This document shows positions 1 through 64,000 of a stretch of 64,000 bases of DNA, one piece after another. The notes beneath the pieces are model-generated. The model was not told where the DNA came from and did no database searches. It saw only the letters and a list, made by a program, of their open reading frames with translations. Source of the stretch: Halopiger aswanensis. Its GTDB lineage: Archaea > Halobacteriota > Halobacteria > Halobacteriales > Natrialbaceae. Made by a program: the position numbers and the translations under genes. Every line of letters starts with the position of its first letter. Position 1 is the first letter of the stretch. The stretch is from positions 1,240,001-1,304,000 of the forward strand of contig NZ_RAPO01000001.1 of assembly GCF_003610195.1 (NCBI RefSeq). Direction: 5' to 3'.

Positions 1-927
1 GTTCTTCCGCGCCGCGTCGCGAGCGAGGAGTCGGGCCGCCTGCACCTGCGTCTGCATCTCCGCGAGTTTGTGCGCGATCGCCTGGTGGTCGGCGATCGGA
101 TTGCCGAACTGCTCGCGCTCGGTCGCGTACTCGAGGGCGTCGTCCAGCGCCGCCTGCGCGAGCCCGACTGCCTGGCTCGCGATCGCGATCCGGCCGCCGG
201 TCAGGATCGAGAAGGCGGCCTTCAGCCCCTTCCCGACCTCCGTCAGGCGGTTCTCCGCTGGAATCCGAACGTCGTCGAACACCAGCGTCGTCGTGTCGCT
301 GGCCCGCAGGCCGAGTTTGTCCTCCTTCTTGCCGACCTCGAGGCCCGCCGCGTCCTTGGGCACGAGAAACTGGGTGATGGTGTCGGCATCCGAGTCACCG
401 TTGGACTCGTCCGCTACCTTCGCAAACAAGATCACGACGCCGGAGCGCTCGCCGTTCGTAATCCACTGTTTCGTCCCGTTGAGCACGTACTCCTCCGACT
501 CTTCGTCGAGCCGCGCCGTCGTACTCATCTCGGCGGGGTTCGATCCCGCGTCGGGTTCCGACAGCGCGAACGCGCCGACCGGTCGCCCGTCGACCATTTC
601 GGGGAGCCATTCGTCCGTGTGGGATTCGGAACCGAACTCGCGGATGCAGGCGGTCGCGAGCGAGTGAACCGACAGCGCCGTCGCCAGCGAGAGGTGGCCG
701 TAGGCGAGTTCCTCGTAGACGACGCTGGCCGTGAGCGGGTCGGCGTCGAACCCGCCGTACGCCTCGGGAACGGTGAGCCCGGTGAGATCGAGTTCCGCGA
801 GGCCGTCCCAGACGTCCTCGGGAAACTCCCCGTTCGCATCTGCTTCCGCCGCGACGGGTCGTACCTCTCGCTCGACGAACTCCCGGACGCTGTCCCTGAC
901 GAGTTCCTGTTCCGGTGAAAGCGACAT
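1..927 (-). CDS. Acyl-CoA dehydrogenase, C-terminus cut by window edge
   Basis: The frame runs unbroken from an ATG at 927 to base 1, giving the first 309 residues of a protein that normally has about 380. Family knowledge: acyl-CoA dehydrogenases are cytoplasmic FAD flavoproteins that oxidise acyl-CoA to trans-2-enoyl-CoA. Visible family signatures are the N-terminal helical domain (PEQELVRDSVREFV), the middle beta-domain strings FALSEPDAGSNP and KQWITNG, and the helix containing ATEREQFGNPIADHQ. The catalytic glutamate region lies beyond the left edge. It is divergently arranged with the carboxypeptidase-like gene at 1084. Chain-length specificity cannot be read from this part. Confidence 0.95.
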   Translation of the reverse strand, partial: MSLSPEQELVRDSVREFVEREVRPVAAEADANGEFPEDVWDGLAELDLTGLTVPEAYGGFDADPLTASVVYEELAYGHLSLATALSVHSLATACIREFGSESHTDEWLPEMVDGRPVGAFALSEPDAGSNPAEMSTTARLDEESEEYVLNGTKQWITNGERSGVVILFAKVADESNGDSDADTITQFLVPKDAAGLEVGKKEDKLGLRASDTTTLVFDDVRIPAENRLTEVGKGLKAAFSILTGGRIAIASQAVGLAQAALDDALEYATEREQFGNPIADHQAIAHKLAEMQTQVQAARLLARDAARKN

Positions 928-1034
928 GAGGCAAGTATTGCGGGCCGCCGTGGTAAACGTGCCGCCGAGCGGTCGGTCTCGAGGCGGAACCGCGAGAAGA
1001 TAGCGATTGCGACGGATCAGATAGCGCGCTGGTT

Positions 1035-1065
1035 CGTGTAATGATACCCACAACTACGTGTAATG
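1035..1065. repeat. Pair of 9-bp direct repeats in a divergent promoter region
   Basis: CGTGTAATG occurs at 1035-1043 and again at 1057-1065, a 22-bp period (about two helical turns), between the divergent acyl-CoA dehydrogenase and M14 genes. The second copy lies just 5' of the M14 start at 1084. It could be a regulator site on one DNA face or chance; no regulator is adjacent. Confidence 0.35.
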
Positions 1066-1083
1066 GAGTCAATGTAACTACAT

Positions 1084-2487
1084 ATGAGCGATCCGTCAGC
1101 GCCGCCCGCGCGGACGTTCGAGTGGCTCGACGAGTCGATTCCCCGCTACGAGTCGTTTTTCTCGGTCCGCAAGCACCGCGAGCGCGATCGGGAACTCGCC
1201 GACGTACACGAGCACGTAACGTACGAAGGACTTGGCGAAAGCGCCGACGGGAACCCGATCTGGGCAGTGACCGTCGGCGAAGGCAGTCGGACCGCACTCC
1301 TGCTCGGCGCGCCCCATCCGAACGAACCGATCGGGTCGATGACCATCGATTTCCTCCTCCACGAACTCGCGACGAACGACGACCTCCGCGCGTCCCTCGA
1401 CTACGAGTTCGTCTGCGTCCCGGTCGCGGACCCGGACGGCGTCCGGCGGAACGAGGGCTGGTTCGACGGCCCGTTTACGCTCGCGAATTACGCGCAAAAC
1501 TTCTACCGGCCGCCGCCGGAACGTCAGGTCGAAGCCACGTTTCCGGTCGACCGCGAGGGTTACTCGTTCGACGACCCAATTCCGGCGACGCGAGCGCTGG
1601 CCGACCTGATCGGGGCCCGTCGCCCCGAGTTCGTCTACAGCTTCCACAACACCGCGTTCGGCGGCTGCTACTACGTCGTCACCGAACCGCTCGAGCCGCT
1701 ACACGACGCGCTGCGGTCGCTTCCGGCAGAATACGGCGTATCGCTCAACCGCGGCGAGCCGGAGCGGTTCATCGACGAGGCGTTCGACGACGCCGTCCGC
1801 CGGCTCCCGACGTTCGCGGATCGGTTCGACGCCGCCGAGACGGACGACGATGACGGAGAGGGTTCCGACGAACCGCTACTCGGCGGCAACGCCTACGATT
1901 ACGCGAGCCGCTTCGAGGACGACGTGGTCGAGTTCGCGGTCGAACTCCCGTACTTCTCCGCCCCGCGAATCGGCGATCAAACTCGACTCGAGCGCTCCCG
2001 CGAGGCCGTCATCCGCGAGGGCGTCCAGCACCGCCGATCGTTCCTCGAGGAAATCGCGGATCCGCTCGACGCCGTTGCCGAGTACCTGCCGGACACGCCG
2101 ATGGCCCACGAAGCGGCTGGCGTCTTCGGCTACTTCGAGGACGAACTCGAGGGGAAACTCGACTGGGCGACCTCGGTGTCGGAGACCGACGAACCCGGGA
2201 CCGTCGCCCAGTACGTCGACGAGCGATTCATCCGCCAGTACCACCTGCTGACGTACCTCGGAATGTTGCTCCGCTCGATCGACCGTGCCGCAATGAGTGC
2301 CGACGGCGAGGTCCGCGACACGTTGCTAGACGCGAAGCGGACGCTCGAGGACGTCTTTCACGACCGACTCGGGGAGATTCGGACCGAACTCGATTACGAG
2401 ACGATTCCGATCTGGAAACTCGTCGCGATTCAGGCGCGGGCGGGACTGATTTGTCTGGATCATCGACAGCGGGAGCGTGAGCCCTGA
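1084..2487 (+). CDS. M14 family zinc carboxypeptidase-like protein
   Basis: 467 residues. Family knowledge: M14 enzymes are zinc metallopeptidases or deacylases that remove C-terminal residues or amide-linked groups. Zinc ligands are visible as HPNE (His78, Glu81) after a beta strand and a third His in SFHNT (His188); the expected general-base glutamate is in AVELPYF (Glu287). A short Asp/Glu-rich insertion near residues 250-262 is typical of halophilic surface loops. About 140 residues after the catalytic glutamate form a helical C-terminal extension not needed for the core fold. No signal peptide is seen, so a cytoplasmic role is likely; the substrate is unknown. The gene stands alone, convergent with the PRC-barrel gene. 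Confidence 0.85.
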   Translation: MSDPSAPPARTFEWLDESIPRYESFFSVRKHRERDRELADVHEHVTYEGLGESADGNPIWAVTVGEGSRTALLLGAPHPNEPIGSMTIDFLLHELATNDDLRASLDYEFVCVPVADPDGVRRNEGWFDGPFTLANYAQNFYRPPPERQVEATFPVDREGYSFDDPIPATRALADLIGARRPEFVYSFHNTAFGGCYYVVTEPLEPLHDALRSLPAEYGVSLNRGEPERFIDEAFDDAVRRLPTFADRFDAAETDDDDGEGSDEPLLGGNAYDYASRFEDDVVEFAVELPYFSAPRIGDQTRLERSREAVIREGVQHRRSFLEEIADPLDAVAEYLPDTPMAHEAAGVFGYFEDELEGKLDWATSVSETDEPGTVAQYVDERFIRQYHLLTYLGMLLRSIDRAAMSADGEVRDTLLDAKRTLEDVFHDRLGEIRTELDYETIPIWKLVAIQARAGLICLDHRQREREP

Positions 2488-2609
2488 CAGCAGGCGTTCT
2501 CACCGACTGAATCACGCGGCAGCGATTCCGTCAGTTCACGGTTTTGATATAGCATTTATACGTTTATTCGTGTGATGGAGAGGATCGTCTCGAGACGGAT
2601 AGAAGCGAG

Positions 2610-3206
2610 TTACGTTCCGTCCTCGTCGGTATCAGCGTCCGCGTCACTCCCATCATCCGCGTCGTCGGGATTGACGGCTGCGTCGGATCGCTGGGCGTCC
2701 TCCTCGGGGTCGACCGTCGCGTCGCTTCGTTGGAACTCGTCGTCCATATCGTCGGGATTGACTTCGAACCCGGACGCGTCGTCAGTCAGTTCAGACGGAT
2801 CAGCGGAGAGACCGCGATCGGTCGCCTCGTCGGGCTCCGACTCGTCGTCTTCCATCGGCTCCGAAACGTCCGTCTCGTCCATGCCGCTCATACTCCCCGC
2901 GGGTTCGGTTCGGTCGGTACTCGCGTCGGCCGTCGATTCTTCGCCCCCGTCGTCAGGCGCGTGCTCGAGCAGCGATCCCTCGAGTCGGATCGCGTCGTCG
3001 GTGACCTCGGCGACGGCCTCGTGGTCCAGCGGCAGGGGCTCGTCGGCGCGACTCTCCCAGCCGATCGACGACTTGATCGAATCCACGGCGTCCGCGTTGG
3101 GTCGGACGTAGGCGATATCGTCCTCGACGGTCTCGATCGTCCCGACCCGGTCGCCGTTGGCGTTCTCGACCGGCTTCCCGCGGTCGTCGTCCGTAAACTC
3201 GGGCAT
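2610..3206 (-). CDS. PRC-barrel domain protein with acidic low-complexity tail
   Basis: 198 residues from the ATG at 3206, which gives the usual MPEFTDDDRGK start; a TTG nine codons upstream is less likely. Residues about 1-80 look like a PRC-barrel, a small beta domain found in RNA-processing and photosynthetic reaction-centre proteins: GKPVENANGDRVG and later a strand pattern ending DDAIRLEG. The remaining 115 residues are a disordered, very acidic region with loose repeats of SDATVDPEEDAQ and SDAAVNPDDAD type, ending in Asp/Glu. Such stand-alone PRC-barrel proteins are common in haloarchaea and their function is not known. It converges with the M14 gene and is divergent from the malic enzyme. 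Confidence 0.75.
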   Translation of the reverse strand: MPEFTDDDRGKPVENANGDRVGTIETVEDDIAYVRPNADAVDSIKSSIGWESRADEPLPLDHEAVAEVTDDAIRLEGSLLEHAPDDGGEESTADASTDRTEPAGSMSGMDETDVSEPMEDDESEPDEATDRGLSADPSELTDDASGFEVNPDDMDDEFQRSDATVDPEEDAQRSDAAVNPDDADDGSDADADTDEDGT

Positions 3207-3394
3207 GGGTAGCGGTAGTCGAATCCGGGCCAAGCGACTGGTGCCTGCAACAGCCGTGGCAGTGAGGGCGAGCGGAGACTACCGGCCACGCACTCGAAGC
3301 GGGATTCGGAGCGATCGGCTGACAAACACGCAGAAGTATCGGCCAAAACCGCGGGATAGCGACGGGTCGGTCAGATATCGACGCCACCCCATAC

Positions 3395-3402
3395 GTTTTT
3401 GC
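3395..3402 (+). promoter_or_regulatory. Candidate TATA element of the malic enzyme gene
   Basis: T-rich GTTTTTGC lies 23-30 nt before the ATG at 3425, the distance expected for a leaderless haloarchaeal transcript. It is a weak match on sequence alone. Confidence 0.4.
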
Positions 3403-3424
3403 TTGCATACTGGAAACGGACGGT

Positions 3425-5680
3425 ATGTCACTCGAAGACGACTCCCTCGAGTACCACGCGGAGCGGCCGCCCGGGAAACTCGAGATCAGGACGACGAAGC
3501 CCACGAACACTCAGCGGGAGTTGAGCCTCGCGTACTCGCCCGGCGTCGCCGGCCCCTGCCGGGCGATCGACGAGGACCCCGACGAGGCCTACCGCTACAC
3601 GGTCAAGGGGAACCTCGTCGGCGTCGTCTCGAACGGGTCGGCCGTCCTCGGACTGGGCGATATCGGTCCGCAGGCGTCGAAACCCGTCATGGAGGGGAAA
3701 GGGGTGCTGTTCAAGCGCTTCGCCGATATCGACGTCTTCGACGTGGAACTCGACCACGACGATCCGGACGACTTCGTCGACTCCGTCGCCGGAATGGAGC
3801 CGACCTTCGGCGGGATCAATCTCGAGGACATCAAGGCGCCCGAGTGTTTCGTCATCGAGGAGCGCCTCCGCGAGCGGATGGACATTCCGGTCTTTCACGA
3901 CGACCAGCACGGGACCGCGATCATCTCCGGTGCCGCGCTGTTGAACGCGACGGAAATCGCCGGCAAGGACCTCGAGGATCTCGAGGTGACCTTCGCCGGC
4001 GCCGGTGCGGCGGCGGTCGCGACCGCTCGATTCTACGTCTCGCTGGGCGTTAAGCGGGAGAATATCACGATGGTCGATATCGACGGCATTCTCACCACCG
4101 AGCGGGCAGAAGCCGGTGATCTGAACGCCTACAACCGCGAGTTCGCGAAAGACGTTCCGGAGGGGGGCCTCGAGCAAGCGATGGAGGGCGCCGACGTCTT
4201 CGTCGGCCTCGCGGCCGGCGGCATCGTCTCACAGGAGATGGTCCGCTCGATGGCGGCGGATCCGATCATCTTCGCGATGGCGAACCCGACACCTGAAATC
4301 GGCTACGAGGAGGCCAAGGAGGCCCGCGACGATACGGTCATTATGGCGACCGGCCGCTCCGATTACCCGAACCAGGTCAACAACGTGCTGGGCTTTCCCT
4401 TCATCTTCCGCGGAGCACTCGACGTCCGCGCCACCGAGATCAACGAGGCGATGAAAGTCGCCGCCGCGGAGGCGCTCGCCGACCTCGCGAAGGAGGACGT
4501 CCCCGACGCCGTTCGCAAGGCCTACGGCGACCAGCCCCTGCAGTTCGGCCCCGAGTACATCATCCCGAAGCCGATGGATCCCCGTGTGCTGTTCGAACTC
4601 GCACCCGCCGTCGCGCAGGCGGCGATCGACACCGGCGTCGCCCGGACCGACCTCGAGGTCGACACCTACGTCGAGGAACTCGAGGCCCGGCTGGGCAAGT
4701 CCCGCGAGATGATGCGCGTCGTCCTCAACAAGGCCCAGAGCGACCCCAAGCGCCTCGCGCTCGCGGAAGGAGATAACGAGAAGATCATCCGAGCAGCCTA
4801 CCAGCTCCGGGAGCAAGGGATCGCCGAGCCGGTCCTGATCGGCAACCGCGACGAGATCGAGCGGACGGCGGACGAACTCGGCCTCGAGTTCGAGCCCGAA
4901 ATCGTCGACCCCGAGACCGGCGACTACGACGAGTACGTCGACGCGCTCTACCAGCGGCGCAAGCGCAAGGGAATCACCCGGACGGAGGCCGCGGAGTTCA
5001 TCGAGGACAGCAACTACTTCGCGTCGGTGATGGTCGATCAGGGCGACGCCGACGCGATGCTAACGGGGCTAACTCACCACTACCCGTCGGCGCTGCGGCC
5101 GCTCCTGCAGGTCATCGGCACCGCCGAGGACGTCGACTACGCCGCCGGCGTCTACATGTTGACGTTCAAGAACCGGGTCGTCTTCCTCGCGGACGCGACG
5201 GTAAACCAGGACCCCGACGCGGAAACGCTCGCCGAGGTGACCCAGCACGCGGCCGACATCGCCCGGCGGTTCGACGTCGAACCCCGCGCGGCCCTCCTCT
5301 CCTATTCCGACTTCGGCAGCGTCGACAACGAGGGCACCCGCAAACCCCGGCGCGCGGCCGAGATACTGCGGGACGATCCGGCCGTCGATTTCCCCGTCGA
5401 CGGCGAGATGCAGGCCGATACCGCCGTCGTCGAGGAGACCCTGCAGGGCACTTACGAGTTCGCCGACCTCGACGAACCGGCGAACGTGCTCGTCCTGCCG
5501 AACCTCGAGGCGGGCAACATCACCTACAAGCTGCTCCAGCGGTTGGGCGGCGCCGAGGCGGTCGGCCCGATGCTCGCCGGGATGGCCGAACCGGTCCACG
5601 TCCTCCAGCGCGACGACGAAGTCAAGGACATCGTGAATCTGGCGGCGGTCGCGACGGTCGAGGCCCAGCGCTCCGACTGA
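3425..5680 (+). CDS. maeB: NADP-dependent malic enzyme with phosphotransacetylase-like domain
   Basis: 751 residues, the size of the long MaeB-type enzymes. It catalyses oxidative decarboxylation of malate to pyruvate, feeding gluconeogenesis and NADPH supply in the cytoplasm. Residues about 15-420 are the malic enzyme: [11 protein letters not shown], the lysine-containing [20 protein letters not shown] region, the metal-binding [14 protein letters not shown] segment, HDDQHGTA and the Rossmann turn [10 protein letters not shown]. From about residue 430 a phosphate-acetyltransferase fold begins ([14 protein letters not shown]). In characterised bacterial MaeB proteins this domain is regulatory, binding acetyl-CoA, rather than catalytic. 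With the malate:quinone oxidoreductase at 22.6-24.0 kb it gives two malate outlets in this window. Confidence 0.95.
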
Positions 5681-5779
5681 TCTGGAAAGTCGCTCGAGGG
5701 GCCGTCGTTCGTCCGCTTTTCCGTCGCTGATTCCGGCCGACAGATACTGCCTCCTCGAGACGGGAGTGGGAACCGTCGC

Positions 5780-6952
5780 ATGGACTGGCGGTACCGCGAG
5801 ACGGTGCTGGCGCTGTGTACGCTCGCCTTTTTCGCGACGATGGTGGGGCGACTGGCCTTCAGCCCGGTCGTCCCCGAAATCACGGGCGAGTTCGGCGTCA
5901 GCAACACTCACGTCGGAATCGCGCTGACGGGCATGTGGCTCGCGTACGCGTTCGCGCAGTACCCGAGCGGGATCCTCGCCGACCGGTACGGGGAGCGACT
6001 CGTTATCTTGGCGTCGGTCGGCGGCACCGGCGCGACCTGTCTCCTCGTCGTCTTCGCACCCCATTTCGCCGTCTTCGTGCTCGGGGCGGTCTTGCTCGGT
6101 GGCGCCGCCGGACTCCACTACAGCGTCGCGACGGCGCTGCTTACCCGAACGTACGACGATCTCGGAACTGCAGTCGGCATTCACAACGCCGGCGCGCCGG
6201 CCGCGGGGCTGATAACGCCGGTCGTCGTCTCCTGGATCGCCGTCCGGTACGGCTGGCGGCCAGCAGTCTCGATCACGGCGGCCGTCGCCGTACCGGCCGC
6301 CGTGCTCTTCGCGTGGCGCGTACGGCCGACCGAGCCCCGCCGCCCCGACCAACCGCTCCGGGAGCGACTCTCGCCGGGGCCGATGCTCGAGGTGCTGTCG
6401 CGGCCGCCGATCGTCTACACCGGCGTCATCGCCATCATCTTCGATTTCACCTGGCAGGGACTGGCCTCGTTTCTGCCGACGTTTTTCGTCGAATTCCACG
6501 GCTACGCGACGACGACGGCCGGCACCATGTTCGCCGGCTATTTCATCGTACAGGGAGTGCTCCAGATCGCCGTCGGCCGAATCGCCGATCGGTTGGGCCG
6601 CGATATCGGTATCCTCTGTTGTGCGGCGACCGGGATCGCGGGGCTCGCGTTACTCGTCGTCGGCACCGGCTTGGTGGCGCTCTCGAGCGGTATCGTGCTG
6701 CTCGGGACGGGCATGGGCTGGGGCGCCGCGGTCTTCCCGCGGTTCATGGATCACCTCTCTGAAGCCGAGCAAAGCGCCGGCTTCGGACTCGTCCGAACCG
6801 TCTACATGATCGTCGCCTCGACGGGCTCGATCGCCGTCGGATTCGTTACCGATGTCGCCGGCTGGGCGGCCTCCTTCGGCGCGCTGGCCGCGCTGCTGGC
6901 GATCGTCCTCTGCCTGCTGGCGGCCAATCGAGCCCTCGATCACAGGTATTAA
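5780..6952 (+). CDS. MFS transporter
   Basis: 390 residues with about 12 hydrophobic helices, the length of a standard major facilitator. The loop between helices 2 and 3 carries the MFS signature form GILADRYGER, with a second copy GRIADRLGRD in the second half after helix 8, as expected from the internal duplication. It sits in the cytoplasmic membrane and would exchange a small solute for protons or another ion; the substrate cannot be read. The ATG at 5780 follows a 99-nt gap after the malic enzyme. It precedes the glycerate kinase gene by about 108 nt, so an organic-acid substrate is possible, but this is only a context guess. Confidence 0.9.
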   Translation: MDWRYRETVLALCTLAFFATMVGRLAFSPVVPEITGEFGVSNTHVGIALTGMWLAYAFAQYPSGILADRYGERLVILASVGGTGATCLLVVFAPHFAVFVLGAVLLGGAAGLHYSVATALLTRTYDDLGTAVGIHNAGAPAAGLITPVVVSWIAVRYGWRPAVSITAAVAVPAAVLFAWRVRPTEPRRPDQPLRERLSPGPMLEVLSRPPIVYTGVIAIIFDFTWQGLASFLPTFFVEFHGYATTTAGTMFAGYFIVQGVLQIAVGRIADRLGRDIGILCCAATGIAGLALLVVGTGLVALSSGIVLLGTGMGWGAAVFPRFMDHLSEAEQSAGFGLVRTVYMIVASTGSIAVGFVTDVAGWAASFGALAALLAIVLCLLAANRALDHRY

Positions 6953-7027
6953 ATCACTATTCGCTATACGAAATGCAGCACAACTCGAGAACGTGGCCGC
7001 TCTCGAGGGGCGACGAACAGGCTCGGT

Positions 7028-7036
7028 AGATACATA
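7028..7036 (+). promoter_or_regulatory. Candidate TATA element of the glycerate kinase gene
   Basis: AGATACATA lies 25-33 nt before the ATG at 7061, fitting a separate, probably leaderless transcript rather than read-through from the MFS gene. Confidence 0.45.
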
Positions 7037-7060
7037 CGGCTCTCCGCGGTACGGCGTCGC

Positions 7061-8419
7061 ATGGCTGATATTCGGTTCCGGAATCGAGACGCGCTCGCGC
7101 GGACCGACGCCCACGACGTCGCCCTCGAGTGCCTGCGGGCGGGGATCGAAGCCGCTCACCCGGCCGCGCGGGTCGACGAGACGATTGTCGTTCGCGACGG
7201 CACCCTCACCGTCACGACCGTCGACGGGACGACAACCGAGTACGACCTCGATGACTACGACGACGTCCTTCTGGTCGGGGGCGGTAACGCCGCGGGTCAC
7301 TTCGCGACGGCGCTCGAGGACGAACTCGGCGATCGGCTGACCGACGGCGCCGTGGTCACGGACGATCCGAGCGAGACGGCGACGGTCGACCTGCTGGCCG
7401 GCGACCATCCGATTCCGAGCGAGCGCGGCGTCGAGCACGCGTCGAGTGTGCTCGAGATCGCCGAGCGCGCGGACGAGGACGACCTCGTGATCGCGACGAT
7501 CACCGGCGGGGGCAGCGCGCTGCTTGCAGCCCCCGCCGAGCCGCTATCACTGTCCGATCTGCAGGCGGTCACCGAGGAACTGCTCGCCTGCGGCGCGACG
7601 ATCGACGAGATCAACGCCGTCCGCAAGCACTGCTCGGCGATCAAGGGCGGCCAACTCGCTCGCGCCGCGGCGCCGGCGACCGTCGCGACGCTCGTCCTCA
7701 GCGACGTGGTCGGCGACGACCTGAGCGTGATCGCCAGCGGCCCTACCGTTCCGGATCCGTCGACGTACGGCGACGCTCTCGGAGTACTCGAGCGGTACGA
7801 CCTCGACGTGCCGGCGGCGGTTCGAGACCACCTCGAAGCCGGCGCACGGGGGAACCGACCGGAGACGCCGACGGCCGACGATCCGGCGTTCGACCGGACG
7901 AGCGCGCACGTGCTCGGCAGCGGACGCACGGCGCTCGAGGCGGCCCGCGAAGCCGCCGCGGAGCGAGGGTACGAACCGCTCGTGCTCGCCGCAGGAGTGC
8001 GCGGCGAAGCGCGGGAGGCCGCGCTCACGCACGTCGCGATCGCCGAGGAGTGTCGCGAAACCGGCGAGCCGGCATCGCCGCCCGCTGTTCTGCTTTCAGG
8101 CGGCGAGACGACGGTCACGCTCGGCGACGAGCCCGGTTGCGGCGGGCCGAACCAGGAGTTCGTCCTGAACGGCGCGCTCGACCTCGAGGCCGACGGGATC
8201 GTGGTCGCGAGCGTCGACACGGACGGGATCGACGGTGCGACCGACGCCGCCGGTGCGATCGCGGACGCGACGACGGTGCCGGATGCGGAGGGGCGTGCCG
8301 CGCTCGAGCGCAACGACGTGTTGCCGGTGCTCGACGAGGCGGACGCCCTGCTCAGAACGGGGCCGACGGGGACGAACGTCAACGATCTCAGGGCGATCGT
8401 CGTCGAACCGGTCGAATGA
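7061..8419 (+). CDS. Glycerate 2-kinase (MOFRL / GckA family)
   Basis: 452 residues, normal for the family. It phosphorylates D-glycerate to 2-phosphoglycerate with ATP, admitting glycerate into lower glycolysis. The N-terminal nucleotide-binding half has VGGGNAAGHFA, GDHPIPSERGVE, TGGGSALLAAP and the conserved NAVRKHCSAIKGGQLA helix; the C-terminal MOFRL domain starts near residue 340 with LLSGGETTVTLG and ends in GPTGTNVNDLRA. All blocks are intact, so the enzyme is predicted active. The ATG at 7061 gives the expected short N-terminus. It is the second gene after the malic enzyme on this strand, but separate promoters are likely. Confidence 0.93.
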   Translation: MADIRFRNRDALARTDAHDVALECLRAGIEAAHPAARVDETIVVRDGTLTVTTVDGTTTEYDLDDYDDVLLVGGGNAAGHFATALEDELGDRLTDGAVVTDDPSETATVDLLAGDHPIPSERGVEHASSVLEIAERADEDDLVIATITGGGSALLAAPAEPLSLSDLQAVTEELLACGATIDEINAVRKHCSAIKGGQLARAAAPATVATLVLSDVVGDDLSVIASGPTVPDPSTYGDALGVLERYDLDVPAAVRDHLEAGARGNRPETPTADDPAFDRTSAHVLGSGRTALEAAREAAAERGYEPLVLAAGVRGEAREAALTHVAIAEECRETGEPASPPAVLLSGGETTVTLGDEPGCGGPNQEFVLNGALDLEADGIVVASVDTDGIDGATDAAGAIADATTVPDAEGRAALERNDVLPVLDEADALLRTGPTGTNVNDLRAIVVEPVE

Positions 8420-8670
8420 CGAACGGTCGGTAAGCTCGGCAGCGATTCGGACGTACGGCGCTGGCTCTCGAGTTATTTCCGCCCGCCCTCGAATGCCCAT
8501 ACTGTACTCTGTTCGATGAGTTTCCATTATTTCCATATCGTGTACCATTATTCAGCGGGGGCAGAAGCGTTTCAGCGTCGAACGGAGCGCCTAATCAGGG
8601 GGCTCGCGATACCGATCGGCGCCGCCTGATTACGTCAGTATTGCTGTAAACTGTCCGTCGTGCGGAAACC

Positions 8671-8678
8671 TTTTTTAG
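8671..8678 (+). promoter_or_regulatory. TATA element of rdfA
   Basis: TTTTTTAG lies 23-30 nt upstream of the GTG at 8701. The spacing implies a leaderless mRNA beginning at or next to this GTG and supports that start. Confidence 0.6.
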
Positions 8679-8700
8679 CGATGGCGGGTAGCATTCGGTA

Positions 8701-9339
8701 GTGACCGACACGAAGCCCGACGACCGCACCAGCGAGCCGTGCGGCTGTAAGGTCGGACGCATCGCCGACCAGTACGCCCTCGAGGGGCTCGACGACGAGC
8801 TCGTCCGCTACTGGACCGACCGGACGGAGGACCGCTACAGCACCCGCGACCTCGCGGAACACGTCAACCAACGGGTCCTCGCCGCCGCGCTCGACGAGGC
8901 CGGCCTCCAGTACAAGGACGGCGAAGTCGAGAACACCTACCGACTGCTCACGAGCGACGACGTCAGCAGCGGGACGCGCGTCCAGACGCGCAAGGAACTC
9001 GAGCGCGACGCCGTGCCGATCGAGGACGTCGAGAGCGACTTCGTCTCCCACCAGACGGTCTACAACCACCTGACCGACTGTCTCGAGGCGTCGCTCGAAT
9101 CCCCCAGCGACGAGGAGCGACTCGAGCGAAGCCGGGACAAGCTCGGTGCGCTTCGGAACCGGACATCGGCCGTTACCGAGGACACGATCGACCAACTCGA
9201 GCGGGGCGACGTCCTCGACATCGGGGAGTTCAACGTGCTCGTGAACGTGACGGTGACCTGTGAGGAGTGCAAGACCCAGTACACGGTGCAGGATCTGTTC
9301 GATCAGGGTGGCTGTGACTGCCAGCAGTCCGCGGACTGA
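8701..9339 (+). CDS. rdfA: Rod-determining factor RdfA
   Basis: 212 residues from a GTG start backed by a TATA-like run 25 nt upstream. It matches the haloarchaeal RdfA family, reported in Haloferax volcanii as needed for rod-shaped cells. Visible features are the N-terminal EPCGCKVGRIADQY block (Cys14, Cys16), LDDELVRYWT, LAEHVNQRVL, the EVENTYRLLTSDDVSSG core, SDFVSHQTVYNHL, and a C-terminal cysteine cluster in TCEECKTQYT and GGCDCQQ that probably binds zinc. No membrane segment is present, so a cytoplasmic regulatory role is likely. It is convergent with the Vms1-like gene. The family assignment is from memory of its signature blocks. Confidence 0.85.
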   Translation: MTDTKPDDRTSEPCGCKVGRIADQYALEGLDDELVRYWTDRTEDRYSTRDLAEHVNQRVLAAALDEAGLQYKDGEVENTYRLLTSDDVSSGTRVQTRKELERDAVPIEDVESDFVSHQTVYNHLTDCLEASLESPSDEERLERSRDKLGALRNRTSAVTEDTIDQLERGDVLDIGEFNVLVNVTVTCEECKTQYTVQDLFDQGGCDCQQSAD

Positions 9340-9569
9340 GTGCGCCCGATCGGTGATCGCTTACCGTCGCCGCAGTTCGCGACGTCTACTGGTCCTCACG
9401 TCCACCGGGACAACTGCAGCTCCGCTTTCGACACGTAGTTTCAGATCCGAATGATACTATTCGTTCTGGTAGCTCGAGCCAAGAGCGTGCGGTACTGTTC
9501 GGCAGGGGTGACTGTGGAGGTTCGGAGACGAGGGCAGCGGAATGCGTGAACCCCACCGTCGGTGTCCGT

Positions 9570-10649
9570 TCAGTCGATCGCGAACCGCAACAGCGCGCCG
9601 ACGCCGTCGAAGGCCTCGGCGAAGCGGCTCCCGTCCGGGAAATCGTCGGGCACGACGACCGTCTCGCCGCCCTGTTCCATCGTGCGGTCGCCGAACGCCC
9701 GGAGCTGCTGGCCCTCGAGCGCCGTCGAGAGCAACAGCGTGTCCACGGCGTCGTACTCGAGCGCGTCGTCGACCTCGTCCGTGCCGTAGGCGACGGCTGC
9801 GTCGTCGTCGCGGACCGCCTCGAAGAACTCCTCGAGCGCGTCGCGGGCGTCGCGCCGATCGCGTTCGTCGATCGCCGACTGGCCCTTCTCCGCGAGTTGC
9901 CGAAGGCCCTGTTCGCTGGCGTACTCGACGGCGAACTCGCCGAGGAGCCGGTCCTCGAGTCGGTGATCGAGGTCGGCCTCCTCGCGGAAGTCCTCGACCG
10001 TGCCGGTCGTACCGCCGAGGAGGACGCCGTCGACCGGGCCGCTCTCGCAGAACTCGAGGACGGCGCGCTCGGCGACCTCGTCGAAGAACTCGCGCTTTTG
10101 CCGTTCGCGGTCGCGTTCGAACCGCTCGGCAGACTGACCGCCGGCGCTGGACTTGCCGGGGACGTCGCTGTCGAAGATCTCGATGGGTTCGACGCCGGTA
10201 TCGTCGAGTCGGCCGAGGGCGGCGCCGCCGCGCTCGACGACGAGCAATCCGTAGGTCGAGTCGGGTTCGGCGACGGCCTCGAGCGGGGAGAGGTCGAACT
10301 CGTTGGCGTACTCGTAGATCGACTCGTCGATCGCCACGGGGAGGTCGTCGAAGACCGCTGTCACGAGATCGCCGTCGGGCGCGCCGGCGTAGATCGCGAG
10401 GCCGTTCTCGGGGACCTCCTCGTAGTCGTTCAACTCGCTGCGAACGGTCTCGAGAGCGTCGGTCAGGGGCTCCGGGAACGACTGTTCGTCGAGTTGCGTC
10501 GCTTCGGCGTAGTCGGTTTCGACCGGCTGGCGGGCTTCGCCGATCGATTCGTCGGGCGGGACGGCGAGCGTCACGAGGATATCGCGGTCGGCGTCGGCCG
10601 ACGAGAGACGGTCGAGTCGGTCGTGGAGTTCGTAGTTTGCCATCGACAT
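9570..10649 (-). CDS. Vms1/Ankzf1-type peptidyl-tRNA hydrolase (eRF1-like)
   Basis: 359 residues from the ATG at 10649 (MSMANYEL); the frame extends 13 codons further but that stretch is non-family. The protein has the three-part layout of archaeal/eukaryal release factor 1 relatives: an N-terminal region to about 130, a central domain to about 290 and an L30e-like C-terminal domain. The central domain carries PGKSSAGGQSAERFERDRE (residues 164-182), closely resembling the eRF1 GGQ loop that cleaves peptidyl-tRNA. In eukaryotes Vms1 releases nascent chains from tRNA on stalled 60S ribosomes; the haloarchaeal protein is inferred to act in ribosome rescue. It lacks an obvious codon-reading NIKS motif, so it is unlikely to be the normal termination factor. 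Confidence 0.85.
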   Translation of the reverse strand: MSMANYELHDRLDRLSSADADRDILVTLAVPPDESIGEARQPVETDYAEATQLDEQSFPEPLTDALETVRSELNDYEEVPENGLAIYAGAPDGDLVTAVFDDLPVAIDESIYEYANEFDLSPLEAVAEPDSTYGLLVVERGGAALGRLDDTGVEPIEIFDSDVPGKSSAGGQSAERFERDRERQKREFFDEVAERAVLEFCESGPVDGVLLGGTTGTVEDFREEADLDHRLEDRLLGEFAVEYASEQGLRQLAEKGQSAIDERDRRDARDALEEFFEAVRDDDAAVAYGTDEVDDALEYDAVDTLLLSTALEGQQLRAFGDRTMEQGGETVVVPDDFPDGSRFAEAFDGVGALLRFAID

Positions 10650-10824
10650 ACTAGCTGAGCACGTCGATACACCGGCAGAGCCCGTCACCGGTGATCGACA
10701 GGTACGGACGGTAGGCCGGGGCCGGAGTTGAGAAATCGGCTGGCGTGCTCAAGTACGAGTCACCTCGAGCGTTTCGAGAAAGCGGCCGACGGCGGGGGCT
10801 GCTGAGGACGGCGGACAGAACCGG

Positions 10825-11829
10825 TTAGTCCGAGCGGTAGCCGCGCGGCTCCTCCTCGATCGGGGGGCGGTCGTCGTCGCCCGATTTCCCGGACCCGATC
10901 GGCACGTCGAACGTGAGGCCGGGCAGCCGCGAGCGGACGGCGATCGATTCGCTGCCCAGCACCGCGAAGCCGGCGAAGATCGTCAGGAAGCCGACGGCGG
11001 CCGACGGCGCAATGTGCTCGCCGAGCAGGGCCCAGCCACCCAGCGTCGAGACGGCCGGCACGACGTAGAAGATCAGATTCGCGCGGATCGCGCCGGTCGA
11101 ATCGAGCAGGGCGAAGTAGGCGATGTACGCGAGGACGCCGGCGAAGACGCTGACGTACGCCAGCGCCGCGATCGCACCGGGGGTCCACGCGATCGACGCG
11201 GCCGACTCACCGGCCAGCGCCGAGAACCCGTGCGAGAGCGCGGCGGCGAGGGGCAGTCCCCACGCGATCCGAACCGTGCTCGAGACGGTCGCGTCGGCCC
11301 GGCGGATGAGGACGGCGCCCAACGCGGCGCTGATCGCACCGGCGAACAGAATCGCCTTGCCGACGGCGTCGCCGCCGAGCAGGTTCGCGGGGTCGGGGCT
11401 GACGACGAGGACGACGCCGAGCAGACCCAGCACCATCCCGATCGCGCCGCGAGCGGAGAGTCGCTCGTTGGAGAGGAGCACGGCTGCGAACACCGGCGTC
11501 AGGATCGGGTTGAGGCTGAAGACGATCGCGCCGACCGCGCTGGTCGCGTACTGCTGGCCGACGAACAGCAGCGAGTTCGAGAGGCCGATCACGAAGACGC
11601 CGGTCGCGACGATACCCAGCGCGTCGCCCCGCGTCGTCGGCAGGAGGTCCTCGCGCGAGACCGTGACGGCGACGTAGGCAGCCATCAGGGCGGCCGCGAC
11701 GTCGAACCGCAGCGCGACGAACAGCAGCGGCGGGAAGAACTCCAGTCCCGCTTTGGCCGCGACGAACGTCCCCCCGAAGAAGAGACTCGAGAGGACGAAA
11801 AAGGCGGCCGTTCGGCGATCTACGTCCAC
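10825..11829 (-). CDS. DMT-superfamily (EamA) transporter
   Basis: 334 residues from a GTG at 11829. This start is chosen over an ATG 47 codons upstream because a strong Shine-Dalgarno match, GAGGTGATC, precedes it by about six bases and because the protein then begins directly before helix 1. About ten helices form two EamA repeats: FVLSSLFFGGTFVAAKAGLEF opens the first and the second begins near ILFAGAISAALGAVL. The C-terminal 40 residues are charged and cytoplasmic. Family members export amino acids or metabolites; the substrate here is unknown. It is divergent from the FilR1-type regulator, which probably controls it through the palindromes at 11919-11988. Confidence 0.88.
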   Translation of the reverse strand: MDVDRRTAAFFVLSSLFFGGTFVAAKAGLEFFPPLLFVALRFDVAAALMAAYVAVTVSREDLLPTTRGDALGIVATGVFVIGLSNSLLFVGQQYATSAVGAIVFSLNPILTPVFAAVLLSNERLSARGAIGMVLGLLGVVLVVSPDPANLLGGDAVGKAILFAGAISAALGAVLIRRADATVSSTVRIAWGLPLAAALSHGFSALAGESAASIAWTPGAIAALAYVSVFAGVLAYIAYFALLDSTGAIRANLIFYVVPAVSTLGGWALLGEHIAPSAAVGFLTIFAGFAVLGSESIAVRSRLPGLTFDVPIGSGKSGDDDRPPIEEEPRGYRSD

Positions 11830-11880
11830 GAGGAGATCACCTCGGCGTCCGATGCTCCGGGGAGGGAGAGCGTGAGAAGC

Positions 11881-11888
11881 ATATCTAT
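11881..11888 (-). promoter_or_regulatory. Candidate TATA element of the DMT transporter gene
   Basis: On the minus strand ATAGATAT lies 52-59 nt before the GTG at 11829. It would place the transcript start near 11858 and leave a leader of about 30 nt holding the GAGGTGATC ribosome site. Confidence 0.45.
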
Positions 11889-11918
11889 CGGTAGGGGTGT
11901 TAGGGGCATAGTTTTGTT

Positions 11919-11933
11919 CAGAAAATATTTCAC
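11919..11933. promoter_or_regulatory. Degenerate copy of the GTGAAA/TTTCAC palindrome
   Basis: CAGAAAATATTTCAC matches the downstream palindrome GTGAAATTATTTCAC at 12 of 15 positions. It lies between the DMT transporter promoter and the main palindrome, suggesting a second, weaker operator for the same regulator. Confidence 0.5.
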
Positions 11934-11964
11934 GGCAAGAAATAGGCGGGTCGGCGTTACGCGC

Positions 11965-11988
11965 TTTCACGTAGTGAAATTATTTCAC
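11965..11988. promoter_or_regulatory. Overlapping palindromes TTTCAC-gta-GTGAAA-tta-TTTCAC
   Basis: Three perfect half-sites spaced by exactly 3 bp form two overlapping inverted repeats in the divergent DMT transporter / FilR1 regulator promoter region. GAAATTATTTC inside it is the only TATA-like stretch at a suitable distance upstream of the regulator ATG (12029), so bound protein would block TBP/TFB. Autoregulation by the adjacent HTH protein is the simplest reading; it is inference. Confidence 0.65.
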
Positions 11989-12028
11989 GGGGCGAAAGCT
12001 GTTTACCGACGCGGACGCGAGTACCCGT

Positions 12029-12841
12029 ATGAACGCGACGGACCCGTCGGCATCGGCGCTCGAGGAGATCGAGTTCCTCGCGCTCTCGGCGAACCGCGTC
12101 GACGTGCTCCGACTCCTCTCGGAGGGGCGGTACACGCGGACCGAACTGGCACAGGAAACGGGCGCGTCGCAGGCGACGCTCGGCCGCATTCTGGGGGATT
12201 TCGCCGATCGCTCGTGGATCACGCGAGACGGCAGCGAGTACACCGCGACGGCGACCGGCCAACTCGTCGCGTCGGGCTTTACCGACATGCAAGACATCCT
12301 CGAGACCGAGCGGCGGCTGCGGGGGATCGTGGAGTACCTGCCGACCGAGACGTTCGAGTTCGATATCCGGCGACTGGCCGACGCGCGGATCACCGTGCCG
12401 AGCCAGACGCGGCCGAACGCCCCGCTGCAGCGCCTGCTCGCCTTGCTCGAGGATGCGACGGAGGTCCGAGCGGTCTCGCACGCCTTTAACGAACAGAACC
12501 TGACCACCGTCCAGGAGCGAACCGAGACCGGCGAGCAGACCTTCGAGGGCGTCTTCTCGCGGGACGCGATCGACGCGCTTGCAGACGACTCCGCGCTGCG
12601 GACGCAGTTGCGGGAACTGCTCGAGACCGACCGCGCCACCGTCCGTATTTACGACGACGAGATCCCGCTCGCGGCGATGATCATCGACGACGTCGTCTAC
12701 CTGCTGGTGCGCGACGAGCAGGGAATCCTGCGGGCGTCGATCGACAGCGACGACGACGAGATTCGCGCGTGGGCTCGCGAGACGTTCGACTCCTACTGGG
12801 AGGGAGCCGCACCGCTCGAGGCCGACGCGCTGTCGTCCTGA
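12029..12841 (+). CDS. HTH transcriptional regulator with FilR1-type sensor domain
   Basis: 270 residues. Residues about 12-80 are a winged helix (ALSANRVDVLRLLSE, TRTELAQETGASQATLGRIL as the recognition region, then a wing at TRDGSEYTATATG). Residues about 120-260 match the FilR1/DUF1724 sensor domain found in many archaeal regulators, with AVSHAFNEQNL, LLETDRATVRIYDDEIPLAAMIIDD and RASIDSDDDEIRAWA. In methanogens FilR1 is linked to regulation of methanogenesis; haloarchaeal paralogues have unknown ligands. It is divergent from a DMT transporter, and three TTTCAC half-sites lie in the shared promoter, which suggests an autoregulated local repressor controlling export of its own ligand. Confidence 0.88.
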   Translation: MNATDPSASALEEIEFLALSANRVDVLRLLSEGRYTRTELAQETGASQATLGRILGDFADRSWITRDGSEYTATATGQLVASGFTDMQDILETERRLRGIVEYLPTETFEFDIRRLADARITVPSQTRPNAPLQRLLALLEDATEVRAVSHAFNEQNLTTVQERTETGEQTFEGVFSRDAIDALADDSALRTQLRELLETDRATVRIYDDEIPLAAMIIDDVVYLLVRDEQGILRASIDSDDDEIRAWARETFDSYWEGAAPLEADALSS

Positions 12842-12952
12842 CGGCGGTGCCGTCGACGCGGCGACCACGAACCCAGCGACGATTCCCGTTCTCGTTCGGG
12901 CTCGAGAACCGAGAAGGGTTCGAAGCCGGCGGCGTGTTCGCTGGCCGAATCC

Positions 12953-12960
12953 CTTTTACG
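12953..12960 (+). promoter_or_regulatory. TATA element of the aldehyde dehydrogenase gene
   Basis: CTTTTACG lies 24-31 nt before the ATG at 12984, predicting a leaderless transcript. The inverted repeat at 12967-12978 falls between this element and the start. Confidence 0.5.
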
Positions 12961-12966
12961 ATATTC

Positions 12967-12978
12967 TACCAAGTGGTA
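12967..12978. promoter_or_regulatory. Candidate operator TACCA-ag-TGGTA before aldehyde dehydrogenase
   Basis: A perfect 5-bp inverted repeat with a 2-bp centre sits 6 bp before the ATG at 12984 and downstream of the TATA-like element. A protein bound here would obstruct transcription initiation, so repressor control is plausible. Confidence 0.45.
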
Positions 12979-12983
12979 AACGC

Positions 12984-14474
12984 ATGGTCGACAGCATTGC
13001 TATCGAGGCCGACTGGGACGTCCAGTACATCGACGGCGAGTGGACCGCGGGCGAGAGCGAGGAGACGATCGCGGTCGAGGACCCCTCGACCCGCGAGACG
13101 GTCGTTGAAGTCCCCGCAGGAGTCGAAGCCGACGTCGACGCGGCGTACGAGGCGGCCGCCGCCGCGCAGGAGGAGTGGAAGGACCAACCGCCGGCCCGTC
13201 GAGCCGAGGTCATCCGGCAGTTCCACGAGGCGGTGGAGGAGCACAGCGAGGAGATCGTCGACCTGCTGGCCCACGAGGTCGGCGGGTCGCGGATCATGGG
13301 CGAGACGTCCATCCACATCGCGGGCGACCACGCCACCGAGGCGGCGACGCTCCCGCGGCGGATGAAAGGCGAACACGCCGCCTCGAACATCCCCGGAAAG
13401 GAGAACATCGTCCAGCGCGAGGCCAAGGGCGTCGTGACGGTCATCTCGCCGTGGAACTTCCCGCTGAACCTTTCGATGCGAGCGGTCGCGCCCGCCATCG
13501 CCGCGGGCAACAGCGTGGTGCTCAAGCCCTCGACCAACTCGCCGATCACGGGCGGGCTGCTGTTCGCGAAGCTGTTCGAGGAGACCGACCTCCCCGACGG
13601 CGTGCTGAACGTCGTCACCGGCCGCGGGAGCGAGATCGGCGACCGCGTGGCGAGCCACCCCGAGAGCGACGTGGTGGCGTTTACCGGCTCGACGGAAGTC
13701 GGCCAGCACGTCGCCAGCCTCGCCGGCGAGAACCTCGCCGTCCCCGCGATGGAACTGGGCGGCAACAACGCCTTCGTCGTGACCGACGACGCCGATCTCG
13801 AGCGCGCGCTCGACGGCGCGACCTTCGGCTCGTTCGTTCACCAGGGCCAGGTCTGCATCTCGATCAACCGCCACATCGTCCACGAGGACATCTACGACGA
13901 GTACGTCGAGCGCCTGACCGAGCGCGCCGAGGAACTCCCGGTCGGCAGCGCCCACGACGAGGAGACGATCGTCGGCCCCATCATCGACGAGTCACAGCGC
14001 GACGAGATGCTCGAGTACGTCGAGGAGACCGTCGACCAAGGGGCAACGCTGGAAACCGGCGGCAAGACCGTTCCCCTCGAGGGCGTCGACGACTCGCTGG
14101 TCGTCGCGCCGACGGTCCTCTCGGACGTGACCAACGACATGGCCGCCGCGTGCAACGAGCACTTCGGTCCCATCGCACCGGTCATCCCGTTCTCCGATAT
14201 CGACGAGGCCGTCGAGCTCGCCAACGACACCGAGTTCGGTCTCTCGGGTGCCGTCCACGCCGGCGACCTCGAGGTCGCGAAGGACATCGCGGACCGCATG
14301 GAGACCGGCAACGTCCACATCAACGACCAGCCGATCAACGACGAAGCGCACGTCCCCTTTAGCGGTATCGGCGCGTCGGGGATGGGATCGTACAACAGCG
14401 ACGCCTTCCTCCGCGAGATCACCGAGACGAAGTGGATCTCGATCCAGCACGAGCCGCGGGAGTACCCCTTCTAA
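12984..14474 (+). CDS. Aldehyde dehydrogenase family protein
   Basis: 496 residues, typical of ALDH enzymes, which oxidise an aldehyde to the acid with NAD(P)+. The active site is complete: SPWNFP (Asn158), the glutamate of MELGGNN (Glu257) and the nucleophilic cysteine of HQGQVCISINR (Cys291), with the dinucleotide-binding FTGSTEVGQ. The C-terminal HVPFSGIGASGMGS block is also present. The substrate is not evident; a short-chain dehydrogenase follows 134 nt downstream on the same strand, compatible with an alcohol-aldehyde-acid route but also with unrelated genes. A palindrome overlies the promoter just before the start codon, suggesting a repressor. Confidence 0.95.
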   Translation: MVDSIAIEADWDVQYIDGEWTAGESEETIAVEDPSTRETVVEVPAGVEADVDAAYEAAAAAQEEWKDQPPARRAEVIRQFHEAVEEHSEEIVDLLAHEVGGSRIMGETSIHIAGDHATEAATLPRRMKGEHAASNIPGKENIVQREAKGVVTVISPWNFPLNLSMRAVAPAIAAGNSVVLKPSTNSPITGGLLFAKLFEETDLPDGVLNVVTGRGSEIGDRVASHPESDVVAFTGSTEVGQHVASLAGENLAVPAMELGGNNAFVVTDDADLERALDGATFGSFVHQGQVCISINRHIVHEDIYDEYVERLTERAEELPVGSAHDEETIVGPIIDESQRDEMLEYVEETVDQGATLETGGKTVPLEGVDDSLVVAPTVLSDVTNDMAAACNEHFGPIAPVIPFSDIDEAVELANDTEFGLSGAVHAGDLEVAKDIADRMETGNVHINDQPINDEAHVPFSGIGASGMGSYNSDAFLREITETKWISIQHEPREYPF

Positions 14475-14608
14475 GCGCCGCATTCCCCGCGGTACGACCC
14501 AAAACGGCTGAGACGGTCGGGACGGCCGTATGATCGGCCGGTCCCTTTCTCCGACTCGCGATTATCTGCATCCCTTACACTGAAGAGAACCCTCGTTAGA
14601 GTTGACAT

Positions 14609-15436
14609 ATGGGCGCGTTAACGTACGACTTCGACGACGAGACGGTGATCGTGACCGGCGGCGCATCGGGGATCGGACGCGAAGTCGCGACTCGCTTCGG
14701 CGAGGCGGGCGCGACGGTCATCGTCGCCGACGTTCGCGAGGAGCCCAAACGCGAGGGCGAGTCCACGCCGACCCACGAGCGCATCGAAGACGCTGACGGT
14801 CGAGCAACGTTCGTCGAAACCGACGTCACCGACGCCGACGACGTCGCGGCCGTCGTCGAGGCCGCCCGCGAGTTCGGGGGCGTCGACGTGATGGTCAACA
14901 ACGCCGCCATCTACCGCCACGGCTCGGTGCTCGAGACCGACCTCGAGACGTTCGATCGGCTCCTCGAGATCAACGTGCGGGGCGTCCTCGCGGGCACCCG
15001 AGCGGCCGCCAGGGACATGCTCGCCCGGGACGAGCCGGGAACGATCGTCAACACAGCGTCGATCAGCTCCGAGTACGCCCAACTGGGCCACTCGATGTAC
15101 GACAGTTCGAAGGGCGCGGTGATGATGCTCACCCGCGTCGCCGCGCTCGAGCTCGCCCCCTACGACGTCCGCGTCAACGCCGTCGCGCCGGGGATCGTGA
15201 AGACGGCGTTCGGCGCCGAGGGCCCGGACCGCTCGCGGGACGAGGGGCTCATCCTCGAGGACGCCGACGTTCCGGACCCGCTCGAGCGCGAGGGCGAGAT
15301 CGGCACCGACATTCCGATGGGGCGGATGGCTGAACCGGAGGACATCGCGGGGCCGTACTTGTTCCTGGCGAGCGACGACGCCGAGTACATGACGGGCCAC
15401 CTGCTGTACGTCGACGGCGGGTACAGCATCCTCTAA
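14609..15436 (+). CDS. Short-chain dehydrogenase/reductase (SDR)
   Basis: 275 residues, a classical SDR. The cofactor loop is TGGASGIG (residues 16-23), NNAA is at 97-100, and the catalytic Ser-Tyr-Lys set is seen as SISS near 151-154 and YDSSK (Tyr164, Lys168). The C-terminus DDAEYMTGHLLYVDGGYSI is the usual family ending. The acidic residue after strand 2 (ADVREE) suggests NAD preference over NADP. It acts in the cytoplasm on an unknown alcohol/ketone. It follows the aldehyde dehydrogenase on the same strand; a short loop of about 20 residues after the first Rossmann beta-alpha-beta unit (PKREGESTPTHER) is longer than usual. Confidence 0.93.
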   Translation: MGALTYDFDDETVIVTGGASGIGREVATRFGEAGATVIVADVREEPKREGESTPTHERIEDADGRATFVETDVTDADDVAAVVEAAREFGGVDVMVNNAAIYRHGSVLETDLETFDRLLEINVRGVLAGTRAAARDMLARDEPGTIVNTASISSEYAQLGHSMYDSSKGAVMMLTRVAALELAPYDVRVNAVAPGIVKTAFGAEGPDRSRDEGLILEDADVPDPLEREGEIGTDIPMGRMAEPEDIAGPYLFLASDDAEYMTGHLLYVDGGYSIL

Positions 15437-15489
15437 CGGCCGGATAACGAATCTCGGTATTGAGATAGAAACGACTGCGACGGGTTCCG

Positions 15490-16902
15490 TTAGTCGTCGG
15501 TGGGACCGGCCGTCGCGGCGTCGGCCGAGCCGGTCGACCCGTCCGCGTCCTTGGGGACGGCGTCGAACAGCGGACTCTGCGCGCCGGGCACGAACGTGTT
15601 GAGCGCCAGCGCCGAGAGCGCGGTGACGATGACCGGCTGGCCGAAGAACGTCTCCGCGGCGTCGGGCAGGCCGGCGAGCGCCTCGGGCGTCGTCGCGATG
15701 CCGAGCCCGAGCCCCAGCGAGACGGCGACGACGACCGTGTTCCGGCGGTCGAGGTCGGCGTGGGTGACGATCAGTCGGAAGCCGCTGGCGGCGACCATCC
15801 CGGCCATCAGCAACACGGCGCCGCCGAAGACGGCGCTGGGGATGGTCGTGACGGCCGCGCCGACCTTCGGGCTCAGCCCGAGGACGGCGAGGAAGACCCC
15901 GCCGATGCCGACGACGTGGCGGCTCATCACGCCGGTGAAGTTGACGATGCCGACGTTCTGCGAGAACGAGGTGATCGGGAACGCGCCGAAGACGGCGCCG
16001 ACCGAACTCAGCAGGCCGTCGTTGAACAACCCGCCGCGGAACTCCTCGTTGGTCGGGTTGCGGCCCTCGGCGGCCGTGACGCCGGACATGTCGCCGACCG
16101 TCTCCATCGCGGAGACGAGGAAGAGGACGGCGAAGGTGGCGATCGCGATCGGCTCGAACTCGAAGCCGAAGCGGGTGGGTTTGGGAAGGGCGACCCACGC
16201 CGCGTCGCCGACGGGCGAGAAGTCCACCAGTTCGAGGCCGGTCGCGAACGTCAGCGCGACCGCAACCGCGTAGCCGACGGCGATGGCGACGAGGACGGAC
16301 AGCAGTCGCGTCACGCCGCGGGTGAGCATGTTGAGTCCGACGGCGATCGCCAGTACGAGCGCGGCGAGACCGATGTTGTGAAGGGCGCCGAAGTCCGGCG
16401 CGTCGACGCCGCCGGCGGCGTAATCCATCGCCACCGGAATGAGGTAGAGGCCGATGATGACGACGACGAGGCCGGTGACGAGCGGCGGGAAGAAGGGTTT
16501 GATGCGTTTGAACTGCCAGCCGATGAGACCCTCGACGACGAATCCCGTGACGAGGATCGCGCCGAACACCGCGGCCATCCCGAAGTCCGCGCCGATCGAG
16601 ATCGATGCCCCCACGAACGTGAAACTCGAGCCCATGACGATCGGCAGGCGCGCGCCGACCGGGCCGACGGTGTAGGCCTGAATCATCGTCGCCAGGCCGG
16701 AGAACAGCAGGACCATCTGGACGATGTAGGCCGTATCCGCCGGGTCGAGGCCGACGCCGCCGGCGACGACGTACGCCACCGCCGTCGCCGGCACGATCAT
16801 CACCGCGACGTGCTGGAGCCCCAGCAGGATCGATTTCGGTACCGGCGGCTTCTCGTCGAGGCCGTACTCGAGTTGAATCCCCCCATCGGAGTCAGTTGCC
16901 AT
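15490..16902 (-). CDS. NCS2 nucleobase permease, purine (xanthine/urate) type
   Basis: 470 residues, about 12-14 helices. It belongs to the nucleobase:cation symporter-2 family of the cytoplasmic membrane. The family signature is SQNVGIVNFTG (Gln315): the Q-N-x-G...T-G form is that of xanthine/urate carriers such as UapA, whereas uracil carriers have E-N...T-R. The helix-8 glutamate is also present in SAMETVGD (Glu267). That, and the phosphoribosyltransferase gene 182 nt upstream on the same strand, favours purine uptake for salvage. A TATA-like element at 16930-16938 and a 9-bp inverted repeat at 16979-17019 suggest its own regulated promoter. Confidence 0.92.
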   Translation of the reverse strand: MATDSDGGIQLEYGLDEKPPVPKSILLGLQHVAVMIVPATAVAYVVAGGVGLDPADTAYIVQMVLLFSGLATMIQAYTVGPVGARLPIVMGSSFTFVGASISIGADFGMAAVFGAILVTGFVVEGLIGWQFKRIKPFFPPLVTGLVVVIIGLYLIPVAMDYAAGGVDAPDFGALHNIGLAALVLAIAVGLNMLTRGVTRLLSVLVAIAVGYAVAVALTFATGLELVDFSPVGDAAWVALPKPTRFGFEFEPIAIATFAVLFLVSAMETVGDMSGVTAAEGRNPTNEEFRGGLFNDGLLSSVGAVFGAFPITSFSQNVGIVNFTGVMSRHVVGIGGVFLAVLGLSPKVGAAVTTIPSAVFGGAVLLMAGMVAASGFRLIVTHADLDRRNTVVVAVSLGLGLGIATTPEALAGLPDAAETFFGQPVIVTALSALALNTFVPGAQSPLFDAVPKDADGSTGSADAATAGPTDD

Positions 16903-16929
16903 CTATGGGCGCCAGATTGCAGAGGGGTG

Positions 16930-16938
16930 CATAAAAAG
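16930..16938 (-). promoter_or_regulatory. TATA element of the purine permease gene
   Basis: On the minus strand CTTTTTATG lies 28-36 nt before the ATG at 16902. The next bases, GCAC, extend it to a TATGCAC motif resembling the arms of the inverted repeat upstream. Confidence 0.6.
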
Positions 16939-16978
16939 TTTCGTAAACGAGCCTATAGCGCGGGTCGTTCGCCGAATA

Positions 16979-17019
16979 GTATGCACGTTTGTGCTTGATT
17001 GTTGCAGGAGCGTGCATAC
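16979..17019. promoter_or_regulatory. Perfect 9-bp inverted repeat GTATGCACG / CGTGCATAC
   Basis: The arms are at 16979-16987 and 17011-17019 with a 23-nt spacer, 77-117 nt before the purine permease start. The arm-to-arm distance (32 bp, three turns) suits a dimeric regulator. Related TATGCAC strings occur in the permease TATA region (16932-16926, minus strand) and upstream of hpt at 17823-17831. Confidence 0.55.
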
Positions 17020-17084
17020 ATCGATCCGTCGCGGTTGCCAGCCGAAGTCGCCGATCGGAGCCGCCGCCAGACGAGCCGCGCCGC

Positions 17085-17639
17085 TCAATGGGTCGAGTGG
17101 ACCGTTACTTCCCCGTCTTCGACGGTGATGTCGACGAGACTCGTCGCCTCGTACTCGGTGTCGTCGAGCGCGGACTCGCCGACCTTGCGCATCACGACGA
17201 CGATATCCACGATCTCGGCCCCGATCTCGTCCAGCGCACCGCAGATCGCCGCCAGCGTCCCGCCGGTCGAGAGCATGTCGTCGACGATGACGACGCGGTC
17301 GCCGTCCTCGATGTCGTTGATGTACATCTCGGACTCCGAGTAGCCCGTCTCCTGGTGGAGCGAGACCTCCCCCTCGAGGCCGTACTCGCGTTTGCGGATC
17401 ACGACGAGCGGAATGTCGGTCTGCAGGGAGAGCGCGGTCGCGAGGTGGATCCCCATCGCCTCGGGGGCGACGATCTTGTCGACGTCCAGGTCGACGGTCC
17501 GCATGACTTCGACGACGACCTCGCGCAGCAGGTCGGGATCGAGCCGCGGTACGCCGTTGCTGATCGGGTGGACGAGGTACTCGTAGCCGTCCTTGTCGAT
17601 GATCGGTGCGTCGTCCAGCGACTCGAGGAGCCGTTCCAT
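17085..17639 (-). CDS. hpt: Hypoxanthine/guanine phosphoribosyltransferase (HGPRTase-like)
   Basis: 184 residues from the ATG at 17639 ([21 protein letters not shown]), the usual start of the haloarchaeal family; an in-frame ATG 34 codons upstream adds an unrelated basic stretch. The enzyme joins a purine base to PRPP to form the nucleotide in the cytoplasm. The PRPP loop is [15 protein letters not shown] (residues 116-130); the archaeal APRT-like core [16 protein letters not shown] and [12 protein letters not shown] are intact. Members of this family annotated as HGPRTase-like may instead be regulators or prefer another base, so substrate is inferred. It lies upstream of the purine permease on the same strand and is divergent from an Lrp-type regulator. 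Confidence 0.88.
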
Positions 17640-17822
17640 ACCGCCGGTTCGGAAAATCGGGGCAAAAATCGTTCGTTCTCGAGTCGGGTTCGGTTTCGAT
17701 TTCGTTCTGTCCTGTTTCGCGACTATCGCTCTCGAGTGCAACTCGTGGTAGCAAAACGCCGGTCAGTTGAACCGATAATTCAACGACGATCGGAATCCGT
17801 AGAGAGCACACTGATCCCCGAT

Positions 17823-17831
17823 ATATGCACG
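17823..17831. promoter_or_regulatory. TATGCACG half-site upstream of hpt
   Basis: ATATGCACG repeats eight of nine bases of the inverted-repeat arm found upstream of the purine permease. It lies in the 275-bp divergent region between hpt and the Lrp-type gene. One isolated half-site is weak evidence by itself. Confidence 0.35.
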
Positions 17832-17887
17832 CCCGGATCTGAGAGAGATAGAAATCGACGCAAAAAACTGGATATTCGTAAACATCT

Positions 17888-17907
17888 AGTAGTGGAAGCA
17901 ACCTACT
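17888..17907. promoter_or_regulatory. Inverted repeat AGTAG-N10-CTACT before the Lrp gene
   Basis: The 5-bp arms flank a 10-nt spacer and end 7 nt before the ATG at 17915. Lrp-family regulators commonly bind their own promoters, so this may be an autoregulatory site; the arms are short enough to be chance. Confidence 0.3.
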
Positions 17908-17914
17908 GAACGGC

Positions 17915-18376
17915 ATGACGTACGAACATCTCGACGCCGATCTCGTCAACGAACTGCTCGGGAACGGCCGCGCGAGCCTGCGCAGCCTCGCCGAGGAACT
18001 GGACGTCTCCGTGACGACCGTCTCGAATCACCTCTCCGATCTCGAGGAGGAGGGTGTCATCGAGGGCTACACGCCGATCGTCGACTACGACGCCGTCGGC
18101 TACGACGTGACGGCGATCATGCAACTCAAAGCCGAAGGGAACGCGCTTCCCGAGATCACGGAGACGCTCCGGGAGCACGAGCAGATGATCTCCGTCTACG
18201 AGGTCACCGGCGACTACGACGTCATCGCTATCGGCAAGTTCCAGGATACGGACGACATGAACGACCAGATCAAACAGTTGCTGACCGACCCCGACATCAA
18301 TCAGTCCAACACGAGCGTCGTGCTGAATCAGGTCGCCGAAAACCAGCAGTTCGAACTGGAAACCGGCGACGACTAA
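17915..18376 (+). CDS. Lrp/AsnC family transcriptional regulator
   Basis: 153 residues. Residues 1-55 form the winged helix ([43 protein letters not shown]), and residues about 60-140 the ligand-binding RAM domain ([31 protein letters not shown]). Lrp proteins form octamers that respond to amino acids or other small molecules. It is divergent from hpt with 275 nt between them, so purine-related targets are possible. The C-terminal EDNQ-rich tail is typical of halophiles. Confidence 0.93.
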
Positions 18377-18428
18377 CAGCGCCGCCGTTCTCCGAGTGGT
18401 ATGCTGATCCGAGTTCGGTCAGTGGGAC

Positions 18429-18659
18429 TTATTCGGTAAGCGGGAGGTAGATCCCGAAGATCCACACCGAGAAGAAGGCGATGAGGATACCGAGCGCTTC
18501 CGAGTAGGTGAAGAGTCGATCCTCCCAGCCGGGGAGTTCGCCGACGACGGCGTGACCGATGAGCTCGGCGCCGCCGCCGAGTGCGAGTAATCCGACCCCG
18601 AACAGGAATCCCGCTTTCGTCAGGAAGGGGTAATCGAGATCGCCGTATCGCTGTTGCAT
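18429..18659 (-). CDS. Small conserved haloarchaeal membrane protein
   Basis: 76 residues from the ATG at 18659 (MQQRYGDLDYPFLTKAGF); an ATG seven codons upstream is possible. Two hydrophobic helices are visible, about residues 12-36 (FLFGVGLLALGGGAELIGH) and 50-72 (ALGILIAFFSVWIFGIYLPL), joined by an acidic loop with PGWEDRLF. I recognise the pattern as a small haloarchaeal family of unknown function (possibly DUF7860) but am not certain of the number. It is convergent with the Lrp-type gene, separated by 52 nt. No function can be inferred. Confidence 0.75.
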   Translation of the reverse strand: MQQRYGDLDYPFLTKAGFLFGVGLLALGGGAELIGHAVVGELPGWEDRLFTYSEALGILIAFFSVWIFGIYLPLTE

Positions 18660-18843
18660 ACCTACACCAGAACGATCCATCGAATTAACAGTTTCGTCCC
18701 CAGTATAGGGTGTCGAAACTGGCTCACGACGTCCGAGCGCGAGGCGATAGGAGAGCGCCGGCGTGAGTCACTCGAGCCGATACCGACTCTGAACCGTCTT
18801 GTCCCGCGCAACGCGTGCTCCCGCTTGTTTCAGCCGGCACCTC

Positions 18844-18851
18844 GCTTATCC
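18844..18851 (+). promoter_or_regulatory. Candidate TATA element of the GNAT gene
   Basis: GCTTATCC lies 23-30 nt upstream of the ATG at 18874, supporting that ATG rather than one 25 codons upstream, which would precede the transcript start. Confidence 0.5.
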
Positions 18852-18873
18852 GGATTCGCGTCGAAACGCCGGT

Positions 18874-19701
18874 ATGGAGATTCGGGCCCCGGAACCGGAC
18901 GAGGCCGATCGGATTCAGGAGGTCGTGGACAGTTCGATGACGACCACGTTCAGGCTCAGTCCGGGCCAGATCGACGCGATCACGAACGAGGAGTTGAACG
19001 ACGAGGCCGTCGCGGCGAAGATCGAGGACGACGAAACCGTATTGCTGATCGCCGAGACCGGCGAGGACATCGAGGGCGAAGCGATCGCCGGGTTCGTCGA
19101 GGGCAGCCTCGTCGGGGACGGCGAGTGGGGCGAACTCAACTGGCTGTTCGTCGACCCCGAGCACCGCGGCCGCGGCATCGGCACGGCGCTGTACGAGGGT
19201 GCGACCGACGCCCTCCGCGAGCGCGGCGCCGACCACGTCTGCGTCACGGTCCTCGAGGCCAACACCGAGGGCCACCAGTTCGTCGAGCGGTTCGGCCTCG
19301 AACACGAGGGCGACCGCCGGGTCGAAATCGCCGAGGAGTCGTTCGTGAAGTACGTCTACGCGGATCCCGACGCCGACCTCGAGTTGCCGAGCGAGGCGGA
19401 CGACGAGGACGCCGAGGAAGGTGAGTTCCCGGAAACCGAAGAGACGGACGGAGAACTCACGGCGACGACCGACGGTGGCGAGACGGTCTACATTGCACGC
19501 GACGAGGAAGAATCCGGGACCGCGGCGTCCTTTTATACCGCGTACGAGGACGCAGACCATGCTGAACAGTTCGGCTTCTACTGTGCGAACTGCGGGTCGC
19601 TCGACATCTCGCTAGACAATATGGACCGCCTCGAGTGCGGTGACTGCGGGAACTCTCACGCATCCCGGTCGGGGGAGTCCTACGACGACTCGTACCTTTA
19701 G
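18874..19701 (+). CDS. GNAT acetyltransferase fused to a C-terminal zinc ribbon
   Basis: 275 residues from the ATG at 18874. Residues 1-165 are a GNAT domain that would transfer acetyl from acetyl-CoA; the pyrophosphate-binding loop is RGRGIGTA (98-105), followed by VTVLEANTEGHQFVERFGL. An acidic linker (about 170-195) leads to a second domain that starts DGGETVYIARDEEE and ends in a zinc ribbon (Cys237, Cys240, Cys255, Cys258). That second domain resembles the haloarchaeal DUF5816 family, usually a separate protein. The substrate is unknown; the ribbon may direct the enzyme to a protein or nucleic acid. Its stop codon overlaps the stop of the convergent DUF2391-type gene. Confidence 0.85.
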   Translation: MEIRAPEPDEADRIQEVVDSSMTTTFRLSPGQIDAITNEELNDEAVAAKIEDDETVLLIAETGEDIEGEAIAGFVEGSLVGDGEWGELNWLFVDPEHRGRGIGTALYEGATDALRERGADHVCVTVLEANTEGHQFVERFGLEHEGDRRVEIAEESFVKYVYADPDADLELPSEADDEDAEEGEFPETEETDGELTATTDGGETVYIARDEEESGTAASFYTAYEDADHAEQFGFYCANCGSLDISLDNMDRLECGDCGNSHASRSGESYDDSYL

Positions 19702-20162
19702 GTGCCGTTCCCGTTATCGGGCTTCGAGAAGAGGCTGTCCGCCGTCGCCGCGCCGACGACGCTGAAGACCGAGCCGACGCTGACGGCCGTGAACGTGGTC
19801 TCGACGACGGCGGGGAACGGTTTACCGTCGAGGAACACGTCGGGCGCGTCCAGCAGTAGCGCGAGCACCGTGACCGAGCCGAACGAGGCGAGCATCAGCG
19901 AGATGAACCGGAGCGGAATCCCGGCGACCTCCTGTTCCTCGTCGACGTCGCGGGTCGTGTCCGCGGCGTACAGCGCGCCGTAGCCGATCCCGAACACGAC
20001 GATCACGACGCCGAGCAGCTGCCAGCGGTTCATGCTATCGGCGAGGTCCCAGACCTCCTGCGTGACCACGAACGGCCCCGCGAGGAGAAAGCCGCCGACG
20101 ATCTGCTGTGCCGAGTCCGCAAGGCGGAACTGCCGCGGCCGGCGCGGGCGTCGAATTCTCAT
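19698..20162 (-). CDS. DUF2391-type integral membrane protein
   Basis: 154 residues from the ATG at 20162, the start that matches the basic N-terminus MRIRRPRRPRQFRLADSAQQIVGG. Four hydrophobic helices are visible: about 22-40, 48-66, 85-105 and 122-142. The QQIVGGFLLAGPFVVTQEVWDLA opening resembles the DUF2391 (putative integral membrane) family, whose function is not established. It is the last gene of a possible minus-strand run (CaCA antiporter, ZIP-like protein, this gene) with an 86-nt gap before it. The terminal codons overlap the GNAT gene tail-to-tail. Confidence 0.75.
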   Translation of the reverse strand: MRIRRPRRPRQFRLADSAQQIVGGFLLAGPFVVTQEVWDLADSMNRWQLLGVVIVVFGIGYGALYAADTTRDVDEEQEVAGIPLRFISLMLASFGSVTVLALLLDAPDVFLDGKPFPAVVETTFTAVSVGSVFSVVGAATADSLFSKPDNGNGT

Positions 20163-20248
20163 AGACGGTGACTGACAGTCGATCGGTAAAACCTTCCCGT
20201 TCGACCGATCGGTTGCCGCCATCCGTCGGTCGACATCGACTGACTGCC

Positions 20249-21085
20249 TCAGACGAACAATAGGAGCACGGCGTACACCGCCGCACCGGCCGCGAACGCC
20301 CAGAACCGGCTCTCGCGATCGGACGGCAGTTCCTCCTTGATGACGTTGAGGATGATGCCCCCGGACAGGAACGGAACGAACACCGCGACGAGGATCTCAG
20401 TTCCCTCGAGGACGGCGCCGCCGCTGAAACCGACGAGGACGGCGGCCGAGAGCACCCAGCGCCCGCGCCGGTGGTACGTTTGGCCGTGGTGCTCGCGGAG
20501 CCCGTCGTCGGTGACGAGGAAGTGCAGCGCCATCGCGACGCCGAAGGGCAGCAGGGCGCCGAGCGCGCGGTCCCACAGCAGCGAGCCGACGATCGCGTTG
20601 TAGGCGGCGAAGGCGCCGACGTGGATCCAGAAGACCCCGGTTGCGGGTCGGTCGTCGGCGTCGGTGCGGTTCCGGGCCGCGGTCGACTCCGGCTCTGCGT
20701 TCGAGGCCGATTCGGATCGAACGGACCGCCGGGACCGCCGCGCCAGTTGCTCGAGGCCGTAGAAGGTGACGAACCCGAGGAGGGCGAGCAGATAGCCGTG
20801 GTGGTCGGCGAACGCGGTCGGCGTCGGCAATGCGTACGCGTCGAGCGTCGTCGCGGCCTCGTGGACTTCGGGGAGGAGGTGGACGAACACGTACGCGACC
20901 GAGACGCCGCCGGCGGCGGAGAGCCACCGACTGCGAGGGATGCGGCCGCCGACGCCCAGCCGACCGGCGAAGAAGTGGGTCAGCGCCAGAGCGAGTGCGA
21001 TTGCGGGACGGAGCGTCGAGTCCGGGAGCGGCGTCGGTTGCCCCGGGGGAAGACCAGTGAGCAGTCCTGCTGGAAACGAAAGCAT
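20249..21085 (-). CDS. ZIP-like multi-spanning membrane protein
   Basis: 278 residues from the ATG at 21085 (MLSFPAGLLTGLP), which leaves 13 nt after the stop of the upstream antiporter gene. About eight helices are predicted. Motifs such as YVFVHLLPEVHEA in the first half and ALHFLVTDDGLREHHGQ in the second recall the histidine-rich helix elements of ZIP metal transporters, but overall similarity is too slight for a firm call and the linker between helices 3 and 4 is unusually Arg/Ser-rich. If a transporter, zinc or another divalent cation is a guess. Cotranscription with the CaCA antiporter suggests a cation-homeostasis role. Confidence 0.6.
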   Translation of the reverse strand: MLSFPAGLLTGLPPGQPTPLPDSTLRPAIALALALTHFFAGRLGVGGRIPRSRWLSAAGGVSVAYVFVHLLPEVHEAATTLDAYALPTPTAFADHHGYLLALLGFVTFYGLEQLARRSRRSVRSESASNAEPESTAARNRTDADDRPATGVFWIHVGAFAAYNAIVGSLLWDRALGALLPFGVAMALHFLVTDDGLREHHGQTYHRRGRWVLSAAVLVGFSGGAVLEGTEILVAVFVPFLSGGIILNVIKEELPSDRESRFWAFAAGAAVYAVLLLFV

Positions 21086-21098
21086 TCGGGCTGTTCCG

Positions 21099-22433
21099 TC
21101 AGTCGTCCGCGCTCTGGGGCTGCTCCCCGCCGAACGACATCGCGTCACCGACCGTCCCCGCCGTTCGTCGGAGGAGTCGCACGAACGCGTGGCGTCGCCG
21201 GGCGAACAGCGCCAGCCCGAGGACGATGTAAATCGCGCTGTAGGCGAGCAGGACGTCGGTGCTCGTGAACGGGAGCGTCACGAACTCGCGGATGATGGCG
21301 AACTCGAGCAGGACCTGCGAGAGGAACAGTCCAAGCAGCGCCACGGCCTCCTTCACGGAGATCTCGAATCGGATCAGCAGGGAAATGGCGAAGAAGGACT
21401 GCGCGGCGGTCAGCCAGATCTCGGCCGACTGCTTGAAGTCGAACGCGAGGACGCCGTACCGGCCCAGCGCGAGCGAGTGGACGACCACGAGCGTCCCGAT
21501 CAGCAGCGTCCACTGGTTGAGCTTCGAGGAAATGAGCGCGTTGAAGCCGGCCGTCGAGCGCGCCTTGTTCACGAGGTAGACGACGACGATGAGTTCCGGC
21601 GCCTCGGAGGCCAGCGGCGCGATCCACTGGATCATAAAGAACGAGGGGATACCGACGCTCTCGCCCAGTTCCTCGAGGCCGTGAGCGAACGGCTCGACGG
21701 CGGTGAAGATCATCGCGCCGGAGAACGCGAACAGGAGGAGGACGGTGGCGACCCGGCCCGGTTTCGGGAAGCTCTGGAGGTAGGCCGGGACGCCGACGTG
21801 GTCCATGTCCGGTTCGACGTCGCCCCGCAGGATGACCCCGATGTAGCAGACGTAGATGCCGACCAGCACCAGCATGTCGAAGATGTCGATGCCGCCGTTC
21901 AGCGGAACGAGGAACGCCCACAGCGTCGCCAACAGCAGGAAGACGATCTCGAGGCCGATCTCGCGGTCGAGTTTCACGACGTCCGAGAGGACGCCGGGCC
22001 GGTCGTCGACCGCCGGATCGCTGGACGCGCCCGCTCTGAAGATCGTAAAGAGGGCGACGCCGGCCCAGCCGATGCCGATGAGAATCCGGTTCGCGCCGGT
22101 CATGTTGGCGACGGCGAGGTTCCCCGCCTCGATCCCGCGCTCGGTGCCAGCGTATACGCCGGCGTTCCAAGCGTAGAGCGCGTCGACGGCGTACTCGGGG
22201 GCGACGGCGAGGACGGCCAACACGGCAATCGCGAACGCTTGCGGGACGTCCTTCTCGGCTGTCTCAGCCGCCCACGCGAGCAGGAACGAGGAGCCGAGGA
22301 CGGCCAGTCCGGTGACGATCACCGTCCCGAGAGTATCGAGTGACGGGAGGATAGCGGTACTCCCCAGAACGGCAATCCAGGGGAGCGTCAGTGCGACCGC
22401 GGCCGCGAGGGCGGCGAGGGCTCGGCGTCTCAT
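21099..22433 (-). CDS. CaCA-family sodium/calcium antiporter-like protein
   Basis: 444 residues with about 11-12 helices. The two alpha-repeats of the Ca2+:cation antiporter superfamily are seen: repeat 1 as VAPEYAVDALYAW with GNLAVANMTGANRILIG, and repeat 2 as APLASEAPELIVVVYLVNK with ALISSKLNQWTLLIG. Each keeps the acidic residue and the GN/SS-x-N pattern expected for ion coordination. It would exchange Na+ (or H+) against Ca2+ across the cytoplasmic membrane, important in high-salt cells. It heads a likely minus-strand operon with the ZIP-like gene 13 nt downstream. A hydrophobic N-terminal helix follows MRRRALAALAAAV. Confidence 0.85.
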   Translation of the reverse strand: MRRRALAALAAAVALTLPWIAVLGSTAILPSLDTLGTVIVTGLAVLGSSFLLAWAAETAEKDVPQAFAIAVLAVLAVAPEYAVDALYAWNAGVYAGTERGIEAGNLAVANMTGANRILIGIGWAGVALFTIFRAGASSDPAVDDRPGVLSDVVKLDREIGLEIVFLLLATLWAFLVPLNGGIDIFDMLVLVGIYVCYIGVILRGDVEPDMDHVGVPAYLQSFPKPGRVATVLLLFAFSGAMIFTAVEPFAHGLEELGESVGIPSFFMIQWIAPLASEAPELIVVVYLVNKARSTAGFNALISSKLNQWTLLIGTLVVVHSLALGRYGVLAFDFKQSAEIWLTAAQSFFAISLLIRFEISVKEAVALLGLFLSQVLLEFAIIREFVTLPFTSTDVLLAYSAIYIVLGLALFARRRHAFVRLLRRTAGTVGDAMSFGGEQPQSADD

Positions 22434-22618
22434 GTGAATCGTGTGATCGTATTCGTCGTATCAAAGACCGAACTGAAACGTGTACCGATCGAACGGCAGT
22501 ATGAGCCCCGTGATGATGGCGGTCGGGCCTGCGAGTGCCGACTACCCGATCGGAACTGCCGTCGAATCGTCGTGCGGGGTGGACAAAGCTAGGACGGCAG
22601 ATCGAGACGAGAGCGCCC

Positions 22619-23959
22619 TCAGTTCGCGCGCGGGAAGTTGTCGATCGTTGCCGCGCGGAACGCATCCTCGTCGAACTCGTAGTCGTCGCCGAGGAACTCG
22701 AGGATCTGGTGAGTGTCCCGCATGGCGTTTTTCAGGCAGGTCGAGGCGCCCGGCGAGGGCGTGATGTTGAAGATGATGTCGTCGCCGACGATCTTCGCCT
22801 CGCCCATGTCCAGGGACTTCTTCTTCGTGTCGACGATCTGCGGGCGGACGCCGCCGTAGCCCTTCGCGCGCTCGATGTCCTCGAGTTCGACGCTGGGGAC
22901 GACCTTCTGGACGTGCGGGAGGAACTGCCGCGGACCGACCTCGGGAAGGTCGTAGACGAGGTTCCGGAGCACGTACGGCAGCAGAATGCGATCGGCGAGA
23001 ATGTTCGCGTAGCTCAGGAACGCCGCCGCGTTCAGCCCGAACACGTCGAGGAAGTCGCCGACGGTCGAGATGCGCCCGCGCTCGAGGGTGGGCACGAGCT
23101 TCGCCGTCGGCCCGAATCGCGTGATCGACGAGTCGTGGACGTCCGCGTCGCCGTGAACTGCGGCGAAGGGCAGCTTCTTCATCTGGAGCGTGTAGACCTT
23201 CCCGTTCAACAGGTCGTCCGCGAGGAAGAAGCTCCCGGCGACCGGCAGCAGGACCTTATCCTGGCCGTAGCCCAGTTCCTTCGCGAACTGGAGGCTGTGC
23301 GAGCCGGCCGCGACGACGGTCGCATCGGCGTCGAACCGACCGTTCGTCGTCTCGATCGTGTAGCCGTCCAGCGTCGGGGTGATGTCTTTGACCGACGTGC
23401 CGGTGTAGATGTCGACGTTCGACTCCTCGCGCGCCTCATCGACGAACGACTTGGTCGTCTGCCCGTAGTCGACGACGTAGCCGTCCGGCGTCTGCAAGGC
23501 GCGCATCTCCTTGTTCGGGTCGCGGCCCTCCACGACCTTCGGCTCGTACTCGGCGATCTCCTCGCGGCCGATCGCCTGCAGTTTCGGGAACAGGTCGCCG
23601 AAGCCCTCCTCTTCGTGGCGTCGCTCGAGTTTGGCGACCTCCTCTTTCCCCACGCCCAGCACCATCTTGCTGCGCTTGTCGTGCATCTCGCGGTCGGCGT
23701 CGTGGTTTTCGAGATAGCCCGCGAGCAGTTCCGCGCCCTCCTTGACTTCCTCGGCCTTCTCGAGGGTGTAGTTGGTCTCGATGTCGCCGAAGTGAAGCGT
23801 TTGGGAGTTGTTCGTGTGATGCGAGTTGATCGCCGCGATCTCCGGTTCCTTCTCGATGAGTGCGATCGAGTCGATCGTGGAGAACTTCGCGGTCGTGTAC
23901 AGGAGAGATGCGCCGCTGATGCCGCCGCCGACGATTACGAGGTCGTATTTGCCAGACAT
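22619..23959 (-). CDS. mqo: Malate:quinone oxidoreductase-type FAD protein
   Basis: 446 residues. The N-terminal dinucleotide fold is LVIVGGGISGASLL. NNSQTLHFGDIETNYTLEKA corresponds to the conserved substrate/FAD block of Mqo (NNAGTGH...ELNYTP in bacteria), and the C-terminal NITPSPGASTCLKNA corresponds to its SPGAS motif. Mqo is a membrane-associated enzyme passing electrons from malate to quinone, replacing or supplementing malate dehydrogenase. The resemblance to bacterial Mqo is moderate, so a related 2-hydroxyacid as substrate remains possible. A T-rich TATA candidate lies about 55 nt before the ATG. It is not obviously in an operon. Confidence 0.82.
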   Translation of the reverse strand: MSGKYDLVIVGGGISGASLLYTTAKFSTIDSIALIEKEPEIAAINSHHTNNSQTLHFGDIETNYTLEKAEEVKEGAELLAGYLENHDADREMHDKRSKMVLGVGKEEVAKLERRHEEEGFGDLFPKLQAIGREEIAEYEPKVVEGRDPNKEMRALQTPDGYVVDYGQTTKSFVDEAREESNVDIYTGTSVKDITPTLDGYTIETTNGRFDADATVVAAGSHSLQFAKELGYGQDKVLLPVAGSFFLADDLLNGKVYTLQMKKLPFAAVHGDADVHDSSITRFGPTAKLVPTLERGRISTVGDFLDVFGLNAAAFLSYANILADRILLPYVLRNLVYDLPEVGPRQFLPHVQKVVPSVELEDIERAKGYGGVRPQIVDTKKKSLDMGEAKIVGDDIIFNITPSPGASTCLKNAMRDTHQILEFLGDDYEFDEDAFRAATIDNFPRAN

Positions 23960-24310
23960 GATTAGTTGCGTAACGTATCCGTTTCGACCAGTGCACTCCG
24001 TACGGATAACTCATATTTTTTCGCGCTGGGCATCGATGATTGACGAAATAGGGTATCGACAATACGAACGTGGGGTTTCGAACGCAGTTCGGCGACCAGT
24101 CGTCGGAAATCGTGTCCATCAGCCCGTATAAGGTAGTCACACGGCTACTGACGGCGTCTCGAGAGCGGCCTTTCCGTCTCCGGTCGACGTCGATGCCGCG
24201 GCGTCGACGCGCCGTCCTCAAGAGACGTTTTTATACTCCTAATCGGGCAACCTACGCGAGATCTGGTGAGTCGGTCGGACTACGATAGCTCTACCGTACG
24301 AAACACAGTA
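23960..24310. other. 351-nt intergenic region without a supported gene
   Basis: It lies between the divergently facing 5' end of mqo and the 3' end of the TM2 gene. It holds an AT-rich minus-strand stretch near 24013-24021 (candidate mqo promoter) and GTTTTTATACTCC near 24226-24238, a TATA-like run with no convincing start downstream. Short open frames here have arginine-rich, non-halophilic composition. No tRNA or repeat is seen. Confidence 0.6.
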
Positions 24311-24742
24311 TTAGCGGCCGAACAGACTCCCGTCAGCGTATTTCTCCTCGTACTCCTTGTCGTCGGCGATCAGCATGAGAATCCCTTCGGCCAGTCCGAG
24401 CAGGGCTGGAATCCCGGTCCAGAAGAAACAGAGATACAGTACCCCGAGTTTCACGTTCCCTTGGTAGAACTTGTGCGCCCCGAGTCCGCCGAGCAACAGC
24501 GCCAGCACGCCGGCCGCGACCTTGTCCGAATTCGTCGATCCGGCGGCCGGCTGTTGGACGCCACAGTCCGGGCAGAGCTCGGCCTGTTTGTTGATCAGCG
24601 TCCCGCAATCGACGCAGTACTTTTCGTTCTCGCCGCGCTCCTCGTGGCTTCCCTCGAGCGAAGTCGCCTGATTGACGCCGCAGTGGGTGCAGACCGCCGC
24701 CTCGGCGGTGATCTGCTCGCCGCAGTTAATACAGTATTTCAC
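24311..24742 (-). CDS. Double zinc-ribbon TM2 domain protein
   Basis: 143 residues. Two short zinc ribbons open the protein: CINCG...CTHCG (residues 4-22) and CVDCG...CPDCG (about 43-60). A Pro/Ser linker leads to a TM2 domain, two helices separated by a turn: AAGVLALLLGGLGAHKFYQGN and GVLYLCFFWTGIPALLGLAEGILML. TM2 proteins are small membrane proteins of unknown role; the ribbon-TM2 combination is common in archaea and bacteria. The C-terminal tail is charged and cytoplasmic. It follows the DUF2085 gene by 60 nt on the same strand. Confidence 0.88.
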   Translation of the reverse strand: MKYCINCGEQITAEAAVCTHCGVNQATSLEGSHEERGENEKYCVDCGTLINKQAELCPDCGVQQPAAGSTNSDKVAAGVLALLLGGLGAHKFYQGNVKLGVLYLCFFWTGIPALLGLAEGILMLIADDKEYEEKYADGSLFGR

Positions 24743-24802
24743 GATCGATCTCTGAATCCGTTCACACAGTTACCATAAATACCTGATTGTTCGCAGAGGT
24801 GA

Positions 24803-25237
24803 TCACCAGGCGCGAGTGAGCAGGAAACCGGCGATTACGGCGTAGACGGCACCGATCCCGAGGACGGCCAGTTCGTGCTCGAGGAGAAAGAGCGCAACAC
24901 CGAGTCCGTAGCCGCAGCCGAGGAGGGTGCCGGTCGCAGTCCGGATGACGTTGGAGCCTCGAGCAGGACGGAACGTCGTGAGAGCCCAGTCGCAAAGCGC
25001 CGGCAGCGGTAGCAAAGCGACGAGCGCCAGCGGTACGTCGTTCAGGAGGAACAACGCGGTCAGAACGCCCATCGCGATACCTGGATAGACGCCCAGACAC
25101 CGAGCACAGACGTGGACCCGTCGGTCGCCAATACTGGGCGAATAACAGCGGTGGTACTCCGACGGGAGGTGATGGGAGAGGACGAACCGCCTCGTCTCGG
25201 CGAGTCCAGCCCGAAGTTCGGCGGGGTCGATCTTCAC
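24803..25237 (-). CDS. DUF2085-type membrane protein
   Basis: 144 residues. An N-terminal cytoplasmic part with SHHLPSEYHRCYSPSIGDRRVHVCARCLGVYPG gives the CARC cysteine pair characteristic of DUF2085 proteins; three to four hydrophobic helices follow (about residues 52-70, 72-90, 104-120, 124-140). DUF2085 proteins have no established function; the Cys/His cluster may hold a metal. It precedes the TM2 gene on the same strand, so the two may be cotranscribed. Confidence 0.8.
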   Translation of the reverse strand: MKIDPAELRAGLAETRRFVLSHHLPSEYHRCYSPSIGDRRVHVCARCLGVYPGIAMGVLTALFLLNDVPLALVALLPLPALCDWALTTFRPARGSNVIRTATGTLLGCGYGLGVALFLLEHELAVLGIGAVYAVIAGFLLTRAW

Positions 25238-25457
25238 GAAATGTGGCTCACAGAGGATCGAAATGAATCTGTTGAACGTCGACGAGACGAGGCTCCGAGG
25301 TCTGTCACGACGCCATCATCGTCCCTCACGTTCGGCGAACGTTTCAATCAGGTGATCGTCATCACGTTCATCTCGAGACGCGAACGTGTCCGATCGAGTG
25401 TACCCGAACCGGTTGCGTGGCGTTCCGCAGGGGGAGGGCGAGTCGTTACCCGTCTGA

Positions 25458-28295
25458 TCACGCGCTCTCGTTCTCGGGGTTTCCGCGGCGACTGTTCTTC
25501 CCGTTGAAGAATAGTTTCACCGTCTCGTCTTCGTCCGCGGGGACGTGCACGAGCACGGCGTCCTTCGCTTCGCTGTAGGTGAACGTCTCGGGTTCGGCTT
25601 CGACGGTCGCCGCGTCGTCGACGGCCTCGTACTTCGTCGACGCCGCCTGCACCTTCCGCGGTGCGTCCGATCGATTCAGTTGTAGCACGTACGACGACAG
25701 CTGCGAGTCCTCGTAGTTCCGGACGACCGACTCGCGTTCGAACGTGACGACGCCGCCGGGCGTGGCCGAGACGGTAAAGTCGGTCACGTTGTACTCGCCG
25801 TCCTCGTAGGCGCGACTCTCGCCGTCGTCCTCGTAGAACGAGTACGTCGCTTCGTCGTCCACGTACGCGTCGAGAACCAGCGTCGTCAGCGGCTGTTCGC
25901 CGGTGTACTGCTGGACCTCACGCATCGGGACGATGGAGTCCGTCCGAACGAAGATCGGCAGGTGATCGAGCGGCGCGTCGACCGTGAGGGTCTGCCCGCC
26001 GTCGTACGACTCGCCGGACCAGTAATCGACCCACTGCTCGCCGTCGGGCAGATAGACCTCGCGAGCGGTGGCGCCCGCCTCGAGGACCGGCGCGATCAGC
26101 AGGTCGTCGCCGAACATGAACTGATCGTCGATGTCCCGGGTTCGGTCGTCGTCCTGGAAGTGGAACACCAGCGGCTGCTGGACCGGTTTGCCGGTTTCGC
26201 TGGCCTCGCGGAACTCGTTGTAGAGGTACGGAAGCAGCCGGTAGCGCAGTCGGAGGTACTTCTTGCTGATCGCCTCGACGTCCTCGCCGAACGTCCAGGG
26301 GTGTTGATTCCGCGGCTCTCCGTCGGCGACCTTGGTGTGGCTGTCCGCGTGGTTCCGGCAGTAGGGGACGAACGCGCCGAGCTCCATCCACCGAGCGAAC
26401 AGCTCCGGACTCGGACGACCGACGAACCCGCCGATGTCGTGGCCGACGAAGGGCAGTCCCGACAGCCCGAGATTCAGCTGCATCGGGATCGACTTGCGCA
26501 GGTGCGCCCACGAACTCACGTTGTCGCCGGTCCACAGCGCCGCGTAGCGCTGGCCGCCCGCGTACAGGTTCCGGTTCAGCAGGAACGGACGCTGGTCGGG
26601 TTTGTAGACGTCGTAGGCTTCGCGAGCGGCTCTGGCCATGTCGAAGCCGTACATGTTGTGATACTCCGCGTGGCGCATCGTCTCGTCGCCGGTCCCGTGG
26701 ACGTTGTCGACCGGCATCGTCCAGTCGTACTTCTCGTTCTCCTGGAACACAGCCGGTTCGGCCATATCGTTTTTGATGCCGTCGATCCCGGCGTCGAACA
26801 GCGCGTCGTGTTGCTCGGCCCACCACGAACGGACCGTCGACCGGGCGAAGTCGGGCCAGACCGTCTCGTCCGGCCAGACCCGCCCGACGAAGGTTTCGCC
26901 GTCGGCGTTTTTCACCCAGTAGTCGTTTTCCGTCCCCTCGATGTAGACGTCGTACCGAGTGTGGTCGTCCGGGATATCGGTCGTGAGGGAAACGCCGTCT
27001 TCCTGCGTGCCGGTGTCGGGCGACTCCGCGTAGGGCGTGTCGCTGGCTGAATCGTCGCCGTCAGATTTGTCGCCGTCGGCCCCATCGTCAGTCGTATCGC
27101 CGTCGGACTCGTCGCCGTACGAACTCTCGTCCCCGGACGAGTCGTCAAGCGAGTCGTCGGCCGTCGGATCGTACGATTCCACCGCGGCGACGCCGGGGTC
27201 GTTGACCGCGACCGTTCTGATCCCCGGAACCGACTCGACGCGATCGAGCGCCTCGCGGTACTCGTCGTCCCAGGTGAAGACGCGATACTCGTTCATGTAG
27301 TCGATGTCGAAGTGCATCGCGTCCAGCGGAATCCCCTTCTCGCGGTAGGTCTCGGCGGTCTCGACGATCTCCTCCGGGGTGTACTCCCACTTGCTCTGGT
27401 GGAGCCCGAGCCCCCACTTCGGCGGCAGTTCCATCGTCCCGGTCAGCTCCGTGTACCGCTCGAGCACCCCCTCGATCTCGGGGCCGTAGGCGAAGTAGTA
27501 GGTCAGCTGGCCGCCGTCGGCGAAGAAGGAGTAGTAGTCGTCGGACTCGGTCGCCATCTCGAACACGGAGTGGTACGGATCGTCGAAGAAGATTCCGTAG
27601 GCGCCGACGTCCTTCACGCCGACGAAGAACGGAATCGACGTGTAGACGTAGTCGTTGTCCGCGCCGTAGGCGTACTGGTCCGTGTTCCAGTGCTCGAGCT
27701 TCTCGCCCCGCTTGTCGAGTTCGTTGCCGGGCTGTTCGCCGAATCCGTAGAAGGCCTCGTCTTCGTCGGTCTTCTTGTACGCGTAGGGTTTGCCGTCCTC
27801 GTAGCCCGGCGAGCCCTTCTCGAGGTAGTCCTCGTTGATGACGGTCCCGTCCGCGTCGCGGAACCTGACGCCGAAGCGCCCGTTGTTGATCTCGGCCGTG
27901 ATCGTCGCGGTCTCGAGCGCGATCCGCTCGTCGGTCGCGTCGACGGTGAACTCGGGCGCGTCCCACTCGGTTCGCCCCTTCGCGATCCCGCGGGACTCGT
28001 ACTCGTCCGCGCCGCGCTCGAGAACGGACACGCGGGCCATATCCTCGGCGAACAGCCGAACGTACCCCTCGTACTCGCCGAGATCGACTTTCACGCCGTC
28101 CTCGAGGACGTCGTAGCCTCGAACGGACAGCTCCTGGAGGTTGTCCTCGTCGAGTTCCGGTTCGTAGTGGATCTTCGAGTCGTAGTGATCGGCGCGTGCC
28201 GACGACGATGCGAGCGCGCTCCCGGCCAGCAGCGCGGCCGACGTTTGCAGGACCGTTCGTCGCGTCGCGAACCGCGATAACTTCTTAGACATCAT
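25458..28295 (-). CDS. Tat-exported GH31 alpha-glucosidase/xylosidase family protein
   Basis: 945 residues. A twin-arginine signal peptide is seen (RRTVLQTSAALLAGSALASSSARA), so the enzyme is exported folded. A beta-sandwich domain precedes the GH31 barrel: the nucleophile is Asp510 in IKNDMAEP and the acid/base Asp591 in LWTGDNVSSW; HFDIDYM is the substrate-site aspartate. C-terminal beta domains follow. GH31 enzymes release alpha-linked glucose or xylose residues from oligosaccharides. Residues about 378-440 are an Asp/Gly/Ser-rich insertion between barrel segments, where relatives have a short loop. The adjacent divergent pectinesterase suggests a plant-polysaccharide locus. Start ATG at 28295 or the next codon. 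Confidence 0.95.
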   Translation of the reverse strand: MMSKKLSRFATRRTVLQTSAALLAGSALASSSARADHYDSKIHYEPELDEDNLQELSVRGYDVLEDGVKVDLGEYEGYVRLFAEDMARVSVLERGADEYESRGIAKGRTEWDAPEFTVDATDERIALETATITAEINNGRFGVRFRDADGTVINEDYLEKGSPGYEDGKPYAYKKTDEDEAFYGFGEQPGNELDKRGEKLEHWNTDQYAYGADNDYVYTSIPFFVGVKDVGAYGIFFDDPYHSVFEMATESDDYYSFFADGGQLTYYFAYGPEIEGVLERYTELTGTMELPPKWGLGLHQSKWEYTPEEIVETAETYREKGIPLDAMHFDIDYMNEYRVFTWDDEYREALDRVESVPGIRTVAVNDPGVAAVESYDPTADDSLDDSSGDESSYGDESDGDTTDDGADGDKSDGDDSASDTPYAESPDTGTQEDGVSLTTDIPDDHTRYDVYIEGTENDYWVKNADGETFVGRVWPDETVWPDFARSTVRSWWAEQHDALFDAGIDGIKNDMAEPAVFQENEKYDWTMPVDNVHGTGDETMRHAEYHNMYGFDMARAAREAYDVYKPDQRPFLLNRNLYAGGQRYAALWTGDNVSSWAHLRKSIPMQLNLGLSGLPFVGHDIGGFVGRPSPELFARWMELGAFVPYCRNHADSHTKVADGEPRNQHPWTFGEDVEAISKKYLRLRYRLLPYLYNEFREASETGKPVQQPLVFHFQDDDRTRDIDDQFMFGDDLLIAPVLEAGATAREVYLPDGEQWVDYWSGESYDGGQTLTVDAPLDHLPIFVRTDSIVPMREVQQYTGEQPLTTLVLDAYVDDEATYSFYEDDGESRAYEDGEYNVTDFTVSATPGGVVTFERESVVRNYEDSQLSSYVLQLNRSDAPRKVQAASTKYEAVDDAATVEAEPETFTYSEAKDAVLVHVPADEDETVKLFFNGKNSRRGNPENESA

Positions 28296-28596
28296 CGGAG
28301 AAATTAACTACAGTTTGTATTAAGATTTTTCTAGGTTCGAATTCATAGTATATTTTACGTACAATTTCATCAAATCATATCGGTGTGCGGCCAATCGCTC
28401 GAGCGACCGATCTCGAGCCGGGCAGCGAACTCCTCACGCGTCGTCCCGCCTAGTCTCGCCGCCCCCGCGTCGAAGAGGGCCCCAAGCCGCCGGTCTCGAG
28501 CGGCGCTGCCGTCGTCCGACACCGCTCGGCAGTTCACCGGCGGTCGAACGCTCGCCGAAGAACATAGGTGGCAGCGCGGACGGCAGTAGTGTACGA
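28296..28596. other. 301-nt divergent promoter region, AT-rich left half
   Basis: Between the GH31 glycosidase and pectinesterase starts. Bases 28306-28380 are markedly AT-rich compared with surroundings, with several TATA-like stretches (for example ATATTTTACG near 28350). It also holds the small palindrome AACT-ac-AGTT near 28314. This is likely the control region of the glycosidase gene. The right half is ordinary G+C-rich sequence without a supported gene. Confidence 0.5.
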
Positions 28597-29532
28597 ATGA
28601 GTGCGAGCGAGGACCGGTACGACTACGTCGTCGATCCGGACGGCAACGGCGACTACGAGCGCATCCAGGCGGCGATCGACGACGCGAAGTCGTTCCCTCG
28701 AGACCGGATCACGATCTTTCTGAAAGAAGGCGTGTACGAGGAGAAGGTCACGGTCCACTCGTGGAATCCGAAGATCGACCTGATCGGCGAGAGCGCGGAC
28801 GGGACCGTCATCACCCACGACGATCACTTCGACCGAATCGATCGCGGCCGCAACAGTACGTTCTTCACGTACACGCTGCGGGTGTGCGGGAACGATTTCC
28901 GCGCTCGCAACCTGACGGTGCGAAACAGTGCCGGGCCGGAGGTGGGGCAAGCCGTCGCGCTGCACGTCGAAGCCGATCGCGCCGTCTTCGAACACTGTCG
29001 GTTCGTCGGGAATCAGGACACGGTCTACGCCGCCGGCGAGGGAGCGCGACAGTATTTCGACGACTGTTACCTCGAGGGGACGACCGACTTCGTGTTCGGC
29101 GGCGCCACAGCCGTATTCGAAAACTGCGAGGTACACTCAAAAGCCGATTCGTACATTACGGCCGCCTCCACGCCGCGGACCGAACCGTTCGGGTTCGTGT
29201 TCGACAACTGTACGCTAACCGCCGAGCCGGACGTTTCCGAGGTGTACCTGGGCAGACCCTGGCGAGATCACGCTCACGTTGCGTTTCTACGGTCGCACAT
29301 GGGCGACCACATTCACCCGGCCGGCTGGCACGACTGGTCGCGACCGGCCGTGGTGGACGACGTCACGTACGCGGAGTACGAGAATCACGGTCCCGGTGCA
29401 AGGACGGCGGAGCGAGTCTCTTGGTCCGAGACGTTGTCATCGGAAGAGGCCGCCCAGTACGACGGCGAAAACGTCCTTCTCGAGGAAGCAACTGAACGAT
29501 CCGACTGGTACTGGCATCGAGCGATTCGCTGA
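28597..29532 (+). CDS. Pectinesterase (CE8 family), no signal peptide
   Basis: 311 residues from ATG 28597. It matches pectin methylesterases, which demethylate polygalacturonate. Visible family blocks are EGVYEE (residues 44-49), QAVAL (118-122), the catalytic NQDT (Gln140, Asp141), TDFVFG with the second catalytic Asp164, and LGRPW with Arg220. All catalytic residues are present in a right-handed beta-helix pattern. Known enzymes are secreted, yet this one starts directly with MSASEDRYDYVVDPDG and lacks a Tat or Sec signal, so it is predicted cytoplasmic and may act on imported pectic oligomers. It is divergent from the GH31 gene. Confidence 0.93.
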   Translation: MSASEDRYDYVVDPDGNGDYERIQAAIDDAKSFPRDRITIFLKEGVYEEKVTVHSWNPKIDLIGESADGTVITHDDHFDRIDRGRNSTFFTYTLRVCGNDFRARNLTVRNSAGPEVGQAVALHVEADRAVFEHCRFVGNQDTVYAAGEGARQYFDDCYLEGTTDFVFGGATAVFENCEVHSKADSYITAASTPRTEPFGFVFDNCTLTAEPDVSEVYLGRPWRDHAHVAFLRSHMGDHIHPAGWHDWSRPAVVDDVTYAEYENHGPGARTAERVSWSETLSSEEAAQYDGENVLLEEATERSDWYWHRAIR

Positions 29533-29868
29533 CGGTCGTTCACTCATACGTACTGTCGAACGTCTACGGATAGCCCTGTTATCACGACAGCGGTATCATT
29601 GTGCTATCGGTGGTTCTTGCGTGCTCGTAGCCACCGCGTGGAGTGTCCCAGCATTCGGCTCGTCGCATATGTAACGCAGTGGCCTCGCCACTCGAACAGG
29701 ACAGACTCACGTGTACAACGGAATCCGGCAAATCCCATCGCAGTGGCGTGCTCACGGACCGCACCGTACTCCGTTGGCCGCGGCTGCCACCCGCATCATC
29801 GAGAACGTGGGACGGGCAGTCCGAGTAAAACCGATGTAGGCCGAGGCCGTATGCGTCGATCCGGGTGA
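29533..29868. other. 336-nt intergenic region without a supported gene
   Basis: Between the pectinesterase stop and the DUF4385 start. Short open frames on both strands here have atypical composition (His, Arg, Thr rich) and no start signals. I see no RNA gene, repeat or clear promoter. Confidence 0.5.
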
Positions 29869-30327
29869 GTGGCCGTGAGCGACGATCCAGAATACGACAT
29901 CGATTTTCGTGAGTCCCCCGAGGAGTACGAGATCGGGCGCGGCGAGCAGGGCGTCTTCAAGATGCAGCCGTACAAGGACGAACTGTTGCCCCTCTGGTCG
30001 ATCAAGAGTCTCGAGCAGGCCGAAGCGGCCGCTGCGGACATTTACCAGAAGTTCGAGGAGTACAAGCGAGCCAACGAGTTTCCCGGGATGGACCTCGCAC
30101 GAAAGTACCTACAGATGGGATGGACTCGCTCGCTCAGGTACGCCAAGTACCCGGGCGGACAGAAGTACGAGGAAGACGAGGACGGAAATCGCGTCGAGCG
30201 CGAACCCCAGCAGTGGTACGACGACGAAAAGTTCGAGATCTCGCAGGTGTACCGCGAGTATCTCGATCGAGTGACCGAAGACGAAACGTACCAGCGACGA
30301 AAACGGGAGTGGCAGAACGGCGACTAG
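29869..30327 (+). CDS. DUF4385 family protein
   Basis: 152 residues from a GTG at 29869 (a second GTG two codons later is equally possible). Matches the DUF4385 pattern: YEIGRGEQGVFKMQPYKDELLPLW, a helix with AADIYQKFEEYKRANEFPGMDLARKYLQMGWTR, SLRYAKYPGGQKY and a charged C-terminal helix. No catalytic motif or membrane segment is visible, and the family has no assigned function. The protein is rich in aromatic and charged residues and probably cytoplasmic. It stands alone. Confidence 0.8.
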   Translation: MAVSDDPEYDIDFRESPEEYEIGRGEQGVFKMQPYKDELLPLWSIKSLEQAEAAAADIYQKFEEYKRANEFPGMDLARKYLQMGWTRSLRYAKYPGGQKYEEDEDGNRVEREPQQWYDDEKFEISQVYREYLDRVTEDETYQRRKREWQNGD

Positions 30328-30637
30328 TTGTGTTGCGGTCCGCCGTTGCGCCATCGGCGAAGTGACACTGCTGCGGTCTTTCCGACTCGTTCCAACGGAC
30401 GACCGGGCGGCTTCTCGATCCCATCGGAGAATCTCGGCGCGTAGACGGGGTTCGGAATATGAGCCGCAATTTCCCCGCTATTGGCGGAAGCAGCATCAGA
30501 ATTGCTGTAATGGCCTCGGCACTCATAGGGCTCGTCGTCACCGGGTGCCGAGTCCGGCTCGGAGCGGGTGCATCGTCATCGGCCACGCGAGGCTACGGGA
30601 CTCGAGTCCAAGACGGTTTGGATCGCGACGGACCGAG
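30328..30637. other. 310-nt intergenic region without a supported gene
   Basis: Between the DUF4385 gene and a small doubtful minus-strand gene. An open frame on the plus strand starting at 30459 begins with a hydrophobic segment ending in a TGC motif reminiscent of a lipobox, but composition further on is non-coding; it is not annotated. Confidence 0.5.
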
Positions 30638-30886
30638 TTACGAGCCGCCGGCGGCGAACGCGGCGTTCCACTCGTCGATGAGGTTCTCGAGGCGATCCGT
30701 ATTCCGATGCGAGAACATCGCCGGTGCGCTGGCGGTACTAGACGTCCGCTCCGCCGATGTCTCGGGTGCAACGGGCGGACTCGAGGACGAGGACGGCGGT
30801 GTCGATCGCTCAGTAGCGGGTTCGGGTGTCGATTCGGCGTCGGTTCGGGTCTGAGTCTGGGGTCGAGTGTGGGTTCGTGTCGTCAT
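30638..30886 (-). CDS. Small Thr/Ser/Pro-rich hypothetical protein
   Basis: 82 residues from the ATG at 30886. The first 50 residues are Thr/Ser/Pro/Glu-rich and probably disordered; the last 30 form a more conserved-looking helix, SHRNTDRLENLIDEWNAAFAAGGS. Third codon positions remain G+C-rich, and the plus-strand frame across it looks worse, but no family is recognised and no promoter is clear. It may be a small regulatory or toxin-type protein, but nothing supports a specific role. Confidence 0.4.
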   Translation of the reverse strand: MTTRTHTRPQTQTRTDAESTPEPATERSTPPSSSSSPPVAPETSAERTSSTASAPAMFSHRNTDRLENLIDEWNAAFAAGGS

Positions 30887-31212
30887 GTCGGTCGTGTTCG
30901 GGATCGAGTAGTGGTGTACGAGTGCGCGGATCGTCGACGGGCGATGCAGACGTTGCTCGGCGTTTCGGGGCTGCTGCGCGTACGTGTACGACCGACATCT
31001 GTACCAGCGGCTACAGGCTCGTCCATCATAAAAGTTCATGTTCTATAATCCACGATCGTGCTGTGGCACCAAACCGCACGCAGTCGCACCGACAACGGTC
31101 AAATCCCGACTGCCGAACTGCACACGGCCCGCCCTCAGAGGGCGCGACCGACCCAGACGTGGCGAGCGAAGCCCGCATCACTAAGCCTGCACCCGTTGGG
31201 ATTTCGAGTGTA
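30887..31212. other. 326-nt intergenic region, possible minus-strand promoter
   Basis: On the minus strand, GATTATAGAAC and AACTTTTATGAT near 31026-31050 resemble TATA elements and could serve the small gene at 30886 with a leader over 100 nt. No gene is supported; the glycosyltransferase frame extends upstream into it but lacks family sequence before 31213. Confidence 0.4.
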
Positions 31213-31938
31213 ATGGCGAGCGAACCGCGAGGCGATGCCGGCAGCGCGGCAGTGTCCAGCGACGGCGCTCCCGTCGACGTGAGTTTCGTCGTCCCCGCCC
31301 GCAACGAGGCCGACTACCTGCGCGGCACGCTCGCCAGCCTCGCCGGCCTCGATACGGACTACGAGTACGAGGTGCTCGTCGTCGACGGGGACTCGAGCGA
31401 CGCGACGCCCGCCATCGCCCGCGAGTACGGCGCGACGGTGCTCGAGGGGCCGGGGACGAGCATCGCCGCCGGCCGAAACTACGGCGCCCGGCGCGCCAGC
31501 GGCGACTGGCTCGCCTTCATCGACGCCGATACGCGGGTACGGGCGGACTACCTGACCGAACTACTCGGGTACGCGGCGGCTACCGACCTCGCGGCGGTGA
31601 GTTCCCACTGCCGGATGACGGGGCCCAGACGGACGAAGCTCATGGAGGCGACGATCAACCACGTCTTTCCGCACCTCGAGCGGCCGATTCTGCCGGGATT
31701 CAACCTCCTCGTCCGCCGAGAGGCCTTCGAAGATGCAGGCGGCTTTCCGAACGTCCCGAACGAGGATACGGCATTTAGCCGCCGACTCGCGAGCAGCCAC
31801 CCGACCGGCTACTACGCCGAGCCGCTGGTCGAAACCTCGGGCCGGCGAATCGATCAGCGCGGCCTTACGGGCACCCTGACGTACTATCTCCGGCTCGATC
31901 TCGAGCGGCTTCGCGCGAGTCGCGGTCGCGACGGATAG
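31213..31938 (+). CDS. Family 2 glycosyltransferase
   Basis: 241 residues from the ATG at 31213; upstream in-frame codons do not encode glycosyltransferase sequence. The GT-A fold is clear: VSFVVPARNEADYLRGTLASL, VDGDSSDATPAIA, GARRASGDWLAFIDADTR with the metal-binding DAD motif, and a C-terminal acceptor part (LPGFNLLVRREAFEDAGGFP, NEDTAFSRRLA). It would add a sugar from a nucleotide-sugar donor to a lipid or polysaccharide at the inner membrane face; no transmembrane helix is visible. Close haloarchaeal relatives belong to cell-surface glycan pathways, but no neighbours support a particular one. Confidence 0.9.
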   Translation: MASEPRGDAGSAAVSSDGAPVDVSFVVPARNEADYLRGTLASLAGLDTDYEYEVLVVDGDSSDATPAIAREYGATVLEGPGTSIAAGRNYGARRASGDWLAFIDADTRVRADYLTELLGYAAATDLAAVSSHCRMTGPRRTKLMEATINHVFPHLERPILPGFNLLVRREAFEDAGGFPNVPNEDTAFSRRLASSHPTGYYAEPLVETSGRRIDQRGLTGTLTYYLRLDLERLRASRGRDG

Positions 31939-31958
31939 GGTCGATCGCTCGCAGTCGG

Positions 31959-34334
31959 TTACGCCGATTCCGACCGCTCCGAGTGCGGAACGTCCGTCAG
32001 TTCGAAGCGTGCGCCGCCGGTTCGACCGCCCGTTACCTCGACGTCCCACCCGTGTGCCTGCGCGATGCGATTGACGATGCTGAGCCCGAATCCGGTCCCG
32101 TCCGTCGCGGTCGTGTAGCCGGTGTCGAACACCTGCTCCCGTTCGTCGGCGGGAATCCCTTCTCCGGTGTCCTCGACGTAGAACCCGTCCTCGAGCGTGC
32201 CGACGGTGACGGTGAAATCGTCGCTGGCGTCGCCAGTGGTATCAGCGTCCTCCTCACCCGCCAACCCGTGATCGATCGCGTTCCGGAACAGGTTCTCGAA
32301 CAGCTGTTGGAGCCGGTCGGGATCGGCCCGAATCCGATAGTCCCCCGGCACCTCGAGCGCGAGCGCGGCGCCGTCCGTCTCGACCATCGCCCACGATTTC
32401 GTAGCGACGTCGGCGACGGCGACGGTGTTCGGGTCGCTGACGGTCGCCCCCTGTTCGGCGAGCGCCAGCAGGTCCTCGATCAGTCGTGCCATGCGGTCCA
32501 ACGCCCGCTGGCACTCCTCGAGACGGGATTCGCGCTCACGCTCGTTGCCGTTACCGTCCTCACCGCCGTCTCCGCCCCCGTCGAGCGCGAGTTCGAGCGT
32601 ACCCTGCGCGACGTTCAGGGGATTCCGGAGGTCGTGGCTGACGACGCTGGCGAACTCCTGCAGTCGGGCGTTCTGTTGCTCGAGGGCGGCCCGCGAGCGC
32701 GCGCGTTCGGTTTCGTAGCTGACCCACTTGGCCATCAGTTTGACCAGCGTCCGCTCGGTCTCGGAGAACCCGCCGCCGGACCGCGGTTCGCTCGAGGCGA
32801 AACAGAGCGTTCCCCAGATCTCGCCGTTGGTTGTCACCTTGGCGCCGATGTAGCTCCCGAGTTCGAACGTCTCGTAGGCCGGATCGCCGATCCAGCCTTC
32901 GTCGGGCGCGTCCGCGACGGTGACCAGTTCGTCGGTTTTGATCGTCTTCCGGCAGTACGCCTGCGAGAGCGGACAGGAGTCGCCCGGCTGCAACTGCGGG
33001 TGAGAACTACGGGACTGGACGACGGTCTGGGTCAGGTCGTCCGTGTCGATCCGAGTCAGGAACGCGTACGGCAGGTCGAGATACTCCTGCCCGAGTGCGA
33101 GCAGGTCGTCGACCTTCGACTCGCGCGAGGCGTCGGGCCGGGTCGAAATATCGTACAGCGACTCCAGGGCCGTCACGCTGGCCTCGAGATTCTGTTCTGC
33201 CCGCATTTGGTCGGTGACGTCGGTCAGAAAGAGCGAGACGCCGTCGTCGGCCGGATACGCTCGGACCTCGAACCAACAGCCGAGCGACGGGAAGAAATCG
33301 GTGAACGTGGTCGCGGACTGGGTTTCGAACGCCTCCTCGAGCTGTCGCGCCGCGTCGGTCTCCGCGAACTCCGGGACTGCGGTTCGGAGACCCTCGTCCA
33401 GCAGGACCTCCCGAGAGCGACCGAGCAGTTCGACCGCGCGGTCGTTGACGTAGGTAAACGTCCAGTCCTCGTCGAGCGAGACGAAGGCGTCGGCGATCCG
33501 ATCGAGAATCGTTTCGCGCTCGCGCTCGAGCGCACGGAGATCGGAGAGATCCCGCAAAACAGCCGTAAACAGGTGGTCGCCGTCGACGACGGCCTCGCCG
33601 AACGAGATGCCGAGCGGAACCTCGTGTCCGTCGGCGTGGCGACCGGGGAGTTCGATCCAGTCCCACTCGAGTTGCCGGTCGCCGGTCTCCCGGTATCGAG
33701 CGAACGCCGCGAGGTGATCGTCGCGGTAGTCGGCCGGGATCAGCGTCGTTAGCGGTTCGCCGATCACGCCCTCGGGGTCGTAGCCGAGCAGAGTTTCGAC
33801 GGCGTCGCTCGCGTACTGGATGGTCCCGTCCGCGGCCGCAGTGACGACGCCGAACGACGCGTTCTCCGTAAACGCCCGAAACCGAGCACCGTTCGTCTCG
33901 AGTTCACGACGTTCGGTTGCTCGCTCTACTTCGCGCTCGACTCGAATCGCGAACCGATCGCCCGCCGCGGTGACGCTCGCGGCCGGGAGACAGCCGGTCG
34001 CGCCGGCCTCGAGCGCCGCGCTCGCGACCGGTTCATCGCGACCGTCGGTAAGGACGAAAACCGGCAGTCGCTCGGTCGCCGTCCGAATCCGCTCGAGGAG
34101 TTCGGTGACGTCGCGTGCCGGATCGGCTCCGATCACGAGACAGTCGATCGTGCCGGCCGCAGCAGAGTCGACCGCTTGGGCCCCGTCGGAGAGTGGCTCG
34201 ACCGTCACCCGATCGATTCGGTCCCGGAGGGCCCGGCGGACCGCCTCGGTCGTCGGGGGACTCGTCTCTACGTATCCGACCGTGAGTGGGCGGTCAGTCG
34301 ACTCCGGCGTCATCGCGGCGGGCACGTCAGTCAT
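31959..34334 (-). CDS. Receiver-PAS-PAS-GAF histidine kinase
   Basis: 791 residues from the ATG at 34334, which lies 37-46 nt after a TATA-like TTTATTAG. Order of domains: degenerate receiver (about 16-135), PAS (150-265), PAS (275-375), GAF (395-545), HisKA (about 555-625; phospho-His567 in VVSHDLRNPLN) and HATPase (665-783; N-box NLFRNAIDH, DTGEG, GTGFGLSI). The receiver keeps an acidic N-terminal region but the phosphoacceptor position is replaced (CLVIGADPARD), so it may not be phosphorylated. The GAF segment GDSCPLSQAYCRKTI is common in haloarchaeal sensors. No membrane helices: it senses cytoplasmic or diffusible signals. Its partner regulator is not adjacent. Confidence 0.93.
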   Translation of the reverse strand: MTDVPAAMTPESTDRPLTVGYVETSPPTTEAVRRALRDRIDRVTVEPLSDGAQAVDSAAAGTIDCLVIGADPARDVTELLERIRTATERLPVFVLTDGRDEPVASAALEAGATGCLPAASVTAAGDRFAIRVEREVERATERRELETNGARFRAFTENASFGVVTAAADGTIQYASDAVETLLGYDPEGVIGEPLTTLIPADYRDDHLAAFARYRETGDRQLEWDWIELPGRHADGHEVPLGISFGEAVVDGDHLFTAVLRDLSDLRALERERETILDRIADAFVSLDEDWTFTYVNDRAVELLGRSREVLLDEGLRTAVPEFAETDAARQLEEAFETQSATTFTDFFPSLGCWFEVRAYPADDGVSLFLTDVTDQMRAEQNLEASVTALESLYDISTRPDASRESKVDDLLALGQEYLDLPYAFLTRIDTDDLTQTVVQSRSSHPQLQPGDSCPLSQAYCRKTIKTDELVTVADAPDEGWIGDPAYETFELGSYIGAKVTTNGEIWGTLCFASSEPRSGGGFSETERTLVKLMAKWVSYETERARSRAALEQQNARLQEFASVVSHDLRNPLNVAQGTLELALDGGGDGGEDGNGNERERESRLEECQRALDRMARLIEDLLALAEQGATVSDPNTVAVADVATKSWAMVETDGAALALEVPGDYRIRADPDRLQQLFENLFRNAIDHGLAGEEDADTTGDASDDFTVTVGTLEDGFYVEDTGEGIPADEREQVFDTGYTTATDGTGFGLSIVNRIAQAHGWDVEVTGGRTGGARFELTDVPHSERSESA

Positions 34335-34370
34335 GGCGAAGTCGGTGAATACGGGGACGTCGGCCGTTCG

Positions 34371-34380
34371 GCTAATAAAC
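34371..34380 (-). promoter_or_regulatory. Candidate TATA element of the histidine kinase gene
   Basis: The minus-strand sequence GTTTATTAGC lies 37-46 nt before the ATG at 34334. It implies a leader of roughly 10-15 nt and argues against the ATG at 34409, which lies upstream of it. Confidence 0.5.
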
Positions 34381-34513
34381 CGTCCGGCTACAGGTAATCG
34401 ATCCGACATTCGGGCCGCGGTACCGATACGTCAGTCGTTCGGTTCGACGGGAACACGCCGACCGTCGATAGGGACGGCACTTTTGGGCGTCCTCCGCGAC
34501 ACTGTCACTGCCA

Positions 34514-34897
34514 ATGACGGTCCCATCCGAAGCGGAGCGACTCCTCGAGAGCGAGCCGCTGATGGCCCACCTCGGAACCTGCGTGGACGGCCGCCCGCAC
34601 GTCGCACCGATCTGGTACCGCTACGAGGACGGCGTCGTCGAGATCGTGACGACGGGGCGAAAGCTGGCGAACATCCGCGAGAACCCGCGCGTCTCCCTGT
34701 CGATCCAGAAGGACGACGCGGGCAAAACGCAGTGGATGGTGACGCTGCTCGGAACGGCGACGATCGTCGAGGACGAGTCCGAGACGGCCGACGCTCGCCG
34801 CCGGATCAACGCGAAGTACGACGCGGAGCCGGATGCCTACGCTGAAAACACGCTCGTCCGGATCGACGTCGGTTCAGCGACGTACCGCACCTACTGA
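34514..34897 (+). CDS. PPOX-fold flavin/F420-type small protein
   Basis: 127 residues. Matches the pyridoxamine-5'-phosphate-oxidase-like split beta-barrel: LLESEPLMAHLGTCVDGRPHVAPIWYRYEDGVVEIVTTGRKLANIRENPRVSLSIQKDD, then the RI..EKYDAEPD helix region and VRIDVGSATYRTY. The family binds FMN, F420 or heme and carries out varied redox reactions, so the substrate cannot be told. The protein has no membrane segment. It is divergent from the histidine kinase with 179 nt between, making regulation by that kinase possible but not shown. Confidence 0.85.
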   Translation: MTVPSEAERLLESEPLMAHLGTCVDGRPHVAPIWYRYEDGVVEIVTTGRKLANIRENPRVSLSIQKDDAGKTQWMVTLLGTATIVEDESETADARRRINAKYDAEPDAYAENTLVRIDVGSATYRTY

Positions 34898-34938
34898 ACG
34901 ACCGGGAGACTTGGCGACTGGGCGACTGAGCGACTGCG

Positions 34939-35544
34939 CTACTGATCGACCTCGGCGGCCGCCGGCAGGTCGCCGAAGCCGCCGCCGTCGTACCGGTACG
35001 GCGTCCAGCCGGCCTGGGCCGCGCCGTCGATATCGTCGTCGCTGTCGCCGACCATCACGTACCGCCGTGCCGGGAGCCGCTCCTCGAGCGCACGATACGG
35101 TTCCGTCGCCGGCTTGTGGACGCCGACCTTGTAGGAGGCGACAGCGGCGTCGAAGTAGTCCTCCAGATCGAACGCCCGGAGCTTCGCGAGTTGCCAGTCA
35201 CGAACGCCGTTCGTCAGCACGCCAAGACCGGCGTCGGTCTCCGCGGTCAGCCGCTCGAGGTCGTCGTGGACGCCGTCCGGCGGCGACAGCGCCTCGATCT
35301 CGGCCTCGAGCAGCGCCGTCGCGTACGGTTCGGGGTCCGAACAGCCGTCTATCCGGCCGAACGCTCGCTCGACTGGTTCCGATTCGAACGCGAGAAACGA
35401 CTCGAAGAACGCCTCCTCGTACGCGTCGAGCCACGCCGCGGGCGCGTCGCCGCGGACGGTCTCGATCGCGCCGGCTACGATTTCCCGATAGGGCCGGTCG
35501 AAGCGAAGCAACGTTCCGTCGACGTCGAAGACGATCGCCGTCAT
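34939..35544 (-). CDS. HAD-superfamily hydrolase
   Basis: 201 residues. Motif I is FDVDGTLLRFD, motif II LGVLTNG, motif III lysine lies in VASYKVGVHKPATEPY and motif IV is GDSDDDIDGAAQAGW, all in order. A helical cap occupies about residues 15-85. Such enzymes are phosphatases for small metabolites. It starts at an ATG 22-32 nt after a TATA-like TGTTTTTATTG and is independently transcribed, though the thioredoxin-reductase-like gene precedes it on the same strand. Confidence 0.92.
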   Translation of the reverse strand: MTAIVFDVDGTLLRFDRPYREIVAGAIETVRGDAPAAWLDAYEEAFFESFLAFESEPVERAFGRIDGCSDPEPYATALLEAEIEALSPPDGVHDDLERLTAETDAGLGVLTNGVRDWQLAKLRAFDLEDYFDAAVASYKVGVHKPATEPYRALEERLPARRYVMVGDSDDDIDGAAQAGWTPYRYDGGGFGDLPAAAEVDQ

Positions 35545-35565
35545 GCCGTCGTCTTCTCACGGCCA

Positions 35566-35576
35566 CAATAAAAACA
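35566..35576 (-). promoter_or_regulatory. TATA element of the HAD hydrolase gene
   Basis: TGTTTTTATTG on the minus strand lies 22-32 nt before the ATG at 35544, in the gap after the flavoprotein gene; a leaderless transcript is expected. Confidence 0.55.
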
Positions 35577-35624
35577 ACACCTTGACACAACAGGGCAGCC
35601 CGGGAAGTCGAGACCGACGCGTCG

Positions 35625-36767
35625 TCACTCCCGACCCGGGGACGGCCCCCGGAGCCCCGGATGCGTCTCGAGGTCGCGAACGCGGCGCATCTGCGCCCGC
35701 AGGCTCGGCGCGCTGGCGGGCACCTCGAGGTCGTCCCACTCGAGGTCGGCGGCGTCGGTGTCGGGTTCGCCGTCGCCCTCTGTCTCGGCGCCGCGCGCCT
35801 CGAGGTCGGCGACCGACATCGGGAACCGGCGAAGATCCTTGTGGACGGCGAGTCCGGCGTAGGCGCCGTCGCCGATGGCGATGGTGGTTTGGTTCTGCCC
35901 GTGGGTGACGTCGCCGACGGCGTAGGCGCCGTCGACGCTGGTCTCCCGGCGCTCGTCGACGTCGATCGCGCCGTTTTCGCCCAACTCGCAGCCAAGATCG
36001 GCGGCGAGGTCGGCGTTGTACGAGGAGCCGTACATCGCGAAGCCGCCGAGGTAGTCCCGTTCCGTGCCGTCGCCGAAGGAAAGACCGCCGAGCCACGGGG
36101 GTTCGTCCTCGGCGATCGCCTCGTCTTCGTACGCCGAGACGACCGACGTCTCGATCCGGTCGACCGGGTGCACGCGGAGTTTCGTCTCGGTTTCGTCGCC
36201 CCACTCGGGTTCGCGGCCGTCCAGCAGGAGGTCGACGTTCGCGGTGAAATTGAGCATCGTCATCGCGACGTGAGCCGCGCTCTCGGTGTGCCCGAGCACG
36301 AAGACGGGGCCGTCCCCCAGCGAGTACGCGTCGCAGTGGAGACAGTAGTGCAGCCCGCGACCGGTGAAACGCTCGAGTTCCGGCACGTCCGGACTGCGGT
36401 CGCGGAAGCCGGTCGCGAAGACGACCCGCTCGGCGTCGACGGTGGCGTGGGCGGCCCCGAGGCGGAATCGCGGTTCGTCGCCGCTCTCGCCGCCGTCCAG
36501 CCGCGTCACGGATTCGACCGCGTCGGGGTAGAAGTCGCCCCCGTAGTGTTCGAACTGGTCGACGGCGTGGGTCGCCAGTTGCTCGCCGGAGACGTTCTCG
36601 GAGACACCCAACAGATTGTGGACGTGGGAGACCGCCGCGTGCCGGCCGCCCTCTTTCTCGAAGACAGCGGTACGGTGGCCGAGTCTAGTCGTGTACAGCG
36701 CCGTGGTCAAGCCGGCGGGGCCACCCCCCACGACGGCGACCTCGTACTCGAGCGGGTCCGTCGTCAT
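35625..36767 (-). CDS. Thioredoxin-reductase-like flavoprotein lacking the NADPH motif
   Basis: 380 residues from the ATG at 36767. The FAD fold (AVVGGGPAGLTTALYT), the redox CxxC (HYCLHCDAY, Cys142 and Cys145) and the C-terminal GAYAVGDVTHGQ are those of low-molecular-weight thioredoxin reductases. However the second dinucleotide site reads GHTESA instead of GGGDSA, and the following HRRxxxR that binds NADPH phosphate is missing (LLLDGREPEWG). About 60 extra residues extend the C-terminus. This pattern suggests an electron donor other than NADPH, or none, as in ferredoxin-dependent or orphan flavoprotein reductases. It is divergent from an MBL hydrolase; a partner thioredoxin is not in the window. 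Confidence 0.85.
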   Translation of the reverse strand: MTTDPLEYEVAVVGGGPAGLTTALYTTRLGHRTAVFEKEGGRHAAVSHVHNLLGVSENVSGEQLATHAVDQFEHYGGDFYPDAVESVTRLDGGESGDEPRFRLGAAHATVDAERVVFATGFRDRSPDVPELERFTGRGLHYCLHCDAYSLGDGPVFVLGHTESAAHVAMTMLNFTANVDLLLDGREPEWGDETETKLRVHPVDRIETSVVSAYEDEAIAEDEPPWLGGLSFGDGTERDYLGGFAMYGSSYNADLAADLGCELGENGAIDVDERRETSVDGAYAVGDVTHGQNQTTIAIGDGAYAGLAVHKDLRRFPMSVADLEARGAETEGDGEPDTDAADLEWDDLEVPASAPSLRAQMRRVRDLETHPGLRGPSPGRE

Positions 36768-36915
36768 GGGTCGGATTCGGGACCCAGCGGGTTGAGCGTG
36801 GAGCGCGCATGTGCGGCCACGGCCGCGGCGGCGACGTCCGGTTCGTATCAGCCGACGCGGTAGTCTCGCCCAGTCCGAATGGGGCTTGAAACGGGCGCGT
36901 GGTGGAGCCACGTCC

Positions 36916-37797
36916 ATGAGTCAGATACGGGCCATCGACCTCGAGTTGCCGGCCGCCGAGGAGGACGACCCCGACCTCGAGAACGGATCGATTTTCTTCG
37001 TCGGCACCGCGACGATCGTCCTCGAGTACGCCGGCTTTACGATCCTCACCGATCCCAACTTCCTCCACAGCGGGGACCACGTCCACCTCGGGTACGGGAT
37101 CAAGTCCCGCCGGCGAACCGACCCCGCGATCGACATCGACGAGTTGCCGCCGATCGATTTCGTGTTGCTGTCGCACTACCACGGCGACCACTTCGATCGC
37201 GTCGCCGAGGCGAAACTCGACAAGGATTTGCCGATCGTGACGACCCCGCACGCGGCCGAAGAACTCGAGGAGAAGGGCTTTCGCGAAACCCACCCGCTCG
37301 AGACCTGGGAGGAGTGTCGGATCCGGAAAGGCGACGCTCGACTCACGATCACTGCGATGCCCGGCCGTCACGGCCCGCCGGTCGTCGCGAAGGGCCTGCC
37401 GCCGGTGATGGGTAGCATGCTCGAGTTCCGTCCGGACGACGTCGTTCCCGACGAGCCGCCGCTGCTGCGGCTCTATATTTCGGGCGATACCCTCGTCTAC
37501 GACGCGCTCGAGGAGATTCCCGAGCGGTATCCGGAGATCGATCTCGCTCTACTACATCTGGGCGGCACGCGAATTCTGGGCGTCCTGCTGACGATGGACG
37601 CCGCGCAGGGCGTCGAAGCCGTCGACCTGATCGACGCCGACACGGCGATCCCGATCCACTACAACGACTACGAGGTGTTCCGGTCGCCGCTGTCGAACTT
37701 CAAAGCGGCCGTCGAGAAGGCGGGGTTGGAGGATCGAGTCGAATATCTCGAGCACGGCGAGACCTTCGAGTTCGAGTCGCGGGACCGGCGCAACTGA
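36916..37797 (+). CDS. MBL-fold metallohydrolase (UlaG-like)
   Basis: 293 residues from the ATG at 36916. The metallo-beta-lactamase core shows LLSHYHGDHFDR (His87, His89, Asp91, His92 metal ligands), a later GRHGPP loop and LYISGDTLVYD with the third-site aspartate, ending in LHLGGTRILGVLLTMD and the HYNDYEV histidine. Family members hydrolyse lactones, phosphodiesters or similar; the closest look is UlaG-like. The C-terminal part has no extra domain. It is divergent from the thioredoxin-reductase-like gene, with a possibly shared 148-nt promoter region. Confidence 0.9.
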   Translation: MSQIRAIDLELPAAEEDDPDLENGSIFFVGTATIVLEYAGFTILTDPNFLHSGDHVHLGYGIKSRRRTDPAIDIDELPPIDFVLLSHYHGDHFDRVAEAKLDKDLPIVTTPHAAEELEEKGFRETHPLETWEECRIRKGDARLTITAMPGRHGPPVVAKGLPPVMGSMLEFRPDDVVPDEPPLLRLYISGDTLVYDALEEIPERYPEIDLALLHLGGTRILGVLLTMDAAQGVEAVDLIDADTAIPIHYNDYEVFRSPLSNFKAAVEKAGLEDRVEYLEHGETFEFESRDRRN

Positions 37798-37835
37798 CGT
37801 GTGGGTTTCAATACGCCGCCGTCGGAAGGGCGACC

Positions 37836-38174
37836 GTGTCTCGAGAGTACGACAAGCTCGTTCGAGATTCGATTCCGGAAATCGTCGAACGGAACGGTGA
37901 CGTTCCGGTCACTCGAGCCGTGAGCGGCGATGAATACGAGCGGTATCTCCTCGCAAAGCTCCAGGAGGAAGTCGACGAATACGTCGAGAGCCGCGACCGC
38001 GAGGAGTTAGCCGATATTCTGGAGGTCGTCCACGCGATCCGCGAGTTCGAGGACCTCTCCGAGCAGGAACTCGACACCTACCGCGATCGAAAAGCCGAGG
38101 AGAACGGTCGGTTTGCGGATCGGATCGTCCTCGAGCGCGTCGAGTCGCGCTCGGAGGCAGCCGACGACGGGTAA
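37836..38174 (+). CDS. MazG-like nucleoside triphosphate pyrophosphohydrolase
   Basis: 112 residues from a GTG at 37836 after a 38-nt gap. The all-alpha NTP-PPase pattern is visible: EYDKLVRDSIPEIVERNG, KLQEEVDEYVES and EELADILEVVHAI, supplying the ExxE and ExxD metal ligands. These small enzymes clear non-canonical nucleotides such as oxidised or deaminated dNTPs in the cytoplasm; the LVRDSIPE opening resembles the predicted house-cleaning subgroup. It follows the MBL gene on the same strand and could be cotranscribed. Its stop is 4 nt before the convergent dys stop. Confidence 0.85.
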   Translation: MSREYDKLVRDSIPEIVERNGDVPVTRAVSGDEYERYLLAKLQEEVDEYVESRDREELADILEVVHAIREFEDLSEQELDTYRDRKAEENGRFADRIVLERVESRSEAADDG

Positions 38175-38178
38175 CGCG

Positions 38179-39258
38179 TTAGGCGTCCTCGAGCCGCTCC
38201 CGCGCAGCCGCGACCACCAGCGGCAGCGTGATCGTCGCGTCGGCGTACACCGAGACGTTGTCGGCGTCCTTCTCGAGTTTGCCCCACGAGCGGGCCTCGT
38301 CGAGCGTCGCGCCGGAGAGGCCGCCGGTCTGCTTGGGGTCCATCGTGAGTTGGACGGCGTAGTCGTAGGCGTCGGGCGCGACCAGCATCGTCTGCAGCGT
38401 GAAGTTCTTCGGGACGCCGCCGCCGACGACGAAGGCGCCGGCCTCGTCGGCCTCGAAGGCGATGTCGGTCAGCGGGGTCATGTCGGCCAGCGCGTCCAGC
38501 GAGAAGTCGGAGGTCTGGGAGTACATCCAGGCCTGCAGGCCGAGCACGGAGTCCTGGACGGCCGGGCAGTAGATCGGCACGTCGTTCTCGTAGGCCGCCG
38601 CGGCGATGCCGGGCCCCTCGTCGACGTCGTCGCGCTCGTTGACTTCGGCGTTCGCGCGGCCGAGTTCCTCCGTGAGGCGCTGGATCGAGACGACGCCTTC
38701 CTCCTCGAGGACGGGGAAAACCTCCTCGCGGAGGTGCGATTCGAAGGTCGCGAAGTACTCCTGGGGGAGGTAGACGTTGTAGATGCGGTCGACTTCCTCG
38801 TCGCGCAGGGTTTCGTCGTGCTCGCGCTCGGTCTTGCCCTCGGCCGTTACCGCGCCGTGGTGGTGCTTGCCGCCGATGGCCTCGATGGTGTCGTGGGTGA
38901 GGTTCGCGCCGGTCGTGACCAGCACGTCGATGTAGCCGTCCCGGATCAGGTCGGCGACGATTCGGCGCATTCCCGTCGGGACCATCGCGCCCGCGAGACC
39001 GAAGAAGACGGTCACGTCGTCGTCGAACATCGACTCCGTGACGTCGACGGCCTCGTGGAGGTTCGCCGCACCGACGCCGGCGTTGCCGTACTCGTCGGCG
39101 AGTTCGCCGACGGTCATCCCCGCGCGGGCCTCGGCGTGGCCGACGGGATCGTGCGAGAAGGTCTCGCGGTCGGGCTCGCGGTGGCCGTGGTGATCGTGAT
39201 CGTCACCATCCGCGTCGGACGCGTCGGCGTCACTCTCGGACTCGTGCTCGTCGCTCAT
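38179..39258 (-). CDS. dys: Deoxyhypusine synthase
   Basis: 359 residues from the ATG at 39258. The N-terminal 45 residues are an Asp/Ser/His-rich extension usual in halophiles. The core has TGANLTHD, IYNVYLPQEYF, AYENDVPIYCPAVQDSVLG, GGGVPKNF and the catalytic lysine in ARSWGKLEKDA (Lys327), then VYADATITLPL. The enzyme uses a polyamine and NAD to modify the lysine of eIF5A. Its substrate protein eIF5A is encoded 5 kb away (44324-44698) with agmatinase immediately behind it, so the route operates in this window. In haloarchaea agmatine, rather than spermidine, is proposed as the donor. Confidence 0.95.
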   Translation of the reverse strand: MSDEHESESDADASDADGDDHDHHGHREPDRETFSHDPVGHAEARAGMTVGELADEYGNAGVGAANLHEAVDVTESMFDDDVTVFFGLAGAMVPTGMRRIVADLIRDGYIDVLVTTGANLTHDTIEAIGGKHHHGAVTAEGKTEREHDETLRDEEVDRIYNVYLPQEYFATFESHLREEVFPVLEEEGVVSIQRLTEELGRANAEVNERDDVDEGPGIAAAAYENDVPIYCPAVQDSVLGLQAWMYSQTSDFSLDALADMTPLTDIAFEADEAGAFVVGGGVPKNFTLQTMLVAPDAYDYAVQLTMDPKQTGGLSGATLDEARSWGKLEKDADNVSVYADATITLPLVVAAARERLEDA

Positions 39259-39433
39259 GTCCACGCATCCGCGAGCCAGCGGTTTGAACGCCGCGGTTCG
39301 GGCCGCGCGATTCGACCCGCGGACTCGCGGACTCGAGCGTAGCGACTGACGGTCTCGAGCAGCGTCGAAAAAGAGTCGGTAGCGTCCGAAACGCGATCAA
39401 AATGGTGTCGACGGCGGCGTCCGATACCGATCG

Positions 39434-40606
39434 TCAGTCGCTCGGTTCGTAGTCGATCTCGACGCCCTCGTAGAAGATGGCAGCCGTGATGTCGCCGTCG
39501 GGGGCAGAAACGGTGAAGTACTGCGAGCCGTTGGCGGGGACGGTGATGATCTCCTCGACGTCCGTGCCGGGGAAGCGCACGACGACGCTGCGGGCGGGTT
39601 CGTCGTAGTTCATCACGTAGAACGTCGCCTCGTCGTTCTCGGCGTCGACGCTGTCGAGGAACAGGTTGAGGTCGTTACGCGGGATGCACTGCTCGTCGGT
39701 GTTTGCCGCCTGCGTGTCGAGCGCGATATCGTTGTAGACCAGATCGAGGGTCACCATGCCCTCCGACGTGGTCCCGCCGACGTCGAAGTAGGTCGCGCTG
39801 TTGGGCCCGACGCCGACGGAGCCGCTGCGGTCGGCACCGTGGACGGTGTAGCCGACGCTGACTGCGGCATCGTTCTCGTTCTCGACGCGGAACCGGGCCA
39901 TGCCGGTTTCGCTGTCGACGCAGACCGCCTCGAGGGAGAGTGCGTCGAGGTCGATCGTTCCGCTGTCATCGTCACCGTCGTCGTCATCGCTGCCGTCGTC
40001 CTTCCCGCCGCCTTTGTCGTGGTTCTTCTTCCCGCCGTCGTGGCCCTTCTCTTTCTTCTTTTTCCGCTTTGCGTGTCCGCCTTTCTTCTTGTGGTGATTC
40101 TCGTCCTCGTGTTCCTTCCCGTCGTCTCCGTCGCCCGACTGCTCGCCGCAGTTCTCGTTGACGACGGTCTCGCCGTCGTAGGTGACCGAGAGGACCTTAT
40201 CGCCGCTGTCGGCCGTGCGGTCGTAGAACTGGAAGGCGTTGAACTCGGCGACGTAGTAGTCACCGAACCTGGAGGGATACGCGTACACGTTGGAGGCCAT
40301 GACCGGCCGCACGACGTTCTCGGTCCGATCACGCTCCGCGTTGTAGGTTTGAATCCAGAGGTTCGTCGGCAGCTCGTCCGCGCTCTCGAAGAGCACGAAC
40401 ACGGTGTGACACCCCTGGAAGGCGGTGCGCTCGTAGAGCGGCATATCGTCGCCGTTCCCGTCGCCGCTGCCGCCATTGCTGCCGTTACCGCCGTTTTCGC
40501 CGGCGCTAACCGTTCCGATGCCGAGTCCGGCGCCGCCGATGAGCGTGCCGGTCGTCGCGATACCCCTGAGACTGTCCCGTCTGGAGATGGTGCGTTCGTC
40601 GGTCAT
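39434..40606 (-). CDS. Tat-exported protein with a Lys/His-rich linker
   Basis: 390 residues. A twin-arginine signal is visible (SRRDSLRGIATTGTLIGGAGLG, ending near AGEN), without a lipobox cysteine. After a Gly/Asn/Asp linker comes a beta-rich domain (residues about 55-155) with three cysteines, then an unusual basic tract (171-202; 16 Lys, several His) followed by an Asp-rich stretch, then a second beta-rich domain ending at the C-terminus. Basic tracts are rare in haloarchaeal exported proteins, whose surfaces are acidic. I do not recognise a family. The linker could bind polyanions, DNA, metal or the S-layer, but none of these is shown. Confidence 0.85.
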   Translation of the reverse strand: MTDERTISRRDSLRGIATTGTLIGGAGLGIGTVSAGENGGNGSNGGSGDGNGDDMPLYERTAFQGCHTVFVLFESADELPTNLWIQTYNAERDRTENVVRPVMASNVYAYPSRFGDYYVAEFNAFQFYDRTADSGDKVLSVTYDGETVVNENCGEQSGDGDDGKEHEDENHHKKKGGHAKRKKKKEKGHDGGKKNHDKGGGKDDGSDDDDGDDDSGTIDLDALSLEAVCVDSETGMARFRVENENDAAVSVGYTVHGADRSGSVGVGPNSATYFDVGGTTSEGMVTLDLVYNDIALDTQAANTDEQCIPRNDLNLFLDSVDAENDEATFYVMNYDEPARSVVVRFPGTDVEEIITVPANGSQYFTVSAPDGDITAAIFYEGVEIDYEPSD

Positions 40607-40996
40607 AGGTTCGCTCCCGGTCGCCGGCGTCCTCGCCGGCCCGGTGAGTGACGACTACTCCGAGAGATGGACGGTTTGTAATCAGTGAACTACCGAACGA
40701 CACGACACTACTACCGACCGTACCGTCAGTTCGATCGAAAAGTCACGAAATAAAATAGCTCGAGGACGGGCTCGAGCGGCCGTGAAACCGGCCACTAGCG
40801 GACGCTACGAACCCCCTTCCGGCACGCAGGACTCGAGAAGCCGCGCCGTACGAAGCGAAGGGGATCGATAGCGGGGCACAGCGACGTTCGCCGTCCTGGT
40901 CTGGCGACGACCGGCCGGCTCGAGACCGGCCGCATAAACCGGGCCGTTCGGTCGAGCGGGCGACGCAACCCGCAACCTACCCGCGTCAGGGTCGGC
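40607..40996. other. 390-nt intergenic region without a supported gene
   Basis: Between the Tat-exported gene and the Nif3-like gene (both minus strand). It contains an AT-rich patch near 40740-40757 (possible distant promoter element), a small stem GGCCG-tgaaac-CGGCC at 40778-40793, and two copies of ACCGGCC around 40909-40932. None is obviously functional. No RNA gene or open frame with halophile composition is seen. Confidence 0.5.
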
Positions 40997-41770
40997 TTAC
41001 AGCCCCGTCGGAACCTCGAAGTAACTCGTCTCGAGGCCCCAGTCCTCCACGAGATCGTGCAGCGATCGGACGCCGAACGTCTCGGTCGCGTAGTGGCCCG
41101 CCAGCGCGACGGTGATACCGGCCTCCCGGGCTTCGTGGTAGACCTTCTGTTTCCCTTCGCCCGTGACCAGCACGTCGACGCCGGCGTCGACGGCTTCGTC
41201 CAGCCAGTCGGTGCCGCTGCCGGTGACGATCGCGACGTCCTCGAGTTCGTCGGGGCCGAAGTCGAGCACCCGCACGGAGTGATCGTCCGTCACGAGTTCG
41301 CTCTCGAGGCGCTCGCGGAGTTCCTCGGCCCCGAACGACTGGCTCGCGATGCCGCGCTGGCCGATGTACTCGGGCCCGAGTTCGCCGAAGGGTTTGCGGT
41401 CCTCGAGGTCGAGGACGTCGGCGACGCCGGCGGCGTTGCCCAGTTCCTGGTGGCCGTCCAGCGGGAGATGGGAGACGTACAGCGCGCAGTCGTGCTCGAT
41501 CAGCGGTGCGATCCGGTCGTAGGTGCGGCCGGTCACGCGGTCGAAGCCGCCCCAGGAGATGCCGTGGTGGACGACCAGCGCGTCCGCGCCGGCATCGATC
41601 GCCCGCTCGAAGGTCTCTTCGACGCCGTCGACGGCGAAAGCGACGTGCTCGAGTTCGGCCTCGTCGGGGCCGACTTGCAGGCCGTTCGCGCTCGCGTCGA
41701 GGTCGGCGTAGTCGTCGTGGCGTAGCTCCTCGTCGAGCCGTGCGGTGAACTCCGAGAGGTCCATGGCCAT
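40997..41770 (-). CDS. Nif3-like dinuclear metal-centre protein
   Basis: 257 residues from ATG 41770 (a second ATG two codons on). The Nif3/YbgI pattern is visible: DLDASANGLQVGPDEAELEHVAFAVD, DALVVHHGISWGG, LYVSHLPLDGHQELGN, TGSGTDWLDEAVDAGVDVLVTGEGKQ and the C-terminal LAGHYATETFGV. The two His clusters and the Glu bind a dimetal centre in hexameric relatives. The biochemical role is not established; a GTP cyclohydrolase-like or general metal-hydrolase function has been suggested for the family. It is divergent from the acetamidase gene. Confidence 0.9.
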   Translation of the reverse strand: MAMDLSEFTARLDEELRHDDYADLDASANGLQVGPDEAELEHVAFAVDGVEETFERAIDAGADALVVHHGISWGGFDRVTGRTYDRIAPLIEHDCALYVSHLPLDGHQELGNAAGVADVLDLEDRKPFGELGPEYIGQRGIASQSFGAEELRERLESELVTDDHSVRVLDFGPDELEDVAIVTGSGTDWLDEAVDAGVDVLVTGEGKQKVYHEAREAGITVALAGHYATETFGVRSLHDLVEDWGLETSYFEVPTGL

Positions 41771-41898
41771 GGTCGGGCGTGGATAGACGGCGCCGGGGCT
41801 TGTATGCTTGCGATTGCGGTTGTGACGCGATCATCCGCGACGGCGACGACTCGTCGCGGCGGCCGCGTTCCGCGGCAATCGTCCGGGGAGAGGATTCG

Positions 41899-41906
41899 AT
41901 TTACCA
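41899..41906 (+). promoter_or_regulatory. TATA element of the acetamidase gene
   Basis: ATTTACCA lies 24-31 nt before the ATG at 41930; this supports that start over an ATG 42 codons upstream. Confidence 0.5.
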
Positions 41907-41929
41907 CGCGCCCCGCCGTACGTCCGCGC

Positions 41930-42862
41930 ATGTCGCGTCGCACGATTTCCCACGAGGACGGAGCGATCTACGAGTTCACGCCCGGTCTCGAGGCGGTCGA
42001 TACCGTCGAGCCGGGCACAGAATTGACGATCGAGACGCGAGACAGCTTAGATGGAGCAGTTCAGACCGAGTCGGACGTAATCGAGTCGATCCCCGAGGAA
42101 GTCAACGCCGCGACGGGCCCGATCGCCGTCGAGGGCGCCGAACCGGGCGACGTACTGGGAGTCGAAATCGAGGCCGTTCGCCTTGCGGAGGACCGGGGCC
42201 GCGTCATCACCATCGACGGCTTCGGGCTGCTCGACGGCGACGAGGACATCGAGGCGCCGCGGACGCGAATCACACCCGTTGACGGTGACAGTGAGGACGA
42301 TTCGGAGCCGACGATCGCGTTCGACGATCTCGAGGTCCCGGTCGAGCCCGTCATCGGCACGATCGGCGTCGCGCCCGCCGCGGAGTCGTACACGACCCTC
42401 GTCCCCCACGATCACGGCGGGAATCTGGACACGACGGACGTGACGGGCGGTAACACCGTCTACTTCCCCGTCTTTCAGGAGGGCGCGATGCTCGCGATGG
42501 GCGACTGCAAGGCCGCCATGGCCGACGGCGAGATGTGCGGGACCGGTGCGGAAATCGCGACGGAGATCGACGTCACCGTCGACGTCATTAGCGCCACCGA
42601 CGCCGCCGTCGATCTCGAGCGCCCGCTCGTCGAAACCGCCGACGCCTGGAAGCCGATCGCCAGCGCCGAGACGCTCGAGGCGGCCTGCGAACTCGCGAAC
42701 CGGGACGCGGTCGACCTACTGGCCGCGGAACACGGGTTCGACGACACCGACGCCTACCTGTTCTCGAGCCTGACCGGCGGCCTCGAGATCAGTCAGGTGG
42801 TCGATCCGCTGGTGACGGTTCGAAACGCGATCCCCAAGGAGTACCTGTCGTCGCCGTTCTGA
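41930..42862 (+). CDS. Acetamidase/formamidase family protein
   Basis: 310 residues from the ATG at 41930, preceded by a TATA-like element at -31. Family knowledge: these enzymes hydrolyse formamide or acetamide to ammonia and the acid. The beta-rich core with VEGAEPGDVLGVEIEAV, HDHGGNLDTTDVTGGNTVYFPV and GDCKAAMADGEMCGTGAEIA is visible; in relatives the last block often reads GDxHAxxGDGE, so the histidine is replaced here by lysine-alanine. A short acidic insertion lies around residues 117-128. Nitrogen scavenging is a plausible role, but the substrate is not settled. Confidence 0.85.
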   Translation: MSRRTISHEDGAIYEFTPGLEAVDTVEPGTELTIETRDSLDGAVQTESDVIESIPEEVNAATGPIAVEGAEPGDVLGVEIEAVRLAEDRGRVITIDGFGLLDGDEDIEAPRTRITPVDGDSEDDSEPTIAFDDLEVPVEPVIGTIGVAPAAESYTTLVPHDHGGNLDTTDVTGGNTVYFPVFQEGAMLAMGDCKAAMADGEMCGTGAEIATEIDVTVDVISATDAAVDLERPLVETADAWKPIASAETLEAACELANRDAVDLLAAEHGFDDTDAYLFSSLTGGLEISQVVDPLVTVRNAIPKEYLSSPF

Positions 42863-42889
42863 GCGGGGCGACGGCCGATCGCTTGAGGG

Positions 42890-43291
42890 TTAGACGTCGA
42901 TCATGCGCTCGAGGATCGCCGCGGCTGCGGCCGATTCGTTGGCGTTGCCGGCTTCGCCGAATACGTCGGTTTCGTCGCCGTCAGCCCTGTTCTGATCGAT
43001 CGGCGCCGTCAACACGACCTCCTTCGACTCGTGGTCGTAGTCGACGACGCCGTGGTGGTCGAGCCGCGGCAGGTGGTCGTGAACGAGTTCGATTTCGATC
43101 CGCTGGCGAACGGAGTGATCGAGCTCCCCGACCGAATCGGAGCACTCTCGAGCCGCGATCTCGTCGACGAGGGCGGCGACTGATCGCCGTTCGTCCGGCG
43201 CTACGGACCGGAGCAACTGCTGACGGTACGGGTGTGCCAGCAGTTCGTAGGCTGTCTCGAGATCGAGTTCGGATGGTTGCGACGCTGTCAT
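42890..43291 (-). CDS. Haloarchaeal HTH protein (DUF7344-like)
   Basis: 133 residues from the ATG at 43291 (MTASQPSELDLETAYELL). The N-terminal half is a winged helix of the type common in haloarchaeal small regulators: YELLAHPYRQQLLRSVAP, RRSVAALVDEIAA, then the recognition part VHDHLPRLDHHGVVDYD. An acidic C-terminal helix ends ILERMIDV. Such proteins often regulate nearby surface or transporter genes, but no target is evident. The family label DUF7344 is from memory and uncertain. It converges with the acetamidase gene and stands alone. Confidence 0.75.
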   Translation of the reverse strand: MTASQPSELDLETAYELLAHPYRQQLLRSVAPDERRSVAALVDEIAARECSDSVGELDHSVRQRIEIELVHDHLPRLDHHGVVDYDHESKEVVLTAPIDQNRADGDETDVFGEAGNANESAAAAAILERMIDV

Positions 43292-43460
43292 TGCTCCGCA
43301 GTTTGGCGAGCGCGTTCCCAATGATTGTCCCTAACTAGTAGGGGGAAATCACGGTATACGATAGTCCGCACCACGATACTGTGGCGGTTATCGATATATT
43401 CGATTCGATGAACTTTGAGGTCCGGACGGAATCGCGGATCCAACGACCGATCGCCGCCCG

Positions 43461-44324
43461 TCAGAGCCGTTCGGCGGCGTGTGAAAGGACGAACTCTCGG
43501 ACCAGTTTGCCGGCCAGCGACGCGGCCTGGCCGTCGTCGCGATCGTTGACCTCGACGACGTCGAACCCGTCGGCGTGCGGCGCGACGGTGCGAACGACGT
43601 CGCGCAGTTCGCGCGGCTCGAGGCCGAACGGCTCGGTCGTTCCCGTCCCGGGCGCGTAGCCGGGATCGGCGGCGTCGATGTCGACGCTGAGGTAGGTCTC
43701 GCGGTCGGCAACGCGATCTGCGAGGTTCTCGCGCGTGAATGCGCCGACCTCCTCGGGTGGAATGACGGTCACGTCGTCCGCGTCAGCGCGTTCCCACTCG
43801 GCTTCGCTGCCGGTGCGTGCGCCGAGAATAACGGCTTCCTCGACGGAGTCGACGTCTTCGAGAATCCGCCGGGTGACGGCGGCGTGGGACAGCGGGTTGC
43901 CGTCGTAGGCGTCATAGAGGTCGAGGTGGGCGTCCAGGCAGACGAACACCTCGGGTTCGACGGCCCGGACGCCGGCCAGCGACACGGTGTGTTCGCCGCC
44001 CAGCAGGAGCGGCACGGCGTCGTTCCAGACCGCCTCGCGCAGCGTGCTCGTCAGGTACTCGAGGTACTCCTCGATGTCGTCCCACGCGCGGACGTCGCCG
44101 CGGTCGACGACGCCGAGGTCGGAAAAGTGCTGGTCCGTCCGGTGGTCGTAGTCGTCGAACGGCTCTGCAAAAGAACGGATCCGTCGAGGACCGAATCGGG
44201 TCCCCGGTTGAAAGGTCGTCGTGGCGTCCAGGGGCGCACCGACGACCACGAAGTTCGCGCCTCCACGGTCGGCAGTACCGGCCGCGTCGGTCCCCTCGCG
44301 TTCGTCAGCCGCCCCGGGGAACAT
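43461..44324 (-). CDS. speB: Agmatinase/ureohydrolase, translationally coupled to eIF5A
   Basis: 287 residues. The start ATG shares one base with the stop of eIF5A (TAATG), so translation is coupled. The ureohydrolase metal ligands are all present: GGEHTVS (His112), DAHLDLYD (Asp131, His133, Asp135) and SVDIDAADP (Asp215, Asp217). Agmatinase splits agmatine into putrescine and urea. Work on Haloferax volcanii proposed that the haloarchaeal hypusine pathway attaches agmatine to eIF5A and that this agmatinase then processes the modification, which the gene overlap fits. The N-terminal 20 residues are variable. Confidence 0.95.
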   Translation of the reverse strand: MFPGAADEREGTDAAGTADRGGANFVVVGAPLDATTTFQPGTRFGPRRIRSFAEPFDDYDHRTDQHFSDLGVVDRGDVRAWDDIEEYLEYLTSTLREAVWNDAVPLLLGGEHTVSLAGVRAVEPEVFVCLDAHLDLYDAYDGNPLSHAAVTRRILEDVDSVEEAVILGARTGSEAEWERADADDVTVIPPEEVGAFTRENLADRVADRETYLSVDIDAADPGYAPGTGTTEPFGLEPRELRDVVRTVAPHADGFDVVEVNDRDDGQAASLAGKLVREFVLSHAAERL

Positions 44325-44698
44325 TAGACGATCTTTCGCTGGTCTTCCATCTCGAGGTACTCGATGTTCTCGTCGGGGGAGACGTCGGCGTCCTCGGGGA
44401 CGCGCATGGTGATCGTCTCGTAGGTCTCTAAGTCCATGACCTGCATGTCGTCGCCGTCGACGGAGACGACCTGGCCCTGTTTGCGCTCGATGATCGGGAC
44501 CCAGATCTTCGCGTCGACGGGCTGGGAGAGCGAGCGCTTCTTCCCGTCGAAGACGCCTTCGGCCTCGATGCGGGCCTTGGCGCTGCCGTGTTTGCCGGGC
44601 TTTGCCGTGGAGTAGGAGTTGATTTTACACGGCGTGTCCTCGATCATCACGTAGCTACCTTCCTGGAGGTCGCGAACTTCGTTCTGCTGTTTCGCCAT
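44324..44698 (-). CDS. eif5A: Translation factor eIF5A (aIF5A)
   Basis: 124 residues, the standard length. The factor promotes peptide-bond formation on stalled ribosomes and carries hypusine at a lysine in the loop [11 protein letters not shown]; the modified residue is Lys36. The N-terminal SH3-like domain ([16 protein letters not shown]) and the C-terminal OB-fold ([19 protein letters not shown]) are intact. A TATA-like CGTTTATGG lies 24-32 nt before the ATG at 44698, so a leaderless transcript is expected. It overlaps agmatinase, downstream; deoxyhypusine synthase is 5 kb away on the same strand. Confidence 0.97.
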
Positions 44699-44721
44699 GT
44701 CCCGGGGTAATCAACCGACGT

Positions 44722-44730
44722 CCATAAACG
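44722..44730 (-). promoter_or_regulatory. TATA element of the eIF5A-agmatinase operon
   Basis: CGTTTATGG on the minus strand, 24-32 nt before the ATG at 44698; typical of haloarchaeal leaderless promoters. Confidence 0.6.
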
Positions 44731-44943
44731 GTTTGGAATGCGTTTCCTCGAGTTCGGTCCGGTAACAGGTCTCACAGCGTGAAATTCGATCCCGAAGCGG
44801 CGGTGAACTAGTACGATCGGTGCGGTCCGAAACCCGCCCGAACGCTCGAGCGACCGCTCGCTCGAGTAGTCCCCTGAACCGCGGCGCGAGCGGCCCCGCA
44901 GCCACGACGCGACCCGTTCGGACGTCACGAGCCGACGGGGATC

Positions 44944-46017
44944 TCAGTCCCACCGAAATCCGTCCACGGCAGCCGGCGGCTCGAGCGGACTCGCCGGCAG
45001 TCCGTCCCCGACGTCGGGGTCGTTGTACGCGCCCGGTGCGACGTCGTTCGGCGAGTCGGGGTAGTACAGCGACGCCAGCAACTGGAGGTGGCCGCGACCG
45101 ACGCCGAGTTCGAACTGGCCGCCCCCGTACATCGTGATTCCGCGCTCCCGGCAGAAATCGATCGTCTCGAGCAGCGATTCGAGCGAGCCAAAGCGCGACG
45201 GCTTAACGTTCAGCCAGTCGGGCTCCCAGGGGAGGGCTTCGACGTCCGCGAGCCCGTGGATCGGCGCGTCCCAGGAGACCCGCTCCCGGACGGCGGGGTC
45301 GTCGAACAGGGGCTCCGTCTCGTCGGTCAGCGCGGGGTCCTCGATCACCGCCTCGGGGAACGCCTCGAGGACGCGTTCGTACAGCGCCGGGTCCGGCGGG
45401 GTGTCGACCTCGGTCCCCTCGTAGTGGCCCTTCAGATCGAGGATTCGGACGGCGTCCCGACCGACGGCGTCGACGATATCGTCGACGAGCGCCGCGTCCC
45501 ACTCCGGCGTCGGATCCAGTTTGAACTCGAGGTCCGGCACCCGCTCGCGCAGTCGCTCGAGGCGGTCGACCGTCGGCGGCTCGCCCAGTCGCGTGCTGGC
45601 GACGAACCGGACCGGCTCGGCTGAGCGATCCAGCGCGCTCGCGAGGTCGGTCCCGTTCTGGCGAAGCGCCAGATCCAGCGCCGCGCTCTCGAGGCCCCAG
45701 CGGCGGTAGTTCCGGAAGACCTCGCGGTCGGGTGCGCCGCCCGGGAAGAGGTCGAGGTCGGTGAGGTGCTCCGAGAACGACGCGAGGGTGTATTCGCCGG
45801 CGAGATCGGGGAGTCCGGTCTCGGCCAGCCGGTCGTGGTCGGCGGTCTCGTAGGTGACGTCTTCGCCGCGGCCGACGACCGCGTCGTCGTCGCGGGGACC
45901 AGACAGCGAAAACACAGTCGTGACGCGGGTAAAGTCGCTCGAGGTCTCGCGCTCGAGGCGGTCGGTCGAAACGGCGTCGATCTCGAGGGGCAGGTCCGCG
46001 ATCCGATCGTACTCCAT
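44944..46017 (-). CDS. Enolase-superfamily protein
   Basis: 357 residues from the ATG at 46017. A capping alpha+beta domain (to about 130) precedes a beta/alpha barrel with metal-binding acids in ILDLKGHYEG, VIEDPALT and HGLADVEALPWEP. Candidate catalytic lysines are in LEFKLDPTPEW and NVKPSRFGSLE, at positions like those in mandelate racemase/muconate-cycloisomerase enzymes, which abstract a proton alpha to a carboxylate. The substrate is unknown; the haloarchaeal subfamily has no experimental assignment I can name. It is divergent from the DUF6653-like gene. Confidence 0.85.
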   Translation of the reverse strand: MEYDRIADLPLEIDAVSTDRLERETSSDFTRVTTVFSLSGPRDDDAVVGRGEDVTYETADHDRLAETGLPDLAGEYTLASFSEHLTDLDLFPGGAPDREVFRNYRRWGLESAALDLALRQNGTDLASALDRSAEPVRFVASTRLGEPPTVDRLERLRERVPDLEFKLDPTPEWDAALVDDIVDAVGRDAVRILDLKGHYEGTEVDTPPDPALYERVLEAFPEAVIEDPALTDETEPLFDDPAVRERVSWDAPIHGLADVEALPWEPDWLNVKPSRFGSLESLLETIDFCRERGITMYGGGQFELGVGRGHLQLLASLYYPDSPNDVAPGAYNDPDVGDGLPASPLEPPAAVDGFRWD

Positions 46018-46151
46018 ACGTCCACATCGAGCGCCAGGGAAAAGTAGGTTGCAGCGGCGCTGTTGAAACGGGCAGCACCTGAGCGGGAGTGCGTGCTGCA
46101 TAGACGGGTATATTCAGTAGGTTGATACGAGTTCCCCGCGTAGGTGATCTT

Positions 46152-46613
46152 ATGGCTCTCACAGACGCCCTTGGAGAGGACTTCTGGGCGCGACACACGA
46201 ATCCGTGGAGCGGCTACACGCGCCTCCCGATGGGACCGATCCTCCTGCTCGGACTGTACCGGCGGGACTGGCGGCTGGTTGGTCTCACCCTTCTCTACGT
46301 CGCCAGCAATCCGGTTCTCTTCCCGGAACCCGAGACCAAGGACGCGTGGATCAGCCGTAGCGTCCTCGGGGAGCAACGCTGGCTGGAAGACGGCCACGAC
46401 GTGTTCGAGGCCAGCCTTCCCGGCGCTCTCAACGGTCTGAACGCCGTTGCATACTGCTACGGTCTCTACGGCGCGTACAAACGCAACCCGCGGGTGACTG
46501 CGCTCGGCGGTGGGGTCGCACTCACGTGTAAACTCGTCTATCTTCACGTGCTGGTGAACTACTACGACGAACACGCGCCGAACCAAGACGACGCGGCGGG
46601 AGCCACTGCGTAG
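46152..46613 (+). CDS. DUF6653-like membrane protein
   Basis: 153 residues from the ATG at 46152; AGGTGATC, an almost perfect Shine-Dalgarno, lies at 46142-46149, closer than usual (2 nt). Two or three hydrophobic segments are present (about 39-57, 92-110 and 121-138). The opening LGEDFWARHTNPWSGYTR and the DGHDVFEASLPGALN segment are those of a small haloarchaeal/actinobacterial membrane family that I associate with DUF6653. No function is known. Confidence 0.7.
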   Translation: MALTDALGEDFWARHTNPWSGYTRLPMGPILLLGLYRRDWRLVGLTLLYVASNPVLFPEPETKDAWISRSVLGEQRWLEDGHDVFEASLPGALNGLNAVAYCYGLYGAYKRNPRVTALGGGVALTCKLVYLHVLVNYYDEHAPNQDDAAGATA

Positions 46614-46750
46614 CGACCCGAGCGCGCTCGAGAGGCCGATTTACGCCCTGTATTCAGCGGACCGGCTGACCCTCTCACCGAGCGACACTCTCAGCAGGGT
46701 GGGTAAGCAGTGAGCGCCCGGAGCGAAACGGTGAGGCGGACAAACGGCGG

Positions 46751-48508
46751 TCACTCCTCGCGCTGCTGCCGTCGCTGTCGCAGGTTCTGGCGCGTGAACT
46801 GCGGCCGCACGCGGGTCGATTTGGGTTTGCGGAACGAGCGGTAGAGTTGGACGATGACGACGACCGAGAAGACGGCCGCTACGACCGACGCCTCGGGCGC
46901 GCCCAGCGCGTAGAGGACGCCCATCGAGAACAGCGACATCGTCAGTAGCATGCCGTAGATCAGCCGCTTTGCGAATTTAGCGAAGACGTCGTCGGAGTCC
47001 TCGACGCCGATGCGAACGTAGAGGTCGTCCCGATCGAGTCGGTCGAGCGCCCCCTCGGCCTTGGGGGGCAGCCGGGTCAGCGACTCGCCCGACTGACGGA
47101 TCTGCTCGGCGGATTCGCGGACGTAGCGCCGGATCGACTCCTCGCGATAGCCCTCCTCGGTGAGGTAGTCGGTGGCCGTCGAGATGAAGTCGAAATCCTG
47201 ATCGAGCGTGACGCAGACCCCCTCGACGACGGTCGCCACCCGGAGGACGAGCGCGAGGTTCTTGGGCAGTCGGAAGGGGAACTCGTAGATCGAATCCTCG
47301 ATCTGACCGACGATGCCCCGGACGCGGTACTGGTCGAGCGTCTCGCCGCGAGCGTCCTGGATGGCCAGTTCCATCACCTCGGCCATCACCGCCCGGTCGG
47401 CATCGGGGGAGAGCGTCCCCATCTCGATCAGGGCGTCGAGGATGCCGTCGATGTCCCGGTTGGCGACGGCGATGTAGAACTCGATGATCTTCTCCTGGAT
47501 GAACGGGTCGACCCGACCCGACATGCCGAAGTCGTAGAAGACGATCCGCCCGTCGTCGGTCACCGCCAGGTTTCCGGGGTGCGGATCGGCGTGGAAGACG
47601 CCGTCGTCCATGATCATCTGCAGGTACGCCCGCTCTAAGTTCTCCGCGACCCGCGTCCGGTCGATCCCCTTGCGCTCGAGTTCCTCGAGGTCGTTGATCT
47701 TCGTCCCCCGGATGTACTCCATCGTGAGCACGCGCGGCCCGGAGTGGCTCTCGGCGACGGCGGGGATACAAAAGCGGTCGTCATCCGCGAAGTTCGAGCG
47801 GATCTCGGTCAGCATCTCGGCCTCGCGCTCGTAGTTCATCTCCTCGCGGATCGTCCGCGAGAACTCGTCGGCGAGGTTCTCGAGCGAGAACGACCGTGAC
47901 TCGTCGACGAAGAACATCACGATCGGCAGCGACCAGCGGATCACGCGCAGGTCGGCCTCGACGAGGGGTTCGATGTCGGGGCGGCGGATCTTCACCGCGA
48001 CTTCCTGTCCGGGCGGTCCCTCGCCGCCGGTCGTGTCGGGGCCGGTCGGCACGGCTGTCGGGCCGCCGTCGCTGCCGTCCCAGTCCGCGGCGTCGGGATC
48101 GATCCGCGCCCGGTAGACCTGTCCGAGACTGGCGCCGCTGATCGGTTCGGTGTCGAACTCGAGGAACCGCTCGTCGACGGGGCCGAGTTCGTCCTCGAGG
48201 ACCCGCTTCGCTTCGCGCCACTCGGCCGGGGGCACCTCGTCCTGTAAGGCCGAGAGGACGTCGATGTACTCCGGCGGCAGGATGTCGGGGCGGGTCGATA
48301 GCAGTTGGCCGAGTTTGATGAACGTCGGGCCGAGGGTCAGCAGCGACTCGAGCAGCACCTCCGCGCGCTCGCGGTGGGTCTCGGGGTCGACCTGCCGCCG
48401 CGAGCCGAACAGGAGGAACCGGCGACGGTCGCGGGCGTACGCGAGCAACAGCGGGAGGAACTGCCAAGCGACGAGGACGAATCGTCGGTACGCGCGAAGC
48501 GATACCAG
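46751..48508 (-). CDS. UbiB/ABC1-type atypical kinase (AarF), probable CTG start
   Basis: Family knowledge: ABC1/UbiB kinases support isoprenoid-quinone synthesis or membrane lipid function. The kinase core is visible: VAVKIRRPDIE, FHADPHPGNLA and YDFGMSGRV, with the family-specific GASLGQVYRA and LLSTRPDILPPEY. Two C-terminal hydrophobic helices anchor it. The first standard start codon in frame is TTG at 48448, which would cut a family-like stretch (LRAYRRFVLVAWQFLPLLLAY). A CTG at 48508 restores it and sits six bases after GAGGTGA, a good ribosome site overlapping the Hsp20 stop TGA at 48517-48515. I therefore propose CTG as start; 585 residues. A frame error is an alternative. Confidence 0.85.
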   Translation of the reverse strand: MVSLRAYRRFVLVAWQFLPLLLAYARDRRRFLLFGSRRQVDPETHRERAEVLLESLLTLGPTFIKLGQLLSTRPDILPPEYIDVLSALQDEVPPAEWREAKRVLEDELGPVDERFLEFDTEPISGASLGQVYRARIDPDAADWDGSDGGPTAVPTGPDTTGGEGPPGQEVAVKIRRPDIEPLVEADLRVIRWSLPIVMFFVDESRSFSLENLADEFSRTIREEMNYEREAEMLTEIRSNFADDDRFCIPAVAESHSGPRVLTMEYIRGTKINDLEELERKGIDRTRVAENLERAYLQMIMDDGVFHADPHPGNLAVTDDGRIVFYDFGMSGRVDPFIQEKIIEFYIAVANRDIDGILDALIEMGTLSPDADRAVMAEVMELAIQDARGETLDQYRVRGIVGQIEDSIYEFPFRLPKNLALVLRVATVVEGVCVTLDQDFDFISTATDYLTEEGYREESIRRYVRESAEQIRQSGESLTRLPPKAEGALDRLDRDDLYVRIGVEDSDDVFAKFAKRLIYGMLLTMSLFSMGVLYALGAPEASVVAAVFSVVVIVQLYRSFRKPKSTRVRPQFTRQNLRQRRQQREE

Positions 48509-48514
48509 CTTCGG

Positions 48515-48961
48515 TCACCTCGGTTCGGGATCGGATTCGGGTTCAGGGTCGGCGTCGGGATCGGTGCCGGCGGGTTCGTCGTCTCCGTCGTCGCCCTCGC
48601 GGATCCGTCCCTCGACGACGTCGATCGTCGTCTCGTCGTCCGCGGGCCGCTTCGGAATCGAGAGTTCGAGGACGCCCCGCTCGACGCCGGCGTCGAGGTC
48701 CGCCTCGATCGCGTCGTCGGGAAGGGGCAACTCGACGTCGAAGAACAGCGACCGGTTCTCCTCGAGGTAGCGGTAGTCGTCCGGGAGGTCCTTCTGCCGC
48801 TGGGCGTCGATGGAGAGACGACCGTCCTCGATCGCGAGGTCGATCGAGTCGGCGGTGACTCCGGGGACGTCGAGGACGAGCAGGTACCGGTCGTCGCTCT
48901 CGAGCAGATCGAAGAAGACGTCGTCGGAGAGGTCCCGCAACGCGTCGCGGAGCGCTGACAT
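48515..48961 (-). CDS. Hsp20/alpha-crystallin-type small heat-shock protein
   Basis: 148 residues from ATG 48961. The alpha-crystallin domain spans about 22-108 with DDRYLLVLDVPGVTADSIDLAIEDGRLSIDA, SLFFDVELPLPDDAIEADLDAGVERGVLELSIPKR. The C-terminal tail is long and Asp/Glu/Pro-rich, ending PDPEPR, rather than the IxI motif commonly used for oligomer contacts. Such proteins hold unfolded clients; haloarchaeal ones may rely on the acidic tail for solubility. It overlaps the ribosome site of the UbiB-like gene downstream, so the two are cotranscribed and probably coupled. Confidence 0.9.
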   Translation of the reverse strand: MSALRDALRDLSDDVFFDLLESDDRYLLVLDVPGVTADSIDLAIEDGRLSIDAQRQKDLPDDYRYLEENRSLFFDVELPLPDDAIEADLDAGVERGVLELSIPKRPADDETTIDVVEGRIREGDDGDDEPAGTDPDADPEPESDPEPR

Positions 48962-49032
48962 GGCTACTGGTTCGAACGCCGATACGAAAAAGCCCGCGGT
49001 ACCGCAGTGGTGCGATAACACGCCCCAACCGG

Positions 49033-49854
49033 TTACACCGCGACGGCGACGACGAATCCGAGCGCGGCGACGCCGCCCAGAATCGACGCCAGCCCGACCG
49101 CGCCGGCCCGAAGCCCGAGCCACCGCTCCGAACCCTCCGCGATGACGAACGGATGGCCGAACAGCCGGTGACGAAGTCGTAGCCATCGACTCGGGGACAG
49201 CGCGCGCTCGTCGATTCCGACGGCGGCGTTGACGTCTCCCGCCGCGCTCGAGGCGGACGGGTCGTACCGCGCCGTGCCGAGGACGTGGACCGTCTCGCCG
49301 GGCTCGAGGCGCCGTTCGACGAAGCGCCGATCCCGTCCGGTCCGGAGTTCGAACACCCGTAGGTCGATCGACGTATTCTCCGAGTCGAGATCCTCGGTGC
49401 GATCGATGAACCGGGCGATCGGCGCCGGCGGTTCGGTGCCGCCGTCGACCTCGATCCGGGCGTCGGTCGCGAGCCGGAAGTCGGCCCCCGGCGGTTCGAT
49501 CAGGACGCTGCCGGAGCCGTCGTCGAGCCGGAAGGGGAGGTACTCGTCACCCGACGCGACGGTCGTCCAGTGGCGGCCGTTCTTCGAGTCGCGTTCCTCC
49601 TCGACGACGTACTCGTAGGCGAGACACGGCGTCTCGGTAAACGGTGATCGGAGGACGCCGCCGACCGGTTTGGCGGTGCCGCGGAGTTCGACCGGGCCGC
49701 CGCCGGGCGTCTCGAGGACGGCACTCGGCCGCGACCGGAGGACGAGCACCGCGAGGCGGAGTTCGGCGATGCCGTAGCCGAGCGCGACCAGCGAAACGAC
49801 GGCTGCGAGCGCGAGGAGGGCGAGGACGAACGGATCGACCGGCAGCGGGACCAT
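49033..49854 (-). CDS. GIDE-domain-like membrane protein
   Basis: 273 residues from ATG 49854. One hydrophobic helix near residues 8-34 and another at the C-terminus (AVGLASILGGVAALGFVVAVAV) bracket a soluble middle. The middle shows VELRGTAKPVGGVLRSPFTETPCLAYEYVVEEE and EPGETVHVLGTARYDP, features of the GIDE/MUL1 domain, an E3-ligase-associated module without ligase activity in prokaryotes. Haloarchaeal homologues are common and uncharacterised. It lies upstream of hsp20 on the same strand with a 71-nt gap, so a stress-linked role is conceivable. Confidence 0.75.
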   Translation of the reverse strand: MVPLPVDPFVLALLALAAVVSLVALGYGIAELRLAVLVLRSRPSAVLETPGGGPVELRGTAKPVGGVLRSPFTETPCLAYEYVVEEERDSKNGRHWTTVASGDEYLPFRLDDGSGSVLIEPPGADFRLATDARIEVDGGTEPPAPIARFIDRTEDLDSENTSIDLRVFELRTGRDRRFVERRLEPGETVHVLGTARYDPSASSAAGDVNAAVGIDERALSPSRWLRLRHRLFGHPFVIAEGSERWLGLRAGAVGLASILGGVAALGFVVAVAV

Positions 49855-50011
49855 ACCGACAGTCAGGGTGCCGAACAGATAGTATATCCGACATCGGTCC
49901 GGGTCGGCAGTTGGACGGCCTGAACCGCCGTGCAGCAACTCGAGCGCGTGATTCGACTCGCGACTCGAGCGGGAGCGAACAGGGCACGTGGACGGCGGTC
50001 AGTCCCCCACG

Positions 50012-50019
50012 CTTTTGCC
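50012..50019 (+). promoter_or_regulatory. Candidate TATA element of the first moeA gene
   Basis: CTTTTGCC lies 23-30 nt before the ATG at 50042, in keeping with a leaderless transcript and with that start. Confidence 0.45.
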
Positions 50020-50041
50020 CTCCGGCACCCCGGTTCAGAGT

Positions 50042-51343
50042 ATGAAGGGAGCCGACAGCGAGCGCACCGAGGCCGGGTTCAAGGTACGGACGCCGGTCGA
50101 CGAGGCGCGCCGGATTCTCAGGGCGGCGATCGAGGAGCGCCAGCCGGAGGACGAACCGTGTGCGACCGGCACGGAAACCGTCGACGTCGAGCGCGCGGAC
50201 GGCCGCACCCTCGCCGCGCCGCTGGAGTCCGCCCGGAACGTGCCCCACTACCGGCGGGCGGCGATGGACGGCTACGCCGTCCGGGCCGCGGACACCTTCG
50301 GCGCGAGCGACCGCTCGCCCGAGGTGCTGCGAATCGCCGAGGGGATCGGCGCCGACGCGGCGGTCGAACCCGGCACCGCCGCGCGCGTCCACACCGGCAG
50401 CGCGCTGCCCGACGGCGCCGACGCCGTCGTGATGATCGAGGAGGTCGCGGAACTCGAGGCGGCCGGCGAACCGGAACTCGAGGTCGGCGACGCCGTCGCG
50501 GAGGGCGAGAACGTCGCGCCGATCGGCGAGGACGTCGAGGAGGGCCAGCACCTCTACGAGGCGGGCCACCGGCTCCGGCCGTCCGACCTCGGACTCGTCC
50601 GCTCGGCGGGCTACGACCGCGTTTCGGTCGCCCAGCAGCCGACGGTCGGCGTGATCCCGACCGGCGAGGAACTCGTCGAGGGCGATCCCGGGCCAGGCGA
50701 GGTCGTCGAGACGAACGGACTGACCGTCTCGCGGCTGGCCCAGCGGTGGGGCGCGCGGGCGACGTACCGCGACGTCGTCACCGACGATCCCGAGTCGCTG
50801 CGCGTGGCGATCCAGCGCGATCTGACGAAGGACGTCGTCGTCACGACCGGCGGCTCCTCGGTCGGCGAGCGCGACCTGCTGCCGGAGGTCATCGACGACT
50901 TAGGCGAGGTGCTCGTCCACGGGGTCGGCCTCAAGCCCGGCCATCCGGTCTGTCTCGGCATCGTCGAGGACACGCCCGTCCTCGCCTTACCGGGCTACCC
51001 CGTCGCCTGCATCGTCAACGCCGTCCAGTTCCTCCGGCCGACGCTGCGCTGGCTCGAGGGCACCGAGCCCGATCCGCACCCGACGACGCAGGCCGTCCTC
51101 GAGCGCAAGATTCCGAGCGAACCCGGCACCCGGACGTTCGCGCGGGTGCAACTCGAGGAACGCGACCCCGACGAGATCGACGAGGGCGAACCGCAGTTTG
51201 CGGCGACGCCGACCCGGGCCAGCGGCTCGGGCGTGCTCTCGAGCGTCGCGCTGGCCGACGGCTGGGTGGTCGTCGACGACGATCGCGAGGGGATTCCCGA
51301 GGGTGAAACGGTCGCCGTCGAGGACTGGGAAATTAACCCGTAA
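50042..51343 (+). CDS. moeA: Molybdopterin molybdenumtransferase MoeA
   Basis: 433 residues from ATG 50042. MoeA inserts molybdate into MPT-AMP to finish molybdenum cofactor. Family blocks: MDGYAVRAADTFG, VHTGSALPDGADAVVMIEEV, GEDVEEGQHLYEAGHRL, VVVTTGGSSVGERDLLPEV, GLKPGHPVCLG and LALPGYPVACIVNAVQF. The C-terminal domain IV is intact. A second, longer MoeA (55123) lies 3.8 kb downstream on the same strand; such paralogue pairs in archaea are thought to divide Mo/W or tungsten insertion. Nearby genes are unrelated transporters and a K+ channel. Confidence 0.95.
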   Translation: MKGADSERTEAGFKVRTPVDEARRILRAAIEERQPEDEPCATGTETVDVERADGRTLAAPLESARNVPHYRRAAMDGYAVRAADTFGASDRSPEVLRIAEGIGADAAVEPGTAARVHTGSALPDGADAVVMIEEVAELEAAGEPELEVGDAVAEGENVAPIGEDVEEGQHLYEAGHRLRPSDLGLVRSAGYDRVSVAQQPTVGVIPTGEELVEGDPGPGEVVETNGLTVSRLAQRWGARATYRDVVTDDPESLRVAIQRDLTKDVVVTTGGSSVGERDLLPEVIDDLGEVLVHGVGLKPGHPVCLGIVEDTPVLALPGYPVACIVNAVQFLRPTLRWLEGTEPDPHPTTQAVLERKIPSEPGTRTFARVQLEERDPDEIDEGEPQFAATPTRASGSGVLSSVALADGWVVVDDDREGIPEGETVAVEDWEINP

Positions 51344-51443
51344 ACAACGACAGCCGCATCCCCTCGATTTCTCGAACGGGGAACGTTGCCTGTTCAGACC
51401 GAGCGCTTAGTGGCCCGTAGCCGCTAGTACGAGGGACTACCGC

Positions 51444-53105
51444 ATGCCCGACCGCCGATCCCTCGCGGACCGCGTGCCGCGGCGCCTGACGCGCCGGCAT
51501 CGATTAGTGCTCATCTACGCGGTCGCCGTCGTCGCCGTCGTGCTCTTCTACACGGTGATTTACAACCTGGGAATGCGCTACCTCGAGCACCGCCCGCACT
51601 CGATCTTCCGGTCGCTGCAGACGGTCACCGAGACGATGACGACGACGGGGTTCGGCGCGGACTCGCCGTGGGCGACGCCGGTGATGAACCTGCTGATGGT
51701 GACGATACAGGTAACGGGCATCCTGATCGGGTTCGTCGCCCTCCGCGTGCTCGTCATCCCGCTGTTCGAGCGCACGCCGATCCACCTCGACGACCGACTC
51801 ACGGCCAAGGACGACCACGTCGTCGTCGCGGAGTACCGTCGCGACACCGGCGTCCTGCTCGACGAACTCGAGGACCTCGACATCGACTACGTCCTCATCG
51901 AGTCCGACGAGGAGGAGGCGAAGCGACTCTCCGACGACGGCTATCAGGCGATCAACGGCGACCCCGAAGACCGGGCGGATCTCGAGCGAGCGCTGATCCG
52001 GGACGCGTCATTGTTGATCACCGACGCCGAGGATCGGACGGCGAGCATCCTGCTGACGGCGCTGGAGGCCAATCCGGACCTGCGGACGATCAGTTTCACG
52101 GAGTCGACGCGCCACGACGCGGCGTTGACCGAAATCGGCGTCGACAGAGCCGTCGCGCCGCACGCGCTCATCGGTCGCCGACTCGCAGAGAAGGCGACGA
52201 CGCCCGTCGCGGTCGAGGACGCCGACGCGGCGTCGATCACGGTTCGGGAGATCCTCGTTCGGCGCGAGAGTCCGCTGCACGGCGTTCGGCTGGGCGACTC
52301 GCCGGTCGCGGACCACCCGGAACTGACCCTGGTCGGCGGCTGGTTCGACGGCGTGCTCCGGCTGTCCCCGCCCGGCGACATTCGGCTGACGCCGAACACC
52401 GTGTTGGTCGTCGCCGGACCGGAGGGAGAGATCGACGACGTCTCGAGCGAGGTGGCCGGCGTCCGGCCGTCCTATCCCGCGAGACACGAACGGATCCTCG
52501 TCGCGGGCGCCGGCGAGGGCGGCGCGGCGGCCGTCGACGCGCTCCCCGACGACGTGTCGGTGACGGTCGTCGACCAGTCCGCGGACGCGGTCGTCGAGCC
52601 CGATATCGTCGGCGATATCACCGAACCGGGGACCCTTCGAGCGGCCGGCCTCGAGGAGGCGAGCGCGTTGATCGTAACCGTCGACGACGACGCGAGCGCA
52701 CTCTTAACGATCGCGACGGCGCGGTCGCTCTCGGGCGACGTCGAAATACTCGCTCGCGTGACCGACACGCGGAAGGTGACGCCGGCGTTCAAAGCGGGGG
52801 CCGATTACGTGCTCTCCGTCCAGCAGGCGTCGGCGCGGCTGGTCGCAGCCGAGGTCCACGGCGAGCGCGTCGTCGATCCGACGAGTCAGATTCGGATCGT
52901 CCGCACCGACGCCGCGCCGTTTACCGGCGACTCGCCGATCGACTTCCGGCGGGATACCGAACGAGGCTGGACGCTGGTCGGTATCGTCCGGGACGGAACG
53001 ATCATCACCGACGAAGAGACCGAGATCGAACCCGACGACGAGATTATCGTCGCCGGCAGCGACGAGACTATTCGGGAGTTCGAACGAACGGTCGACGTCA
53101 CCTGA
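51444..53105 (+). CDS. Potassium channel with two RCK domains
   Basis: 553 residues. Two membrane helices (about 20-42 and 80-105) flank a pore loop TMTTTGFGADSP, where TTGFG (67-71) replaces the TVGYG filter of many K+ channels; the variant also occurs in other channels. Two Rossmann-type RCK (TrkA-N) domains follow: the first (from about 125) has a degenerate nucleotide site, the second (from about 350) has LVAGAGEGGAAAVDAL; each ends with a TrkA-C. The cytoplasmic part would gate K+ flux in response to nucleotides or Ca2+, which matters because haloarchaea keep molar K+ inside. It lies between the two moeA genes. Confidence 0.93.
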   Translation: MPDRRSLADRVPRRLTRRHRLVLIYAVAVVAVVLFYTVIYNLGMRYLEHRPHSIFRSLQTVTETMTTTGFGADSPWATPVMNLLMVTIQVTGILIGFVALRVLVIPLFERTPIHLDDRLTAKDDHVVVAEYRRDTGVLLDELEDLDIDYVLIESDEEEAKRLSDDGYQAINGDPEDRADLERALIRDASLLITDAEDRTASILLTALEANPDLRTISFTESTRHDAALTEIGVDRAVAPHALIGRRLAEKATTPVAVEDADAASITVREILVRRESPLHGVRLGDSPVADHPELTLVGGWFDGVLRLSPPGDIRLTPNTVLVVAGPEGEIDDVSSEVAGVRPSYPARHERILVAGAGEGGAAAVDALPDDVSVTVVDQSADAVVEPDIVGDITEPGTLRAAGLEEASALIVTVDDDASALLTIATARSLSGDVEILARVTDTRKVTPAFKAGADYVLSVQQASARLVAAEVHGERVVDPTSQIRIVRTDAAPFTGDSPIDFRRDTERGWTLVGIVRDGTIITDEETEIEPDDEIIVAGSDETIREFERTVDVT

Positions 53106-53120
53106 TGGGCCGCCGTCGCG

Positions 53121-53444
53121 TCACTCGAGGCGGCGCCACTGCGGCGCCGATCGCAGCTCCGGCAGCGCCGACGCCAGATCCAGCTCCGCGGCGCCGTAGA
53201 ATTTCTCCCGCCCGACGGGCGTTCGGACGCGGATAACGATGGTGTTGCTCGTCACCCGAAAGATCGAAAGCTGCCACGTCCGACCCGCCGGCTCCCACTC
53301 GCTGTGCAGCGTCGCCTCCTCGTCGTCGACGACCCGCGAGCCGAGTTCCCAGCTCAGCCGCGTCAGGTGGGGCAGGTCGAACGGCACCGCATCGGGTAGC
53401 GACGCGCCCGCGTTCCCCCCGTCCTGAAAGCCATGGGTAGCCAT
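53121..53444 (-). CDS. Small hypothetical protein
   Basis: 107 residues from the ATG at 53444. Another ATG at 53483 lies too close to the TATA-like TTTATAAA at 53493-53500 to be translated from that promoter. The sequence has aromatic- and charged-residue-rich strands (LPHLTRLSWELGSRVVDDEEATLHSEWEPAG, RTWQLSIFRVTSNTIVIRVR), a small beta-rich domain of a haloarchaea-restricted type that I cannot name. It may be cytoplasmic; no membrane segment or signal peptide is present. It converges with the K+ channel gene and follows the MATE exporter gene on the same strand. Confidence 0.75.
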   Translation of the reverse strand: MATHGFQDGGNAGASLPDAVPFDLPHLTRLSWELGSRVVDDEEATLHSEWEPAGRTWQLSIFRVTSNTIVIRVRTPVGREKFYGAAELDLASALPELRSAPQWRRLE

Positions 53445-53492
53445 ACCACGCAGTTCACCACTCGAGCCTAAAAAGTCACTCATTGTTGTTCA

Positions 53493-53500
53493 TTTATAAA
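53493..53500 (-). promoter_or_regulatory. TATA element of the small hypothetical gene at 53444
   Basis: TTTATAAA reads the same on both strands. On the minus strand its centre lies about 26 nt upstream of a transcript start near 53470, which leaves the ATG at 53444 as the first inside the RNA. Confidence 0.55.
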
Positions 53501-53521
53501 CTGCGGCCGACGGGAACGGAA

Positions 53522-55033
53522 CTAGTCGCTCGGCGACGATTCCGGCCGGTAGGTCCGGCTGATCGCCTTCCAGTGGCCCGCCTCGAACCGGTAGTAGGTG
53601 ACGACGGCGGGGACGAGCGTCTCGAGGATCAACGCGGCGTAGAGGGTACCGATTCCCAGCGGGGTGACGCTCGCGAGGTACGGCAGCGGGACGTGGTACA
53701 CGCCCAGCGCAGTGACGGGGATCGCGAAGACGTAGCGGCCGAGCACCTGCCCGTAGAATGGCCAGTTCGTGTCGCCGCTGGCCCGCAGCGGGCCGGTCGC
53801 GCCGCTGCTGATCCCGAGGAAGACGACGCTGACGCAGGCGACGGCGATGAACGACGTTACCGTGGGCAGGATCGACGGATCGTCGACGAAGACGCGGCCG
53901 ACCTGCTCGGCGAACACGAGGACGAACGCGCCGCTGACGACGTAGACCGCCGTGCCGAACCAGAGCACCTCGCGGCCGTAGGTGTCGGCGTCGCCCTCGT
54001 CGCCGGTGCCGAGTTCCTGCCCGACCAGGCTCGAGGAGGCGAGCGAGAAGCCCCAACCGGGCGTGTTCATCAGCCCGCGGACGCGCCGGGCGACGATGTA
54101 CGCGGCCAGTACGTTCGGGCCGAACATCGCGACGAGCGCGAGCATCGGGAACTGGGCGGCCCGCCGGGCGATGTTCGTAAACGCCAGCGGCGTCCCGATC
54201 TCGAGGACGGTCCGGATCTCGGCGACCGTCGCGTGGGGCCACGCGAGGCTGATCGTCACGGGGAACGCGCCGATCAGCGGCAGCCGGCCAGTCGTGAGTC
54301 CGACGGTAAAGGCCGCAAGGACGAGCATGTTCGCGACCGCGGTGCCGATCGCCGCGCCGACGACGCCCATTCCGAACGCGAATATCAGAACCGCGTTGAT
54401 CGCGATGTTGACCACCGCGCCGCCGGCACGCAGGACCATCGGCGTCCAGGCGTCGTCCGCCCCGACGAGGGTCCGACTGCCGATGAGGTTCAGCGCCGCG
54501 AACGGCAGGCCGACGGCGACGGTCCGAAGGTAGGCGGCGCCGTAGCCGATCGAGTCGGCGTCGTCGCCGACCAGCGCGATCAGCCGTTCCGGCACCGCGC
54601 CGAACAGGAGCGCCAGCGGGATCACGAGCGCGGCGACGATCAGCGCGCTCGTCGTCACCGCCCGCGAGAGGTCCTCTTCAGCGCCGGCGCCGTACCGCTG
54701 GGAGACGAGGCTGATCGTCGCGCCGGCGATCCCGCCGCCGAACGCGAAGCCGATCCCCCAGTAGGGCGTCGCGAGTCCGACGCCGCCGATCGCCGCCGGG
54801 CCCAGCGCCATCCCGACCATCGCGACGTCGGCCGCGGACTTGGACATCCGGGCGATCCCGGTCACGATCCGCGGCCAGGCGAGGTCGGTGGTCCGTTCGA
54901 CGCGCTCCGCGTCGATGATCCCGACTCGCGCGAGGGCGTAGCCGACCGCCAGCAGGAGCCACCGGAACGGGTTCGGCAGGTCGCTCCAACTCCAGCGAAA
55001 AGCCACGCCGGGCCGTTCGCGATCCCCCGACAA
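53522..55033 (-). CDS. MATE-family efflux transporter
   Basis: 503 residues from a TTG at 55033; a GTG at 55006 nine codons later is also possible. About 12 helices: the first block opens with ERTTDLAWPRIVTGIARMSKSAADVAMVG, and the symmetrical second half with IRTVLEIGTPLAFTNIARRAAQFPMLALVAMFGPNVLAAY, both typical for MATE antiporters, which expel drugs or metabolites with Na+ or H+. The N-terminal 40 residues include an extra hydrophobic stretch (RWLLLAVGYALARVG). The C-terminal tail is polar. The substrate is not known. Confidence 0.92.
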   Translation of the reverse strand: MSGDRERPGVAFRWSWSDLPNPFRWLLLAVGYALARVGIIDAERVERTTDLAWPRIVTGIARMSKSAADVAMVGMALGPAAIGGVGLATPYWGIGFAFGGGIAGATISLVSQRYGAGAEEDLSRAVTTSALIVAALVIPLALLFGAVPERLIALVGDDADSIGYGAAYLRTVAVGLPFAALNLIGSRTLVGADDAWTPMVLRAGGAVVNIAINAVLIFAFGMGVVGAAIGTAVANMLVLAAFTVGLTTGRLPLIGAFPVTISLAWPHATVAEIRTVLEIGTPLAFTNIARRAAQFPMLALVAMFGPNVLAAYIVARRVRGLMNTPGWGFSLASSSLVGQELGTGDEGDADTYGREVLWFGTAVYVVSGAFVLVFAEQVGRVFVDDPSILPTVTSFIAVACVSVVFLGISSGATGPLRASGDTNWPFYGQVLGRYVFAIPVTALGVYHVPLPYLASVTPLGIGTLYAALILETLVPAVVTYYRFEAGHWKAISRTYRPESSPSD

Positions 55034-55092
55034 ATGTCTTCACGTCCCGGAATATTTCTGTTCGACCGCGCGCGGAATCGAATTCGACCGAC

Positions 55093-55100
55093 GTTTTTAG
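55093..55100 (+). promoter_or_regulatory. TATA element of the second moeA gene
   Basis: GTTTTTAG lies 23-30 nt before the ATG at 55123; a leaderless transcript is expected. Confidence 0.55.
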
Positions 55101-55122
55101 CCTCCGACCCCGAAGGACCGGT

Positions 55123-57045
55123 ATGGACCGCAAGGAGTTTCGCGATCTCGCCTCCCCCGCGGAGGCCCGCGAAGCGATCGACTCGCTGTCGCTGACGGCC
55201 GGCGTCGAACGCGTCCCCCTCGAGGAGGCCCGCGGCCGGGTCCTCGTGGCGCGACTGGACGCCGAACTCGACGTGCCGGGGTTCGACCGGGCGACCCTCG
55301 ACGGCTACGCCCTCCGGGCTCGAGACACGTTCGGTGCCGACGAGGCCGACCCCGCTCGCCTCGAACTCGTCGGCGAGGTACACGCCGGCGAGGAACCCGA
55401 GGTGGAACTCGAGGACGGCCAAGCGGCGGAAATCTCGACGGGTGCGGTGATGCCCGACGGGGCGGACGCGATGGTGCCCGTCGAGCGAACCGACACGGCT
55501 GCAGACGGGGACGAGGTACTGATCCGCACGTCCGTCGCGCCCGGCGACAACGTCATGTTCGCCGGTGCGGACGTCGCCGCCGGCGAGCGCGCGCTCGGCC
55601 CGGGGACGCGAATCACGCCGCGGGATATCGGCCTGCTCTCGGCGCTTGGCATCGACGAGGTACCGGTCCGCGGTCGCCCGAAAGTCGGCATCGTCTCGAC
55701 GGGCGACGAACTCGTCCGCCCCGGCGAGGACGTCGACAGCGACCGCGGGGAGATCTACGACGTCAACAGCTACACGATCGCGGCGGGCGTCGAGGACGCC
55801 GGCGGCGAGGCCGTCCTCTACCCCCACGCCGGCGACGAGCAGGACGAGATGGAACGGATCCTCCGGGAGGCCGCCGCGGAGTGTGACCTCGTGCTCTCCT
55901 CGGGGTCGACCAGCGCGAGCGCGGTCGACGTGATCTACCGGGTCATCGAGGAGCAGGGCGAACTGCTGCTCCACGGGGTCAGCGTCAAGCCCGGGAAGCC
56001 GATGCTCGTCGGCCGACTGGGGGTCTCCGAGCCGCGCTCGGACGGCTCGGAAGGCGAGCGCCGCTCGTCTTCCGGTGACTCGGCGTACGTCGGCCTCCCC
56101 GGCTACCCCGTCTCCGCGATGATGGTCTTCCGCACGTTCGTCGCGCCCGCGATCCGCGAAGCTGCCGGCATTCCGGAACCGAAGGCCACGACCGTCACCG
56201 GCCGAATGGCTCGCGAGGAGCGCTACGGCGAGGGTCGAATGCGGCTGATGCCGGTCGGTCTGGTAACGGACGGCGACGGCGACACCCTCGTCTACCCCGT
56301 CGACAAGGGCTCCGGCGCGACCACCAGCCTCGCCGAAGCCGACGGCGTCGTCGAGGTCCCGCCCGAGACCGACTACCTCGAGAACGGCGAGTCCGTCGAC
56401 GTCCGGTTGTTCTCGCCGGACGTCCGGCCGCCGACCCTGCTCGGCGTCGGCGAGGACGATCCGACGCTGAACCGGCTGCTCGACCGCCTCGAGCACCCGC
56501 GCTACCTCTCGGTCGGCTCCCGACCGGCGCTGCGGCGGCTCCGCGAGGGCGTGCCCGACGTCGCCGTCGTCGCCGGCCCGATCGACCGCGAGGTCGACGC
56601 GGTCGAACTCGGCCGCTGGGAGCGCGAGTGGGGGCTGATCGCCCGCGCCGGCAACCCGAAGGAGATCGAGGACCTCGACGACCTGATCGACCGCGATCTC
56701 CGGTTCGTCAACCGGACGACCGACTCCGGGCTGCGAACGAGCCTCGGCGCGGCTGCCGCCGAGATCGCCGAGGACCGCGGCGTCGACCGCCGGGAGATCG
56801 TCGACGCGATCGACGGCTTCGACCTCGGGCTGCGCGCCCACGAGAGCCCCGCCCGGAAGGTCATCGCCGGCGACGCCGACGCCGGCCTCGGACTCCGCGA
56901 GACGGCCGAGCGGCTCGATCTCGCGTTCGCGCCGGTCGGCACCCAGCCGGTGCGGATCGTGGCGAATCCGGACCGGACCGACAAGGACGGCGTCCGCGAC
57001 CTCGAGCGGGTGCTCGCGGATGCTGACGAAGTCGCGACCCGGTAA
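55123..57045 (+). CDS. moeA: MoeA fused to a C-terminal periplasmic-binding-like domain
   Basis: 640 residues. Residues about 5-405 are MoeA: DGYALRARDTFGADE, ISTGAVMPDGADAMVPVERT, LLSALGIDEVPV, VLSSGSTSASAVDVIYRVI and GLPGYPVSAMMVF. The TGG of the usual active loop is SSG here, the variant normal for this archaeal/bacterial MoeA subtype. A PBP-like domain (about 415-640) then starts with LLGVGEDDPTLNRLL and includes RWEREWGLIARAGNPKEI and VNRTTDSGLRTSL, resembling molybdate/tungstate-binding LysR-effector folds. In family terms it may sense metal or MPT. Two MoeA forms in one window suggest division of labour. Confidence 0.95.
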   Translation: MDRKEFRDLASPAEAREAIDSLSLTAGVERVPLEEARGRVLVARLDAELDVPGFDRATLDGYALRARDTFGADEADPARLELVGEVHAGEEPEVELEDGQAAEISTGAVMPDGADAMVPVERTDTAADGDEVLIRTSVAPGDNVMFAGADVAAGERALGPGTRITPRDIGLLSALGIDEVPVRGRPKVGIVSTGDELVRPGEDVDSDRGEIYDVNSYTIAAGVEDAGGEAVLYPHAGDEQDEMERILREAAAECDLVLSSGSTSASAVDVIYRVIEEQGELLLHGVSVKPGKPMLVGRLGVSEPRSDGSEGERRSSSGDSAYVGLPGYPVSAMMVFRTFVAPAIREAAGIPEPKATTVTGRMAREERYGEGRMRLMPVGLVTDGDGDTLVYPVDKGSGATTSLAEADGVVEVPPETDYLENGESVDVRLFSPDVRPPTLLGVGEDDPTLNRLLDRLEHPRYLSVGSRPALRRLREGVPDVAVVAGPIDREVDAVELGRWEREWGLIARAGNPKEIEDLDDLIDRDLRFVNRTTDSGLRTSLGAAAAEIAEDRGVDRREIVDAIDGFDLGLRAHESPARKVIAGDADAGLGLRETAERLDLAFAPVGTQPVRIVANPDRTDKDGVRDLERVLADADEVATR

Positions 57046-57132
57046 GGCGATCGGGAGCGATCGGGGGCGATCGACGCCGATCGAGTGTCGACAAATCAAC
57101 GAATCCGACAGTCAGCGGCCGCACAACAGCGG

Positions 57133-57139
57133 TTTTTAG
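57133..57139 (+). promoter_or_regulatory. TATA element of the HTH-10 regulator gene
   Basis: TTTTTAG lies 24-30 nt before the ATG at 57163 and supports that start over one 26 codons upstream. Confidence 0.5.
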
Positions 57140-57162
57140 TTCGCGGCGGTGTACGACGCTCG

Positions 57163-57837
57163 ATGGCTACCATAGCCGAGCTTCGGCTGCCGGCCTCGGA
57201 CGCGCTCCTCGAGACGGCGTTCGAGCACGCGCCGGACGCGGCGTTCGAACTCGAGCCGGTCGTCTCGCAGACGCCGCCCAGTATCTGGGTCGCCGGCGTC
57301 GGGCGCTCGCGCGCCGAGACGGCGTTCGATGCCGATCCGGAGGTCGAAACCTACGAACTCCTTGTCGAGACGTCGGCCCGCCACCTGTTCACCGTGGACT
57401 TCGTCAGGGGAGCGGGGCCCGAACGACTGTGCGATGTGCTGCTCGCAGACGGGGGCTCGCTGCTCGAGGCGCGGGGGACCAACGGCTGGTGGCGAGCCCG
57501 TGCGCGATTTCCGGATCGAGGCACGCTCTGTGACGCCTACGATCGGCTCGTCGACCGCGGCGTCAACGCCGACCTCCGGCGGCTCACCGACGTTACGGAC
57601 GTCGCACAGCACACGAAAGCCAGCAGCCGACTGACGCCCCAACAGCGCGAGGCCCTCGAGGCGGCGCTCGAGTACGGCTACTTCGAGATTCCGCGCGCGA
57701 TCTCGATGGCCGAACTGGCGGACGAACTGGGGATTTCGCACCAGGCGCTCTCGGAGCGGTTCCGCCGCGCCTACGAGACGCTGGTCGACGAGGAACTCCA
57801 GTCGAACGGGGAGGCGTCGCTGGTCGACGGTTCGTGA
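57163..57837 (+). CDS. HTH-10 (bacterio-opsin-activator-like) regulator
   Basis: 224 residues from ATG 57163. The C-terminal 55 residues are an HTH-10 domain: LTPQQREALEAALEYGYFEIPRAISMAELADELGISHQALSERFRRAYETLV, the DNA-binding module of haloarchaeal Bat-type regulators. The N-terminal 160 residues form a beta-rich sensor of the bacterio-opsin-activator type, but lack a GAF or PAS domain. These regulators often act on genes near them or on energy metabolism; here it follows the moeA fusion gene on the same strand by 117 nt and could respond to molybdenum or stress. No target site is seen. Confidence 0.9.
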   Translation: MATIAELRLPASDALLETAFEHAPDAAFELEPVVSQTPPSIWVAGVGRSRAETAFDADPEVETYELLVETSARHLFTVDFVRGAGPERLCDVLLADGGSLLEARGTNGWWRARARFPDRGTLCDAYDRLVDRGVNADLRRLTDVTDVAQHTKASSRLTPQQREALEAALEYGYFEIPRAISMAELADELGISHQALSERFRRAYETLVDEELQSNGEASLVDGS

Positions 57838-57860
57838 CCGACAGTCCGGAATCAAGATGG

Positions 57861-58490
57861 TTAGAACAGTTCGTCGAACGACTGCACGCGGTAGTCTCCG
57901 AGGACGCACCGGCCGCGCCGGTCGTGGCCGAGGCGCTCGACGTGAATCGCGTCGAGGCCGGCGTTCCAGGCCGCGCCGACGTCGCAGTCCCCGTCGCCGG
58001 CCAGGACGCCCTGGTGGCCGTTGTTCGCGACGCCGAGGTCGCGCATAACCTGCTGGACCGGTTCGGGATCGGGCTTCCAGCCGGTTTCCTCCGTACAGCA
58101 CAGCCGCGCGTCGAACCAGTCCCGGATGCCGACGTTGTCCAGCACCGGCTCCGCGAGGAATTCCTGGCAGTGCGTAACGAGCCCGACCGGCGCCTCGAGG
58201 TCGCCGACGAACTCCGCGTCCTCGTGGAGGTAGGTCTGTTCGGCCCGGACCATCGGGTCCTCCTCGTCGTGGAACACCTCCCAGAACGCCTCGGGGTCGA
58301 TCCCCCACTCGCGGAGCTGTCGGTTCCGCGAGCCGGTCAGACCGTTCCAGAGGATCTCAGCCTCCCGATCGGAGAACTCCCGGCCCAGCCGATCGCCGAC
58401 CCGGTCGAACACGTCGCGGGTGTACGACCAGTCGACGTCCACCAGGGTACCGTCGAGATCGAGCAACCAGAAGTCGTACTCGGAGACCAT
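57861..58490 (-). CDS. HAD-superfamily phosphatase
   Basis: 209 residues. Motif I is LLDLDGTLVDVDW, motif II GLVTHCQE, motif III contains the lysine in EETGWKPDPEPVQQVM, and motif IV AGDGDCDVGAAWNAGL. The cap domain spans about 15-95 and contains WSYTRDVFDRVGDRLGREF. The DLD variant of motif I is compatible with activity. It resembles phosphoglycolate-phosphatase-type hydrolases, which act on small phosphomonoesters in the cytoplasm. It converges with the HTH-10 gene (23-nt gap). Confidence 0.92.
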   Translation of the reverse strand: MVSEYDFWLLDLDGTLVDVDWSYTRDVFDRVGDRLGREFSDREAEILWNGLTGSRNRQLREWGIDPEAFWEVFHDEEDPMVRAEQTYLHEDAEFVGDLEAPVGLVTHCQEFLAEPVLDNVGIRDWFDARLCCTEETGWKPDPEPVQQVMRDLGVANNGHQGVLAGDGDCDVGAAWNAGLDAIHVERLGHDRRGRCVLGDYRVQSFDELF

Positions 58491-58569
58491 CGGGACACAG
58501 GAGTACGTGATCTTCGAGTAAATGTGTACCGGTCCTGACCCTCTCGTAATCTAGAGCGATCGGGAGCGA

Positions 58570-58953
58570 TCAGGACGAATCCGTCACCCGAATGCTCGAG
58601 CCGAGATACTTCGAAAGCACTTCCGAGACGGCGTCGGCGTTGAACGCCTCGAGATCGGCCGCGATTGCGGCCTTCAGCGCGTCGAAGTACTGTTCGTCGA
58701 CCTGCAGTTCGCGAAACGAGACCGACTCGACGGGCTGGTCGAGCCACCCTTCGGCGAGTTGGCAGGCGTACTCCTGATCGGCAACCTCGCCCCGCCAGAG
58801 CGTGTTCCGGAAGAACAGCCAGCCCTCGGTGCCCGGCTCCGGCGCCTCGCGAAAGACGGTGACGGTCGTTTCGGCGCTCGAGGGCTCGACGCTGATCCCG
58901 TCGCGTGCGGGCTCGAGGCGGACTTGAACGGCGAAGACGTAGTTCCCTTCCAT
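58570..58953 (-). CDS. LWR-salt family protein
   Basis: 127 residues from ATG 58953. It carries the short LWR motif that names this haloarchaeal family (RNTLWRGEV, residues 49-57), an N-terminal beta-strand pattern (NYVFAVQVRLEPARDG) and helices toward the C-terminus (YFDALKAAIAADLEAFNADAVSEVLSKYLGSSIRV). The family is confined to salt-loving archaea and its function is unknown. No metal or catalytic motif is visible. Family membership is from memory of the motif. It is downstream of the pterin dehydratase gene on the same strand by 76 nt. Confidence 0.8.
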   Translation of the reverse strand: MEGNYVFAVQVRLEPARDGISVEPSSAETTVTVFREAPEPGTEGWLFFRNTLWRGEVADQEYACQLAEGWLDQPVESVSFRELQVDEQYFDALKAAIAADLEAFNADAVSEVLSKYLGSSIRVTDSS

Positions 58954-59029
58954 CTCGCTTCGTCTCAGTGCCGGTTTCAATCGTGGTTTCGGAAACGACT
59001 ACGACTCCGATAGTAACGGACTCGAATCG

Positions 59030-59314
59030 CTACTCAGCGTTGCGCTCGGACTCGATCAACTCCGCCATCTCGAGGTCGTCGTCGGTGATGCCGCCCTCCT
59101 CGTGGGAGGTGAGCCGCACCTCGACTTCCTTGTAGCGGATGACGATCTCCGGGTGGTGGAACTGCGACTCGGCGATTTCGCCGACCATCTGGGCGAAGTT
59201 GACGCCGCGGAGGTACTCGTCGAACTCGTAGGTGCGAACGATCTCGTCGCCCTCGCGCGTCCAGTTGTCGGGAAGCCCCGCCTCGATCTCGTCGTCGGAC
59301 AGTAAGTCGCCCAT
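59030..59314 (-). CDS. 4a-hydroxytetrahydrobiopterin dehydratase (PCD/DCoH)
   Basis: 94 residues from ATG 59314. Pterin-4a-carbinolamine dehydratases recycle the pterin cofactor after aromatic amino acid hydroxylation. The active-site histidines are visible in QFHHPEI (His53, His54) and a third in LTSHEEGG (His71); the opening LLSDDEIEAGLPDNWTREGDEIVRTYEF and the C-terminal GITDDDLEMAELIE also match. It is typical in length. Many haloarchaea have this gene without a known hydroxylase partner, so its true substrate is open. Upstream of the LWR-salt gene and likely cotranscribed. Confidence 0.92.
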   Translation of the reverse strand: MGDLLSDDEIEAGLPDNWTREGDEIVRTYEFDEYLRGVNFAQMVGEIAESQFHHPEIVIRYKEVEVRLTSHEEGGITDDDLEMAELIESERNAE

Positions 59315-59609
59315 GGCCGACCGAACGGAAGCCACTCAAATAATGGTTGTGCCGCTGCGACTGCGAGTGATTCCGCCCCTCGAGCGCCGCTTACGTCGGA
59401 TATCGTCGAAATCAACGTATCGAACGATGAGACCGATGGAGACCGAGATTCGACCGATCTCAGGACGAATAACTGATAAAACGCGGCGAAACAACCGCAT
59501 TTTTTAGATCGGACTACCTACATGCGACCGGTTGCGGTGCGGTACGGTTCGCTGTACAGTGACGTAATCGACGAGTCGCAACGAGCTGACCGAACGCTGA
59601 CATACCGAC

Positions 59610-60893
59610 ATGGCAGTCAAAGATCAGTTCGACGAGCGGTTCGTTGGAGGGACAGTCCGCGAGATACCCGCCGTAATCCGAGAGTACGGCTTGGCGTTCG
59701 TGATGGTCGCCAGTTACTTCGGCTCCGGATCGGTCTATATCGCGAGCCAGGCCGGCGTGATGCACGGCTACGCGCTGCTGTGGGCCGTCGTCGGCGCGGC
59801 GCTTTTGGGCGTGATGGCCCAGGACATGAGCGCCCGCCTGGGCATCCACGGCACGTCGCTGATGACGTTCGTCCGGCGAAAGCTCGGCCGCGGCCCGGCC
59901 ACCGCGATCGCCCTGTTCCTCTCGATCGGCTGCGTCGCGTGGACGCTCGGCCTCGTAGCCGCCGTCGGGGCCGGCGTCTCCTTCCTCACCGACGGGGCGA
60001 TCGGCTGGCAGCCGATCGCGCTCGTCACGACCGCGGCCGCCGTGGCCGTCGGCCTGCTGAACTACCGGCGGGTCGAAACGATCATGATCGCGATGATGCT
60101 GTCGATGATGGTCGTCTACGCCGTCGTCGCGGTCCCGAGCGGTCCCGACATCGGCTCCCTCGCGCTCGGGTTCGTCCCGACGCCGGACAGCCTCGGCGCG
60201 CTCACGATGGCCGCCGGCCTGCTCGGCACGACCGCGCTGTGGCCCAACTTCTTCCTCGAATCGATCCTGGTCGAGCGGAAGGGCTGGACCGACGCGAGCG
60301 ACCTGCCCGAGGCGCGCAAGGACCTCGCGGTCGGCTACGCCGTCGGCGGGATCACGACCGTCGCCATCCTGATCGTCTCGGCCGCCTTGCTGCGGCCGAT
60401 GGGCTACACCGAACTCGAGACGTTCATCACGCCCGGTGAGGCCTTAGTCGAGGTGCTCGGAACGTGGGCCATGGTGCTGTTCGTCGTCGGCGTCATCGCC
60501 GCGGCGTTCAACAGCATCATCCCGATCATGTGGACGCCGGCGTACATCATCCCGGAGGCGATGGGGATCGACGTCGACCAGAACGACCGGCTGTTCAAGC
60601 TCCTGTTCGCCGCCGGGACCGCCACCGGCTTCGCATCGCCGCTGATCAGCGCCGCGCTGGATCTCTCGGTCGTGGACATGGTCATCCTGTTCCCGACCTA
60701 CAACGGCATCTTCGGGCTCCCGCTCGCGGCGGCGCTTTTGTTCTGGGCGGTCAACGACCGCGAAACGATGGGTGAACACCGCAACTCCGGACTTGTGAAC
60801 GCCGTCAACGCCGCGCTCGTCCTGCTCGCGCTCGTCCTCGCGGTCTTCGCGGTGCAGGACTTCCTCGACCTATTCTTCGGCGGCGGCTTCTGA
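59610..60893 (+). CDS. Divergent Nramp-family transporter
   Basis: 427 residues, about 11 helices, the Nramp fold. In standard Nramp transporters helix 1 carries DPGN and helix 6 MPH, which bind Mn2+ or Fe2+. Here helix 1 reads ASYFGSGSVYIASQAG (residues 34-49), so DPGN has become GSGS, and helix 6 reads LLGTTALWPNFFLES (204-218), so MPH has become LWP. The rest of the fold, including ERKGWTDASDLPEARKDL after helix 6, is retained. It therefore belongs with Nramp-related proteins that have lost the canonical ligands; the cargo may be magnesium or another ion, or the protein may act as a sensor. This is inference. Confidence 0.85.
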   Translation: MAVKDQFDERFVGGTVREIPAVIREYGLAFVMVASYFGSGSVYIASQAGVMHGYALLWAVVGAALLGVMAQDMSARLGIHGTSLMTFVRRKLGRGPATAIALFLSIGCVAWTLGLVAAVGAGVSFLTDGAIGWQPIALVTTAAAVAVGLLNYRRVETIMIAMMLSMMVVYAVVAVPSGPDIGSLALGFVPTPDSLGALTMAAGLLGTTALWPNFFLESILVERKGWTDASDLPEARKDLAVGYAVGGITTVAILIVSAALLRPMGYTELETFITPGEALVEVLGTWAMVLFVVGVIAAAFNSIIPIMWTPAYIIPEAMGIDVDQNDRLFKLLFAAGTATGFASPLISAALDLSVVDMVILFPTYNGIFGLPLAAALLFWAVNDRETMGEHRNSGLVNAVNAALVLLALVLAVFAVQDFLDLFFGGGF

Positions 60894-60923
60894 TCGACCG
60901 CCCCGTTGATTTCGTATTTCGTA

Positions 60924-60929
60924 TTTTTT
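60924..60929 (+). terminator. Candidate oligo-T terminator after the Nramp-like gene
   Basis: T6 follows two TTTCGTA copies, 31-36 nt after the stop at 60893. Runs of U at the 3' end are the common signal for haloarchaeal transcript ends; no stem is needed. Confidence 0.45.
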
Positions 60930-61069
60930 CGGCGCGTCTCGAGTCGGGCCCCCTCGCGCAGACGTACCTACCGGACGCGACTATCGGCCGGGCTCGAGAC
61001 GGGCGAAAATCGAACTCGAATGCGAAACTGAAACCGAAATCGAACGACGACCGGCGAGAACAGCGGCAC

Positions 61070-62410
61070 TCAGTCGTCGTCGGCCGTTCCGATCCGGAGA
61101 TCGGAGCGCTCGGCGTTGGCCAGCAGCGACGGGGGCGTCGAGCCCTCGCCCTCGAAGTCGGGGTCGAACAACTGGAGCGCGGTGTTGATCGTGCTCCAGT
61201 CGTCCTCGGCGGCGGCCTGTCGCAGGCTCTTGGTCGGCGGCGCGAGCAACTGACTGACCAGCGCGTCGGCCATCGATTCGACGACCTCGCGTTGGGCCGG
61301 CGAGAGGTCGTCCTCGAGCCGCGAGAGGGCCGTCTCGAGTTCGCGCTCTTTCATCCGTTCGGCGGATTCGTACATCGCGGCGATGACCTCGTCGGCGCGG
61401 GCGCGCTTGTACTGGTCGCAGAGTAGTTCGTACTCCCGGTCGATCATCGCTTCGACCTCGCGGGCGGCGTCGGCCCGTTGCTCGCGGGTCGACTGGGTGA
61501 TCGACTCGAGGTCGTCCAGGTCGTAGACGGCTACGGAGGAGAGGTCGGCAGCGGCCGGATCGACGTCCCGAGGTTGGCCGAGGTCGACGACGACGCGGTC
61601 GGTCTCCGTGCCGCCGTCGGTCTGGAGTTCCAGGTGGTGGGGTTCCACCACCGGCTCCTCGCTGCCGGTCGCCGCGACGACGACGTCGGCCTCGGGCGCG
61701 ACCGTCTCGAGGGCTTCCAGCGGCACCGCCTCGAGCGCGGCGTCGACGTCGAGTTCCGCGGCGAGGTGGTCGGCGCGGGAAACGGTCCGGTTCGCGACGA
61801 CCAGGTCGTCGACGCCCGCGTCCGCGAGGCTGCGGGCGGCGAGTTGGCCCATCTCGCCGGCGCCGACAACCAGCGCGGTCGCCCCCTCGAGGGCGATCTC
61901 CGCGGCGGCGAGTTTCGTCGCCGCGGAGCCGAGCGAGACGACGCCCTCGTTGATTTCGGTCTCCGTTCGGGCGCGCTCGCCGACGTGGATAGCTTTCGTG
62001 ACGGCCGGCTCGAGCATCGAGCCGATGCCGCCGGCCTCGCGGGCGTCCTCGTAGGCTCCCCGAACCTGGCCGATGATCTGGTCCTCGCCGAGGACGACCG
62101 ACTCGAGGCCGGCCGCGACCCGCAGCAGGTGCCGCAGGCTCTCGTCGTGGTCCGTGTGAACGATCGCGTCGTCGTCGGCCGGCGCGAAGAACTGCTCGAG
62201 TGCGGCCTGCCCGACCGCCGCGTCGGGACTGACGACGTAGGCTTCGACCCGGTTACACGTCGAGAGCACGTACGCCTCCTCGACGTCGGGAATGGAGCGG
62301 AGCTGCGAGACGGCGGCCGGCTGGCTGTCCGGACTCACAGCGGCGAGTTCGTCGACGGTCCCGCTCTCGTGGGTTACTCGCGCGGCCGACACGACTCCCG
62401 ACGGAATCAC
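61070..62410 (-). CDS. hemA: Glutamyl-tRNA reductase
   Basis: 446 residues from a GTG at 62410. It makes glutamate-1-semialdehyde from glutamyl-tRNA, the first step of C5 tetrapyrrole synthesis for heme and cobalamin. The catalytic cysteine is in VLSTCNRVEAY (Cys52); VVLGEDQIIGQVRGAYEDARE, the Rossmann turn ATALVVGAGEMGQLAARSL and a C-terminal dimerisation domain are intact. The start GTG overlaps the stop TGA of the precorrin-2 dehydrogenase gene (GTGA), implying translational coupling. The C-terminal 20 residues extend past the usual end. Confidence 0.96.
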   Translation of the reverse strand: MIPSGVVSAARVTHESGTVDELAAVSPDSQPAAVSQLRSIPDVEEAYVLSTCNRVEAYVVSPDAAVGQAALEQFFAPADDDAIVHTDHDESLRHLLRVAAGLESVVLGEDQIIGQVRGAYEDAREAGGIGSMLEPAVTKAIHVGERARTETEINEGVVSLGSAATKLAAAEIALEGATALVVGAGEMGQLAARSLADAGVDDLVVANRTVSRADHLAAELDVDAALEAVPLEALETVAPEADVVVAATGSEEPVVEPHHLELQTDGGTETDRVVVDLGQPRDVDPAAADLSSVAVYDLDDLESITQSTREQRADAAREVEAMIDREYELLCDQYKRARADEVIAAMYESAERMKERELETALSRLEDDLSPAQREVVESMADALVSQLLAPPTKSLRQAAAEDDWSTINTALQLFDPDFEGEGSTPPSLLANAERSDLRIGTADDD

Positions 62411-63066
62411 GCACGCTCACCTCCGGATGGTGGTAGTTCGTCGCCGAGCACGTCCTCAATCACTTGACGAGTATTGGAATCGCCACTACGTAAAGCTGTC
62501 CAAACGTCCGGAGAATTGACGACATCCGTGACGATCTCGCGGCGCCGTTTCGGCGCGACGTCCTGCGATTTGAGCGCCGATCGTAGTTCATCGCAGAGTG
62601 CTGCCATCTCGCCGGCGCCGGCCAGCGTCTCCTCGAGTTCCTGGCGCAGATACTTGCTCAGTGCAGGCGCCGTCCCGCCGGTCGAGATCGAGACGACGAC
62701 CGGGTCCTCGCGGACGGTCGCGGGAACGACGACGCTCCCCGCGTCGCGCTCGCCGGCCCGATCCGCGCGATTGATGAGGATGCCCCGGTCTCGAGCCGCC
62801 GCCTCGAGGGCGTCGTTGACGGCCTCGTCGTCCGTCGCGGCGACGACCAGCGCGGGGTCGGTGCGCTCGAGCCAGCCGTCGACCTCGTCGGGGTCGGGGG
62901 CGGCACGGATCAGGTCGACCTCACCGAACTCCCGGTCCGCGAAGTCGGGGCTCACCACGACGACCGCGGCTTCGCGGGCGAATCGGCGGGCCTTTCGCGC
63001 GCCGACGGGACCGCCGCCGACGACGAGGACCGTTTCGTCGGTGAAATCGTGCAGGAGTGGGATCAT
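62407..63066 (-). CDS. Precorrin-2 dehydrogenase/sirohydrochlorin ferrochelatase family
   Basis: 219 residues from ATG 63066, the usual start (MIPLLHDFTDETVLVVGGGPVGARKARRF). It oxidises precorrin-2 to sirohydrochlorin with NAD, on the siroheme/heme d1-type branch used by archaea to reach heme. The Rossmann motif GGGPVGARKA and the segment LVVAATDDEAVND are clear, followed by a small helical domain (ALSKYLRQELEETL). It overlaps hemA by 4 nt and follows the TFB gene by 85 nt on the same strand. The methyltransferase half of the bacterial CysG fusion is absent, as expected. Confidence 0.9.
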   Translation of the reverse strand: MIPLLHDFTDETVLVVGGGPVGARKARRFAREAAVVVVSPDFADREFGEVDLIRAAPDPDEVDGWLERTDPALVVAATDDEAVNDALEAAARDRGILINRADRAGERDAGSVVVPATVREDPVVVSISTGGTAPALSKYLRQELEETLAGAGEMAALCDELRSALKSQDVAPKRRREIVTDVVNSPDVWTALRSGDSNTRQVIEDVLGDELPPSGGERA

Positions 63067-63151
63067 CGAACGAGGGATTGTCGACCGTCGGGCGGTGGTC
63101 GTCTTTAGTGTTCGCATTCGGACGCCTTCTCGACGACGACCGAGTCTCGAC

Positions 63152-64000
63152 CTAGCACTCGGCGTGTGGCCCGTACGCGTCGAGCAACTCCTGGTACCGG
63201 TTCCGGATCGTGAACTCGCTGACGCCGGTCTGCTCGTCGATGGTCTTCTGGGTGACGTGTTCGTTCGTCAGGCGCGCCGCCGCGTAGATCGCTGACGCCG
63301 CCAGCCCCGCCGGGCTCTTTCCGACGTGAATACCCGCTTCCTTGGCCGTCTCGAGGATCTCGCGGGCGACGTGTTCGGCCTCGTCGCTGATCGACAGCGC
63401 CGACGCGAACTGCCCGAGGTACTGCAGCGGATCGGCGGGGGCGATCTCGAGGCCGAGTTCCCGCGAGAGGTAGCGGTAGGCGCGTTGGACCCGCGCGATC
63501 TCGACGCGGCTGACCGACTCGAAGGTGGGCCACGTCCGGGGCGTTCCGTGCTGGCGGGCCGCCGCGTAGAGGCAGGCGGTCGCCATCGCCTCGATGGAGC
63601 GGCCGGGCAGTAGTTCCTCGTCGACGGCGCGACGATAGAGCACGGCAGCGGTCTCGCGACACGGCTCCGGCAGGTCCAGCGCCGACGCCATGCGCTCGAG
63701 TTCGCCGAAGGCGTGTTTCAGGTTCCGCTCCTGGGCGGTTTTGGCGGTAAACCGCTCGTTCCACGTCCGGAGGCGCCGGAGCTGTGATCGCTTCCGCGCG
63801 GAGAGTTCGTTGCCGTAGGCGTCCTTGTTTTGCCAGCCGATCGTCGTACTGAGTCCCCTGTCGTGTCGCCGCTCGGTGAGCGGTGCGCCGACCCGGCGTC
63901 GCTCGTCGGCGTCCTCGTCGTCGCCGGCCCGCCACTCGGGCCCGTAGTCGAGTTCGTCGTCGTCGAGCACCAGCCCGCACTCCGCACACGCGCGTTCGCC
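63152..64000 (-). CDS. Transcription initiation factor TFB, N-terminus beyond edge
   Basis: 283 codons are visible; the reading frame runs off the right edge, so the start and most of the zinc ribbon are outside. Visible at the N-terminal end is the second half of the ribbon, CAECGLVLDDDELDYGPEWRAG (with its CxxC). The B-finger/linker GAPLTERRHDRGLSTTIGW follows, then two cyclin-like repeats (from about residues 100 and 195) including SIEAMATACLYAAARQHGTPRT and KSPAGLAASAIYAAAR. TFB recruits RNA polymerase with TBP. Haloarchaea have several TFBs; which of them this is cannot be said. It precedes the tetrapyrrole pair. Confidence 0.96.
   Translation of the reverse strand, partial: GERACAECGLVLDDDELDYGPEWRAGDDEDADERRRVGAPLTERRHDRGLSTTIGWQNKDAYGNELSARKRSQLRRLRTWNERFTAKTAQERNLKHAFGELERMASALDLPEPCRETAAVLYRRAVDEELLPGRSIEAMATACLYAAARQHGTPRTWPTFESVSRVEIARVQRAYRYLSRELGLEIAPADPLQYLGQFASALSISDEAEHVAREILETAKEAGIHVGKSPAGLAASAIYAAARLTNEHVTQKTIDEQTGVSEFTIRNRYQELLDAYGPHAEC

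Follow-up and report, generated by a model that had tools for sequence, protein, structure and literature searches.

In archaea, ribosome rescue is known mainly as splitting by pelota and ABCE1, in which the peptide stays on the tRNA, and ArfB and ICT1 are precedents for GGQ-bearing rescue factors that have lost codon reading. As for the release factor aRF1, all archaeal sequences sampled in a 2008 survey had NIK, YxC(or T)xxxF and GGQ, and the survey found paralogues only in ciliates (PMC2613156). The extracts used here of a 2019 release-factor survey describe clades of aRF1, Dom34, baeRF and VLRF1, the last of which has lost its C-terminal domain, and these extracts do not mention a haloarchaeal aRF1 paralogue (PMC6514570). 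Similarly, the part used here of a 2026 paper on archaeal hibernation factors reports potential Balon homologues in Methanosarcinia, Syntropharchaeia and Thermoplasmatota and does not name the class Halobacteria (PMC13324472). Our own literature search, which covered open-access and not subscription papers, found no published description of the minidomain-less aRF1 clade presented below.

The window that we analyzed spans 64 kb of a haloarchaeal genome of 4.87 Mb, assembled in 17 contigs. On its minus strand, an open reading frame starts with an ATG at position 10649 and runs through 359 codons and a stop to position 9570, with the following features:

9570-10649, minus strand: coding sequence (359 aa plus stop) of an almost certain aRF1 paralogue lacking the zinc minidomain and NIKS, assigned from profile and structure matches, orthologues and dN/dS.
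10266-10637, minus strand: N domain (residues 5-128), homologous to the stop-codon-reading domain of aRF1, from TIGR03676, 2llx and hhalign.
10485-10496, minus strand: Q52-L53-D54-E55 at the NIKS position, from alignment with the aRF1 of the same genome; Asp takes the place of the stop-codon-contacting Lys.
10296-10316, minus strand: Y112-E-Y-A-N-E-F118 at the YxCxxxF position, from alignment; Cys lost, Tyr and Phe retained.
9864-10265, minus strand: M domain (residues 129-262) with the eRF1_2 peptidyl-tRNA hydrolase fold, from PF03464 (83.4 bits), the AlphaFold model and a fold search.
10104-10160, minus strand: GGQ loop PGKSSAGGQSAERFERDRE (residues 164-182), with GGQ itself at residues 170-172 (10134-10142).
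9573-9863, minus strand: C domain (residues 263-359) of the eRF1_3/pelota type, from PF03465 (61.2 bits) and alignment; without zinc minidomain.

Judged from its sequence, this protein is to be grouped with aRF1, with the three-domain layout of aRF1 (N, M and C) predicted to be complete. It was matched by the Pfam models eRF1_2 (2.3e-23) and eRF1_3 (1.6e-16), by the aRF1 equivalog model TIGR03676 (237 bits over residues 5-316 for a cut-off of 234.7, with 246-248 bits for its orthologues) and, as best solved structure, by the archaeal aRF1 4af1 (E 8e-45, residues 5-311), so that the match is far beyond chance, while its identity to the genome's own aRF1 is 30% over 404 columns. The N domain of human eRF1 (2llx) was matched as well (residues 12-124, 5e-4), and hhalign aligned the window N domain with haloarchaeal (E 5.7e-18) and other archaeal (5.4e-16) aRF1 N domains; the N-terminal domains of the genome's own pelota and VLRF1, used as single-sequence controls, gave no match. 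An earlier sequence-only reading of this DNA had reported a release-factor GGQ signature and the lack of a NIKS-like motif, and both observations hold: PGKSSAGGQSAERFERDRE corresponds exactly to residues 164-182 of the 359-aa protein, and Q52-L53-D54-E55 aligns on the N-I-K-S of the genome's own aRF1. Its further statement that the other domains differ from those of aRF1 has to be corrected, as the N and C domains are both of the aRF1 type and the missing part is only the zinc minidomain within the C domain, amounting to about 44 residues relative to the genome's own aRF1 (P0003). The C-terminal end reads GALLRF, compared to GILRY in aRF1, so GxxLRF is retained. Altogether, the window gene almost certainly encodes an aRF1 paralogue from which the known motifs for stop-codon reading have disappeared.

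An AlphaFold2 model built on a nine-sequence alignment gave pLDDT values of about 73-92 over residues 131-260 of the M domain, lower and variable values in the C domain, and poor values below 50 (25-46) over residues 1-129, so that the fold assignment of the N domain rests on sequence. The eRF1 middle-domain fold, on which the idea of a release-factor-like hydrolase depended, was found in the predicted structure, where it matched 2hst and 4af1: VIA-align gave a Z of 13.5 (rmsd 4.3) for the model M domain against the isolated eRF1 M domain 2hst. Foldseek and VIA-align both put aRF1/eRF1 first, with a Z of 19.1 for 4af1 over M and C (230 aligned residues), the high rmsd of this match being due to a different arrangement of the domains. 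A second tier (Z 11-14) contained pelota (3wxm, Z 14.3) and Balon (8v9l, Z 14.1; 8rd8, Z 12.7), again for M and C of the model.

Four proteins with an eRF1 middle domain are encoded in this genome: aRF1, the window protein, pelota and VLRF1. Since the canonical aRF1 (L001) has NIKS, GGQ and the zinc minidomain, ordinary termination needs no window copy. Pelota is encoded separately (L003), and a genuine VLRF1 (L004) on another contig has the loop KGGFSQARFERLR, an N-terminal coiled coil, no C domain and an acVLRF1 score of 126.9 bits; VLRF1 is present in 114 of 116 sampled haloarchaea. These proteins bear on the name "Vms1-like" that the sequence-only reading had given to the window protein and that we do not retain, as the protein has the aRF1 three-domain layout, its best matches are aRF1 proteins and the true VLRF1 lies elsewhere in the genome. 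The Pfam acVLRF1 model did match the window protein with 60.0 bits (cut-off 27.1), below the 83.4 bits of eRF1_2; since the canonical aRF1 also passes with 54.5 bits, this match is non-discriminating. The NCBIfam acVLRF1 model gave 62 bits for a cut-off of 125, and where Vms1/VLRF1 proteins lack the N and C domains of aRF1, the window protein has an aRF1-type N domain and an eRF1_3 C domain. A Vms1-like identity is thus rejected in view of the architecture, the model scores and the real VLRF1 of the same genome. The functional version of this idea, a Vms1/ANKZF1-like hydrolase acting on split 50S-peptidyl-tRNA, would draw on the GGQ M domain that is common to VLRF1 proteins and on the Pfam score just given; we consider it very improbable for the same reasons of score, architecture and distribution. 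A 50S-peptidyl-tRNA substrate was suggested because of the Vms1 label, and it is less likely than the A site of the 70S ribosome. Other families of this fold were compared in the same manner: the window protein scored 62.9 bits with the pelota equivalog TIGR00111 (cut-off 177.65), 37.6 bits with NF052289 of the Rv2629/Balon family (cut-off 320) and 54.1 bits with baeRF family 10 (PF18854, cut-off 27.1), for which the canonical aRF1 scored higher (57.0).

We then describe the distribution of the paralogue, using a profile from nine orthologues run over 292 Halobacteria genomes. Orthologues above 600 bits were confined to the window's family, where 19 of the 75 Natrialbaceae genomes sampled had one; the orthologues from other Natrialbaceae have 68-91% identity to the window protein, and all belong to genera of that family. 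A further 33 profile matches lay at 250-408 bits, where canonical aRF1 reached at most about 213, and many of these 33 were on small contigs. Counting each genome once, about 48 of the 292 carry a paralogue, which makes it a patchy haloarchaeal clade. A plasmid search found a minidomain-less relative with about 45-47% identity on 13 haloarchaeal megaplasmids, including pHME132 of Haloferax mediterranei (L147, 8001-9077), with others at L148, L149 and on 10 more plasmids. Eleven of these 13 plasmid records annotate the relative as prf1 (peptide chain release factor aRF-1), while the two others are unannotated. The NCBI aRF1 equivalog model also names paralogues like the window protein canonical aRF-1/prf1, so that genomes seem to have two termination factors although one of them has lost its decoder. 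On megaplasmids, genes that keep both NIKS and GGQ adjoin a pair encoding a PIN-like and a small protein in three genomes, and a MazF-type pair lies nearby in H. mediterranei. A viral origin was rejected, as no relative was found in phage records, in a viral-contig scan or in PHROGs, and a known defence-system protein was likewise rejected, with no PADLOC match.

In the window, the neighbours are an EamA-like transporter, an HTH regulator, RdfA and a glycerate-kinase-like gene, which are conserved only locally and show no translation, stress or functional link. The RdfA gene (rod-determining factor A, PF21811, 2.5e-76) lies at 8701-9339 on the plus strand, convergent with the paralogue gene, and this pairing occurs in six loci. 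A PTH2 peptidyl-tRNA hydrolase gene is found near the paralogue in three Natrinema-type loci (L007, 3518-3856, minus strand; L079; L080) and is absent from the other loci.

The patchy occurrence, in 19 of 75 sampled Natrialbaceae, shows that the function of the paralogue is dispensable, and it could also be expected of an aRF1 duplicate that decays without function. Truncated copies that look like relics do exist (L053 at G020:C1:200514-201170 and L076 at G282:C2), one of them, that of G020 C1, with AEGQ in place of GGQ. Pairwise dN/dS values (Nei-Gojobori) nevertheless make such decay barely credible for the window gene: whole-gene values among Natrialbaceae orthologues were 0.10-0.24 (0.14-0.24 for pairs that include the window gene), with 0.08-0.29 for the N domain (0.11-0.29 in most pairs) and 0.12-0.18 in most pairs for the M domain, and all three domains are under purifying selection in the window's subfamily. 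In the nine orthologues, which represent nine genera or species, 171 of 359 columns were invariant, and the GGQ loop belongs to the most conserved 31-residue stretch, with 30 of 31 columns invariant from 163 to 193. Thus, a codon-blind N domain is maintained, as its dN/dS indicates, and the invariant GGQ loop together with the low M and N values indicates selection for a sequence competent in hydrolysis as well as for a functional N domain.

Motif states were compared in 46 full-length members of the clade, none of which has the zinc minidomain. Eleven keep NIKS (HIRS in one case) and GGQ, and all 11 also keep the Cys of YxCxxxF; 25, including the window protein, have GGQ without NIKS; and 10 have neither. 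Of the 35 NIKS-less members, 32 have Asp in place of the NIKS Lys, none has the Cys of YxCxxxF and all have its Phe. In a maximum-likelihood tree made without the NIKS, YxC and GGQ columns, the minidomain-less proteins formed one clade (100/99) in which NIKS changed once (NIKS-less clade 99/93), and since this single loss was followed by retention of Asp in 32 of 35 descendants, the loss of NIKS looks like a stable new state, not decay. On the best tree, GGQ was lost three times, later than NIKS, although the branching of the NIKS-less subgroups is weak and the starred branches force fewer losses. The sister of the whole clade differs between trees, being haloarchaeal aRF1 in one and not in a tree from fewer columns. 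Because the minidomain is also absent from some outgroup aRF1 proteins outside the class, its absence alone is not special.

What the NIKS-bearing branch may do is suggested by two draft genomes. In G131 (96% complete), the aRF1 locus (L150, G131:C15:198730-199647, minus strand) is decayed: its frame of 306 aa joins the N domain directly to the C domain, without the GGQ domain, and has DIES at the NIKS position. A minidomain-less clade member with NIKS and GGQ (L072/L152, G131:C14) was the only intact release factor detected in this draft genome, and a sibling genome has a normal aRF1. In the fragmented draft of G021 (1.9 Mb, 98% complete), no canonical aRF1 was found and the only aRF1 present was minidomain-less (G021:C29:13084-14133, L074/L153). 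If these cases are real, the members of the NIKS-bearing branch are functional termination factors, and the NIKS-less branch arose from such a factor. By their motifs, the minidomain-less plasmid forms with NIKS and GGQ probably still read stop codons, since they have kept NIKS and YxCxxxF. Such apparently functional relatives, found on 13 plasmids and as the only intact release factor of one draft genome, together with the acceptance of the window protein by the NCBI aRF1 equivalog model, could point to the window protein being another termination factor, one whose stop-codon reading is altered or relaxed and which serves special conditions or codons. This is improbable in our view, because NIKS and the Cys of YxCxxxF are lost in all NIKS-less members, with Asp mostly replacing Lys, and disrupting NIKS or YxCxxxF impairs decoding in eRF1 (PMC2613156).

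The GGQ-less relatives raise a different alternative. They have intact frames and fall into three subclades (L047, L048, L054, L058, L060 and L061; L067 and L070; L073 and L075), and they are candidate Balon-like factors in the class Halobacteria. Within one family, GGQ-less members have dN/dS values of 0.18-0.25, so these are not pseudogenes; the GGQ-less pair L073/L075 is looser (0.53). Since close relatives lost GGQ three times with constrained frames intact, the function shared by the clade may not be hydrolysis, and a Balon-like A-site occupant becomes the strongest competitor for the window protein as well: it would bind idle or stressed ribosomes, block the A site and protect or store them, with a GGQ that is secondary, serves to remove residual peptidyl-tRNA or is in the process of disappearing. 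Apart from these losses, in lineages whose N and C domains are still constrained, the second-tier fold matches (8v9l, 8rd8 and pelota 3wxm) and the weak Rv2629/Balon-family match speak for such an occupant, and Balon itself arose in the same superfamily through loss of NIKS and GGQ (PMC10901736). We still consider it rather unlikely here, because Balon is without GGQ, while GGQ is invariant among the window orthologues and within their most conserved segment, and because the score is far from the Rv2629-family cut-off, aRF1 being closer in sequence and in fold (Z 19.1).

The reading that we prefer, with the chances evenly balanced, is that the window protein acts as an A-site peptidyl-tRNA hydrolase without stop-codon reading, that is, as a ribosome-rescue factor. 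The dedicated rescue hydrolase of the sequence-only reading therefore survives as the best-supported mechanism, given the intact GGQ and the absence of stop-codon motifs, with its activity predicted from these motifs, and its Vms1 framing does not. The GxxLRF-type end of aRF1 is used for the GTPase partner. In the proposed mechanism, the C domain with its GxxLRF end would allow aEF1A, or else diffusion, to deliver the protein to a stalled 70S ribosome. The N domain, which has lost the decoding motifs, would then occupy the decoding centre of the A site without reading a codon, the A site probably being empty or the mRNA truncated. The M domain, whose motif, fold and selection are described above, would place GGQ in the peptidyl-transferase centre, where peptidyl-tRNA would be hydrolysed, and ABCE1 may finally split the ribosome, as after normal termination in aRF1 biology. 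The canonical aRF1 would handle ordinary termination in the same cell.

Such a GGQ factor without stop-codon reading would provide the hydrolysis that archaeal rescue on the 70S ribosome has been missing. Besides, the clade is a natural series (NIKS and GGQ, GGQ only, neither) in which closely related proteins reproduce the presumed steps to Balon and pelota, and this series is testable in genetically workable haloarchaea. As a broader and tentative proposal, to which we give less than an even chance, one haloarchaeal family may span a termination factor with NIKS and GGQ that is able to replace aRF1, a rescue hydrolase with GGQ only (the window gene) and, arising three times, a Balon-like factor with neither motif; in that case, Archaea would have in the window gene their first dedicated 70S peptidyl-tRNA rescue hydrolase.

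Among known systems, aRF1 (PF03463/PF03464/PF03465, TIGR03676; 4af1) shares the same three-domain order, the GGQ loop and the GxxLR(F/Y) end, whereas the window protein has QLDE for NIKS, no Cys in YxCxxxF and no minidomain, and is a second copy beside a canonical aRF1. The pHME132 form of H. mediterranei (WP_004060444.1) belongs to the same clade, with 358-359 aa, no minidomain and 45-47% identity, but keeps NIKS and YxCxxxF. Balon (Rv2629/Msmeg1130; 8rd8, 8v9l) has, like the window protein, an aRF1-like layout without NIKS; it differs in being bacterial and without GGQ, with about 15-23% identity in structural alignment. Pelota/Dom34 has related M and C domains and is a codon-independent A-site factor, but with an Sm-like N domain and no GGQ. 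Vms1/ANKZF1 and VLRF1 resemble the window protein in their M domain, which is homologous and has a catalytic Gln loop, and the VLRF1 of the same genome differs by its N-terminal coiled coil, its GGFSQ loop and its lack of a C domain. Finally, ArfB/ICT1 and other bacterial and mitochondrial GGQ rescue factors, which hydrolyse without codon recognition, offer an analogy of working and not of descent: their fold and lineage are unrelated, and ArfB/ICT1 use a C-terminal tail to sense an empty mRNA channel.

Follow-up and report, generated by a model that had tools for sequence, protein, structure and literature searches.

How is an exporter gene controlled when the only conserved gene beside it encodes a regulator that is transcribed in the opposite direction? 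The question is raised by a locus of Halopiger aswanensis, where a DMT-type exporter gene and a FilR1-type regulator gene diverge from an intergenic region that contains overlapping TTTCAC palindromes. The locus lies in a stretch of 64,000 nucleotides, referred to here as the window. An earlier note on this DNA proposed that the regulator represses both itself and the exporter and is released when its ligand accumulates. The gene pair, the sites, both promoters and the spacing between the sites have now been compared across haloarchaeal genomes.

The exporter and the regulator form a conserved divergent pair

The exporter gene (10825-11829, minus strand) encodes a 334 aa protein of the EamA/DMT superfamily, identified by Pfam (EamA, 9e-33) and tblastn. 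The two EamA repeats are recognised as two stretches in Pfam (113.9 bits against a cut-off of 28.2). The likely start is the GTG at 11829-11827, because the tblastn alignment begins at residue 1 and the start region is conserved in the orthologues. A longer ORF starting at 11970 is unlikely. NCBIfam gave no substrate, as every equivalog match (YedA, YddG and similar) was under its cut-off. The regulator gene (12029-12841, plus strand) encodes 270 aa and was defined from its Pfam domains and a predicted model. It has an HVO_A0261_N domain (3.2e-27, 94.7 bits, cut-off 35) and a FilR1_middle domain (3.3e-31, 108.4 bits, cut-off 27).

A search of 61 genomes with the regulator identified 30 loci. 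The relatives at 28 of them are 52-100% identical, and a divergent EamA exporter adjoins each one; the remaining two (42% and 37%) are without a divergent exporter next door. Exporter orthologues (52-100% identity) are confined to exactly the 28 genomes that hold regulator orthologues, and all other exporter matches are at most 48% identical. In named haloarchaeal species 126 regulator relatives were confirmed, and a divergent exporter lies beside the regulator at all of the best 80, which were retained. The genera at these 80 loci include Natrinema, Natronorubrum, Haloarcula, Haloferax, Halorubrum, Haloplanus and Halosimplex. Together with the window and its congener they provide 82 intergenic regions. 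The wider gene cluster was discarded as a clue to the substrate, since neighbours outside the pair are common to at most 13 of the 82 loci and track genera.

Also in the window is an aRF1/eRF1-like protein (9570-10688, minus strand; TIGR03676, 236.7 bits, barely over the cut-off of 234.7). The GGQ motif is present and, by eye, the NIKS motif is absent. This protein is perhaps a ribosome-rescue relative instead of a release factor.

The palindromic sites are conserved upstream of the regulator

The arrangement TTTCAC-gta-GTGAAA-tta-TTTCAC is present at 11965-11988 when the window is re-read, as the earlier note had reported, and its 12/15 match at 11919-11933 fits GTGAAATTATTTCAC with three mismatches. 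The same pattern is exact at 11974-11988, where the other strand has one mismatch. The three matches in the window compare with a shuffle mean of 0.10, and no shuffle reached three. A whole-genome search had been suggested in the earlier note; in the 4.87-Mb genome GTGAAATNATTTCAC is without a second place at up to one mismatch, and the same pattern read backwards has 0 places.

The sites also recur upstream of orthologous pairs, the other comparison suggested there. GTGAAANNNTTTCAC is present at up to two mismatches in 72 of the 82 intergenic regions, against 2, 0, 2, 0, 6 and 0 regions for rearranged control patterns. At the same threshold it is found in 0 of 82 coding stretches and 11 of 1640 shuffled regions. 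Within the stretch from -75 to -15 relative to the ATG, 68 of the 82 regions have a GTGAAANNNTTTCAC-type site, and 61 of the 68 begin at -56 or -55. The earlier proposal was said to fail if the sites were not conserved upstream of orthologues, and such a loss is not what the regions contain.

Perfect copies of GTGAAANNNTTTCAC occur at ten places in the 61 genomes, seven of them at the regulator promoter. The other three (L032, L033 and L034) were viewed by ORF listing. At L032 (about 2954-2968) the copy lies off the pair, with a regulator-like ORF beginning at it and a 715-aa ORF running divergently. A model of the proximal site, R1, matches in 27 of the 61 genomes at E<=0.001, every time at the regulator promoter, and at this threshold has no match in the 33 genomes without a regulator orthologue. 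As R1 was trained on 27 of the 28 known sites, the informative part of this result is the absence of R1 elsewhere. Among 392 genomes of the order, R1 matches in 147 and R2 in 126 at E<=0.01. One genome has a second proximal-operator match on a different contig (G229:C5:54288-54328, E 5e-5), perhaps from a second copy of the gene pair. A dedicated local regulator with two predicted operators is well supported by these distributions, and it is highly probable that the regulator binds the candidate sites.

Two predicted operators with a shared layout lie at the two promoters

The predicted distal operator (GAAAATATTTCACGGCAAGAAA, 11921-11942, plus strand) abuts the exporter BRE region. The predicted proximal operator (GAAATTATTTCACGGGGCGAAA, 11976-11997, plus strand) contains the palindrome core of the earlier note and has a further TTTCAC half-site upstream (11965-11970, plus strand), which is seen in the window sequence and in the profile of 28 loci. 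The two operators are 82% identical across 22 nt and share the 22-bp layout GAAA-N3-TTTCACGG-N3-GAAA on the plus strand. The spacer that separates them (11943-11964) is conserved in length and not in sequence. The conserved divergent pair has a candidate double operator, with candidate sites in both promoters.

Haloarchaeal promoters are described as having a CGAAA BRE, a TTWT TATA element and a WW at -10, and in Haloferax a leader is reported to be absent from 72% of the protein-coding transcripts (PMC4983044). The 28 regulator loci, anchored at the ATG, have conserved TGAAA (-54 to -50), TTTCA (-46 to -42), CGAAA (-36 to -32) and TTT (-27 to -25). The putative BRE of the regulator is the CGAAA at 11993-11997 (plus strand), which also serves as the final half-site in the proximal operator; by position its conservation is C 89%, G 86%, A 96%, A 100% and A 82%. 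The TATA element is TTTA (12002-12005, plus strand, -27 to -24 from the ATG), and the TTT at -27 to -25 is found in 79-86% of the loci. The only TATA-like sequence of the regulator had been placed inside the palindrome, which is not correct, as the conserved TTT element lies downstream of it. Because the profile contains the haloarchaeal BRE and TATA elements (PMC4983044), the regulator transcript is probably leaderless, with its TATA element outside the palindrome.

The core promoter of the exporter is predicted at 11880-11914 (minus strand) from the conservation profile of the 28 loci. On the minus strand this profile reads TTTC, TGAAA, TTTTCTGAA and AACTAT, with a conserved T about 16 nt on and a TA about 26 nt on. 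In the window the TATA-like AACTAT is at 11913-11908, and a conserved TA near -10 is at about 11893-11892. The conserved T and TA may represent the -10 element and the start region; transcription would start at about 11882, and the leader would be about 50 nt long. AACTAT is weak compared with TTWT, as might be expected if the promoter were activated. An ATG at the putative start site is seen by eye to open a 20-codon frame (11882-11820, minus strand) that overlaps the exporter start and could be a leaderless upstream ORF.

The position of the sites bears on the sign of control. The end GAAA of the distal operator is conserved in the 28 loci yet is no BRE, so the GAAA of the proximal operator probably serves both as half-site and as BRE. 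This favours autorepression of the regulator by TFB occlusion, which we consider likely. The sign of exporter control is less certain because the distal operator extends only up to the exporter BRE, and repression of the exporter is only slightly favoured. In Haloarcula, TrmB sites that overlap the BRE are reported to give repression and upstream sites activation, with one stated exception (PMC10817205). A place just upstream of the BRE counts against double repression, since GvpE is reported to activate divergent haloarchaeal promoters from there (PMC4390858). Judged by where the sites lie, the regulator most plausibly represses both genes, although activation of the exporter retains some probability.

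The spacing between the operators changes in steps

The two operators of the window are 55 bp apart, start to start. In 111 genomes with R1 and R2 matches the spacing is 54-56 bp (69 genomes), 71-74 bp (29) or 90-93 bp (13); all 111 usable genomes are within these classes and none lies between them. The class means computed from this list are 54.5, 72.2 and 91.8, so that the step is not sharply 18 bp (the differences are about 17.6 and 19.7). The concentration (R) is 0.960 for a period of 18, 0.957 for 19 and 0.469 for 10.5.

The distance from the distal site to the regulator ATG is stepped as well. Eight of the 82 loci have a distal site too weak for this measurement, and 69 of the 74 with a good site fall in 106-109, 125-127 or 143-146. 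The five outside are L113 (92, perhaps because of a wrong start codon), L106 (150), L109 (151), L090 (183) and L108 (217). In contrast, the distance from the exporter start to the distal site is not periodic (R at 18 is 0.262, versus 0.902 for distal site to ATG, in the 82-locus set). Mapping the three spacing classes onto a tree of the 82 regulators takes at least six changes, for example from 72 to 90 bp within Natrinema.

The longer spacers contain additional GAAA motifs. A GAAA in the 18-bp register (0 to +2) is present in 24 of 26 loci (middle class 13 of 14, long class 11 of 12). At the 47 loci with the shortest spacing, the scanned part of the spacer has no GAAA. The Fisher values (5e-10 and 1e-8) ignore relatedness, and the 0 to +2 window was picked after seeing the data. 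In strict register, one GAAA is found in 11 of 17 middle-class loci, many of them from a single genus. The steps of about 18 bp and the in-register GAAA of the longer spacers suggest a cooperative phased array of the regulator, to which we attach a little less than even confidence.

A fourth class of 36/37 bp, seen at six Halorubrum loci, was rejected: there the best-scoring proximal element is about one unit upstream, and the distal site has the usual 106-108 to the ATG. In Halorubrum aidingense (L108, 2317-2418) the operator-like unit is present as six tandem 17-bp copies. Neither the stepwise spacing nor the shared 22-bp layout is a feature of the earlier note, and no description of this operator was found in searches of open-licence PMC papers.

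The regulator resembles TrmB-type proteins by fold

An AlphaFold2 model of the regulator (14 sequences, pLDDT 86.4, pTM 0.68) predicts an N-terminal winged HTH, a long helix and a C-terminal PLD/TrmB-like domain. The top eight Foldseek rows are TrmBL2 chains (E 2e-13 to 6e-11), with TM 0.40-0.43 and rmsd 17-21 over the full length; a TM of about 0.42 at such rmsd means that the domain arrangement differs from that of the regulator. TrmB (3qph) is row 10. In VIA-align the PLD-like domains lead (4urj_A, Z 15.9); TrmBL2 (5box_A) has Z 15.1 with 209 aligned and rmsd 20.5, and the TrmB sugar-binding domain (2f5t_X) has Z 13.4 with 129 aligned and rmsd 2.6. The modelled C-terminal domain has the TrmB-like fold, and other PLD-like proteins score equal or higher. 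By sequence, PDB relatives match in the HTH only (best E 0.00086). The TrmB domain of Pfam is PF01978 (PMC9426492), and it is not among the six Pfam families that match at E<=0.001. Judged from the model, ligand release could operate through the TrmB-like C-terminal domain.

A proposed switch and its alternatives

The pair, the sites, the promoter register, the spacing classes and the extra GAAA are present in the DNA itself. Binding, repression, the oligomer and the ligand are what we infer from them, in the form of an autoregulated exporter switch that joins the double operator, regulator occupancy blocking both promoters, ligand release and the phased array; taken together it is moderately probable. 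The FilR1-type regulator would read TTTCAC/GTGAAA half-sites that alternate in direction at intervals of about 9 bp, which gives an 18-bp unit. One half-site cluster would abut the exporter BRE and the other would include the BRE of the regulator itself, so that the bound regulator would exclude TFB and TBP from both promoters. A small molecule, probably the exporter substrate, would bind the TrmB-like C-terminal domain and release the regulator. Across the intergenic region the regulator may assemble cooperatively as a phased array. A tentative extension, somewhat less likely than not, holds that a sequence-specific, ligand-controlled regulator with a TrmBL2-like fold polymerises over the two promoters into a lattice whose unit covers about 18 bp. 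The number of operators and the distance between the promoters would then evolve by whole units, and the protein itself would set the steps in which the control region can vary in length.

Two ordinary, independent dimer sites would need no array, and the 18-bp steps would then be leftovers of tandem duplication without mechanical meaning. Tandem expansion is known from the six 17-bp copies in Halorubrum aidingense, and shared descent weighs here because the middle-class loci are mostly from Natrinema and Natronorubrum. However, the spacer drifts in sequence with its length held at 54-56 bp in 69 genomes, the spacing class changed at least six times on the regulator tree and the exporter side lacks the periodicity. 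We regard this explanation as unlikely.

Slightly more doubtful is a split control, in which the regulator represses itself through its BRE and, when ligand-bound, activates the exporter by recruiting TFB from the distal operator, a logic like that of GvpE or LysR. The distal operator ends beside, and not clearly over, the exporter BRE, and the exporter TATA departs from the consensus. GvpE is reported to activate from BRE-adjacent sites (PMC4390858), and most Haloarcula TrmB sites upstream of the BRE are reported to activate (PMC10817205). Against this, a third TTTC half-site extends into the exporter BRE region, and the regulator of the divergent PA2577/PA2576 regulator/EamA pair, from another regulator family, is described as a repressor (PMC8707732).

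DNA looping or helical phasing between the operators could be imagined from two like sites about five turns apart in the commonest class, but 10.5 bp does not divide evenly into spacings of 54, 72 or 91, and the far lower R at 10.5 than at 18 in the 111 genomes makes it very improbable. Ownership of the sites by a different, more global regulator is equally improbable: the three perfect palindromes elsewhere in the 61 genomes speak for it, but each genome has a single site, which goes with the regulator gene, and R1 is silent in the 33 genomes without an orthologue.

The proposed autoregulated switch shares features with several known systems. Regulators of the Haloarcula TrmB/TbsP type likewise combine a winged HTH with a PLD-like ligand domain by fold, and in them the place of the palindrome relative to BRE and TATA sets the sign of control (PMC10817205), as proposed here. 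TrmB differs in having 15 genomic sites and a report of no autoregulation (PMC10817205), whereas the regulator described here has one predicted locus that includes its own gene and is assigned by Pfam to HVO_A0261_N/FilR1_middle. TrmBL2, a chromatin protein of Pyrococcus/Thermococcus, is reported to form stiff cooperative filaments on DNA (PMC4877046). It is the nearest full-length Foldseek match, and an oligomer on DNA, proposed here from spacing, is described for TrmBL2; that protein is reported to coat DNA without strict sequence choice (PMC4877046), unlike the strongly conserved predicted operators of the regulator. The GvpE UAS of the gas-vesicle genes also serves divergent haloarchaeal promoters with an element beside each BRE. 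GvpE differs in being an activator of leucine-zipper-like type whose elements overlap centrally, and the cited part of that work describes no stepwise spacing (PMC4390858). PA2577/PA2576 of Pseudomonas aeruginosa is a regulator that is divergent to, and represses, an EamA-like transporter gene, as proposed here, although PA2577 is of the bacterial Lrp/AsnC type (PMC8707732) and not FilR1-type.

These results predict for a FilR1-type regulator an operator and two promoters as its targets, and show that an exporter is conserved as its partner across many haloarchaea. The pair occurs in Haloferax and Haloarcula, which makes it genetically testable there. If the array is true, a single assembly principle would apply to a filament-forming chromatin protein and to a specific regulator of archaea, and promoter spacing would evolve in protein-sized steps. 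If the lattice is true, the regulator would link a classical transcription factor to a filament-forming chromatin protein.

A paralogous regulator is associated with similar sites

A FilR1-type paralogue has sites of its own. TTTCACGNCGTGAAATATTTCAC at up to one mismatch occurs at nine places in the 61 genomes, all nine just 3' of this paralogue; the pattern was derived from four of the nine, so five are new. The paralogue neighbourhood uses the same TTTCAC-N3-GTGAAA vocabulary, and the recognition helices of the regulator and the paralogue are alike by eye (TGASQATLGRIL and TGASSPTLGRIL). The paralogue sites would offer independent support for the pairing of regulator and half-site. TTTCACGGCGTGAAATATTTCAC and a UbiE-like methyltransferase ORF are predicted to be a second operator and target of the FilR1-type family. 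At the four loci that were read (L147, at 1350-1372, L148, L149 and L150) the paralogue is followed by TTTCACGGCGTGAAATATTTCAC and then by this methyltransferase-like ORF, on which Pfam was run at one of the four.
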